From: Bacteroidales bacterium
GTDB lineage: Bacteria > Bacteroidota > Bacteroidia > Bacteroidales > ML635J-15
Assembly (NCBI GenBank): GCA_028686735.1
Contig: JAQUBO010000015.1
Location: 1 to 39,170 of the forward strand
Reading direction: 5' to 3'
Length of the DNA stretch: 39,170 nt
The position numbers and the translations under genes were made by a program. Under the pieces are notes generated by a model that worked only from the letters and a program-made list of their open reading frames with translations, was not told the DNA's origin and made no database searches. Below, in pieces: positions 1-39,170 of the stretch. Each line of letters begins with the position of its first letter. Within the stretch, counting starts at the first letter, position 1.

Positions 1-95
1 TGGAAAGATATCTTGAGTTTATTAGCAGAGATTTGTATAAATCTGGTGCTGATTGGCAAAAATTTAATGATGAATTTAAAACGAAATTAAACTAA
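1..95 (+). CDS. C-terminal tail of a truncated CDS (unknown)
   Basis: The reading frame starting at base 3 is open from the window edge to a TAA at 93-95 and gives about 30 residues of plausible, charged, helical protein ending in TKLN. The other forward frames are worse: one stops after four codons and the other reads as low-quality sequence. The gene begins outside the window, so no function can be assigned. Its stop codon lies inside a short tandem repeat that continues up to the next gene. Confidence 0.5.
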   Translation, partial: ERYLEFISRDLYKSGADWQKFNDEFKTKLN

Positions 96-113
96 TTAAA
101 CTAATTAAACTAA
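87..113 (+). repeat. Three perfect tandem copies of a 9-mer (TTAAACTAA)
   Basis: The 9-base unit TTAAACTAA occurs three times without interruption. The first copy supplies the last two codons and the stop of the upstream gene, so the array also provides repeated in-frame stop codons. It ends six bases before the ATG of the acetyltransferase gene. It looks like a small slippage expansion. Confidence 0.75.
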
Positions 114-119
114 CCGACT

Positions 120-716
120 ATGAAACAGACTACTGAAATATTGTGTTCTGAAAGTTTAAAACTTAGATTGCTGACAAATGATGATGTGAAAGATATTTTT
201 GAGACTATTGGCTCTCAACGTAGATATCAAGGTGCATGGTTGACAATTTCTAATGAAGATCTCATTATAGAGACTAAGAAATATGTTAAATATGTAACCG
301 AGCAAAATGAAAATGTTGTTGATTTGATTTACGTAATTGATTATGACAATGAATTTGCAGGATTGTTAGGTTTACAGAAAATTGATCATCATAATCATAA
401 AGCTGAATATACTTGTTGGGTTCAAGAAAAATATCAGTATCTAAACATTATGATTGAGGCATCATCTAAGTTTCTTGAACATTATTTTAATAATATCAAT
501 TATAACCGTCTTGAAATGCGCTTTACTGATGATAATATTAAACTTAAGGATATAGCTCGTCGGTTTGGCTTTGTGCAAGAAGGTGTCGAAAAACAAAGCC
601 AATTTATAGGAGACGAAAAATATAAGGATGTAATAGTATATGGTTTACTTAGACACGAATATCAAACTAAACTTATGTTTTATCGACATAGTACGAAACT
701 GAAAACTGATATTTAG
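120..716 (+). CDS. GNAT family N-acetyltransferase (RimJ/RimL type)
   Basis: The product is 198 residues and resembles the RimJ/RimL branch of the GNAT acetyltransferases, which transfer acetyl from acetyl-CoA to amino groups. It opens with the typical strand pattern of the fold (SLKLRLLTNDDVKDIF), followed by a central strand ending FAGLLGLQKID. A late segment has an ARRFGFVQEGV pattern, the usual GNAT motif near the C-terminal helix. The segment EKYQYLNIMIEA sits where the acetyl-CoA binding loop is expected, but the classic Q/RxxGxG/A signature is weak. The last about 15 residues extend beyond the domain. The substrate cannot be predicted. The ATG at 120 follows the 9-mer repeat with no clear ribosome binding site, as is usual in this phylum. 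Confidence 0.75.
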   Translation: MKQTTEILCSESLKLRLLTNDDVKDIFETIGSQRRYQGAWLTISNEDLIIETKKYVKYVTEQNENVVDLIYVIDYDNEFAGLLGLQKIDHHNHKAEYTCWVQEKYQYLNIMIEASSKFLEHYFNNINYNRLEMRFTDDNIKLKDIARRFGFVQEGVEKQSQFIGDEKYKDVIVYGLLRHEYQTKLMFYRHSTKLKTDI

Positions 717-906
717 AAACAACACAACTTCTTTGTAAAGATTATTTAGTGCTTGTCCATGATATTTGGTTTTTTGTGCCGCTCGTATTAGCCATCTTGT
801 GGGCAATCGAGGGTAATTTCATATAAAACTTTTTTATTGGTCGGATATTTGTTATGTAGTTTTAATATTTTTTACTTAATTCGTAAATTAAAATTATTAG
901 ACGATT

Positions 907-1605
907 ATGAAGGGACTTTTTTTTTATTTTTTTATTTTCTTATTTTTTTATTTAAACTTTAATTTATATTCACAGGATATCGATGCACCATATTTTATCT
1001 ATGAAAAAGGAGCTGAAATTAAAATTGGACATTTTAATAAACGAAACATTCCTCAGGGATATACTGTTTATAAAGTTACAAATGTTAATGAAACCGACTC
1101 TGTAGATTATATAGTTATAAGTGCCGAAACATTTGACCCCTACGAAAAACCATTAAATTCTATTGAAATAAACGCTTTTTACCATGGGGGAGAAATATCT
1201 CTGGATATGCTCTATCTTATTCCGGTTGATACTTTAGCTGCGATATCTGAAACTAATTGGAATTTAAACGGTAGAAATTTTATTATGCCTGCATTTTTGG
1301 GAAATGGGATGTCGTTAATGGCTGCTTATGTCGAACTCGAAACGGCTGACAATAGATTTATTAAAGTCTCAGAGTTTGGCAGAGTTGTTGATAAATTTGA
1401 AAATTTAAAAATAGATATTGGTGAATTTGAAACTTGTCTTATTTCGTCAAAGTTAGAAATGAAATTTGCCGAAAATGAGCTTTATACGATTTATACATGG
1501 TATTCAAAAGGGATAGGTCCTATTAGGACAAATTATTATAATAATAAAAGAAAATTGGTGAAATATTCAGAAGTTGTTGAAATTACTATGCCTGAAAAAT
1601 CGTAG
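907..1605 (+). CDS. Exported TapB/DUF3108-like protein
   Basis: This 232-residue protein has an N-terminal signal peptide of almost only Phe, Leu, Ile and Tyr, ending near residue 22 (YSQ), so it should be periplasmic or surface-exposed. The mature part resembles the Bacteroidetes TapB/DUF3108-like family: an early segment on a generic-looking form (EKGAEIKIGHFNKRN), then GEFETCLISSKLEM and a late WYSKGIGPIRTNYY block typical of that beta-rich fold. Biochemical function in the family is unknown. The start region contains runs of nine and seven T bases within the signal peptide codons. It stands 190 bp downstream of the acetyltransferase and 35 bp before a lipoprotein gene on the same strand, so the two may be cotranscribed. 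Confidence 0.55.
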   Translation: MKGLFFYFFIFLFFYLNFNLYSQDIDAPYFIYEKGAEIKIGHFNKRNIPQGYTVYKVTNVNETDSVDYIVISAETFDPYEKPLNSIEINAFYHGGEISLDMLYLIPVDTLAAISETNWNLNGRNFIMPAFLGNGMSLMAAYVELETADNRFIKVSEFGRVVDKFENLKIDIGEFETCLISSKLEMKFAENELYTIYTWYSKGIGPIRTNYYNNKRKLVKYSEVVEITMPEKS

Positions 1606-1640
1606 AGTTGATGTTTAAAGTATTTATATAAATTCTAGAA

Positions 1641-2075
1641 ATGAAAAAAATAGTTTATAGTATTATCGGTATAATAATTATTGGAATCGTGTCAGCATGT
1701 AGTACTGCTCCTAAAGATATTTACGGAGAAGATATCGAAGTTGATGGATCTGGCATTGAAATGGTTTTTAAAGAAATTGACTCTGATGGAAATATTGTTG
1801 TTACGATATCGAATCGAATGGAATTTGATTTGCAAGAGTTTTATGCAAGAGCTATATGGTTGGATGAAGACGGAAATACTTTTGAGGGTTTTAGAGGAGA
1901 ACCTGATTATTTCCCATTTCAACAAATTGATAAAAATATGATCCTGTCGGGAAAAAAAGATGAGTTTGTTACAATGTTAGATTTAGACCTCGCTCCTGAA
2001 GGGACAAAGTCGGTTAGATTTGAACTAATTTATGCAAAATTTGAAGATAAATCTGAGTGGAAACCGAATGAGTAG
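1641..2075 (+). CDS. Small putative lipoprotein, unknown function
   Basis: The 144-residue product begins with a basic N-terminus, a run of Ile/Val and a lipobox (IVSAC, Cys20), so it is predicted to be lipidated and membrane-anchored. The mature region (about 124 residues) is acidic and alternates strands, including FKEIDSDGNIVVTISNRMEFD and VRFELIYAKFEDKS. This suggests a single beta-sandwich domain of the kind seen in FxLYD-like or DUF-type lipoproteins. I do not recognise the family. It follows the TapB-like gene by 35 bp in the same direction and converges with the HAD phosphatase gene 28 bp downstream. Confidence 0.6.
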   Translation: MKKIVYSIIGIIIIGIVSACSTAPKDIYGEDIEVDGSGIEMVFKEIDSDGNIVVTISNRMEFDLQEFYARAIWLDEDGNTFEGFRGEPDYFPFQQIDKNMILSGKKDEFVTMLDLDLAPEGTKSVRFELIYAKFEDKSEWKPNE

Positions 2076-2103
2076 GTGATTTTATTCAGAATAATTGTTG
2101 TTG

Positions 2104-2541
2104 TTAGAATAAACGATTAAAAAAACCTTTCTTTTTTTTAATATGATTTTCTTGTAACTTAGAATTGTGTTTATTGTTTGGTGAATTTGGAATAAGTATT
2201 TCACGAATTTTATCCCAGCCTATAAAACCTCCAATATTTCTATCATCAATAAAAATATCTACATCTATTTTACGACTGATGTACTTGTTAAACTCTTCGT
2301 TAGGATAACTCTCATTTGCTGCATAGAACATGATGCCATGGTCGATACAAAAATCGATTGCTGCTTGTAAATCTATACCATCACGAACAGTCCATAGTAT
2401 TAGTTTATGCCCATTTTCTTGTAATTCGCGTAAAACATCAAAAGCTCCTGGAATAATTTCTCCAATGTCGGGATATATGTGTTCCACGATAGTACCGTCA
2501 AAATCAACAGCAATTCTATATTTTGGTGTTTCTGTTTCCAT
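2104..2541 (-). CDS. HAD superfamily hydrolase (BT0820-like)
   Basis: The protein is 145 residues and carries the HAD phosphatase motifs in order. Motif I is DFDGT with nucleophile Asp13 and acid/base Asp15. Motif II Thr51 lies in ILWTVRDG. A lysine/arginine pair RK (residues 90-91) serves as motif III. Motif IV acids are Asp99 and Asp100 in FIDDRN. The small size and short cap match the Bacteroidetes BT0820-type hydrolases, magnesium-dependent phosphatases of unsettled substrate. A lysine-rich C-terminal tail (about 20 residues) follows the domain. It stands alone between a convergent lipoprotein gene and the lipocalin-like gene upstream on the same strand. Confidence 0.75.
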   Translation of the reverse strand: METETPKYRIAVDFDGTIVEHIYPDIGEIIPGAFDVLRELQENGHKLILWTVRDGIDLQAAIDFCIDHGIMFYAANESYPNEEFNKYISRKIDVDIFIDDRNIGGFIGWDKIREILIPNSPNNKHNSKLQENHIKKKKGFFNRLF

Positions 2542-2647
2542 ATTAATCTATGTCTGCAAGATGTCGTTGCAACAACTGTCGTGGATCTATGCTTTGACAT
2601 CCACCTCTTAAAAGCTATTTAGTTATTCGTCTATACAGGTTAATAAT

Positions 2648-3079
2648 TTATTTTACTTTATACATATATGCTTTAGAGTTTGCCGAGCTTGTTTCTTCTG
2701 GTGCTAAAATTAATTTTGTGTCGTTTAGTTCTATAATTTTTGTTTTTGATATTTTACTGTCGCCTTTTAGTTTAACTAATATAAAATGCCCATTGTCTGA
2801 GATACTCCATGTTCCCTCACGTTCACCCTCAAAGCCTTTTTTATAGTATTTGTTTCCTGACTTAAATTGCACCTCTGTTTTTGCAATTATATCTGGTAGT
2901 TTTTGGCGAACAATAGCTTCATACTCAGGGCTTAAGTTGAAGTTACCAATGTCCATAGAGTCAACTTTCCATGTTCCTTTAAGCATTTTAGCATATTCAG
3001 ATTTAATGTTTTTTTGTGAAAAACTGAGTATCGCAATTGAGATAAATATAAGACTCAATAAAAATTTTAATTTATTCAT
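2648..3079 (-). CDS. Lipocalin-like exported protein
   Basis: The 143-residue product has a signal peptide ending near residue 21 (SFSQ), then a small beta-barrel-type domain. The pattern LKGTWKVDSM near residue 34, a central GEREGTWSIS and a late KIIELNDTKLILAP match Bacteroidetes lipocalin-like proteins, which start with a LxGTW motif. Ligand and role are unknown. Its start codon lies inside the 3' end of recF (an 8-bp overlap), so it is probably translated from the recF transcript. Confidence 0.6.
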   Translation of the reverse strand: MNKLKFLLSLIFISIAILSFSQKNIKSEYAKMLKGTWKVDSMDIGNFNLSPEYEAIVRQKLPDIIAKTEVQFKSGNKYYKKGFEGEREGTWSISDNGHFILVKLKGDSKISKTKIIELNDTKLILAPEETSSANSKAYMYKVK

Positions 3080-4181
3080 AATTAGTTACGGTTTTATTGT
3101 TTGACAAATTTACTATTTTATGTTTAATATCCAACTCATTTAAAATATTTGGCATACGCGAATAACTTGTGTCCGTAATAAATATTTGACCAAAATTATC
3201 ATTTGAAACGAGTTCTGTAATTACTTTCACTCTTTTTTTATCCAGTTTATCAAAAATATCATCTAGTAGCAATATTGGAGCCAAATTCATTTTTGATTTA
3301 ATATAATCGAATTGGGTAAACTTAAGACTGATAACAAAAGTTTTTTGTTGTCCTTGTGATCCAAATCTTTTAATTGGGTTTTCGCCTAATAAAAAGTCAA
3401 AATCGTCTTTATGTATTCCTACACTTGTGAACCCTAAAAATTTATCCTTATTAATAGCTGCTGATAATTGTTCTGCAAAATTACCTTCACTTAAATGTGA
3501 GATATACTTAAGACTTACCTCTTCCATATTGTTTGAAATAAGTTTATAGTATTTTTGAAATATTTCTTTAGTCTCTGTAATAAAATTACAGCGAGCCTTA
3601 AAAACTTTTTCAGCGAACTCCACTAATTGCATATCCCAAATTTCAAGCTCTTCGGAATTAATAATACGGGTTTTGGTGTAGTTTTTTAATATTTGATTGC
3701 GTTGCTCTAATATATGCTTATAAGAGATTAGGGCTTGTAAATACTTCTTATCAAATTGTGAAATAATAGTATCTACAAACTTGCGTCTAATATCGCTACC
3801 ATTGTGTATTAGGCTAGAATCATAAGGTGTTGTATATACAACAGGAAGAAATCCTATATGCTCGCTTAATTTTTGATATTCGTTTGCGTTTTTTTTAAAA
3901 GATTTCTTTTTATCTTTATGGAAGGCACAACTAATTTTCTCTTCATTATCGAACCGCGAAAAATCACCGTTTATCAGAAAAAAGTCTTTATCATTTTTAA
4001 TATTTTGTCGGTCGCTTAAATTAACAAAACTTTTACAAAATGATAGGTAATGTATGCTATCTAAAATATTTGTTTTCCCAATCCCATTATCTCCAATAAA
4101 ACAATTAATTTTGTTGCATAAGGCAATGTCAAATGTGTCAAAATTTTTAAAGTTTATTAGAGATAAGTTTTTTAAAAACAT
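3072..4181 (-). CDS. recF: DNA replication and repair protein RecF
   Basis: RecF is an ABC-type ATPase that loads RecA at single-strand gaps together with RecO and RecR. The 369-residue product has the usual length. The Walker A loop GDNGIGKT is at residues 30-37, followed by DSIHYLS. The ABC signature GSQGQQKTF lies near residue 275 and the Walker B block ILLLDDIFDKLD near residue 305-319, followed by the D-loop. The protein begins MFLKNLSLINFKNF, typical for RecF. The lipocalin-like gene overlaps its end. recO is present on the other strand at 19.7 kb, so two members of the pathway are in this window. Confidence 0.95.
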   Translation of the reverse strand: MFLKNLSLINFKNFDTFDIALCNKINCFIGDNGIGKTNILDSIHYLSFCKSFVNLSDRQNIKNDKDFFLINGDFSRFDNEEKISCAFHKDKKKSFKKNANEYQKLSEHIGFLPVVYTTPYDSSLIHNGSDIRRKFVDTIISQFDKKYLQALISYKHILEQRNQILKNYTKTRIINSEELEIWDMQLVEFAEKVFKARCNFITETKEIFQKYYKLISNNMEEVSLKYISHLSEGNFAEQLSAAINKDKFLGFTSVGIHKDDFDFLLGENPIKRFGSQGQQKTFVISLKFTQFDYIKSKMNLAPILLLDDIFDKLDKKRVKVITELVSNDNFGQIFITDTSYSRMPNILNELDIKHKIVNLSNNKTVTNYE

Positions 4182-4226
4182 TGTTTGAAAAATTAATTTC
4201 TTGGTTCATGAAAAGATTACTAATGG

Positions 4227-4234
4227 CAAAACTA
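4227..4234 (-). promoter_or_regulatory. Candidate -7 box for recF (TAGTTTTG)
   Basis: Read on the minus strand this is TAGTTTTG, a match to the Bacteroidetes TAnnTTTG box, about 46 bases before the recF start codon. It overlaps the T-tract of the terminator that ends the ior operon, so one short spacer may both stop iorAB transcription and start recF. Confidence 0.35.
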
Positions 4235-4278
4235 ATAAAAAAAATAAAGCTATCCATTAATTTATGGACAGCTTTATT
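4233..4278 (-). terminator. Rho-independent terminator of the iorAB operon
   Basis: The arms AATAAAGCTATCCAT (from 4243) and ATGGACAGCTTTATT (to 4278) form a long stem with one mismatch around a short A/T loop. On the minus strand the stem is followed by a run of T bases (4233-4244). It lies 21 bases after the iorB stop codon. Confidence 0.75.
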
Positions 4279-4299
4279 AAATTTATAAAGCAATTAGTT

Positions 4300-4881
4300 T
4301 TACATTTTTGATTTTGCGAACTCATATCCTGCACGGAGGGCAGAAATGTTCATTTCTATAATTTCGTCTCCCTTAGATTTGAATAGCGATTTAATTCCAC
4401 CTTCGAGTTCTTCGATACTTAAGCCAAGAAAAGGTGTTGCAGCTCCCAATACTACAATGTTTGAGGCTCTTGTATTGCCTAAATCTTTAGCTATTGCGTC
4501 AGCATTAATAGCAACTTTGTTTGGTAGAGCCTCTATTCTTGCAGTTAACTCATCTTCTTGTGGATAATTGACTATATTGTTAAATGGAACTGTATTGGTA
4601 ATTACATAGCCATCTTTTTTGAGGTAAGGTAAATATCTTAAGGCTTCCATTGGCTCAACTGATAAAATCATGTCGGCATGTCCTTTTGTAATTAAATCAG
4701 AGTAAATAGGTTTGTCTGATAACCTTAAATTTGATTGAACATCACCGCCGCGTTGGCTCATGCCATGTACTTCGGCTTGTTTTAAATAAAGCCCTTTATT
4801 TACAGCAGTCATACCAATTGTTGCTGCGATGGTTAAAATTCCTTGTCCGCCTACTCCGGCTAAAATTATATCTATTTTCAT
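4300..4881 (-). CDS. iorB: Indolepyruvate:ferredoxin oxidoreductase, beta subunit
   Basis: IorB is the gamma-domain subunit of the 2-ketoacid:ferredoxin oxidoreductase family. Together with IorA it oxidatively decarboxylates aryl pyruvates such as indolepyruvate to acyl-CoA and reduces ferredoxin. The 193-residue length is standard. It begins with the family hallmark AGVGGQGILT (residues 8-17), then VHGMSQRGGDVQSNLR and, later, NIVVLGAATPFL. It sits 16 bp downstream of iorA on the minus strand and ends at a strong hairpin terminator. Its presence indicates fermentation of aromatic amino acids by an anaerobe. Confidence 0.93.
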   Translation of the reverse strand: MKIDIILAGVGGQGILTIAATIGMTAVNKGLYLKQAEVHGMSQRGGDVQSNLRLSDKPIYSDLITKGHADMILSVEPMEALRYLPYLKKDGYVITNTVPFNNIVNYPQEDELTARIEALPNKVAINADAIAKDLGNTRASNIVVLGAATPFLGLSIEELEGGIKSLFKSKGDEIIEMNISALRAGYEFAKSKM

Positions 4882-4897
4882 TTTTCTCTGTTTTAGA

Positions 4898-6502
4898 TTA
4901 TTTAGATTTTTTTGCTGCTTTCCTGTTGCGAATTGCAGTTTGGATACACTCTCTTTGTGCTACGATAACAGATAAGCCTTTATACGCTAATTCTTCTTTA
5001 ATAATTGCAAGGTTTTCTGCATGTAATCTTTTTAAAGGATTAATAATTCTTAGATGATCAGGATTTACTCCAATCCCTTTACAAATATTAACTATGCGTC
5101 CTTTTGCAGATGAGTCTTGACCTCCTGTCATTCCTGTTGTGTAATTATCGGAAATTAAAACAACAATGGGAGAGTCTTTAATTACTGCGTCTAAAAGACC
5201 AGTCATTCCAGAGTGTGTAAAAGTTGAGTCGCCAATAACTGCAACAGAGGGGACTAATCCCGCATCAGATGCCCCGATTGCCATAGTTATTGAAGCTCCC
5301 ATGTCAACACATGAGTTGATAGCGTTAAAGGGAGGTAATGCACCTAAAGTATAGCAACCAATGTCTGCAAAAACTCGACCTTTCTCGTAATCTTGTAAAG
5401 CTTCATTAAGAGCATTGTACACATCTCTGTGCCCACAACCCATACAAAGGGATGGTGGACGCATTTTAACTATTTCTGGAATTGCTTCGCCTTCAAGTAT
5501 CTCTAATCCAAGTGCTTTTGCAACTAAGTTCGGGTTTAATTCACCATCACGAGGTAAGCTCCCGTCTAGTTTCCCTTTTATTTGTATCCCTTCGTTAAAG
5601 AAACCTTTAAGATTTTGTTCTACTATTGGGTAACCATCTTCTAAAACTAAAATGCTCTCACATTCATCTCTGAGTTTTTGTAAATGGTTTTCAGGTAAGG
5701 GGTATTGTGAAACTTTTACAACTGGATGAGGGCAATCGCCATTAAAATTTTCCATCAAATAATTGTATGCAATTCCGCATGCAACAATGCCTATTGATTT
5801 GTTTGCACCATCAATATATTTATTATAAATTGAATTGTTTGAGGCCTCTTGTATTTTATCTTGCATCTCTAACAATTTCCTATAATTTTTTCTTGCAATA
5901 CCTGGTAGTAAAACAAATTGTCTAGGGTCTTTAGGGAGGCTCATTGTGTTTTGAGCTATGGTATTAGTTGTACTAACTCCTGCTCTTGAGTGAGCAAGAC
6001 GTGTTGTTATTCGTAGTAAAACAGGAACATTATATGTCTCAGATAGCTCAAAACCATTGCGAGCCATATCATAAGCTTCTTGTTGATTTGTTGGTTCTAA
6101 TATTGGTATCAAAGCAAAATTACCATAAAATCTAGAGTCTTGTTCGTTTTGTGATGAGTGCATTGATGGGTCATCCGCAGCAACAACAATTAAACCTCCG
6201 TTAACTCCAGTAATCGAAGAGTTTATAAAAGCATCAGCCGCAACATTTAATCCAACATGTTTCATTTGCACCATAGTTCTTTTGCCAACATATGACATGC
6301 CGATAGCAGTTTCCATAGCAGTTTTTTCATTTGTTGACCAAATGCAGTTAATTCCCTTGTCTTTTACGTCTTTAGATTGTTGTGCATATGCCATTATTTC
6401 TGTTGATGGAGTACCTGGGTAAGCATAGAAACCGGATATTCCTCCGTCTATTGCTCCTTTTGCAATTGCTTCATCTCCTAATAATAATAATTTTTGCATC
6501 AT
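4898..6502 (-). CDS. iorA: Indolepyruvate:ferredoxin oxidoreductase, alpha subunit (without ferredoxin domain)
   Basis: This is the TPP-containing large subunit of the indolepyruvate:ferredoxin oxidoreductase. The 534 residues comprise an N-terminal pyrimidine-binding domain (LLLGDEAIAKGAIDGGISGFYAYPGTPSTEI pattern, residues 5-35), a transketolase C-like middle domain, and a C-terminal TPP-binding domain with PSLCMGCGHRD near residue 350 and the GDST...ISDN thiamine motif around residues 424-453. Archaeal IorA is longer and ends with a domain carrying two [4Fe-4S] clusters; here the protein stops soon after RECIQTA, in a lysine-rich tail with no Cys motifs. It forms an operon with iorB. A TATTTTCG sequence about 30 bases upstream is an imperfect -7 box. 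Confidence 0.92.
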   Translation of the reverse strand: MMQKLLLLGDEAIAKGAIDGGISGFYAYPGTPSTEIMAYAQQSKDVKDKGINCIWSTNEKTAMETAIGMSYVGKRTMVQMKHVGLNVAADAFINSSITGVNGGLIVVAADDPSMHSSQNEQDSRFYGNFALIPILEPTNQQEAYDMARNGFELSETYNVPVLLRITTRLAHSRAGVSTTNTIAQNTMSLPKDPRQFVLLPGIARKNYRKLLEMQDKIQEASNNSIYNKYIDGANKSIGIVACGIAYNYLMENFNGDCPHPVVKVSQYPLPENHLQKLRDECESILVLEDGYPIVEQNLKGFFNEGIQIKGKLDGSLPRDGELNPNLVAKALGLEILEGEAIPEIVKMRPPSLCMGCGHRDVYNALNEALQDYEKGRVFADIGCYTLGALPPFNAINSCVDMGASITMAIGASDAGLVPSVAVIGDSTFTHSGMTGLLDAVIKDSPIVVLISDNYTTGMTGGQDSSAKGRIVNICKGIGVNPDHLRIINPLKRLHAENLAIIKEELAYKGLSVIVAQRECIQTAIRNRKAAKKSK

Positions 6503-6701
6503 ATTATGTGTTTTTATTTAAAATTTAGATTACGAAAATAAGCTATTTTTTTTACTTATAAAAATTATTCTGTTCTAAAAGATATCAGATTAGTTGTATA
6601 ACATATTTTGGCATTGATAATGATAAATGATGACGAAATATTATCTTTTTGCTGGAGATTAAAAAAAAATATTTTTTTTACTTTTGTATGAAAAAAACAA
6701 C

Positions 6702-6709
6702 TACTTTTG
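6702..6709 (+). promoter_or_regulatory. Candidate promoter -7 box (TACTTTTG) for the PorE-like gene
   Basis: TACTTTTG is a perfect TAnnTTTG match 45 bases before the start codon. A second identical octamer at 6679-6686 lies 15 bases upstream and contains a TTTG that could act as the -33 element. The spacing is a little short for that role, so the upstream copy may instead be a second promoter. Confidence 0.5.
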
Positions 6710-6754
6710 TAATCTAGGGATATTTTAATTAAAATTCATTTTAAATTTATAATT

Positions 6755-9280
6755 TTGAAGAAAATACACACATTTACAATAAGTTTGCTATTGCTGTTAA
6801 GTTTTAGTATCACTTTGTTTGCTAATGATGATTTGTCTGATAAAGCAAAATATAAGCAAGCTGAAAAACATTTGTCTTTTGATGAGTTTGATAAAGCTCT
6901 TGAACTTTATTTGAGCTTATATAAAGAAAATGAGCAGAATTTCAATTATGTTTATAAAATTGGATATTGTTACTTGGTTAGTGAAAATCAGCAAAATATA
7001 GAGACCGCTATTGATTATTTATTGTTGGCAGTTGATAATGTTAGCAAAAAATATAAAAACAAATATAAGGAAGAGAAAGCTCCCATTGTTTCACATTATT
7101 ATCTTGGTGTTGCGTATCGTTTAAATAGGGATTTTGAAAAGGCAATAGAGTCATTTAATTTATACAAACAAAAGATGTCTCGAAAGGATAGTAAAACAAT
7201 CCCGGGAATGTTTATCGATAGGGAAATTCAATCTTGTAGTGATGCTATGGAAGTTATAGATGACGAAAGAATGAAAATTGAAAAAATCGTAGTGAAAGGA
7301 CTTATGGAACCTAATGTTCGTTGCCCTATCCTTTGCTTTGAGGCTAATAGATTAATCTTTACTAATGGAAAATATAATGTTTTTCCTCCAGATATTAATT
7401 ATAATACGGATTATAGTGAAGGTCCTTTTGATGGTATATATATGGCAGAAAGGAGTGAAGATGGTGCTTTTTTTAACCCTCAAAATATTACTGCCGATTT
7501 ACAAATTCCTTATCCTTTTATTCCTGTAACTGCAAGCTCTGATGGTTCTGAATTGTATCTTGTTGCTGATCGCTACGATAATGGAGATATTTATGTTAGT
7601 AAATTTGAAAATGGTAAATATCAACCTGCCGAAAGAGTAAAAAAACTGAATTCTCGCAAATGGGAGTCGCACGCAACTATTACTGCTGATGGACAAACAA
7701 TATATTTTACTAGTTTGCGTAGAGGTGGTGAAGGCGGATTAGATATCTGGTATAGTCATAGAGATGAAGAAGGGGAATGGCAAAAACCTGTTAATCTGGG
7801 ACCAGAAATAAACACCCCTTTTCATGAAGAGATGCCTTATGTAATTCGAAAAGGGAATGCTTTGTATTTTAGTTCCGAATCTCATACTAATGTAGGAGGG
7901 TTTGATGTTTTTTATGCTAGTCTGGACGAACAAAATCAAAAATGGACAAACCCAGTAAATCTTGGTTATCCTTTTAGCACTGCGGGTAACGATATGGGGT
8001 ATGTTATTGAAAATACACCTGTTTTTGCTTTTTGCCCTGTAAACGATAATAAAAGAAGAATTGGGGTGGAAGAATGTGATTGTATTAGCTTAGTAGATGA
8101 ACAAGCGCCTCAATTAGCATCAATAACTGGAGTAATTAGTTTAGATCCAGAAAATGCAGAAGAACTTATGCAGGTTAGAGTAAAACTTGTAGATGTAAAT
8201 TCAGGGGAAGAAATTGCAAATGTACAAGTTGATGAAAATGGAAATTATGTAATCGAAGAAATAACTGCTGGAAGTTATGAGATTGTTGCTTACGATGATG
8301 AAGCAAACTTGATGACTAGATCAATTGAGATTCCTCTAAATGAATTATGGGATATTACTGGAGTTGATATAACTATTGAGAAAACTGAGCTTGCTAGTGT
8401 GGAAAATGAAATGGTTGATAATACGCAAATAGTAGGCATAAAAAATGTGTTTTTTGATAATGATAGTGACGTAATTAATGATAAATTTATCGAAGATATT
8501 AAACTTGTGGCAGAATATCTTAAACAACATCCAGAGGCTAAAATCGAAATCCAAGGATATTGTTCGCAAACTGGACCATTGGCTTATAATATGCAGTTAA
8601 GTGAAAGTAGAGCTAATAGTCTTATGCAACAAATCGTGAAGTATGGTGCTAATGAAACGCAAATACAAATTAATGCTTATGCTTATGCTAAGCCAATCGC
8701 AATTAATGACTTTCCAGACTCAAGATTATATAACAGAAGAGCAGAAATTGTATTTTTAAACGAAGCAGATAAAGAAAAGGTAAATCCTGTTATGGCTTAT
8801 GTACCAACGTATTATAGAACTCAGAATGAGCTAAATTATGAAAATGGTAAATTCTTCTATTGTGAAGTGGATATATTTAATGAGCTAGTTGTCGAAGCTG
8901 TTTTCTTTGATTTTGATAAATATGTTATTGACTCTAAGTATGAACAAAACTTAAATAGAATTGCAGATTATTTGAAAAATAACCCTAAAGCTAAATTTAA
9001 GTTATCAGGACATACTGACCACTATGGTAGTGATGAGTATAATATGGATCTTAGTCAAAATCGTGTAGTCAAAGTTAGAGATTACCTTAAAAATAAAGGA
9101 GCTAAAGATAATCAATTAGAGATGGAGTTTCTGGGTAAAAAAGAAAATATTACTATTGCTACGGATGACGATTGTGTGAGACGACTTAATAGAAGAGTGA
9201 ATGTTTTTGTTCTTGAACAGGGAGATACACCAATCAGAGTCGCTCCAATTATTGTTCCCGAAGGATATAAACTTAAGTAG
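6755..9280 (+). CDS. PorE-like TPR / PD40 propeller / OmpA envelope protein
   Basis: The 841-residue product starts at a TTG codon that gives a good signal peptide (KKIHTFTISLLLLLSF, cleavage near residue 24, no lipobox Cys). Domains in order: TPR-like helices (about 25-165), a PD40/WD40-type beta-propeller (about 185-430, with SSDGSELYLVAD, TADGQTIYFTS and GNALYFSSES blades), a carboxypeptidase-regulatory-like domain (about 450-540), then two OmpA-family peptidoglycan-binding domains (about 565-670 and 705-815). TPR-PD40-CRD-OmpA is the layout of PorE, the peptidoglycan anchor of the type IX secretion system in Porphyromonas, which has only one OmpA domain. In the first OmpA domain the usual GHTD is GYCS (601-604), while the second keeps GHTD (752-755). 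PorE-like proteins are multicopy, so orthology is uncertain. Confidence 0.7.
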   Translation: MKKIHTFTISLLLLLSFSITLFANDDLSDKAKYKQAEKHLSFDEFDKALELYLSLYKENEQNFNYVYKIGYCYLVSENQQNIETAIDYLLLAVDNVSKKYKNKYKEEKAPIVSHYYLGVAYRLNRDFEKAIESFNLYKQKMSRKDSKTIPGMFIDREIQSCSDAMEVIDDERMKIEKIVVKGLMEPNVRCPILCFEANRLIFTNGKYNVFPPDINYNTDYSEGPFDGIYMAERSEDGAFFNPQNITADLQIPYPFIPVTASSDGSELYLVADRYDNGDIYVSKFENGKYQPAERVKKLNSRKWESHATITADGQTIYFTSLRRGGEGGLDIWYSHRDEEGEWQKPVNLGPEINTPFHEEMPYVIRKGNALYFSSESHTNVGGFDVFYASLDEQNQKWTNPVNLGYPFSTAGNDMGYVIENTPVFAFCPVNDNKRRIGVEECDCISLVDEQAPQLASITGVISLDPENAEELMQVRVKLVDVNSGEEIANVQVDENGNYVIEEITAGSYEIVAYDDEANLMTRSIEIPLNELWDITGVDITIEKTELASVENEMVDNTQIVGIKNVFFDNDSDVINDKFIEDIKLVAEYLKQHPEAKIEIQGYCSQTGPLAYNMQLSESRANSLMQQIVKYGANETQIQINAYAYAKPIAINDFPDSRLYNRRAEIVFLNEADKEKVNPVMAYVPTYYRTQNELNYENGKFFYCEVDIFNELVVEAVFFDFDKYVIDSKYEQNLNRIADYLKNNPKAKFKLSGHTDHYGSDEYNMDLSQNRVVKVRDYLKNKGAKDNQLEMEFLGKKENITIATDDDCVRRLNRRVNVFVLEQGDTPIRVAPIIVPEGYKLK

Positions 9281-9326
9281 TATGTAAAAAATGTTATTTT
9301 AGTTTATTTGTTTTACAAAAAAGAAT

Positions 9327-10571
9327 ATGCAAAAATATAGAGTCGCAGTTGTAGGTGCTGGTGCTGCTGGGTTATTGGCTGCAATACGAGCAGCTGATAG
9401 AGGATTAAGTGTTGTAGTTATTGACAAAATGAGTTTGCCAGGACGAAAGTTGATGATTACAGGTAAAGGTAGGTGTAATATTACAAATGCCGCTGAGATA
9501 GACGAGTTTATTATGCAAGTTTTTCCTGATGGTAGGTTTTTATATCCTGCTTTTAAAAAATTCTTTTCTTATGAGATTATTGGTTTACTTCAAGAGTGTG
9601 GTGTTGAGTCTGTGCTTGAGAGGGGAGGTAGGTATTTTCCTAAAACTGAAAAAGCAGCAGATGTTGTGGGGGCTTTATATAAGAGGGCTTTAGAAAATGG
9701 CGTAAAATTTATTTTTAATGCAAAAGTGAATAATGTGCACTATAATAATAATGAAGTAAGTGGACTTGATTATTTAGCGGGAGGCAGGTCAAGAACAATA
9801 GATGTTTCTAATGTGATTATTTGCACTGGTGGTAAGTCTTATGCTGCAACTGGTTCCTCAGGAGATGGGTATATTTTTGCTCGAGAAGCTGGACACAAAA
9901 TTGTTAATCTGTTTCCTGTACTTGTCCCACTTGAAACTAAAGATATGCACGCTTCTGATATGCAGGGGCTTACATTAAAAAACATTAATGCCAAAGTGCT
10001 AATTAATGGAGAACTAAAGCACGAAGAATTTGGAGATCTTTTATTTACCCATTTTGGTTTATCTGGACCTGTAATACTTACCGTAAGTCGCAGTGTCGTG
10101 TATGCTCTAGATAAACGAGAAGAAGTGGAAATTTTGATTGATTTTAAACCAGCACTTGATTTTGATAAACTTGATGCCAGACTTATGCGAGATCTTAATG
10201 AAAATGGTAAAAAGAAAATAGGCAATTTGTTTAGGAAATTATTACCTCAAAAAGCAATCCCCGTTTTTTTGAATATCTTAAATTTGGATGAAAATAAACT
10301 GGCAAATCAAATATCAGCAGTAGAGCGAAAAGCCATTGTTCAATTGCTAAAAAATATGAGTTTTACTATTACGAGACACAGAGGTTTTAAGGAGGCAGTA
10401 ATAACTGCTGGAGGTGTGTGTCTTACGGAAATAAATCCAAAAACAATGCAGTCTAAATTAAAAAAGGGACTTTATTTTGCAGGCGAAGTGCTAAATCTTG
10501 ATGCAAATACAGGAGGATATAACTTGCAGATTGCATTCTCTACTGGATGGTTGGCCGCAGACTCTATTTAA
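9327..10571 (+). CDS. HI0933-family NAD(P)/FAD-dependent oxidoreductase
   Basis: The 414-residue protein belongs to the HI0933/YhiN flavoprotein family (TIGR00275 type), present in most bacteria and of poorly defined function. It has the dinucleotide-binding GAGAAGL (10-16) with the downstream acidic strand end VVIDK. The family signature follows: PGRKLMITGKGRCNITNA. A late GGVCLTEINPKTM and a closing TGGYNLQIAFSTGWLAA complete the FAD-binding half. Length is normal. It follows the PorE-like gene by 46 bp, so readthrough is possible, and ends before a bidirectional terminator shared with the tRNA-Cys gene. Confidence 0.9.
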   Translation: MQKYRVAVVGAGAAGLLAAIRAADRGLSVVVIDKMSLPGRKLMITGKGRCNITNAAEIDEFIMQVFPDGRFLYPAFKKFFSYEIIGLLQECGVESVLERGGRYFPKTEKAADVVGALYKRALENGVKFIFNAKVNNVHYNNNEVSGLDYLAGGRSRTIDVSNVIICTGGKSYAATGSSGDGYIFAREAGHKIVNLFPVLVPLETKDMHASDMQGLTLKNINAKVLINGELKHEEFGDLLFTHFGLSGPVILTVSRSVVYALDKREEVEILIDFKPALDFDKLDARLMRDLNENGKKKIGNLFRKLLPQKAIPVFLNILNLDENKLANQISAVERKAIVQLLKNMSFTITRHRGFKEAVITAGGVCLTEINPKTMQSKLKKGLYFAGEVLNLDANTGGYNLQIAFSTGWLAADSI

Positions 10572-10603
10572 AAGTTTTTTAGATAACTAAAAAGGCATAT
10601 AAT

Positions 10604-10634
10604 AAAAAAACACCGAAAATTCGGTGTTTTTTTG
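10604..10634. terminator. Bidirectional terminator between the flavoprotein gene and tRNA-Cys
   Basis: CACCGAA and TTCGGTG form a 7-bp perfect stem, bordered by seven A bases on the left and seven T bases on the right. This makes a rho-independent terminator readable in both directions. It lies exactly between the 3' end of the plus-strand flavoprotein gene and the 3' end of the minus-strand tRNA. Confidence 0.85.
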
Positions 10635-10705
10635 AGGTACCTGGCGGATTCGAACCGCCGTAGCTGGTTTTGCAGACCAGTGCCTAGCCACTCGGCAAAG
10701 GTACC
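10635..10705 (-). tRNA. tRNA-Cys (anticodon GCA)
   Basis: The minus strand folds as a cloverleaf of 71 bases. The acceptor arms are GGTACCT and AGGTACC, the anticodon stem is CTGGT/ACCAG with loop CTGCAAA (anticodon GCA), and the T arm is GGCGG-TTCGAAT-CCGCC. The discriminator base is U, as expected for cysteine tRNA. The 3' CCA is not encoded: the genomic bases after the discriminator are CAA. It ends directly at the bidirectional terminator. Confidence 0.95.
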
Positions 10706-10879
10706 GTTCATTTTTTAAGCATTGCAAATATATGTCTAATTTTTCGTTTGTCCAAAATTAATTTAGTTTTAGTGGGAATAATTTAAAGTGATTGCAATTT
10801 TAAATGAAAAACTTTTATATACTAATCTAGTATGTAACTTATTTAAAATAGATTTTTTAGTTTTTAGTTATAAGTTTTA

Positions 10880-10887
10880 TATTTTTG
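10880..10887 (+). promoter_or_regulatory. Candidate -7 box (TATTTTTG) for the gamma-lyase gene
   Basis: TATTTTTG matches TAnnTTTG and lies about 40 bases before the ATG of the PLP gamma-lyase, in an otherwise featureless AT-rich spacer downstream of the divergent tRNA-Cys. No convincing TTTG -33 element is visible. Confidence 0.35.
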
Positions 10888-10926
10888 TGTTTTTAATAAT
10901 AATATTTTTAATAAGTTTTAAATAAA

Positions 10927-12108
10927 ATGGAAACAAAAAACAAAGGTTTTAACACCAAACTTATTCACGCCGGCGATTATGACGACGCTTTTGGTAGTGC
11001 AGTACCACCAATTTATCAAACATCAACTTTTAGATTTAGAGATGCAAAGCACGGAGCAGATTGTTTTGCAGGTAGGACTCCAGGGTATATTTATACCCGT
11101 ATAGGTAATCCTACTATTAATTCTTTTGAGGAAAAATTAGCTCAATTAGAAAACGGGTATCGTGGAATTGCTTTAGCGAGTGGTATGGCTGCGGTAACTA
11201 CAGTTTATATGGCTTTATTGGATAAAGATGCTCACATGATAAGTTCAGGTGCTGTTTACGGACCTAGCCGTGCTGTAATGGAAAGAGATTTTTCGAGATT
11301 TGGTGTAGAGTATTCCTATGTAGATACTGCGGATCTATCGCAAATAGAAAAGGCTATAAAACCAAATACAAAACTCTTGTATATCGAGACTCCTACAAAT
11401 CCTACAATGGTTCTGACAGACATAAAGGCTGCCGCAGAATTGGCTCATAAACACAATATTTTAGTGTGTGTGGACAATACTTTTAGTTCTCCATATCTTC
11501 AGAAACCTCTTGACTTAGGTGCTGATATTGCTTTACATTCAATTACAAAGTTTATTAATGGACATGCTGATATTGTTGGTGGTGCATTAATTGCTAAAGA
11601 TCCAGAGGTATATCAGAAATTGCGTCAGACAATGGTTTATATGGGCTGTAATATGGATCCTCATCAAGCGTATCTTGTGAACAGAGGCTTAAAAACTCTT
11701 TCAATACGTATGGAAAGATCACAAGAGAGTGCTCAAAAAGTAGCAGAATATCTGGAAGCTCACCCAAAAGTGGAGTGGGTTAAATATCCAGGACTTAAAT
11801 CGCACCCACAACACGAACTTGCTAAACAACAAATGTCTGGATTTGGGGCAATGATAAGTTTTGGTCTTAAAGGTGGATATAAAGCTGGTGAAACTATGAT
11901 GAATAATGTACATCTTGCAATGTTAGCTGTTTCTTTAGGTGGGGTAGAATCTCTAATCCAACATCCCGCATCAATGACACATGCAGGGCTTTCTCCTGAA
12001 GCTAGAAAAACAGCTGGAATCTCAGAAGGACTTGTGAGATTTTCTGTTGGTATCGAAGATTTTGAAGATATTCTTGATGACATTAAACATGCATTAGAAT
12101 TAGTTTAA
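10927..12108 (+). CDS. Methionine gamma-lyase-like Cys/Met metabolism PLP enzyme
   Basis: The 393-residue protein is a fold-I PLP enzyme of the Cys/Met metabolism family, closest by eye to methionine gamma-lyase, which splits methionine into methanethiol, ammonia and 2-oxobutyrate. The PLP lysine is Lys208 (ITKFINGH), the catalytic Tyr is Tyr111 (AVYGPS), and the phosphate and carboxylate contacts are conserved (TRIGNPT, SLGGVESLIQHPASMTH, GLVRFSVG). Relative to the Pseudomonas putida enzyme, the positions for Cys116, Lys240 and Asp241 read Pro113, Val and Tyr, so classical methionine specificity is doubtful. Cystathionine gamma-lyase or gamma-synthase-type activity is an alternative. It is monocistronic, with a possible hairpin about 40 bases after the stop. 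Confidence 0.75.
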   Translation: METKNKGFNTKLIHAGDYDDAFGSAVPPIYQTSTFRFRDAKHGADCFAGRTPGYIYTRIGNPTINSFEEKLAQLENGYRGIALASGMAAVTTVYMALLDKDAHMISSGAVYGPSRAVMERDFSRFGVEYSYVDTADLSQIEKAIKPNTKLLYIETPTNPTMVLTDIKAAAELAHKHNILVCVDNTFSSPYLQKPLDLGADIALHSITKFINGHADIVGGALIAKDPEVYQKLRQTMVYMGCNMDPHQAYLVNRGLKTLSIRMERSQESAQKVAEYLEAHPKVEWVKYPGLKSHPQHELAKQQMSGFGAMISFGLKGGYKAGETMMNNVHLAMLAVSLGGVESLIQHPASMTHAGLSPEARKTAGISEGLVRFSVGIEDFEDILDDIKHALELV

Positions 12109-12475
12109 TAATATTAAACTGAGAACTTTATTGAGATATAATAATTGGCCGATAGCTTGAGATTAAAAACAAAACATGGTAAAAGTCGCAACTATCGGCT
12201 ATTTTATTGCTCTTGTATTATTACATATAATCAAATTTGTGCTGCAGTGATACAATAATATTCTTAAAAAATTATGTAGCGTCTGTAAGACTCGGGTTTG
12301 TTGGTTTGCTTCTATCGATTTAGTTTGACAAGCTATTAGTATTGCCCTGTATCGCATTGTAGCTAAATTTCATGATTTTATTATGATTAATAAACAATGT
12401 AAGCTTTATGTTTTGTTTTTTTGCTGGTCTTTATGCTTATGAGTTTATGTATCTGTTTTTAAACTTTTATTATCT
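12109..12475. other. Intergenic spacer with one possible hairpin
   Basis: This spacer of about 370 bp carries no gene that I can support. GCCGATAG at 12148-12155 pairs with CTATCGGC at 12192-12199 across a 36-base loop and is followed by ATTTTATT, which may be a weak terminator for the upstream gene. The rest is AT-rich and featureless until the promoter box at its right end. Confidence 0.5.
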
Positions 12476-12478
12476 TTG
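12471..12478 (+). promoter_or_regulatory. Candidate -7 box (TATCTTTG) that decides the start of the M23 gene
   Basis: TATCTTTG is a perfect TAnnTTTG match. An in-frame TTG inside it (12476) could be taken as a start codon, but a transcript starting a few bases downstream would not include it. The ATG at 12494 is therefore the likely start, with a leader of roughly ten bases. Confidence 0.5.
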
Positions 12479-12493
12479 CATAAATTTTGTGAA

Positions 12494-13330
12494 ATGACAA
12501 AAAAGAAAAAAAGTTTGGTAAAATGGTTTGGAAAAAAATTCCAAGTTATTGTTTATCATGGTAAAAGTTATGATATGATCCGCAAAATGCGGTTCAATCG
12601 CTTGGGCTTTATAATGTTTGTTTTTGGAATATTTACAATAATGTTTGTCGTTCTCGCTACTATTGTAGTATATACTCCAGTTAAACAGTTTATCCCAGGA
12701 TATCCTGATAGAGAAACAAGGAATCTTATTTACGAAAACGCTTTAAAAACCGATAGCTTGATAGCCGAACTTGAAGCACGTGATGTGTATTTGGAAATGT
12801 TGAGAGATGTACTTATTAATGATGTACCTATTGATGAAGATTATGTTGTCCCTGTAGAAAATCTCACTGACGAGCAAATTAAAGAGTTTAATAACCCTAA
12901 ATATAATCGTCAGACAATCGAAGATAAAACTACTTATTTTGTTGATAAATCAGAAGCTTTACCAGATCTTTATCCTCCACTAAAAGGTATAGTAGTATCG
13001 CCATATAATAAGGCATCGGGGCATTTGGGAACTGATATTGCGTCCGCTGGTGAAACTATGATTGCCTCAACCCATAGAGGTGTGGTTGTTATGTCTGATT
13101 ATACTGTAAAAACAGGTTATACAATTATAATACAACATAAATATAGCCTTGTGTCTGTTTACAAACATAATAAATCATCTTTTGTTAAACCAGGACAATT
13201 TGTCGAAACTGGCGAAATTATTGCAGTATATGGCGATTCGGGTGAAAATTCTAGTGGGGAACATTTACATTTTGAGTTATGGCGAAATGGACTATCTTTA
13301 AACCCTGAAGATTATATAATATTTGAGTGA
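12494..13330 (+). CDS. M23 family metallopeptidase, membrane-anchored
   Basis: The product is 278 residues from the ATG at 12494 and is a LytM-type zinc endopeptidase that should cleave peptidoglycan cross-links or regulate such cleavage. A basic cytoplasmic N-terminus is followed by one membrane segment (about 37-60), a short helical linker, and a C-terminal M23 domain. The zinc ligands are present: His177 and Asp181 in HLGTD, and His257 and His259 in EHLHFELW, so the domain is probably active. The start was moved from an upstream in-frame TTG because that codon sits in the promoter box. The stop overlaps the GTG of dxr by 4 bp (GTGA), pointing to an M23-dxr-rseP transcript. Confidence 0.88.
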   Translation: MTKKKKSLVKWFGKKFQVIVYHGKSYDMIRKMRFNRLGFIMFVFGIFTIMFVVLATIVVYTPVKQFIPGYPDRETRNLIYENALKTDSLIAELEARDVYLEMLRDVLINDVPIDEDYVVPVENLTDEQIKEFNNPKYNRQTIEDKTTYFVDKSEALPDLYPPLKGIVVSPYNKASGHLGTDIASAGETMIASTHRGVVVMSDYTVKTGYTIIIQHKYSLVSVYKHNKSSFVKPGQFVETGEIIAVYGDSGENSSGEHLHFELWRNGLSLNPEDYIIFE

Positions 13331-14493
13331 AAAAGAAAAAAAACATAGCAATTTTAGGTTCTACGGGTTCTATTGGAACGCAAGCTCTTAAAATTATTGA
13401 AGATTATCCTGAACTTTTTCAGGTCGAGATATTGGTTGCAAACCAAAATGTTGATTTGTTGGTACAACAAGCAATCCAATTTGAACCAAATATTGTTGTT
13501 ATTGGCGATGATAACAAATACAATCTATTGGCAGATGCACTAAAAACTTATCCTATAAAAGTATTTGCTGGGGCATCATCAATTGAGCAGGTTGTACAAA
13601 TGGATTGTGTGGATATTGTGCTTACTGCAATGGTCGGATTCGCTGGTTTATTGCCTACAATTCGTGCTGTAGAAGCTCATAAAAGAATTGCACTAGCAAA
13701 TAAAGAAACCCTTGTAGTTGGAGGGCACTTGATAATTGAGGCTCTTAAAAAATCACGTGCCGAAATTGTGCCAGTTGACTCTGAACATTCTGCAATTTTT
13801 CAATGTTTAACAGGTGAAAATCCAAATCATATTGAAAAACTTATTCTTACTGCCTCTGGCGGACCATTTAGAGGGAAAACTAGCGATTTTCTTAAAAATG
13901 TTACTCCCGAAATGGCTTTAAAACACCCAATCTGGACTATGGGGAATAAAGTGAGTGTTGACTCGGCAAGCCTTATGAATAAAGGGCTGGAGGTGATAGA
14001 AGCTCGTTGGCTTTTTGGTGTTCCTGCCGATAAAATTGAAGTGCTTGTACATCCGCAGTCGGTGGTGCACTCAATGGTGCAGTTTGTTGATGGTTCGATA
14101 AAAGCTCAACTTGGTGTTCCAAATATGAGAATCCCTATTCAGTATGCTTTTGATTATCCAAATAGAAGCTTTTCAAACAAAAATAAATTCTCTTTTGCAG
14201 AACACCCTAATTTAAACTTCGAGAAACCCGATTCAGATACTTTTCGAAATTTGAAAATTGCTTATGAGTGTTTAAAAACTGCTGGAAATGCACCTTGCAT
14301 TATGAATGCGGCGAATGAAATTGCTGTAGAGTTGTTTTTGAATAAAAAAATTAGTTTTATGGGAATGTCGGAACTTATTGAGAAAAGTTTGGAACAAATT
14401 GAATATATTAAAAACCCAAGCTTAAAAGATTGTCTTGATACAGATAATATGACTAGAATAAAAACCTTAGAAATATCTAAAAATATAAAATAA
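13327..14493 (+). CDS. dxr: 1-deoxy-D-xylulose-5-phosphate reductoisomerase
   Basis: Dxr converts 1-deoxy-D-xylulose 5-phosphate to 2-C-methyl-D-erythritol 4-phosphate with NADPH, the committed step of the MEP isoprenoid pathway. The 388-residue product starts at GTG with the NADPH-binding GSTGSIG. The metal-binding block PVDSEHSAIFQ supplies the Asp and Glu ligands, ASGGPFRG is the flexible-loop motif, and VDSASLMNKGLEVIEA supplies the third acidic ligand. The C-terminal helical domain is complete. It overlaps the M23 gene by 4 bp and touches rseP with no spacer, an arrangement common in Bacteroidetes. Confidence 0.96.
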   Translation: MKKKKNIAILGSTGSIGTQALKIIEDYPELFQVEILVANQNVDLLVQQAIQFEPNIVVIGDDNKYNLLADALKTYPIKVFAGASSIEQVVQMDCVDIVLTAMVGFAGLLPTIRAVEAHKRIALANKETLVVGGHLIIEALKKSRAEIVPVDSEHSAIFQCLTGENPNHIEKLILTASGGPFRGKTSDFLKNVTPEMALKHPIWTMGNKVSVDSASLMNKGLEVIEARWLFGVPADKIEVLVHPQSVVHSMVQFVDGSIKAQLGVPNMRIPIQYAFDYPNRSFSNKNKFSFAEHPNLNFEKPDSDTFRNLKIAYECLKTAGNAPCIMNAANEIAVELFLNKKISFMGMSELIEKSLEQIEYIKNPSLKDCLDTDNMTRIKTLEISKNIK

Positions 14494-15795
14494 ATGGCAG
14501 GACTTATTATGGCTGGACAATTGATTCTGGCACTTTCGTTATTAGTAGTTATACATGAATTTGGACATTATATTGCAGCTCGAATATTTGGTATTAGAGT
14601 AACAAAATTCTTCGTTTTCTTTGACCCGTGGTTTAAAATATGGAGTAAAAAAATTGGAGATACAGAGTTTGGTATTGGTTGGGTACCTCTAGGCGGATAT
14701 GTTAAGATTTCTGGCATGATAGATGAATCTTTAGACACTAAGCAGTTAAAAGAAGAACCAAAAGAATGGGAATTTAGAGCTAAGCCAGCTTGGCAACGTT
14801 TTATTGTTATGATAAGTGGAGTAGTAATGAATGTTATTGCAGCAGTACTAATTTTGACAATGTCGCATTTAGTGTTTGCAAAATCTTACTTACCTGTTGA
14901 TAATATTGAACAAGGTATATATGCATATCCTTATGCCAGATATCTTGGGTTTGAAACTGGTGATAAAGTTGTTGAAATTGATGGAAAAGCTACTGTAAGA
15001 TATGAAGATGTGTTCTCTACAAAACTTTTTTTTGCTGAAACTATTACCGTAAATAGAGGAGGTCAAAATATAAATCTTGAAATGACTGATACCTTATATT
15101 CATTTCTTAAAAATGGAGGAGATTTTATTAGTTTGGATAATTTCTCATTTACTGTTGATAGCCTTAGGAGTGGAATGGCAGCAGAACAAAGCGGATTAAA
15201 ACCTGGAGCAAAAATATTGGCGATTGAGAATCAGGCTGTTCCAAGTTTTGGTAAATTAAAAGAAATACTCATGCAGAATAAGGGGCAAGAATTGCAGTTT
15301 ATTGTTGACTCAAAGCTATCGATAGACACGTTAATGATAAGGGTCGATAGCCTTGGACGAATTGGGATATATCCCTCGTTGCCAAAATTTGAATTAAAAG
15401 AATATACATTTGCAAGTGCAATGAAATATGGATGGGCTGATGCTTTTGAGTCTTTGCATGCTAATATCAAGGGGTTTGGACTTATTTTTAGTGGTAAAGA
15501 AAAAGCAAAAGATAGCTTGCAAGGGCCAATTGGAATTGCAAAGGTATATGGAGGTGTTTGGGATTGGGCTAAATTTTGGAAACTAACAGGTATTATTTCA
15601 ATGATACTGGCGTTTGTTAATATCCTTCCTATTCCTGCACTTGATGGAGGACACGCTTTGCTCCTTGCAATAGAAGCTATAACACGTAAAAAATTATCAG
15701 ACAAGTTTATGGAGGTAGTGCAGGTTATAGGAATGTTAATATTGCTTGCCTTAATGGTGTTTGTTATTGGAAATGATATTATTAATCTGTTCTGA
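14494..15795 (+). CDS. rseP: RIP zinc metalloprotease RseP (site-2 protease)
   Basis: RseP is an inner-membrane site-2 protease that cuts transmembrane anti-sigma factors and signal peptide remnants. The 433-residue product has the zinc motif HEFGH at residues 21-25 in the first membrane helix and the second motif ALDGG at about 382-386 near the C-terminus. Two PDZ domains lie between them (about 140-200 and 220-285), as in Escherichia coli RseP. Membrane segments are near residues 8-30, 100-125, 360-385 and 405-430. A downstream ATG (codon 6) is an alternative start. It abuts dxr directly. Confidence 0.93.
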   Translation: MAGLIMAGQLILALSLLVVIHEFGHYIAARIFGIRVTKFFVFFDPWFKIWSKKIGDTEFGIGWVPLGGYVKISGMIDESLDTKQLKEEPKEWEFRAKPAWQRFIVMISGVVMNVIAAVLILTMSHLVFAKSYLPVDNIEQGIYAYPYARYLGFETGDKVVEIDGKATVRYEDVFSTKLFFAETITVNRGGQNINLEMTDTLYSFLKNGGDFISLDNFSFTVDSLRSGMAAEQSGLKPGAKILAIENQAVPSFGKLKEILMQNKGQELQFIVDSKLSIDTLMIRVDSLGRIGIYPSLPKFELKEYTFASAMKYGWADAFESLHANIKGFGLIFSGKEKAKDSLQGPIGIAKVYGGVWDWAKFWKLTGIISMILAFVNILPIPALDGGHALLLAIEAITRKKLSDKFMEVVQVIGMLILLALMVFVIGNDIINLF

Positions 15796-15841
15796 TATTT
15801 ATATATTATTTCAAACTATATCAGAATTTAAATTATAAATA

Positions 15842-16663
15842 ATGAAAAAAGTATTTTTGTTCTTAATTTTGACAATGATTGGTTCTATTAGTATGTATGC
15901 GCAAGAATATCTCGATTTTAATGCTGGAGCAGATAGAACAAAAAGAATTCTGTTGGTCCCTTTCGATTCGCGTATTTATTATAATGATGCTACTGAAATT
16001 ATTGCTCAGAAAACAGAAGAAACTCATGATGAGATAATGATGTATTTTCGCGAACAGTTTAATCTACAGTTATATAATGCTTTAATTGACTCTTGTGTAG
16101 TAGTAAATCTTTTGTCTGATAATACGCGGCAAGCACAGGAAGATATATCAGATTTATATTCAATAATAAGCTACGAGTTAAGACTTGCAATGCAAAATGC
16201 ACCCGAACATCCTGAGGATAATAAAAAAAGAAATTTCTTTCAACAAAAGCGATATGAAAAGCAACAACGAAAGAAGCTTGAGGAAATGGAAAATTCCCAT
16301 ACTCGCATTGTAAAAGGTGAAATTGTTGGTAAACCTCAAGCCGTAGGAGAAAAATACCTGCATATTGTTTTTCATCAACCAGAGGTGCTACATCAAATTG
16401 CAAAGAGACGAAATATTGACTATTTTTTATTTATTAATCAATTTGATATTAAAGGTAACTATAGAGACCCATATTTAAGTGGAAATTCTAAGGCTATGAG
16501 AACTGTTAGAGCCCATTTTAGTTTGTTTAATGCTGAAGCTGAGCAGGTGCATGGAAGTTTTGGAATGACTGAAATTCCTTTTAACCTTAACGATAAAAAT
16601 GAAATCTCTAATTTGTATTTTCCCGAAGTAATAAGGCAAATAATAAATAATATAAAATTTTAA
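15842..16663 (+). CDS. Exported protein of unknown function between rseP and rdgB
   Basis: I do not recognise this 273-residue protein. It has a clear signal peptide (cleavage near residue 21, MYAQ). The mature part contains [16 protein letters not shown], then a helical region, a strongly basic Lys/Arg/Gln-rich stretch (about residues 123-148), and a mixed C-terminal half with [17 protein letters not shown]. The LVPFD opening and the FLFINQF strand are reminiscent of small periplasmic proteins that assemble like TolB-type or CsgG-like domains, but this is weak. Rank and order next to rdgB with a 1-bp gap suggest cotranscription. Confidence 0.55.
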
Positions 16664-16664
16664 T

Positions 16665-17252
16665 ATGGAGCATAAATTTGTTTTTGCAACAGAGAATGAG
16701 CATAAGTTACAGGAGGTTAAAGAAATTGCTGGAGGTAAGTTCGATATTTTGAGTCTTAATGAGATTAACTGTATAGATAAAATTCCTGAAGATCAAAATA
16801 CTCTCGAAGGAAATGCACTTCAAAAAGCTAGATTTATTTATGATAAATGTAAAATTAATTGTTTTGCTGACGATACAGGACTTGAGGTGGATGTTCTTAA
16901 TGGAGAACCAGGCGTATATTCCGCTCGGTATGCTGGAGTAAATTGTGATTTTGATGATAATATTAAGAAACTTCTTCGAGAAATGGGAGATACACCATAT
17001 CGTAATGCTAGGTTTAGAACAATAGTAGCTTTAATCCTTGATGAAAAAGAATACTTTTTTGAAGGTAAAATAAATGGCGAAATAATTAGTCAGAAACGGG
17101 GAATTAGAGGATTTGGATATGATGCAATATTTATTCCTGAAGGTTTAACAGAGACTTTTGCCGAATTACCTTCATACATTAAAAATTCTATTAGTCATAG
17201 AGCTATCGCTATGGAAAAGCTTTTTTATTTTTTAAGACATTATCAGAAATAG
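16665..17252 (+). CDS. rdgB: XTP/dITP diphosphatase (RdgB/HAM1 family)
   Basis: RdgB hydrolyses non-canonical purine triphosphates (XTP, dITP, ITP) to monophosphates and pyrophosphate, cleaning the nucleotide pool. The 195-residue protein has the N-terminal [14 protein letters not shown] substrate loop, [10 protein letters not shown], the metal-binding [18 protein letters not shown] block with SARYAG, and the C-terminal [12 protein letters not shown] plus ISHRAIAM. All key elements of the family are intact and the length is typical. It starts one base after the stop of the preceding unknown gene. Confidence 0.95.
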
Positions 17253-17313
17253 TTGTTAAACAATAAAATAAATTGCTTGTTTTAGAGTTAGTTATCAATA
17301 AACATTATGTTAA

Positions 17314-19680
17314 ATGAGTAATATGCAAAAATTAAATTTTTTAGGGAGTTTTATAGCTTTTCTGATTATTTCACTGTTTTCTTTCGGACAAGTTGCAGTA
17401 GGACAGTGGAGAGACCATCTCCCATATAATGACGGGAAAATGATTGCTCTGGCTGGTAGCGATGTTTATATGCTTACAGATGTGGGGCTATTAAAGTACT
17501 CTATTAATACTGGCGAAATTCTAAAACTTTCTAAAATCAATGGACTAAGTGATATTGGAGTCAAATCTATTGCATACAATAAGACAACTGGATATATAGT
17601 GCTTGGTTATAAAAATGGAAATATAGACTTGATTAAGGATAATAAGATCATTAATATTAGCGATATTAAACGAAAATCAATGAATGCAGATAAAACTATT
17701 TATTGTATGGATTTTGTTGAGGATCTTGCTTATCTTGGCTTAGGGTTTGGAATTGTTGTTGTTGATCTTGGAAGGCTTGAAATTAAGGAAACATGGTATA
17801 TTGGACAAAATGGTACAAATGTTAAAATTAATGCAATTGATATTAATAACGAATATGTTTATGTGGCTACAGAAAATGGAATTTTAAAAGGCAATCTTAA
17901 TGATGCATTGGTCGATTTTGCAAAGTGGGAAATTCTGTCAGATATAGATCAGACAGGACCATTTAGCTGGATGTCTGGCAAAAATTATGGACATATACAT
18001 TATACCAATGATAATTTATTGGTAAGCTTTAATAATACCGAAATCCAAAATGCCGATACCATCCTAATGTTTGATGGTAATAATTGGGATTATTTTGAAA
18101 AAGAACTAAACGATGTAGTGTATCTTGGTGGAAATGAGAATGAGTTTTATTGGTGTTCAACTTATTGGATGAAAATTTATGATGCGAATCGTAACGAAGT
18201 TAGGCAAGTGTGGGAATTAAGATTTACAGATGGAGTGCAGGGTACACAACCAAATTTTGCAATCTTTGATGGTGATGAAGGTATTTGGATAGCAGATAGT
18301 AAACATGGACTCGTCCATAATCCAGTGTCTTGGAAATATGACAAAATAAATGTTAATGGACCTTCTGATTACGAAGTGTTCGCTATGGATGCTGTTGGTA
18401 AGGAACTTGTTGGTGTCGCTGGTGGCATGAGTTTGTCGTGGGGACCAAATTGGAAGCAAGGCACATATTATCATTTTTTAGAGCAAATGTGGAATACATA
18501 CGATTATAATAATACTTTTAAACCATTGGATTTAAGAGATTTTGTGAAAGTTAAAATCGACCCTAATGATAAAACGAGAGTTTTCTTGGGATCATGGATA
18601 CATGGGCTTGTCGAAATGAGAAATAATCAGTTTTATAAAGTTTATAATGACGCAAACTCTACATTACAAAAAGTACCAGGGATAAATTATTTGCGAATTG
18701 GAGGATTAGATTTTGATAAGGACGGAAACTTGTGGGTTACAAATTCTCTGACTGCTCCGCAATTTCATGTGATGACTAACGACGGAGAATGGCATAGTTT
18801 CGATTACTCTTCTCTTTTAGGTGGGAAAAATATTAGTGATATTATTGTAACACAAAATAATCATAAATGGGTAGTCCTTCCTCAAGGAAGCGGATTGTTT
18901 GCTTTTGATGATAATGGAACTATTGATGATAAAACTGATGATAGGTATCGACAATTTAGTGTTATAAACGAAGAGGGAGAGATAGTTAGTAATAGTGTTT
19001 ATTCTATAGCTGAAGATAAAGATGGTAATATCTGGGTAGGTACAAATAAAGGTGTTGTTGTGTACTATAATCCTGAAGATGTGTTTGAAACTGGAGTATA
19101 TCATGGCCGACAGGTTAAAATACCACGTAATGATGGTACAGATAATGCAGATATTCTTCTCGCAAACGAAATTGTTAGTGCAATTTATGTTGATGGAGCA
19201 AATAAAAAATGGTTTGGAACTCAAACAGGAGGGGTGTATTACACTAGTGAAGATGGTTTGGAAGAAATTCATCATTTTACAACAGAAAATAGCCCTTTGT
19301 TAGATAATAATATTATTGCTATTTCGATTATCCCAGAAACAGGTGAAGTGTTTTTTGGAACAACAAGAGGTATGATATCGTATCGAAATACAGCAACAGA
19401 AGCTGCCGAAGATTATATTGGAGTTTATGCTTTCCCAAATCCTGTAAAACCAGATTATAGTGGACCAATTACTGTCTCAGGATTAGTTGCTGGATCGTAT
19501 GTGAAAATTACAGATATATCAGGAAACCTCGTTTTTGAAACAAGATCTGAAGGTGGCTCGGCAGTTTGGTACGGAAAAGACTTAAACGGAAATAGAGTAC
19601 ACACTGGGGTATATCTTGTGTTTTCTACTAACGAAACTGGGTCAAAAACAGATATTACTAAAATATTGTTCATCAATTAA
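17314..19680 (+). CDS. porZ: PorZ-like type IX secretion system propeller protein
   Basis: PorZ is a surface component of the T9SS attachment complex, which delivers anionic lipopolysaccharide to sortase PorU. The 788-residue product has a signal peptide (about 1-26) and WRDHLPYND at the start of the mature chain, as in PorZ. Two beta-propellers of regulator-propeller type follow (blades such as NKTTGYIVLGYKNG, DNEYVYVATENGI and DKDGNIWVGTNKGVVVY). The C-terminal beta-sandwich of about 85 residues starts at YAFPNPVKP and ends DITKILFIN, which is a T9SS CTD. Length is close to the Porphyromonas protein. The recO gene follows after 3 bp, an order I believe is common in this phylum. Confidence 0.82.
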   Translation: MSNMQKLNFLGSFIAFLIISLFSFGQVAVGQWRDHLPYNDGKMIALAGSDVYMLTDVGLLKYSINTGEILKLSKINGLSDIGVKSIAYNKTTGYIVLGYKNGNIDLIKDNKIINISDIKRKSMNADKTIYCMDFVEDLAYLGLGFGIVVVDLGRLEIKETWYIGQNGTNVKINAIDINNEYVYVATENGILKGNLNDALVDFAKWEILSDIDQTGPFSWMSGKNYGHIHYTNDNLLVSFNNTEIQNADTILMFDGNNWDYFEKELNDVVYLGGNENEFYWCSTYWMKIYDANRNEVRQVWELRFTDGVQGTQPNFAIFDGDEGIWIADSKHGLVHNPVSWKYDKINVNGPSDYEVFAMDAVGKELVGVAGGMSLSWGPNWKQGTYYHFLEQMWNTYDYNNTFKPLDLRDFVKVKIDPNDKTRVFLGSWIHGLVEMRNNQFYKVYNDANSTLQKVPGINYLRIGGLDFDKDGNLWVTNSLTAPQFHVMTNDGEWHSFDYSSLLGGKNISDIIVTQNNHKWVVLPQGSGLFAFDDNGTIDDKTDDRYRQFSVINEEGEIVSNSVYSIAEDKDGNIWVGTNKGVVVYYNPEDVFETGVYHGRQVKIPRNDGTDNADILLANEIVSAIYVDGANKKWFGTQTGGVYYTSEDGLEEIHHFTTENSPLLDNNIIAISIIPETGEVFFGTTRGMISYRNTATEAAEDYIGVYAFPNPVKPDYSGPITVSGLVAGSYVKITDISGNLVFETRSEGGSAVWYGKDLNGNRVHTGVYLVFSTNETGSKTDITKILFIN

Positions 19681-19683
19681 CAA

Positions 19684-20421
19684 ATGAGTACTAAAACTGA
19701 AGCAGTTGTTCTAAGTAAAATCAAATATAGCGACTCATCCTATATCGTGAATTTGTTTACTAAAGATTTTGGACGAGTTGCAGTTTTTGTAAGAATATCG
19801 GGGACTAAGGCAAAATCTAAAGAAAAAATAAAAACAGCCTTGTTGTTCCCGTTAAATATTATTGAAGTAGAATTAAGTCTAAGAGAAACACGCAATATTC
19901 AAACACTAAAATATTGCAATTTTGTTGAGCAAATTAATATGGTTTGTTTAGATGTGCATAAAGCTGCTATTGCACAATTTATCGCTGAGATTATTCTTAA
20001 AACTATGAAAGATGAGCAGTCTGATATAGGGCTTTATCAGTATCTAAAGTCTATTATTATGCATCTTAATAACCAATCTGAATTAACTAATAATTTGCAC
20101 CTTTTGTTTTTGAAAGAATATGCAAAGTTTTTAGGTTTTCAAATTACAAATAATTATTCTGTCTTAACTCCTTACTTTAATTTGCGTGAAGGTATGTTTT
20201 TAAATGTATTTACAACAGAAGAAGAAACTCTCGATATGGAACTAAGTAGTGCTTTGTCAAATTTAATTAATATTAATTTAGAGTCTCTTAGTCGTTTTAA
20301 GTTGAATTATACAACTAGGAAAAAACTTTTAGATGCTTTCTTACTTTATTTTAAGATGCATATTGAAAAATTGCCTGAAATAAAATCTCTTAAAGTTCTA
20401 AATGAAGTCTTTGCAGGATAA
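19684..20421 (+). CDS. recO: DNA repair protein RecO
   Basis: RecO binds single-stranded DNA and SSB and, with RecR and RecF, loads RecA in gap repair. The 245-residue product has an N-terminal OB-fold (TEAVVLSKIKYSDSSYIVNL, then FGRVAVFVRISGTK) and an all-helical C-terminal domain (LHLLFLKEYAKFLGFQI is the typical helix). No cysteine zinc finger is evident, which is common in Bacteroidetes RecO. It lies three bases behind the PorZ-like gene and is probably cotranscribed with it. Confidence 0.9.
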   Translation: MSTKTEAVVLSKIKYSDSSYIVNLFTKDFGRVAVFVRISGTKAKSKEKIKTALLFPLNIIEVELSLRETRNIQTLKYCNFVEQINMVCLDVHKAAIAQFIAEIILKTMKDEQSDIGLYQYLKSIIMHLNNQSELTNNLHLLFLKEYAKFLGFQITNNYSVLTPYFNLREGMFLNVFTTEEETLDMELSSALSNLININLESLSRFKLNYTTRKKLLDAFLLYFKMHIEKLPEIKSLKVLNEVFAG

Positions 20422-20527
20422 ACGAGTAGTTTTTTTAGGTAATTTGGTACGTCTGTCGAATTGAGTTTGTGGAACTGTCTTTAATAAATCAAAGCGTATT
20501 GATGAAAACGGACATTATGGGCAGGCA

Positions 20528-20920
20528 CTAGTTATGGCATATAGTGTCAGGGTCAATTTTAACGAGATTTGTATGTTTGTGGTTTGTAATAATGCCAATT
20601 TGTTTCGATTTCATCAGTTTTATAGAGTCAAAAATATCTAATCCATAATCTGGAGAATAAATTGGGACATTAATTAGTTTGGTAAATTCTTCAATATACT
20701 CTTTTTTCATGTTTTGTAATATTTTATGATAAAAGCTATTCTCGTTATGGTTGTGAGTTTTACCTGCAATTATACTAATATTACTGTTTACAAAGTTTAC
20801 AAACTCCATAAAATCTTCACTACTCAACTGCATGTAAAGGCTTTCAAATCTAAGGGTAACTTCGCCATTGCCGCTAACCAATAATTGACCATGTGGTGTA
20901 TTATAAACAAGTGTTTTCAT
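20528..20920 (-). CDS. Hypothetical protein, 130 residues
   Basis: I do not recognise this protein. Its N-terminal half has a compact strand pattern (GQLLVSGNGEVTLRFESLYMQLSSEDFMEFVNFV) that looks like a small Bacteroidetes DUF in which short strands precede a helix. The second half contains IPIYSPDY-like loops and a His-rich NHKHTNLVKID tail, with another His/Asn cluster (THNHNEN) in the middle. There is no signal peptide or membrane segment, so it is probably cytoplasmic. It is alone on the minus strand, convergent with recO and divergent from tsaB. Confidence 0.45.
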   Translation of the reverse strand: MKTLVYNTPHGQLLVSGNGEVTLRFESLYMQLSSEDFMEFVNFVNSNISIIAGKTHNHNENSFYHKILQNMKKEYIEEFTKLINVPIYSPDYGLDIFDSIKLMKSKQIGIITNHKHTNLVKIDPDTICHN

Positions 20921-21100
20921 TGCATTTATTATACTTTAGCTTTGGTACTACAACTTTGATACCATTTGTTATTGTAATAGACAGTAAGAAACTAAAAAAC
21001 GTGGTATGGACTTATTATATATTTTAAATATTTATTATAACTTGTTATAAGTTAATGAGATAATTATTGGTTTATCTTATGCTATTTTTATTCATTTTAT

Positions 21101-21108
21101 TAAATTTG
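21101..21108 (+). promoter_or_regulatory. Candidate -7 box (TAAATTTG) very close to the tsaB start
   Basis: TAAATTTG fits the TAnnTTTG consensus but ends only eight bases before the tsaB ATG at 21117. If it is used, the transcript would have almost no leader. No good TTTG -33 element is seen at the usual distance. Confidence 0.35.
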
Positions 21109-21116
21109 CAATAATT

Positions 21117-21818
21117 ATGGCACTAATTTTAAATATTGAAACCTCAACAGATATTTGTTCGGTTAGTTTATCGAAAAATGGAAATATTCTTGATTTTAGA
21201 GTAGATAATCCTGCAAATACGGGGGTCGAGCGTGGACAACACTCCAGAATATTGGCTATTTTAATAAAAGAGCTTCTGCAAAAGAATTCAGTAAGGGCTA
21301 GTGAACTAGATGCCCTCGCAATTAGTGAAGGTCCTGGTTCTTATACTGGATTAAGAATTGGAGTGAGCGTTGCTAAAGGTATTTGTTTAGGAGCAAATTT
21401 ACCATTAATTGCCTTAAATACCTTGTTAATTATGGCTGAAATGGTAAAAGAAACAAAAATATCAGATTATGATTTAATTGTTCCGATGATTGATGCTAGA
21501 AGAATGGAGGTTTATTCTGCAGTTTTTGATAGAGATATGGCAATCGTAAAAGAAACCGAAGCAAAAGTAATTGATGAGAGTTCCTTTAGTGAATATCGTG
21601 GAAAAAAAGTGCTGTTTTGTGGTAACGGTGCTTTAAAAACAGAAGAAATTATTAAATGGGATAATTTTGACTTTACAGATTCTATTTATCCTTCTGCAGA
21701 GTTTATGGGTAAAATTGCTGATGATTATTTTAATACGCAAAAATTTGTAGATCTCGTGTACTTTGAACCTTTTTATCTTAAAAGTTTTATTGCTACAATA
21801 CCCAAAAAAATATTTTAG
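21117..21818 (+). CDS. tsaB: tRNA threonylcarbamoyladenosine biosynthesis protein TsaB
   Basis: TsaB is the pseudo-ASKHA partner of TsaD in the complex that makes the t6A37 modification of ANN-decoding tRNAs. The 233-residue product has the N-terminal LNIETSTDICSVSL, GQHSRILAILIKELL and the family signature ISEGPGSYTGLRIGVSVAKG. The later MIDARRMEVYSAVFD is also typical. The C-terminal part is of normal length. It is monocistronic and converges with frr. Confidence 0.93.
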   Translation: MALILNIETSTDICSVSLSKNGNILDFRVDNPANTGVERGQHSRILAILIKELLQKNSVRASELDALAISEGPGSYTGLRIGVSVAKGICLGANLPLIALNTLLIMAEMVKETKISDYDLIVPMIDARRMEVYSAVFDRDMAIVKETEAKVIDESSFSEYRGKKVLFCGNGALKTEEIIKWDNFDFTDSIYPSAEFMGKIADDYFNTQKFVDLVYFEPFYLKSFIATIPKKIF

Positions 21819-21874
21819 ATAGTCTTTTCTTTTATTTGTTCAGGCTGTAAATAAATTTGAGATCTCTTTAATAA

Positions 21875-22435
21875 CTACACTGTCATCACTTCGTTTTCTT
21901 TAAGAGCTACAATTTCATCAATTTGTTTAATAAAATCTTCATGGATTTTATGAACTTGAGTTTCTGCTGTTTTTGTGATATCTTCAGCTAATCCATCTTT
22001 TTGTAGTTTTTTAAACTCATCAATAGCATCGCGGCGTTGATTACGAATTGTGATTTTAGAGTTTTCGCCAAGGGCTTTTACTTGTTTTGCCAATTGTAAG
22101 CGACGTTCTTCTGTTAAAGGTGGTACCATAATGCGGATAACTTCACCATTGTTGGCAGGGTTAAAACCAAGATTCGAGGCCATAATTGCTTTTTCGATTA
22201 TTGGTAGCATAGATTTATCCCAAGGCTGTATAAAAATTGTTTTTGCATCGGGAGTAGTTACGTTTGCAACTTGTGAAATTGGAGATATTACTCCATAGTA
22301 ATCGACTTTTACACTATCAAGCATTGAGGGAGAAGCTTTGCCGGCACGAACTTTTGTTAATTCTTTAGTAAGGTGCGATATTGCTAATTGCATTCCTTCT
22401 TTTGCTGCATCCATGTATAATTCAAGGTCTTCCAT
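21875..22435 (-). CDS. frr: Ribosome recycling factor
   Basis: RRF, with EF-G, splits the post-termination ribosome. The 186-residue product has the standard length. Landmarks are LTKELTKVRAGKASPSML, which begins helix 1 and the hinge, DYYGVISPISQVANV in the beta domain, and IRIMVPPLTEERRLQLAKQV, the conserved core of helix 3. It ends ALKENEVMTV. It lies 26 bp downstream of pyrH, the usual bacterial pair. Confidence 0.97.
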   Translation of the reverse strand: MEDLELYMDAAKEGMQLAISHLTKELTKVRAGKASPSMLDSVKVDYYGVISPISQVANVTTPDAKTIFIQPWDKSMLPIIEKAIMASNLGFNPANNGEVIRIMVPPLTEERRLQLAKQVKALGENSKITIRNQRRDAIDEFKKLQKDGLAEDITKTAETQVHKIHEDFIKQIDEIVALKENEVMTV

Positions 22436-22461
22436 AATATTTTTTTATAATTATATCGTAC

Positions 22462-23166
22462 TTAACTTATTAAACTTCCACATTTATTGTCTTTCATTAC
22501 TTTCAATAAATTGCCTTTGGTATCCATATCAAACACAATTATTGGCATATTGTTTTCTTTACACAGAGTAAAAGCGGTTAAATCCATTACTTTAAGTTGT
22601 TTTTTATAAACTTCGTCAAAGCTAATTTTATTGAATTTTACAGCATTAGGGTTATTTTCGGGGTCATCTGAATATACACCATCAACACGTGTGCCCTTAA
22701 GCAAAACATCGGCTTCGATTTCGATAGCTCTAAGAGCTGAAGCGGAGTCTGTAGAAAAATATGGATTTCCTGTACCACCAGATATTATGCAAACTGTACT
22801 ATTTTTTAAGGCATCCATTACAATTGATTTTGTAAATCTTTCGCCAATAGACTCTATTTTAAAAGCACTAAAAACTTTGGCTTTTTGTCCTAAAGACTCT
22901 AAAGCACTGTTAAGGGCTAGGGAATTAATAATAGTTGCAAGCATTCCCATTTGATCAGCTTTTACTCTGTCAAACCCTCTGTCTTCACCTGACAAGCCTC
23001 TAAAAATATTCCCACCACCTATAACTATTCCTATCTCAACACCAGCAACAGCAAGCTCTTTTATTTGAGAGGCATATTCCATTAAACGCTTCTCATCTAT
23101 GCCTTGCTTATTATTTGAAGCGAGAGACTCTCCACTAAGTTTTAGTAATATCCGTTTAAAACGCAT
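22462..23166 (-). CDS. pyrH: UMP kinase
   Basis: PyrH phosphorylates UMP to UDP with ATP and is a hexameric amino-acid-kinase-fold enzyme controlled by GTP and UTP. The 234-residue product begins with RILLKLSGESLAS and has VIGGGNIFRG, DRVKADQMGMLATIINSLAL, ISGGTGNPYFSTDSASALRAIEI and the final VMDLTAFTLCKENN block, all diagnostic. It heads the pyrH-frr pair. The 108-bp region to the divergent gene at 23275 must hold both promoters. Confidence 0.97.
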   Translation of the reverse strand: MRFKRILLKLSGESLASNNKQGIDEKRLMEYASQIKELAVAGVEIGIVIGGGNIFRGLSGEDRGFDRVKADQMGMLATIINSLALNSALESLGQKAKVFSAFKIESIGERFTKSIVMDALKNSTVCIISGGTGNPYFSTDSASALRAIEIEADVLLKGTRVDGVYSDDPENNPNAVKFNKISFDEVYKKQLKVMDLTAFTLCKENNMPIIVFDMDTKGNLLKVMKDNKCGSLIS

Positions 23167-23249
23167 TGTTTTATATTTTTGTTTACAAAATAAACAAAAT
23201 TCTGTTAAATACTTTAATTTTTGATCAATAAGTTTTCAAAAAAAGATTT

Positions 23250-23257
23250 TATCTTTG
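23250..23257 (+). promoter_or_regulatory. Candidate -7 box (TATCTTTG) placing the start of the next gene at 23275
   Basis: TATCTTTG matches TAnnTTTG. An in-frame TTG at 23221 lies upstream of this box and would be outside a transcript from it. The first ATG after the box is at 23275. Confidence 0.4.
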
Positions 23258-23274
23258 TAAAAGGAATATATTTT

Positions 23275-24042
23275 ATGCTAAAACCTATGTTTCAAAATAC
23301 AGATAATGAGAAATATACAATTCTTAAAAATTGTTCAGAGATGATTTTGTCTGATGACGAGTTAAGCCCTGTATTTGATGAGGAGATACGCTTAAAGATA
23401 GATAAATATTTTGACGTTTTTGATAAAATAAAAGTTTATGATAATTATCTTTACGAAGAAAGACAAAAAGAAAAAAAAGAGTTTTTAAACTTATTTGAAA
23501 AAGCATCCCTTTTTGTTAGACATTATTATATTTCTATGTCAATGGCTATTGAAAGAGGTGAGTTGCCTGTAAATACTGCTGATTTTTATGGGCTTAAATA
23601 TCCATTTAAAATTCCCGTGTTTAAATCGGATGTGCATTTAATAAAAACAGCACAAAAATTATTTGATGATGATTTACAAAGAACCTCAGTAGGAGGAAAG
23701 TATTTTACTAACCCAAGTATTGGTGCTGTGAAAGTTTGGGTCGAAAAATTTGTTGAAGCTGTTGAACATAAAAATAATAAGTATAACATAAAGCGAGGAG
23801 AAGTCGAAAATATTGATAAAATACGAAAAGAAACCGATGAATTATTGCAAGATATATTTGATGCTTTGATAACTAAGATTGGTGCCGAACCTGATGAAAC
23901 GGATTTAAAGTTTATATCAGATTGTGGATTTGAGATTTCTGTTACTGAAGATAATCAGCACCAAGTTATGAAAAACAATAATAATGGGGAGGATAATAAA
24001 AGCTCAAACACAAAGCCCGATCAGCTAAAATTTGATTTGTAG
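23275..24042 (+). CDS. Hypothetical acidic protein, 255 residues
   Basis: I do not recognise this protein. From the ATG at 23275 it is 255 residues, largely helical and acidic, without signal peptide or membrane segment. The early region is Asp/Glu-rich (ILSDDELSPVFDEEI). A middle segment has HYYISMSMAIERGELPVNTADFYGL, and a later one has KLFDDDLQRTSVGGKYFTNPS. The last 30 residues are Asn/Lys/Ser-rich and probably disordered (NNNNGEDNKSSNT). An upstream TTG start would add 18 residues but precedes the promoter box. It is divergent from pyrH and is followed 161 bp later by a lipoprotein gene with its own promoter. Confidence 0.5.
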   Translation: MLKPMFQNTDNEKYTILKNCSEMILSDDELSPVFDEEIRLKIDKYFDVFDKIKVYDNYLYEERQKEKKEFLNLFEKASLFVRHYYISMSMAIERGELPVNTADFYGLKYPFKIPVFKSDVHLIKTAQKLFDDDLQRTSVGGKYFTNPSIGAVKVWVEKFVEAVEHKNNKYNIKRGEVENIDKIRKETDELLQDIFDALITKIGAEPDETDLKFISDCGFEISVTEDNQHQVMKNNNNGEDNKSSNTKPDQLKFDL

Positions 24043-24165
24043 CCCTTGATAAACACTTGTTTATAATAGCAGTTTTTGTTAAAACTAATGCTACTAATTG
24101 CTGTTTTGTAAATGGAAAAAGTTTCGTTTTTATTTTAAAATTGGGTTTTTTTAAAAAATATGCTT

Positions 24166-24173
24166 TATATTTG
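24166..24173 (+). promoter_or_regulatory. Candidate promoter (-7 box TATATTTG) for the triple-repeat lipoprotein
   Basis: TATATTTG matches TAnnTTTG and lies 30 bases before the ATG. A TTG at 24141-24143 lies 22 bases upstream of it and may be the -33 element. Confidence 0.45.
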
Positions 24174-24203
24174 TAATATCTAATAACCAAAAATATATTT
24201 ATA

Positions 24204-25352
24204 ATGAAAAAAGGAAATTTATTGTACATTTTGTTGGCTTTTGTTTTTATTGCTTGCGGATCGGGTAAAGATAAAGCATCTGATAAAAGCGGATCTATAG
24301 AGCCAAATGACAAAATCGAAGATGCAAACGAGTTAAAACTAGGAGATGAAATAGCAATGTCTATTGATAAAAAAGGAGATGTCGATTGGTATAAAGTTGA
24401 AATTGAAGAGCAAGGATATTTGCAAGCTTTAACAAATGGTGTTCCCGAAAATCTTGATGTTTATGTGAGATTTGCTAAATATGATGAGTGGGGCGAAGAT
24501 AAAGAGGTCTTCCTTACTAACTATATCGAAACACCATCAACTTTACAAATTTTAGAATCTGGCATATACTATATTCTTGTTGCTGATAGATGGGGCGAGA
24601 ATTTCTCGGAAGAGGAGTTTTCATTAAAAATAGACTTTATTAAAGAGTTTGATACTTTTGAACCTAATTCAGAGCCTTTATTAGCAAAAGATATTGAGTT
24701 TGAGAAAGAATATAAGTCTGCAATTTTCCCTATTGGTGATCAAGATTGGTTTAAAGTTAAAGTTGATTCTCAAGGATATATAGAAGTAAAAGCAAAGGGG
24801 ATGGATGAAGACTTGGACCTAACTGCAGAGTTCGCTCAGTACAATGAATATGACGAAAAACCTGTGAAAGTTCTAAGAGCAAAGGAGTTGACCCCTAGTG
24901 TATTGGCTGTTGTAAAACCAGGTGAATATTATATTTTGCTATCAGATAGGTGGAATGAAAAGGGGGCACAAACATTGTTTAATTGGGTGGTAAGTTTTAT
25001 CCCTGAAATGGACATAAACGAACCTAATGATACTTATGATAATGCTAAAGAAATAACTGGAAATGATACTGTAAATCTTGCAATATTCCCTGTTGGTGAT
25101 ATAGATATGTTTAAGTTTACACCACTAAAAAAGGCAAGCCTTAGTGTTAAAGGGAAAGATTTTGGGCAAATTGAAGCTATACTTGTTGTATATACATTAG
25201 ATGATGCTGGAGAGCTTGAAGAAATTTCTTCTTCACAGATCCCTGGTAAAGTCGAAATCCCAAAAGCAGAAAAAGATTATTATATTGCAATAAAGGATAG
25301 ATGGAATGAAAAAGCATCTCCAGAATTAATGGAAATCATTTTTGCTTATTAA
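24204..25352 (+). CDS. Lipoprotein with three PPC-like beta-sandwich repeats
   Basis: The 382-residue protein has a lipobox (VFIACGS, Cys18) and a short Lys/Asp/Ser-rich linker, then three related domains of about 115-120 residues (about 31-150, 151-270 and 271-382). Each begins with EPN, as in EPNDKIEDAN, EPNSEPLLAK and EPNDTYDNAK. Each has a GD-x-DW/M-[FY]K strand, and each ends with a YYI-x3-DRW-x-E motif whose Tyr starts are at 122, 242 and 359. The EPND and GDxDWY pattern is that of bacterial pre-peptidase C-terminal (PPC) domains, which usually sit beside a protease or other catalytic domain. Here there is no catalytic domain, so a binding or structural role at the cell surface is more likely. 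Confidence 0.65.
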   Translation: MKKGNLLYILLAFVFIACGSGKDKASDKSGSIEPNDKIEDANELKLGDEIAMSIDKKGDVDWYKVEIEEQGYLQALTNGVPENLDVYVRFAKYDEWGEDKEVFLTNYIETPSTLQILESGIYYILVADRWGENFSEEEFSLKIDFIKEFDTFEPNSEPLLAKDIEFEKEYKSAIFPIGDQDWFKVKVDSQGYIEVKAKGMDEDLDLTAEFAQYNEYDEKPVKVLRAKELTPSVLAVVKPGEYYILLSDRWNEKGAQTLFNWVVSFIPEMDINEPNDTYDNAKEITGNDTVNLAIFPVGDIDMFKFTPLKKASLSVKGKDFGQIEAILVVYTLDDAGELEEISSSQIPGKVEIPKAEKDYYIAIKDRWNEKASPELMEIIFAY

Positions 25353-25370
25353 ACTGTAAATAAAATATTT

Positions 25371-25400
25371 AGGGAGTAGTTTTTTTGCTCCCTTTTTTTT
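25371..25400 (+). terminator. Terminator after the triple-repeat lipoprotein gene
   Basis: GGGAG at 25372-25376 pairs with CTCCC at 25388-25392 around an 11-base loop and is followed directly by eight or more T bases. It starts 19 bases after the stop codon. Confidence 0.75.
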
Positions 25401-25496
25401 TGCTTTTCTGTTCTCTTATTTTCTTCAACTGGCAGATTTTTCTGTTAGATTGTTCAAAAACGTTTTACTCTTTACAAACATTAACTCAATAAATTA

Positions 25497-25536
25497 CCTT
25501 CGCTACCCCCAACCCCTAAAGGGGAGTGCCTTCGCT
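25497..25536. repeat. CCTTCGCT-flanked hairpin element, copy 1
   Basis: Two direct copies of CCTTCGCT (25497-25504 and 25529-25536) flank a small inverted repeat, CCCCT-AA-AGGGG. CCCCT/AGGGG hairpins of this kind are widespread repeats in Bacteroidetes genomes. The direct repeats on each side look like a target duplication or part of the element itself. Confidence 0.7.
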
Positions 25537-25696
25537 GATGTAAATTACTTTATTTTTTTGCTCTTACTTCTCTTGTTCTCTTGTTCTTTTGTTCTCTTGT
25601 TCAATTGTTCTCTTGTTCGATTGTTCTCTTGTTCGTTGTTCGTCGTTCGTTGTTTTTTGTTTGTTGTTTTTTGTTTGTTCCTTTGTTCGATTGTTT

Positions 25697-25710
25697 CCGC
25701 CAACTGGCGG
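25697..25710. repeat. Perfect palindrome CCGCCAACTGGCGG, copy 1
   Basis: Six-base arms CCGCCA/TGGCGG surround AC, and the element is set among octamer repeats. An identical copy is at 25948-25961. This is the only GC-rich element in the block and is conserved exactly between the two composite units. Confidence 0.6.
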
Positions 25711-25787
25711 GTTCGATTGTTCTCTTGTTCTCTTGTTCGATTGTTCAATTGTTCTTACTTCAAAAACGTTTTGCTTTCAATAAATTG

Positions 25788-25828
25788 CCTTCGCTACCCC
25801 CCAACCCCTGAAGGGGAGTACCTTCGCT
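25788..25828. repeat. CCTTCGCT-flanked hairpin element, copy 2
   Basis: This is the same element as at 25497, with CCTTCGCT at 25788-25795 and 25821-25828. The hairpin between them differs from copy 1 by a few substitutions and a one-base insertion. Confidence 0.7.
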
Positions 25829-25947
25829 AATACAATTTACTTTATTTTTGTTCTTCTGTTCGATTGTTCCATTGTTCAATTGTTCGTTATTCGTCGTTCG
25901 TTGTTTTTTGTTTGTTGTTTTTTGTTTGTTCCTTTGTTCGATTGTTT

Positions 25948-25961
25948 CCGCCAACTGGCGG
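25948..25961. repeat. Perfect palindrome CCGCCAACTGGCGG, copy 2
   Basis: Second copy of the 14-base palindrome, in the same local context as copy 1 (GATTGTTT before, GTTCGATTGTTC after). Confidence 0.6.
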
Positions 25962-26311
25962 GTTCGATTGTTCTTTGTTCCATTGTTCGATTGTTCGATT
26001 GTTCTATTGTTCTCTTGTTCTCTTGTTCTCTTGTTCTCTTGTTCTCTTGTTCTCTTGTTCGTCGTTCGATTGTTCAATTGTTCAATTGTTCTCTTGTTCA
26101 ATTGTTCAATTGTTCAAGTGTTCAATTGTTCTCTTGTTCTCTTGTTCCTCTGTTCTTCCGTTCCTCTGTTCTTCCGTTCTTTTGTTCTCTATTCTGTTCG
26201 TCGCATTGCCAGATTTTTATCTTTGAACCTCGTATTTATACTTACATGAAATGTTATTTATACTCAATGGTTTGTAGTACTTACAGTCTATTGCACCAAG
26301 TTATAATTGAA

Positions 26312-26319
26312 TACTTTTG
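26312..26319 (+). promoter_or_regulatory. Promoter of the Hdr-like operon (-7 box TACTTTTG)
   Basis: TACTTTTG is a perfect TAnnTTTG box 20 bases before the first ATG of the operon, with a TTG at 26291-26293 spaced 18 bases upstream. Together they fit the Bacteroidetes -33/-7 promoter well. It is just outside the repeat block. Confidence 0.55.
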
Positions 26320-26339
26320 TAAAAACAATTAAGTGAAGT

Positions 26340-27050
26340 ATGAAAAACTATTACGAACTTTTATCGACAGATGTTAGATTTCGTGAAGGACTTACAGCGT
26401 GCATGAATTGTGGTGTTTGTACTGCAATTTGCCCAGCTGCGGAGTTTTACAAATATGATCCTCGTCAGATATGTAATATTGTCCAAACTCGTGATGACGA
26501 TAAAATTGAGGCTCTTTTAAAAAGTGAGACAATTTGGTATTGTGGACAGTGTATGTCGTGCAAAGCTCGTTGTCCTCGAGGAAATGTTCCTGCTATGATA
26601 ATTTCTGTTTTAAGACGATTTTCGCAGGAACTCGGGTTTTTTACCGAAAGCGAAAAAGGAAGACAGCAATTTGCAGTTAAACGTACAGTTGGCGATAATA
26701 TTATTAATACCGGTTATTGTGTTCATATAGATAGTGTAACGCCTAAATTACATCCAGAACAAGGACCCGTGTGGAAATGGTATTACGAAAATGCCGAAGA
26801 GGTTGCCGATAGATTAGGAGCTAATTATAACAAAGAAGGTGGAGGTGCTTTACGAAAAATTTCGCAAGAAAACTTAGACGAAGTAAAACGAATTTTTGAT
26901 GTTACTAATGGAACTGGATTGTTTGAAAATATAGAGACATTTAGTAAAGCACAAGCAAAATTAATGAACCTGGGTTTTGATGATAAAGGAATAAATAACG
27001 AGTATTTCTTTCATACTTATATCGAAAATTCAGATAATCATCAAAAATAA
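26340..27050 (+). CDS. HdrC-like protein with two [4Fe-4S] clusters
   Basis: The 236-residue protein resembles HdrC, the electron-transfer subunit of heterodisulfide reductase. Two ferredoxin motifs supply ligands: Cys21, 24, 27 and 31 (CMNCGVCTAICP) and Cys68, 71, 74 and 78 (CGQCMSCKARCP). The C-terminal about 140 residues are longer than in the methanogen protein and contain PEQGPVWKWYYENAEEVADRLG, with no further Cys motifs. It is the first gene of a five-gene redox operon and the next gene begins 8 bp later. Confidence 0.82.
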   Translation: MKNYYELLSTDVRFREGLTACMNCGVCTAICPAAEFYKYDPRQICNIVQTRDDDKIEALLKSETIWYCGQCMSCKARCPRGNVPAMIISVLRRFSQELGFFTESEKGRQQFAVKRTVGDNIINTGYCVHIDSVTPKLHPEQGPVWKWYYENAEEVADRLGANYNKEGGGALRKISQENLDEVKRIFDVTNGTGLFENIETFSKAQAKLMNLGFDDKGINNEYFFHTYIENSDNHQK

Positions 27051-27058
27051 AAAATAAC

Positions 27059-28135
27059 ATGGATACTAAAAAGAAACATTTTTGGAATGAGTATCAGAAA
27101 GAAATTGCTGATGATAATTATTACTATGAGCGTAGCTGCATTAGGCAATCTTTCTTTCCAGGTTCTGAAACAGCATTTCTTAAAATATTGAGGGATGAAC
27201 TTGGTAAAACTGTTATTGATGATCAAAATCAACATACATGCACTGGTATTGGATATCATTCAGACGTAGTACAATTTGACACTACTATGACTATTTGTGC
27301 AAGACTTTTTTCGTTAATGACTGATAAGGAATTAACAAATTTTGTACCTTCTTGTGTAACATCATTCGGAATATTTACTGAGGTTTTTGAAACTTGGCAA
27401 GAGTTTCCAGAAGAGTTAGAGAAGGCTAGAGAGTTTTTGCGAAAGGCAACTGGTAGAGAATTTAAAGTGCCAGAAAATATTGCTCATCCATCGGATATAA
27501 TTTATAAGAACCGTAAGGAACTTAAGAAAAAAATGAAATATCAGCTTGTAAATCATAAAACTGGCAAACCTCTTAGAGTTGTTGAGCATATTGGATGTCA
27601 TTATGGTAAAATATTTACAAAACATGCGGTTGGTGGTGCAGAGTTTCCACAGGTTTTGGCTGGGATGATAGAAGAATGGGGGGGAGAAGTGATAGATTAT
27701 CCTGAAAGAAGACATTGCTGTGGTTTTGGGTTTAGACAATATCTGGTAATGGCAAATAGAGGTTATTCTGTTGCTAATACTAAGAAAAAATTTGAGTCTA
27801 TGGAAGAATATAAACCCGATTTTGTACTCACAAATTGTCCTGGTTGTACTATGTTTATGGATAGATGGCAATATACAATTGCTGAAATGGAGGGGAAAAC
27901 TTACGATGAGTATGGAATGGGCATTCCAGTGTTAACTTATGAAGAACTAACAGGATTATTATTAGGTTATAATCCATGGGATCTTGGTTTGCAAGTGCAT
28001 CAAATACAATCAGAGGCTCTTTTAGATAAAATTGGGATTGATTATGATCCAAAAAATAAATTTGTTGGAAAATCAGGAAAGTTTATTGGAATACCCGAAA
28101 AACCCGAAATCTTAAAAGTAGATTATGATGGATAA
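27059..28135 (+). CDS. HdrB-like protein with CCG domains
   Basis: The 358-residue protein is of the HdrB type, in which two cysteine-rich CCG domains bind the unusual [4Fe-4S] clusters that split disulfides in methanogen heterodisulfide reductase. The C-terminal copy is complete: Cys180 (GCHYG), Cys220 and Cys221 (HCCGFG), and Cys260 and Cys263 (NCPGC). The N-terminal copy is degenerate: Cys27, Cys61 (HTCTG instead of CCG) and Cys99 (PSCVTS instead of CxxC). One active-site cluster is therefore likely, and the true substrate is not known. The end overlaps the start of the flavoprotein gene by 11 bp. Confidence 0.8.
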   Translation: MDTKKKHFWNEYQKEIADDNYYYERSCIRQSFFPGSETAFLKILRDELGKTVIDDQNQHTCTGIGYHSDVVQFDTTMTICARLFSLMTDKELTNFVPSCVTSFGIFTEVFETWQEFPEELEKAREFLRKATGREFKVPENIAHPSDIIYKNRKELKKKMKYQLVNHKTGKPLRVVEHIGCHYGKIFTKHAVGGAEFPQVLAGMIEEWGGEVIDYPERRHCCGFGFRQYLVMANRGYSVANTKKKFESMEEYKPDFVLTNCPGCTMFMDRWQYTIAEMEGKTYDEYGMGIPVLTYEELTGLLLGYNPWDLGLQVHQIQSEALLDKIGIDYDPKNKFVGKSGKFIGIPEKPEILKVDYDG

Positions 28136-29150
28136 AAGAGTCTTGATAATTGGAGGAGGACCTGCTGGAATAGAAGCAGCTTATAGCCTCGCATTGCAAG
28201 GAGTTAAGCTTGTTTTAATAGAGGAGAAAGCAGATGTTTGTGGACATATCCAAAATTGGGATAAGCTTTTTCCAGATTTTCAAGATGCTGAGCAGATTAG
28301 ACAAACTTTATATCGAAAATTAGATCACCCAAATATTGAAGTAATTACTAATACTGAAATAAAAAATTTATATCCTAAAGGTAAATCGTGGTTTGCTAAA
28401 AAGGATGCAGATAAAATATTTGAGGCTGATGCCGCTTTATTAGCAACTGGTTTTGAGGTGTTTGATGCAAAAAGAAAAGAAGAACTGGGGTATGGAATTT
28501 ATGATAATGTAATTACTTCGGTGGATTTTGAAAAAATGTATAAATCTGGTAAAATCTTAACTTCAGAAGGAAAAGTGCCAGAACGTATTGCGTTTTTAAA
28601 CTGTGTTGGTAGTAGAGATGAGAAAGTTGGAAACCATTATTGCTCAAGAGTTTGTTGCATTAATGCTGTTAAACAAGCAATAGAGTTTAAAGAGCTTGTC
28701 CCTGATTCGAAAGCATATTGTTTTTATATGGATATGAGAATGGCAGGACAATTTTACGAGGAACTTTATAGAAAATCGCAGGAGGAATATGGTGTTACTT
28801 ATATTCGAGGACGAATATCTGAAGCTGCTGTTACTATGGATAATCGAATTCAAATTAAAGCCGAAGATACTTTAAGTGCCTTACCCATGAAAATGACACT
28901 TGACCTTTTGGTACTTATGGTGGGTATAGAGTCATCTGCTGGAACAACATTATTGAGCGAACAAAATGATGTGTTGGGGCTATATGGTTTTGCAAAACCT
29001 TTGGGTTTATATTCTGAAGATAATATGACCTCGAAACCTGGTTTATTTTTAGCAGGAACTTGTAAACGTCCTTTAACTTTGCCCGAAACTCTTGCAGATG
29101 CTAGATCGGCAGCAATCGATATTGTTAAGTACTTAAAAACTACCACATGA
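28125..29150 (+). CDS. HdrA-like FAD protein
   Basis: The 341-residue flavoprotein resembles the FAD core of HdrA and QmoA. It has the dinucleotide-binding GGGPAGIEAA (9-18) followed by an acidic VLIEEK end. An HdrA-type cluster motif follows: Cys160 (NCVGSRDE), Cys173, Cys177 and Cys178 (YCSRVCC). The C-terminal FLAGTCKRPLTLPETLADARSAA is the FAD-closing motif. It lacks the extra ferredoxin domains of methanogen HdrA, so electrons must leave through the partner HdrC-like subunits. It overlaps HdrB by 11 bp and the next gene by 4 bp. Confidence 0.82.
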   Translation: MMDKRVLIIGGGPAGIEAAYSLALQGVKLVLIEEKADVCGHIQNWDKLFPDFQDAEQIRQTLYRKLDHPNIEVITNTEIKNLYPKGKSWFAKKDADKIFEADAALLATGFEVFDAKRKEELGYGIYDNVITSVDFEKMYKSGKILTSEGKVPERIAFLNCVGSRDEKVGNHYCSRVCCINAVKQAIEFKELVPDSKAYCFYMDMRMAGQFYEELYRKSQEEYGVTYIRGRISEAAVTMDNRIQIKAEDTLSALPMKMTLDLLVLMVGIESSAGTTLLSEQNDVLGLYGFAKPLGLYSEDNMTSKPGLFLAGTCKRPLTLPETLADARSAAIDIVKYLKTTT

Positions 29151-29497
29151 AAAATTGGGGATTTAAAATATCAAAACCAAGGGTTTTAGACTTTGATACA
29201 GCAAACTTAGATGCTTATAATCGGCTAATAGAAAAAGTCCCCTCAGCTCATAGATGTCTTATGTGTGGGGCATGTACTGCAACTTGTACCGCAAACTTAC
29301 ATACTGAATTTAATTTTCGAAACTGCCATTTAATGTTTCGCAGAGGACAATTCGAAGGGCTTGCAGAGGAACTTGATAAGTGTATGTTGTGCGGAAAGTG
29401 TAAGCTTGTTTGCCCAAGAGGTGTAAATACTCGTGCTATAATTTATAACTTGAGAATTGTTCTTAGTGATCTTAATTATAAAAAAATTGAAGCATGA
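29147..29497 (+). CDS. Small HdrC-like ferredoxin, two [4Fe-4S] clusters
   Basis: The 116-residue protein carries two cluster motifs: Cys37, 40, 43 and 47 (CLMCGACTATC) and Cys79, 82, 85 and 89 (CMLCGKCKLVCP). An extra Cys60 lies between them. It is a second, shorter HdrC-type subunit, likely connecting the HdrA-like flavoprotein to the membrane protein encoded next. ATGA overlaps on both sides (4 bp with each neighbour) indicate translational coupling. Confidence 0.82.
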   Translation: MKNWGFKISKPRVLDFDTANLDAYNRLIEKVPSAHRCLMCGACTATCTANLHTEFNFRNCHLMFRRGQFEGLAEELDKCMLCGKCKLVCPRGVNTRAIIYNLRIVLSDLNYKKIEA

Positions 29498-31326
29498 ATT
29501 TTCATCCATTTATACTGCCATTTGTAGTAGGAGCAATTGTTTTATTTGCTATTATTATCTATAAATATGTTTCTTGGATAAAAAATCTTGATCGTAAACA
29601 AAAATATTTTGTCAATAAAAACATGTTTACATTTAAGACTATACAAGCAATAGGCGAGGTAATTCGCGAAGCTTTAATTCATCGTAATATTTATAAGAAA
29701 AATCCTGTTCTTGGATATATGCACATGAGTCTGGCATTCGGATGGTTTTTGCTTATCGTTGTTGGTAAAACTGAATCGTCATTTTATGCAGGAACATTTT
29801 TTGAAGAACCATGGCTTGCTATTTTCTTTAGATATTTTGCTCGAGAGCCACACGAGTATTTTATGGCTGCCCAGTTTACTTTTATAATGGACTTTTTATT
29901 ACTTGTGGTTTTGAGTGGAGTGCTTTTGGCGATTATCAAAAGAATGCGTTCAAAGTTTATGGGAATGAAAAAAGCTACTAAACACAGTACATTCGATCGG
30001 ATAGCCCTTTCTGCTTTGTGGTGGGTTTTTCCTTTACGACTTTTAGCCGAAAGTACAACTGCTGCTATTACTAATAATGGAGGCTTTTTAACAGGTTCTT
30101 TGGGTAATTTGATGACAAATTTGCCTGTTCAAACCATAGAATTACCGCTTTGGTGGGCATATTCTACTGTTTTATTTGCATTTTTTGTTGCATTGCCATT
30201 TTCAAGATATATGCACATCCCAACAGAAGTTGTTTTAATATTTTTAAGAAAATGGGGAGCAACAGCTGGAGAGCAATATTCAGGCTTATCTGATATTCAA
30301 ATTAATGCTTGTTCTCGATGTGGTATTTGTATAGATGCTTGCCAACTTAATTTTGCTGCCGATATCAATAATGTTCAATCGGTTTATTTTATACGGGACA
30401 CTCGATATGGAAATCTTACTGATGATATAGCAAATAATTGTCTGCTTTGTGGAAGGTGTACTGAGGCTTGTCCTGTTGGTATCGAAACAACACTGATTCG
30501 CCAACAAATGCGTAATAAAGCCGAGATTCCCGGTAAACATTATTATGATTATGCAGAAACAACTGACTGTAATTCAAAAGTCGAAGTGGTTTATTTTGCT
30601 GGTTGCATGTCGCATCTTACTCCAAGTATTATTATTTCGATGAAGAAAATATTTGATGCTGCTGACGTTAAATATTGGTTTATGGATGAGGAAAAAGGTT
30701 TATGTTGTGGACGACCAATGCGTCAGCAAGGATTTGTGCAACAATCAAAAGATTTGATTAGTAAAAATATGAGGATGATTCACTCATCAGGGGCAAAATT
30801 GCTTGTAACATCTTGTCCCATTTGTTACAAATCTTTTCGAGACGAATATGCACTTGAGATTCCAGTTCTTCACCATTCAGAGTATATCGAAATATTAATT
30901 AATAATGATAAATTAAAACTTAATAATTCTGGTAAATCAATAGTGTATCACGATCCGTGTGAATTGGGTAGAGGCTGTAATGTTTATGATGCTCCACGAA
31001 CGGTACTTGAGAAAATTGGTAAATTACAGAGTGCTGAGTTAGAAAAAGAAAACTCTTTATGTTGTGGTGGGAGTTTGTCTAACTCTGTGATTGATCTTGC
31101 AACACAAACTAAAATTAGAGACCATGGTCTTGAAGTATTAACCGCATCAAATCCAGATATACTTGCGACTGCATGCCCTTTATGTAAAAAGTCTTTTGTA
31201 CATGGAAATAAAGCAATAGTACAGGATATTGCAGAGATTGTTGCTGTTAACATTGTATCTGAAAAACAAAGCAAAAAGGTAGAATTAGTTAAAAAGATTA
31301 ACGAATTTGAGGTAAGTTATAAATAA
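29494..31326 (+). CDS. Membrane HdrE-HdrD fusion, Fe-S and putative haem protein
   Basis: The 610-residue protein fuses a NarI/HdrE-like membrane domain to HdrD-like cytoplasmic domains, similar in plan to DsrMK. The first about 260 residues contain five or so hydrophobic helices with histidines that could ligate b haems (YMHMSLAF, REPHEYFM, SRYMHIPTE). Two [4Fe-4S] motifs follow: Cys273, 276, 279 and 283, and Cys316, 319, 322 and 326. Two complete CCG domains then occur (FAGCM, LCCGRP and CPICYKSF; DPCELGRG, LCCGGS and CPLCKKSF). It should exchange electrons between menaquinone and a disulfide-like substrate or the HdrABC-like partners. It starts inside the previous gene with a 4-bp overlap. 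Confidence 0.82.
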   Translation: MNFHPFILPFVVGAIVLFAIIIYKYVSWIKNLDRKQKYFVNKNMFTFKTIQAIGEVIREALIHRNIYKKNPVLGYMHMSLAFGWFLLIVVGKTESSFYAGTFFEEPWLAIFFRYFAREPHEYFMAAQFTFIMDFLLLVVLSGVLLAIIKRMRSKFMGMKKATKHSTFDRIALSALWWVFPLRLLAESTTAAITNNGGFLTGSLGNLMTNLPVQTIELPLWWAYSTVLFAFFVALPFSRYMHIPTEVVLIFLRKWGATAGEQYSGLSDIQINACSRCGICIDACQLNFAADINNVQSVYFIRDTRYGNLTDDIANNCLLCGRCTEACPVGIETTLIRQQMRNKAEIPGKHYYDYAETTDCNSKVEVVYFAGCMSHLTPSIIISMKKIFDAADVKYWFMDEEKGLCCGRPMRQQGFVQQSKDLISKNMRMIHSSGAKLLVTSCPICYKSFRDEYALEIPVLHHSEYIEILINNDKLKLNNSGKSIVYHDPCELGRGCNVYDAPRTVLEKIGKLQSAELEKENSLCCGGSLSNSVIDLATQTKIRDHGLEVLTASNPDILATACPLCKKSFVHGNKAIVQDIAEIVAVNIVSEKQSKKVELVKKINEFEVSYK

Positions 31327-31331
31327 AACTA

Positions 31332-31339
31332 TAAATTTG
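31332..31339 (+). promoter_or_regulatory. Candidate separate promoter for the alpha-oxoamine synthase gene
   Basis: TAAATTTG matches TAnnTTTG, 18 bases before the ATG. A TTTG at 31306-31309, inside the end of the HdrE-HdrD gene, lies 22 bases upstream. The synthase can thus be transcribed apart from the Hdr-like operon. Confidence 0.5.
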
Positions 31340-31357
31340 ACACAAAATTAAATTATT

Positions 31358-32620
31358 ATGATAGACATTTTTGATAGATTGAAAGAAGCTAGAGGACCAT
31401 TAGGTCAGTATCAACAAAAAGCAGAAGGATATTTTATGTTTCCTGCTCTTGAAGGTGAAATTAAACCTCGCATGATATTTCAAGGTCGCGAAGTTTTAAC
31501 CTGGAGTTTAAATAATTATCTTGGTTTGGCAAATCATCCAGATGTTCGTAAAGCTGATGCTGAAGGTGCGGCTGAGTATGGTATGGCTTATCCAATGGGT
31601 GCGAGAATGATGTCAGGACAAACAAAACATCATGCCGAATTAGAAAATAGATTAGCAAAGTTTGTAAATAAAGAATCTTCTTTTCTTCTCAATTACGGTT
31701 ATCAAGGAATGGTTTCAATTATCGATTCTTTAACCACTCGTAATGATGTTATTGTATATGATTCTGAATCTCATGCCTGTATAATGGATGGAATATTCCT
31801 TCATAAGGCTAAGGGGGGTAAAAGCTTTGTTTTTCCACATAATGATATTGAGCGTTGTGGTAAGATGTTGAAATTTGCTACTAAAATAGCAAATGAAAAT
31901 GGTGGTGGTATTTTGGTTGTTACCGAAGGCGTTTTTGGAATGGCTGGTGATTTAGGCTATTTGCCAGGAATTGTAAAATTAAGAAAAGATTATAAATTTA
32001 GATTATTAATTGACGATGCACATGGTTTTGGAACTATGGGTGAAACTGGTTCGGGTGCTGGCGAGCATTTTGGAGTTCAAGATGAGGTAGATATATATTT
32101 TGCTACTTTTGCTAAGTCGATGGCTGGTATTGGAGCTTTTGTTGCTGCCGATAAAGATATTATTGATTATTTAAAGTATAGCATGCGTTCGCAAATTTTT
32201 GCCAAATCTTTGCCAATGCCAATGGTAATTGGTGCATTTAAACGTTTAGAAATGCTTCAAAATGATCCTTCGCATAAAGAGAATTTGTGGAAAATTGCAA
32301 AAGCATTGCAGAATGGCTTAAAAGAAAATGGATTTGATATTGGTGTTACGGAGTCTCCTGTAACTCCAGTATATTTTAGTGGCTCCGTTCCAGAGGGTAC
32401 AAATATTGTGATTGATCTTCGAGAAAACTATAATATTTTCTGCTCTATTGTTGTATATCCTGTAGTACCTAAAGGAGTTTTGATGTTACGTCTTATTCCT
32501 ACAGCTGAACATACTTTAGAAGATGTAAACGAAACAATAGAAGTGTTTAAGAAAATAAAATCTAATCTTGACGCAGGTAAATATAATACCGACGAGATGA
32601 AATCAATGAAAATCGGATAA
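31358..32620 (+). CDS. Alpha-oxoamine synthase family PLP enzyme; candidate cysteate fatty acyltransferase
   Basis: The 420-residue enzyme belongs to the family of serine palmitoyltransferase, KBL and AONS, which condense an amino acid with an acyl thioester and release CO2. PLP contacts are visible: the DDAHG motif (219-223) and the Lys253 Schiff base (TFAKSMAGIGAF). The N-terminal WSLNNYLGLANHPDVRKA is the family opening. The YPMGARMMSG segment differs from the G-T-G-SR pattern of true serine palmitoyltransferase. Related Bacteroidetes enzymes (SulA, CapB) make the dehydro-capnine precursor of sulfonolipids from cysteate. The neighbouring fold-II PLP enzyme and reductase fit that reading. 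Serine palmitoyltransferase activity for sphingolipids remains the alternative. Confidence 0.7.
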   Translation: MIDIFDRLKEARGPLGQYQQKAEGYFMFPALEGEIKPRMIFQGREVLTWSLNNYLGLANHPDVRKADAEGAAEYGMAYPMGARMMSGQTKHHAELENRLAKFVNKESSFLLNYGYQGMVSIIDSLTTRNDVIVYDSESHACIMDGIFLHKAKGGKSFVFPHNDIERCGKMLKFATKIANENGGGILVVTEGVFGMAGDLGYLPGIVKLRKDYKFRLLIDDAHGFGTMGETGSGAGEHFGVQDEVDIYFATFAKSMAGIGAFVAADKDIIDYLKYSMRSQIFAKSLPMPMVIGAFKRLEMLQNDPSHKENLWKIAKALQNGLKENGFDIGVTESPVTPVYFSGSVPEGTNIVIDLRENYNIFCSIVVYPVVPKGVLMLRLIPTAEHTLEDVNETIEVFKKIKSNLDAGKYNTDEMKSMKIG

Positions 32621-32645
32621 TTCCTGATTATCAATTTATGTTATA

Positions 32646-32690
32646 AAAAAACGAAGTAGAATTATTTATTGTTAATTTTACTTCGTTTTT
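32646..32690 (+). terminator. Terminator between the synthase and the PLP fold-II gene
   Basis: AAAAACGAAGTA on the left pairs with TACTTCGTTTTT on the right, with some further pairing inside a loop of about 15 bases. The stem is flanked by T bases downstream. It starts 26 bases after the synthase stop, so the next gene may need its own promoter, which is not obvious. Confidence 0.7.
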
Positions 32691-32709
32691 AAAATTTAAA
32701 ACTTAGTTT

Positions 32710-34029
32710 ATGAAAGATGATAGTAAGTATTATTTAAAATGTGTTAAATGTGAGCATATTACTCCAGACTTTGGTGCTTGGTTCGAACAAAATCAAGTAT
32801 GCCCAGAGTGTGGTAGTAATCATTCAGAGGTTTGGTATAGCAGTGATTATAAAGAATTGCCACTAATAATAAAAGGAAATCCTATAAGTTTTTGGCAGTA
32901 TTTTTATTATTTACCACTCTCAAAACAAGAAAACATTGTTTCAAGAAAAGAAGGAGCTGTTTCATTACAAAACTGGTGGTTTCTTGAGGATTTTGCGAAA
33001 GAAAAGTATGGATTAGATATAAATGTACAAGTTTATCGTAATGATTTGAATGGCGGAACAGGGACTTTTAAAGACGTAGCGGCTTCGTTGGCTGCAAGCA
33101 TCTTTAAGGAGCACGATATTAAACAATACTGTGTGGCATCGACGGGAAATACTGCAACTTCTTATGCAAGATATTTGTCAATTGCTGGTATTAACTGCTC
33201 TGTTTTTATACCCGATAATGCTTTAAAGGCCTCCGAAGCAGTAATTAGTGCTTTTGGACAGCAAGTCTTTAGGGTTAAAGGCGATTATTCAAAAGCAAAA
33301 AAAATTGCTGCTGAATATTCAAAAAAATATAATATTCTTATTTCGATTGGTAATATTGACCCTATTAGAGTAGAGGCTAAGAAAACAATGGTTTTTGAGT
33401 GGCTACGTTATTTGGATCGTATGCCTGATGTATATATACAAGCGATTAGTGGTGGAACTGGACCAATTGCAATTGACAAAGGCATTCGTGAAATAAAATC
33501 AGTTTATCCAGATCTTAAAAATCCGAAATTTATTATGGTACAGCCTGATGGTTGCGACCCAATGGTACAAGCTTGGGAAAAAGCAGAAAAAGATGGTTTC
33601 CCTAAAGGATTTGAAAAGGAGTATCCTATATTAGAAAATCCTAAAACAGCAGTGCCAACTTTAGGTACTGGACATCCTGCAACATATCCAATTATAGCAA
33701 AACTTGTGAAAAACTCTGGTGGAACGTTTCTTCGAATGAAAGAATCTAAAATGATCGATTATGGTAAACTGATAGCTTACGAAAGAAAAGTAATTCTTGG
33801 ACCAGCATCAGCTGTTTGTATGGCAGGATTTTTTGAAGCCCTCAAGAAAGGATTGATTAAAAACGGTGAAACTGTTCTTATTAATACTGGCGAGGGTGTG
33901 CGTAGAGCACCAGATTTTGTTAACGAAATGATATATACAACTAAGGATGTTGATAGCATTGATGAGTGTAAACCTCATGAGATTGATGATTATCGTAAAC
34001 AACTTTGGGACGCTGTAATTAAAGACTAA
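32710..34029 (+). CDS. Threonine-synthase-like PLP enzyme; candidate cysteate synthase
   Basis: The 439-residue protein is a fold-II PLP enzyme of the threonine synthase group. A zinc-ribbon-like N-terminus has Cys11/Cys14 and Cys31/Cys34. The Schiff-base lysine is Lys121 in GTFKDVAAS. STGNTATSYARYLS and IQAISGGTGPIAID hold the cofactor phosphate, and NTGEGVR near residue 395 closes the active site. Archaeal-type cysteate synthase, which makes L-cysteate from O-phosphoserine and sulfite, evolved from threonine synthase. It has been reported in Bacteroidetes next to the sulfonolipid acyltransferase. The position right after an alpha-oxoamine synthase favours cysteate synthase, but a threonine synthase role cannot be excluded by eye. 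Confidence 0.65.
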   Translation: MKDDSKYYLKCVKCEHITPDFGAWFEQNQVCPECGSNHSEVWYSSDYKELPLIIKGNPISFWQYFYYLPLSKQENIVSRKEGAVSLQNWWFLEDFAKEKYGLDINVQVYRNDLNGGTGTFKDVAASLAASIFKEHDIKQYCVASTGNTATSYARYLSIAGINCSVFIPDNALKASEAVISAFGQQVFRVKGDYSKAKKIAAEYSKKYNILISIGNIDPIRVEAKKTMVFEWLRYLDRMPDVYIQAISGGTGPIAIDKGIREIKSVYPDLKNPKFIMVQPDGCDPMVQAWEKAEKDGFPKGFEKEYPILENPKTAVPTLGTGHPATYPIIAKLVKNSGGTFLRMKESKMIDYGKLIAYERKVILGPASAVCMAGFFEALKKGLIKNGETVLINTGEGVRRAPDFVNEMIYTTKDVDSIDECKPHEIDDYRKQLWDAVIKD

Positions 34030-34061
34030 GGAATTATCAAACAATAAAGGATAAGAATTGG

Positions 34062-34645
34062 CGGAAAAAGAATAGACATTAACTCCGTTCTTTAGTTGAC
34101 GGAAGAACAATAGATATTTACACCGTTCTTTAGTTTGCGGAAAGAGAATAGAGATTAACCCCGTCCTTTAGGTCGGGGTAACGAACATAAATGAGAACAG
34201 GGCTTTAGCCCTGACAGTAATGGAACTTTAACTTATTTACCCCGACCTAAAAGGTCAGGGTAAATAATAAATAGAAAGTAGTGTGGACAATAAAAGTAAA
34301 ATTAAAAAACAGAGTAAAAATAAAATAAACATTAACACTGTCCTTTAGTTGACGGATTATGAATAGAAATTGACTACGTCCTATTGTTGACGGATTATGA
34401 ATAGACATTAACTCCGTTCTTTAGTTGGCGGAAAAAGAATAGATATTAACCCCGTCCTTTAGGTCGGGGTAACGAACATAAACGAGAACAGGGCTTTAGC
34501 CCTGACAGTAATGGAACTTTAACTTATTTACCCCGTCCTGAAGGTCAGGGTAAATAATAAATAGAAAGTAGTGTGGAAAATAAAAATGAAATTAAAAAAC
34601 AGAGTAAAAATAAAATAAACATTAACACTGTTCTTTAGTAAAAAA
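34062..34645. repeat. Tandem duplication of a 290-bp block of hairpin repeats
   Basis: This stretch has no gene. A block from about 34075 to 34345 is repeated with few changes at about 34400-34635 (offset 290-291 bp). Each copy contains hairpins with a TTTA-type loop: CCCCGTCCTTTAGGTCGGGG (34159 and 34451), CAGGGCTTTAGCCCTG (34198 and 34489) and CCCCG/TCAGGG arms near 34239 and 34530. Between and beside them, weaker versions of the same hairpin (CCGTTCTTTAGTTGACGG and variants) occur at roughly 34085, 34123, 34340, 34377 and 34413, making about a dozen units. This resembles the REP-type hairpins found in many Bacteroidetes intergenic regions. The ends (34030-34061 and 34646-34749) show nothing else. 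Confidence 0.85.
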
Positions 34646-34749
34646 GATATGATTAAAAGAAAATAACTAGTGAGTTATATAGACGAGGTGTTTAGAACAT
34701 TATTTTTTATATATAAAGTCAATTTTCTTAATTTATTTTAAAAATTATT

Positions 34750-35547
34750 ATGCAGATTGTTTTAGATAGAGTAATTTGGATTACCGGGGCATCTTCTGGT
34801 ATTGGCGAGGCTTGTGCTTATTTATTCGCAAAAAAAGGAGCTCGATTAATTCTAACAGCCACTAAAGTCGATAAACTAAAAAAAGTGAAATCGAAATGTA
34901 TTCAATTTGGTGGTAGGTGTGAGATTTTGCCTTATGATCTTTCGAATATTCAAGATATTGATACACTAGTAGAGAATGCTCTGTTGTTTTATGGACGAAT
35001 AGATATACTTTATAATAATGCAGGGATAAGCCAGCGATCAAATGTTCAAGAAACGTTGTTAGATGTTGACCAAAAGATTATGGATATAAATTTTTTCGCA
35101 CCAGTTAAAATTACAAAATTGTTATTACCTAAAATGATTGAACAAGGTGGAGCTACTATTGCTGTAACAACTAGTATATCAGGTCGTTTTGGCTTTCCAC
35201 TCAGATCAGCATATTGCTCCTCAAAGCATGCACTTTATGGTTTTTTCGAAACTCTTCAGGCCGAATATTATGACCAAAGTATTAGAGTTGTAATGGTTTG
35301 CCCAGGTCGAGTTCAAACAAATATATCAGTGTCTGCTTTAGAAAAAGATGGAAAGCCACATGGGAAAATAGATGATGGACAAGCTGGTGGAGTGCCTGCT
35401 GATAAGGCAGCAAAAAAAATTGTTAAGGCAATAATAAAACAAAAACCAGAAGTCCTTGTAGGGGGTAAAGAGCTTTTAATGCTTTATATTAAGAGGTTTA
35501 TTCCAGGATTATCAAGAAAATTAGTCAGAAAAATAAAACCAACATAA
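34750..35547 (+). CDS. Short-chain dehydrogenase/reductase; candidate dehydrocapnine reductase
   Basis: The 265-residue protein is a classical SDR. It has the NAD(P)-binding TGASSGIG (12-19), NNAG near residue 90, a Ser in TTSISGRFG, and the catalytic pair Tyr155 and Lys159 (YCSSK). MVCPGRVQTNIS follows. The C-terminus is longer than the core domain and ends in a hydrophobic, basic tail (LYIKRFIPGLSRKLVRKIKP) that may associate with the membrane, as in DHRS7-type and 3-ketosphinganine reductase-like SDRs. In a sulfonolipid pathway the third step is reduction of the 3-keto group by such an enzyme. The VOC gene follows after one base. Confidence 0.75.
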   Translation: MQIVLDRVIWITGASSGIGEACAYLFAKKGARLILTATKVDKLKKVKSKCIQFGGRCEILPYDLSNIQDIDTLVENALLFYGRIDILYNNAGISQRSNVQETLLDVDQKIMDINFFAPVKITKLLLPKMIEQGGATIAVTTSISGRFGFPLRSAYCSSKHALYGFFETLQAEYYDQSIRVVMVCPGRVQTNISVSALEKDGKPHGKIDDGQAGGVPADKAAKKIVKAIIKQKPEVLVGGKELLMLYIKRFIPGLSRKLVRKIKPT

Positions 35548-35548
35548 A

Positions 35549-36640
35549 ATGGAAAAATTTGTTATTAGTGGAATTCAACAAGTAGGTATTGGAGTTGAGA
35601 ACTTCTCCGAAGCCTGGAAGTATTACATTGATGTTTTTAATATGGATGTAAGAATACTCGAAGATGATACTGTTGCCGAGTTAATGTTACCTTATACTGG
35701 AAATAAACCTCAAAAACGGCATGCTTGCATCGCGATTAATATGCAAGGGGGAGGCGGTTTTGAAATCTGGCAATATTCAGACAGAAAACCAAAAAAAATA
35801 GATTTTGATATTCACTTGGGCGATTATGGAATATTTGCTGCAAAAATAAAAAGTCGAAATGTTATTCTCACTTATGAGCTATTTAAAGCAGATCCTAATA
35901 TAACTATTTTAGGTGGATTGCATAAATCAATTGATAATTGTCATACATTTTTTATTAAAGATCCTTACGGAAATATTTTTCAAATTGTTCACCACAAATA
36001 TATTTTACGTGACGAGAAACGCTCTACTGGTGGACCAGTTGGTGCTATTATAGGTGTAAGTGATATTGAGAAATCATTGACGGTTTATAGAGATATTTTA
36101 GGATATGATAAAATTGTGGCTGATGAAACTGGGGTTTTTGGTGATTTTAAAGCTTTGAACTCCGGAGAACAGAAGTTTAGAAGAGTTTTGCTTACTCATT
36201 CTGAACCTCGAAAAGGAGGTTTTAGTAAATTGTTTGGTAGTTCGTTTATTGAGTTAGTTCAAGCATTGGAAAGGGAACCTCGTAAAATATATGAAGGACG
36301 TTTTTGGGGCGACCCAGGTTTTATTCAAATTTGTTTCGACGTTAGAAATATGGATGCTTTGCGTAAGCATAGCGAGAGTTATGGACATCCATTTACTGTC
36401 GATAGTGCCATAAAGGATGATAATGCAGACTCTTTTGATATGGGGAATGCGGCTGGACGTTTTACATATATCGAAGATCCTGATGGAACATTAATTGAAT
36501 TTGTTGAAGCTCATAAAATCCCTCTGGTAAAAGCATTGGGATTAAACTTGAATCTTCGTAAACGAGACCCAGAAAAATCGCTCCCAATGTGGATGCTTAA
36601 AGCTTTGCGGTTTAGTCGTGTAAAAAGTAAAGACGTGTAA
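35549..36640 (+). CDS. Two-domain VOC superfamily protein, metal ligands altered
   Basis: The 363-residue protein has two vicinal-oxygen-chelate (glyoxalase) domains, about 5-155 and 163-325, like extradiol dioxygenases and 4-hydroxyphenylpyruvate dioxygenase. Domain 1 starts ISGIQQVGIGVENF and has FEIWQYSDRKP and DPYGNIFQIVHH. Domain 2 starts GAIIGVSDIEKS and has FIELVQALERE, GFIQICFDVRNM and EDPDGTLIEFVEAHK. Where the usual His ligands are expected, Gln or Ala/Ile are seen (IQQVG, VGAII, FIQICF), while the Glu positions remain. A canonical His-His-Glu iron site is therefore unlikely. It is translated with the SDR (1-bp spacing) and may act on the same lipid or redox pathway, but no reaction is predicted. 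Confidence 0.65.
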   Translation: MEKFVISGIQQVGIGVENFSEAWKYYIDVFNMDVRILEDDTVAELMLPYTGNKPQKRHACIAINMQGGGGFEIWQYSDRKPKKIDFDIHLGDYGIFAAKIKSRNVILTYELFKADPNITILGGLHKSIDNCHTFFIKDPYGNIFQIVHHKYILRDEKRSTGGPVGAIIGVSDIEKSLTVYRDILGYDKIVADETGVFGDFKALNSGEQKFRRVLLTHSEPRKGGFSKLFGSSFIELVQALEREPRKIYEGRFWGDPGFIQICFDVRNMDALRKHSESYGHPFTVDSAIKDDNADSFDMGNAAGRFTYIEDPDGTLIEFVEAHKIPLVKALGLNLNLRKRDPEKSLPMWMLKALRFSRVKSKDV

Positions 36641-36685
36641 TTCGTTTCTTTGCAGATATGATGGTAATCTTGTTGAAAAAAGATG

Positions 36686-38620
36686 CTAAGTTTTGTTTGT
36701 TAAAGAATATATTATGGGATTACCGTCTCTGATAGTTATTTTAAAATCATCTATTAGAAAATTATTTTTTCCCCTGTTCCATACATATATTTTAATTATT
36801 ATATTGTCATAATTAAGATTTATATCTGATAGTTTCAGACTTAAATGGATATTTGTTTGATTGTCTTTAGTATCGCTTATTATGAAATCAGAAAAGTTAG
36901 AGGTTGTATAGTATATGTTTTTATCATTAGACTCAAAAGACGCTACTAGAAAAAGATCTTTAACATTTTCACCTAGAATAGTTTGTGTTGAAATGTCAAT
37001 GAAATCATACTTTGAGATATTTAGTTCATCAAAATCAATTGAGTAGGAGGGAGACCACTCCATATAATCTTTGATTGAATATAAACTATTGTTTAGATTG
37101 TCTGTAATAATATTATTGGGGTCAACACCTTGCCAGGCAATGGCGTTATTATTCGAAAAGTCTATTTCGGTAATAATATTTTGTTGCACGTTTCCGTTTT
37201 TGCTAAAAATATATGTTGTTCCTGCAAAAAAGTTATTTTGTGTTTCAATTTTAGAAAAATTATCCATTATCAAAGGAACTGTTATTGGATCAATATGCGA
37301 AGTACAACCAAGATACAGGTAATCGTTGTTTTCTGTTAAACTCGATATCAATTTTACAAGCTCATATCTTGATAATTCTTTATCAATGAATACAAAATCC
37401 TTGTCTATGTCTAAATGTTTAAGATAATAGTTTGTGATTTTTTGGTTTGATGAAATTATGCCAGGACTATTGGGATGTAAGTCTTTGTATTCGACATAAT
37501 CGGTTAATATCTTCTTATAGGATGATTCGTAAAATATTTCATAATGATTTCTCCCGTAAATTAGTGTGATGGTATTAACTGATAAAATGCAAAAAACTAT
37601 TATCAAATTGACATATTTATTCATGTCTTTTAGATGTCCAAACAATATAAAGAATAAAAATGGAAAACTGAAAATTAAGACTGAATATTGCAGAACCGCA
37701 TTCCCATAGATGGAATAAAAATATCCAATTAGCATTGGTAATAAAAACCAAATTAAAAATATTATAAATCTTTTTAAACTAAAAGTTTGTGTTCTGAATT
37801 TTGCTATTCCCAAGGTAATCAGGGCTATTATTAGTCCTAAGGAAAAGTATGAAAAATGAAAAATATACGCTAAATAATTACCAAAAAAGCTTGAGTCCGG
37901 TTTGCCTAACCAGCCTTCAACACCTCCCATTCTTAGGTGTGCGACTAAAATATTTATGTGAGGAATGTATAAGAGAGCAATACAGATATTTGCAATTAAA
38001 TACTTGAGTAGAAGCTTTTTTTCTATAACAAAAAATCCTGTAATTGCTACAATCACTGCGAGTAGAAAACTAAAATAGTGATTGTATGTAGATAGTGATG
38101 CAAATATCACGTAAAGTACAATATCTCGGATGAAGTTTCCTTTATTTTTTACGATTAGAGACCAAAACCAAACCATTGCTAGTATCAGAAAAATACCACT
38201 TCCATAAGGTCTGGCAATTTGACTGTACATAACCGAATATTGTAAACTTGCCAAAAAAGCAGCCGCAATCAACCCTACTGTTTCGTTGTACCAGAGTTTG
38301 CCGATTTTGTAAATCATAAAAACTGCTAATATCCCCGATATCATGAAAGGGAGTTTTACAACCCATTCTGCTTCGCCAAAAGCTTTTGTCCAATAGTAAA
38401 GAAAAACCTGCACTCCTGCTGGGTGGCCGTCAACTTTGACACCATATTCGATTAAGTCACTAAAACTGTTAAAATACGTGCGGAATAAAGCACTAAATTC
38501 ATCATGGGTAAATGGTATTTCAGTAAAGTTGTAAAAGCGTAAAATGGTAGCAACAAGCAATATTAATATAAGTATTGTTTGGTTTGAAAAATGTGAGTAA
38601 TTTTTAGATGTTTTTAACAT
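36686..38620 (-). CDS. GT39-type membrane glycosyltransferase (ArnT/PMT-like)
   Basis: The 644-residue protein has about 11 membrane helices in its first 360 residues and a soluble C-terminal domain. The first loop has THDEFS, in which Asp40 and Glu41 are the acidic pair characteristic of GT39/ArnT-like enzymes that use polyprenyl-phosphate sugars. HPAGVQVFLYYWTKAFGEAEWVVKLP, which follows, is the family pattern. The C-terminal about 270 residues are soluble and beta-rich and of unknown role. The acceptor (lipid A, protein or other) is unknown. It is alone on its strand, with a good promoter box upstream, and converges with the VOC gene. Confidence 0.8.
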   Translation of the reverse strand: MLKTSKNYSHFSNQTILILILLVATILRFYNFTEIPFTHDEFSALFRTYFNSFSDLIEYGVKVDGHPAGVQVFLYYWTKAFGEAEWVVKLPFMISGILAVFMIYKIGKLWYNETVGLIAAAFLASLQYSVMYSQIARPYGSGIFLILAMVWFWSLIVKNKGNFIRDIVLYVIFASLSTYNHYFSFLLAVIVAITGFFVIEKKLLLKYLIANICIALLYIPHINILVAHLRMGGVEGWLGKPDSSFFGNYLAYIFHFSYFSLGLIIALITLGIAKFRTQTFSLKRFIIFLIWFLLPMLIGYFYSIYGNAVLQYSVLIFSFPFLFFILFGHLKDMNKYVNLIIVFCILSVNTITLIYGRNHYEIFYESSYKKILTDYVEYKDLHPNSPGIISSNQKITNYYLKHLDIDKDFVFIDKELSRYELVKLISSLTENNDYLYLGCTSHIDPITVPLIMDNFSKIETQNNFFAGTTYIFSKNGNVQQNIITEIDFSNNNAIAWQGVDPNNIITDNLNNSLYSIKDYMEWSPSYSIDFDELNISKYDFIDISTQTILGENVKDLFLVASFESNDKNIYYTTSNFSDFIISDTKDNQTNIHLSLKLSDINLNYDNIIIKIYVWNRGKNNFLIDDFKITIRDGNPIIYSLTNKT

Positions 38621-38653
38621 TTAACAAGAAATTATTTCGCAATGTTGCTTGTG

Positions 38654-38661
38654 CAAATTTA
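38654..38661 (-). promoter_or_regulatory. Candidate promoter (-7 box TAAATTTG) for the glycosyltransferase gene
   Basis: On the minus strand this is TAAATTTG, 34 bases before the ATG. A TTG about 22 bases further upstream, in TTGTTTCAC, fits the -33 element. Confidence 0.5.
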
Positions 38662-38747
38662 AAAAAAAATCAGATAAGTGAAACAATTGCAAGTTAATAA
38701 ATGATGAGAAAGATAGTAGCTTTAAGTTTAATAGGTAATTATTGTAC

Positions 38748-38782
38748 AAAAAAACCTGCAAGATTAATCTTACAGGTTTTTT
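38748..38782 (-). terminator. Terminator of the T9SS-sorted protein gene
   Basis: AACCTGCAAGATT and AATCTTACAGGTT pair with one mismatch, with A/T tracts on both sides. On the minus strand it follows the stop codon at 38839 by about 57 bases and is followed by a T-run. It could also work in the other direction. Confidence 0.75.
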
Positions 38783-38838
38783 ATAATTTTTGAAGTGATA
38801 AGAATATTGTTTTAAATCATCTTATCTTTTAAATGAAA

Positions 38839-39170
38839 CTACTCAACAATAATTTTTAGGACAGCAGTTTCGTTAGCTTTACTTAATTTTGCAAAATAAA
38901 TTCCTGCGTTTAAGTTACTGATGTCTATTGTTTCAATTTCATTAGCAACCGAAATTTCCTTAACAATTTGTCCAACCAAATTAGTGATTGTAATTGTTTG
39001 AGCATTATCAGTTACAATGTTTATAGTTTCGCTTGCTGGGTTTGGATATACGCTTACTGCATTTGCAAATTCACTATCAATACTGTTTGCAATGGTAATA
39101 TCTGACTCCATTCTATAGTGAAGCGAAGTATTACCATAAGAATAATACAATACTCCAATGATATTATAAG
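38839..39170 (-). CDS. C-terminal part of a T9SS-exported protein (sorting domain, truncated by the window)
   Basis: The frame stays open to the window edge, so the gene starts outside the window. The visible 110 residues end with a type-A T9SS C-terminal domain: VSVYPNPASETINI, then ITITNLVGQIV, a SNLNAGIYFAKLS strand and LKIIVE. The T9SS uses this domain to move cargo across the outer membrane, after which it is removed. The catalytic or adhesive part of the cargo lies outside the window. A TTG inside the frame at 39150 is not a start. Confidence 0.85.
   Translation of the reverse strand, partial: YNIIGVLYYSYGNTSLHYRMESDITIANSIDSEFANAVSVYPNPASETINIVTDNAQTITITNLVGQIVKEISVANEIETIDISNLNAGIYFAKLSKANETAVLKIIVE

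Follow-up and report, generated by a model that had tools for sequence, protein, structure and literature searches.

A heterodisulfide reductase-like gene module adjoins a very probable capnine-type sulfonolipid locus in a Bacteroidales genome

Described capnine systems and the gene order of the locus

Capnine-type sulfonolipids are unusual membrane lipids of Bacteroidetes that contain sulfur. Liu et al. reportedly described a capnine pathway, CapABC, in 2022. CapA is related to cystathionine β-synthase, and the sulfonate of cysteate derives from sulfite. In the partial texts available of the respective papers, sulfonolipids rank among the main lipids in the outer membrane of Flavobacterium johnsoniae (PMC12045153) and are linked to gliding and host immunity (PMC9304779, PMC11211663), and the accessions of CapA and CapB are consecutive (PMC12927429). 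The word sulfite is absent from PMC9304779, and the texts consulted name no source of it in anaerobes.

The window, by which we mean the entire 39,170-nucleotide stretch analysed here (contig JAQUBO010000015.1 of the Bacteroidales assembly GCA_028686735.1), contains a core cluster with the same three-step logic as CapABC of Capnocytophaga and Ornithobacterium, as far as the excerpts on the latter go, whereas its fold-II PLP enzyme is probably unrelated to CapA. The fold-II enzyme would convert O-phosphoserine and sulfite to L-cysteate, SulA would form 3-ketocapnine and CO2 from cysteate and an acyl thioester, and the SDR would turn 3-ketocapnine into capnine, with N-acylation of capnine presumably left to genes outside the locus. 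The core genes are:

31358..32620, + strand: sulA/capB, predicted cysteate fatty-acyltransferase (3-ketocapnine synthase); 7u7h 615 bits, 28eh 570 bits; Lys253, Lys283
32710..34029, + strand: fold-II PLP enzyme (CS), probable cysteate synthase; TIGR03844 (113 bits) and PRK08197 (157 bits) each under cut-off
34750..35547, + strand: SDR, probable 3-ketocapnine (dehydrocapnine) reductase; PRK06181 227 bits; Tyr155/Lys159
35549..36640, + strand: tandem VOC-fold protein, fourth gene of the core cluster; Pfam Glyoxalase; GLOD4/glyoxalase-like fold

An earlier, sequence-only reading of this DNA had placed the first three enzymes in order on one strand and had named their motifs. Both points held: open reading frames of 420, 439 and 265 aa lie at these coordinates on the + strand, and Lys253 of the synthase, Lys121 and the four cysteines of the fold-II enzyme and Tyr155/Lys159 of the SDR were all located. 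As to the extent of the locus, the core stood, while the VOC gene on the 3' side and five heterodisulfide reductase (Hdr)-like genes on the 5' side, which stop 31 bp before sulA, had been overlooked. The VOC gene starts only 1 bp past the end of the SDR gene. The co-oriented genes may share a transcript, from which the SDR and VOC genes may be split by a repeat-filled gap of 720 bp 5' of the SDR gene, in which a non-coding unit of ~291 bp is present twice.

The core gene order is non-random. Among 80 loci, sulA lies at most 2.5 kb 5' of the fold-II gene on the same strand in 55, an SDR gene follows within 1.5 kb of the fold-II gene in 46 of these 55 sulA-CS loci, and the four-gene order sulA-CS-SDR-VOC is kept in 41 of the 80. 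We are highly confident that the core locus encodes a capnine-type sulfonolipid pathway, a judgement that covers the core and not the Hdr module. A contaminant origin of the window (33% GC) was weighed because stretches from its own genus have 44–45% GC; as six other stretches from its own bin, which is rated 7.36% contaminated, match it at 32–35% GC, such an origin is without support.

Identity of the core enzymes

The synthase scores 242 bits against the SPT structure 3a2b and 217 bits or less against KBL/BioF, so that the margin of the two solved cysteate acyltransferases over SPT exceeds 320 bits. It falls below the cut-off of all 11 AOS models that it matched, those for SPT, KBL and BioF included. 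In an alignment to 7u7h, the PLP lysine, Lys253, corresponds to Lys251 of SulA, and Lys283 to Lys281. The latter residue, according to the accessible part of PMC9304779, is Ala in bacterial SPT and is worth three orders of magnitude in activity in the A. finegoldii enzyme. Among tblastn matches with at least 50% identity and the site covered (overlapping loci being counted repeatedly), all 129 have Lys at position 281; two paralogues at 31% identity have Asn there. By sequence, then, 31358–32620 is assigned as a SulA/CapB-type cysteate acyltransferase, in agreement with the earlier assignment; SPT, KBL and BioF were rejected as identities, since their cut-offs were missed and the cysteate acyltransferase structures are far closer. 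A sphingolipid locus, in which SulA is really an SPT, would draw on a common enzyme family and on a score of 303 bits with the SPT model for Bacteroidetes, but the cut-off of that model is 640 bits, SPT structures lie far behind SulA in score, and position 281 carries Lys in place of Ala; we regard this prospect as close to negligible. The enzyme resembles SulA (A. finegoldii 7u7h; 28eh) in sequence, PLP lysine and Lys281 equivalent, and shows no notable difference, while the window gene sits in an array with Hdr genes. A second sulfonolipid set elsewhere in the genome had been named as evidence that would count against the locus; the search of the own genome yielded SulA only once, its two remaining AOS matches being 30% and 24% identical.

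Lys121, the PLP lysine of the fold-II enzyme, lies within TFKD, and it and Cys11, Cys14, Cys31 and Cys34 are invariant among 26 aligned sequences, that of the window included. The enzyme shares fold-II PLP architecture and a near-full-length model alignment with the archaeal cysteate synthase family TIGR03844, yet it scores 112.7 bits against a cut-off of 324.9, whereas a fragment of the family (9k3c) scores 362.9. The two group in one clade with 98/95 support in each of two trees, a grouping qualified by a long branch, by rows that are only fragments and by alternative topologies at p-AU 0.048–0.054; the first tree used 12 of the threonine-synthase loci from the carrier genomes described below, and the second was built with 13 CS rows out of 26, leaving aside the six long threonine synthases as well as the own L135. 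At ~26% identity to the fragment, the window's enzyme represents a separate lineage. It is no TIGR03844 member, so that "archaeal type", as previously proposed, applies only in the sense of a possible distant sister group.

The fold-II enzyme might also be a divergent threonine synthase that lies beside sulA by chance. Its best NCBIfam model is indeed a threonine synthase (PRK08197), ahead of the cysteate synthase model, but that score misses the cut-off of 303 bits, as do the 95 bits to TIGR00260 (cut-off 167). Moreover, a ThrC over cut-off, separate from the fold-II enzyme, is present in 17 of 27 chosen carrier genomes, including the relatives G003–G006. No ThrC over cut-off was found in the other 10, among them the own genome, and G121 and G225 of the same genus (both 100% complete) likewise showed none, which favours a threonine synthase; for the own genome, the separation of CS and ThrC thus rests on relatives. 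ThrB passes its cut-off in only three of the 27 genomes, although 17 carry ThrC. The grouping with archaeal cysteate synthase, to which alternatives are only borderline rejected, and the presence of sulA directly 5' in 55 of the 80 loci likewise speak against a threonine synthase. We consider that identity very unlikely and rejected it, with the own-genome gap remaining; the earlier separation of the enzyme from threonine synthase is thereby upheld, and 32710–34029 probably encodes, as judged from its sequence, a cysteate synthase.

SulA was detected at E 1e-100 or better in 38 of 41 genomes (the own genome together with 40 chosen via the 80 loci), also where the genes are not adjacent. Co-occurrence was otherwise scored by thresholds (SulA, E 1e-120; CS, 1e-60; HdrBm, 1e-80), so that distant homologues count as absent. 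In an even sample of the order, CS and SulA co-occur modestly (47/55 versus 161/240 genomes, p 0.008), and of the eight genomes with CS and without SulA, four are 92–99% complete (G062, G214, G076, G319).

The SDR exceeds the PRK06181 cut-off of 215 bits, the model being named merely SDR, and has, besides the catalytic Tyr155 and Lys159, a glycine-rich NAD(P) motif, GASSGIGE, from residue 13. Position and motifs make it a likely 3-ketocapnine reductase, as previously proposed; the motifs are not decisive for this role, since only three of 12 SDR candidates of C. gleum were active in vivo (PMC11211663, in the part available). The VOC protein was modelled with a pLDDT of 89 as a tandem GLOD4/glyoxalase-like fold and gave no match at E 0.1 among sequences with a solved structure. 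Its invariant residues do not include the His that usually serves as a ligand on the first strand.

The Hdr-like module and its distribution

The Hdr family is familiar from methanogenesis and sulfur metabolism. Modelling and sequence comparison identify 26340–31326 as a five-gene Hdr-like module, the membrane subunit of which has a predicted EtfD-like fold:

26340..27050, + strand: HdrC1, HdrC-like, with two CxxCxxCxxxC [4Fe-4S] motifs; NCBIfam HdrC 86 bits, below cut-off
27059..28135, + strand: HdrB1, HdrB-like; NCBIfam HdrB 152 bits, below cut-off; PDB HdrB 100 bits
28125..29150, + strand: HdrA-like short flavoprotein, 341 aa; 6tjr 197 bits
29147..29497, + strand: HdrC2, small dicluster ferredoxin; NCBIfam/Pfam Fer4
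29494..31326, + strand: HdrBm, membrane Fe-S protein, EtfD-like; AlphaFold pLDDT 86; Foldseek 9ojn

All eight cluster cysteines are kept in 24 of 24 distinct homologues of HdrC1 and in 25 of 25 of HdrC2. HdrB1 has an intact second CCG domain and a degenerate first one, in which Cys27, Cys61 and Cys99 remain, with cysteine conservation in 23/23 homologues. In HdrA, Cys160, Cys173, Cys177 and Cys178 are kept in 25/25, and residues 4–333 align in one stretch to 6tjr (349 aa), the sole near-full-length single-stretch match; HdrA chains of greater length align in two pieces, the best of them with 205 bits. HdrBm shows long N-terminal helices, two [4Fe-4S] motifs and two intact CCG domains (Pfam Fer4, CCG), and His63, His77 and His241 are invariant in 27/27. 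Its best Foldseek match, over the whole chain, is the EtfD of Mycobacterium smegmatis (9ojn; E 6.6e-20, TMq 0.65). Like EtfD, it combines membrane helices with ferredoxin and CCG domains on a single polypeptide, but it has 610 aa as opposed to a 1042-aa chain and is accompanied by HdrC-, HdrB- and HdrA-like genes.

In common with sHdr, the module has a short HdrA (~350 aa in sHdr) and a similar subunit order. The arrangement shdrC1B1AHC2B2 is the syntenic core of sHdr type I, a sulfite-producing system, in the accessible text of PMC11582611; compared with it, the window reads C1-B1-A-C2-Bm, without sHdrH, and the B2 position is taken by an EtfD-like protein, in which a B2-like part is joined to a membrane domain. 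As a further difference from sHdr, no lipoate-binding protein or sulfur transferase was found among a total of ten ORFs flanking five related, stand-alone modules, where the only common gene type was an ECF sigma factor.

HdrBm lies at most 2 kb 5' of sulA in 16 of the 80 loci, and Hdr and lipid genes occur in three different arrangements; in G160, VOC adjoins Hdr although sulA sits on another contig. SulA occurs in 82 of the 88 genomes with HdrBm and in 126 of the 207 without it (an odds ratio of 8.8 at p 4e-9, phylogeny ignored), and four of the six HdrBm genomes without SulA are 76–82% complete. HdrBm is missing in 19 of 40 genomes picked as fold-II carriers, Dysgonomonadaceae among them, and in the order sample the fold-II CS is absent from 73 of the 88 genomes with HdrBm. 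Near the Hdr modules of CS-negative genomes, sulA was missing in five of six fetched stretches (L184–L187, L197; present in L183).

APS reductase, a usual source of sulfite, is encoded in the own genome. Hdr-positive genomes had been predicted to lack this enzyme, and the prediction failed: among SulA genomes, it was detected (E 1e-10) in 23/36 Hdr-positive and 24/35 Hdr-negative cases (p 0.80), and Hdr is therefore no replacement for APS reductase.

Possible roles of the Hdr-like module

The five subunits would form a flavo-iron-sulfur complex that exchanges electrons with a thiol- or sulfur-type substrate on one side and with the quinone pool on the other. This complex, encoded 5' of and co-oriented with the capnine genes, may serve their pathway. 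Supply of sulfite is an attractive possibility and our leading guess. The module would then be a biosynthetic counterpart of sulfur-oxidising Hdr that converts sulfane sulfur or sulfide to sulfite for cysteate synthase, which we consider doubtful; equally doubtful is that the electrons pass to menaquinone via the EtfD-like subunit, in an anaerobe. The short HdrA, matched in a single stretch by 6tjr (presumably an sHdrA, the HdrA-like subunit of Hyphomicrobium), the sHdr-like order with a B2-like subunit last, a membrane subunit with the fold of EtfD, a menaquinone reductase, and the association of Hdr, in three arrangements, with genes for a pathway that consumes sulfite are all consistent with sulfur oxidation; the APS reductase of the own genome and its similar frequency with and without Hdr, the missing sHdrH and the ten flanking ORFs without lipoate-binding protein or sulfur transferase argue against it.

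Alternatively, the module could encode a general quinone-linked, EtfD-like complex whose proximity to lipid genes is regulatory or historical only. The many HdrBm genomes without CS and the five fetched modules apart from sulA point in this direction, as does the role of EtfD in fatty-acid oxidation, and a common lifestyle or ancestry could yield the co-occurrence, the statistics of which ignore phylogeny. The three arrangements with identical lipid genes, the VOC-Hdr adjacency in G160 and the rarity of HdrBm genomes without SulA, mostly incomplete ones, are harder to reconcile with a general complex, and we view it as possible, though short of an even chance. Sulfite supply in its fullest form, by a dedicated, non-respiratory Hdr complex with an EtfD-like arm that turns reduced sulfur into sulfite at the membrane for cysteate synthase in anaerobic Bacteroidales, we rate as unlikely; if true, it would tie sulfonolipid synthesis to the menaquinone pool and mean that sulfur-oxidising Hdr chemistry also serves biosynthesis. 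Heterodisulfide reductase and sulfonolipid were not mentioned jointly in the literature searched, from which subscription journals were mostly excluded, so that novelty is unproven. The linkage provides five concrete genes to examine.

In Dysgonomonadaceae-like genomes, the core lipid cluster adjoins porP and PorKLMN, genes of type IX secretion. With this neighbourhood, the long-standing association of sulfonolipids with gliding and type IX secretion becomes testable at the gene level.

The core locus and its sulfonolipid assignment

The three ORFs from which the sequence-only reading had proposed a capnine-type sulfonolipid locus were confirmed in position, the motifs it had named were located in all three, and NCBIfam and Pfam place the first among the alpha-oxoamine synthases, the second among the fold-II PLP enzymes and the third among the SDRs. 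The sulfonolipid reading holds for this core, whose pathway is of a known kind. What is new is that the core is repeatedly linked to an electron-transfer module of Hdr/EtfD-like type and, in relatives, also to genes for type IX secretion. A VOC gene and five upstream Hdr-like genes had been missed.

Features around the core
25568-26190, low-complexity array of 8-bp TTGTTC-type units, just 5' of the Hdr module
26340-31326, +, HdrC1, HdrB1, HdrA, HdrC2 and HdrBm (membrane subunit), overlapping or 8 bp apart, the last ending 31 bp upstream of the synthase gene
31358-32620, +, synthase (sulA)
32710-34029, +, fold-II PLP enzyme
34058-34658, duplicated non-coding unit of ~291 bp with internal 38-bp sub-repeats, copies 88-89% identical
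34750-35547, +, SDR
35549-36640, +, tandem VOC-domain protein, starting 1 bp behind the SDR

The gap between the fold-II and SDR genes, filled with repeats in the window, measures only ~20-30 bp in three other loci (L012-L014).

Judged by its sequence relatives, the synthase is SulA/CapB. Its closest solved relative was 7u7h (615 bits), the accession given for A. finegoldii SulA in PMC9304779, followed by 28eh, named cysteate-C-fatty acyltransferase (570 bits), and then by a serine palmitoyltransferase (SPT; 242 bits); the synthase stayed below the cut-off of every alpha-oxoamine synthase model that it matched. According to the same paper (PMC9304779), the position of SulA Lys281 is alanine in bacterial SPT. 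Alignment placed Lys283 of the window synthase there, and lysine occupied the position in 129/129 matches of at least 50% identity covering the site, overlapping loci being counted repeatedly; two paralogues at 31% identity have Asn.

The fold-II enzyme is probably a cysteate synthase (CS). Context, phylogeny and the separate threonine synthase that relatives possess support this, whereas none of the family cut-offs is reached: the enzyme scored 113 bits against TIGR03844 (cut-off 325), 157 against the PRK08197 threonine synthase (cut-off 303) and 95 against TIGR00260 (cut-off 167). The fragment of 9k3c, a solved cysteate synthase, scored 363 bits against TIGR03844 and so belongs to that family. 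In a 43-row tree, the window's family and 9k3c grouped with 98/95 support, separate from three threonine-synthase groups. A 23-row tree, built without the remotest threonine synthases and with only half of the CS rows, gave the split again at 98/95, but 9k3c sat on a long branch and the rejection of alternatives was borderline (p-AU 0.048-0.054). A separate threonine synthase exceeded the cut-off in 17 of 27 chosen carriers, including relatives G003-G006, and none did so in the other 10, the window's own genome among them; ThrB exceeded its cut-off in only 3 of the 27.

Of 92 candidates confirmed in the genome collection, 80 fold-II gene loci were kept. In 55 of them sulA lay on the same strand no more than 2.5 kb upstream; an SDR followed both genes in 46, and a VOC gene came after the SDR in 41. 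The 25 loci lacking an adjacent sulA (L053, L055, L060, L062-L083) carry fold-II homologues that are 52-62% identical; 12 come from records named Salinivirgaceae. A VCA0040-like translocase gene lies nearby in 16 of the 25 loci, and several also have a TPR gene and a shikimate-dehydrogenase-like gene. Despite these loci, SulA was found somewhere in 38 of 41 genomes searched. Two Chlorobiota-labelled MAGs (G033 and G040; loci L073 and L083) had the fold-II enzyme, but no match to SulA reached E 1e-100 in them. Of 295 evenly sampled Bacteroidales genomes, 208 had SulA, 55 had the fold-II enzyme and 47 had both (odds ratio 2.9, p 0.008); SulA therefore often works without the fold-II enzyme. A review (PMC10191378) lists two origins of cysteate in Bacteroidota, CapA and an archaeal-type enzyme.

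The Hdr module

In 16/80 loci HdrBm lay upstream of sulA at a distance of no more than 2 kb, and 13 of these have all five Hdr genes; of the other three, L006 and L016 are truncated where their contigs stop, and only HdrBm is seen in L010. The genes beyond the module vary among the 16. Genomes reached through the order survey showed further arrangements: SulA-CS-SDR-VOC-HdrC1-C2-Bm-B1-A (G121, G225), SulA-CS-HdrC1-B1-A-C2-Bm-SDR-VOC (G081), SulA-CS-Hdr (G148), Hdr-SulA (G181) and, on its own contig, VOC-HdrC1-C2-Bm (G160). HdrBm occurred in 88 of the 295 genomes; SulA was present in 82 of these 88 and in 126 of the 207 HdrBm-negative genomes (odds ratio 8.8, p 4e-9, without phylogenetic correction); four of the six HdrBm genomes without SulA are 76-82% complete. 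That the genes are linked in different orders and also co-occur argues for a functional tie between the module and the sulfonolipid genes. Against such a tie, five of six Hdr modules fetched from CS-negative genomes had no sulA in the stretch, 19 of 40 genomes chosen as carrying the fold-II gene lacked HdrBm, and CS and HdrBm were not associated in the order sample (15 genomes with both, p 0.74).

Each of the five Hdr proteins keeps its cluster cysteines across 23-27 distinct sequences; in HdrB1 one CCG domain is intact and the other retains three of its cysteines. HdrA is short, and its sole near-full-length match in a single stretch was 6tjr (197 bits), an HdrA-like subunit from the sulfur-oxidising system of Hyphomicrobium; longer HdrA chains matched in two stretches (best 205 bits). 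The HdrBm model (pLDDT 86) has long N-terminal helices and EtfD of M. smegmatis as its best whole-chain structural match, and we infer that HdrBm is a membrane arm exchanging electrons with menaquinone. The module differs from the type I sHdr system, which PMC11582611 recognises by syntenic shdrC1B1AHC2B2, an arrangement that the window lacks. Ten ORFs taken from the flanks of stand-alone Hdr modules encoded no lipoate-binding protein and no sulfur transferase.

Replacement of APS reductase by the module, for which Hdr-positive genomes lacking that enzyme had been predicted before the count, was rejected: APS reductase was present in 23/36 Hdr-positive vs 24/35 Hdr-negative genomes (p 0.80), and the window's own genome has it. 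The Hdr module may instead be an additional sulfite source or serve another redox task in the pathway.

The VOC protein, type IX secretion genes and the host bin

The fold of the VOC protein resembles tandem glyoxalases (GLOD4, plant glyoxalase I); no solved sequence relative was found at E 0.1. A PorP/SprF gene lies downstream of the core in 20 of the 80 loci, all numbered from L018 to L058, and on the same strand in the 19 where VOC was called; the two genes lie less than 160 bp apart or overlap slightly in 13 of these and are 1.5-7 kb apart in six. At least one of the type IX secretion core genes PorK, L, M and N was present in 16 of the 20, and upstream of the cluster stood phosphatidylserine synthase (20/20) and decarboxylase (19/20) genes. 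The records are named Petrimonas, Proteiniphilum, Fermentimonas or more loosely, and we infer Dysgonomonadaceae hosts. This layout may be one ancestral arrangement and does not count as independent evidence. The window itself encodes a PorZ-like type IX secretion protein (17314-19680), ~12 kb upstream of sulA.

Two loci labelled with the window's own genus (L179, L180) have 44-45% GC in the region, and their SulA and CS are only 56-59% identical to the window's. In the window's bin GC is 32-35%, and L004 and L005 carry SulA proteins 93-95% identical to the one in the window; the genus label shared with the L179 and L180 genomes looks odd.
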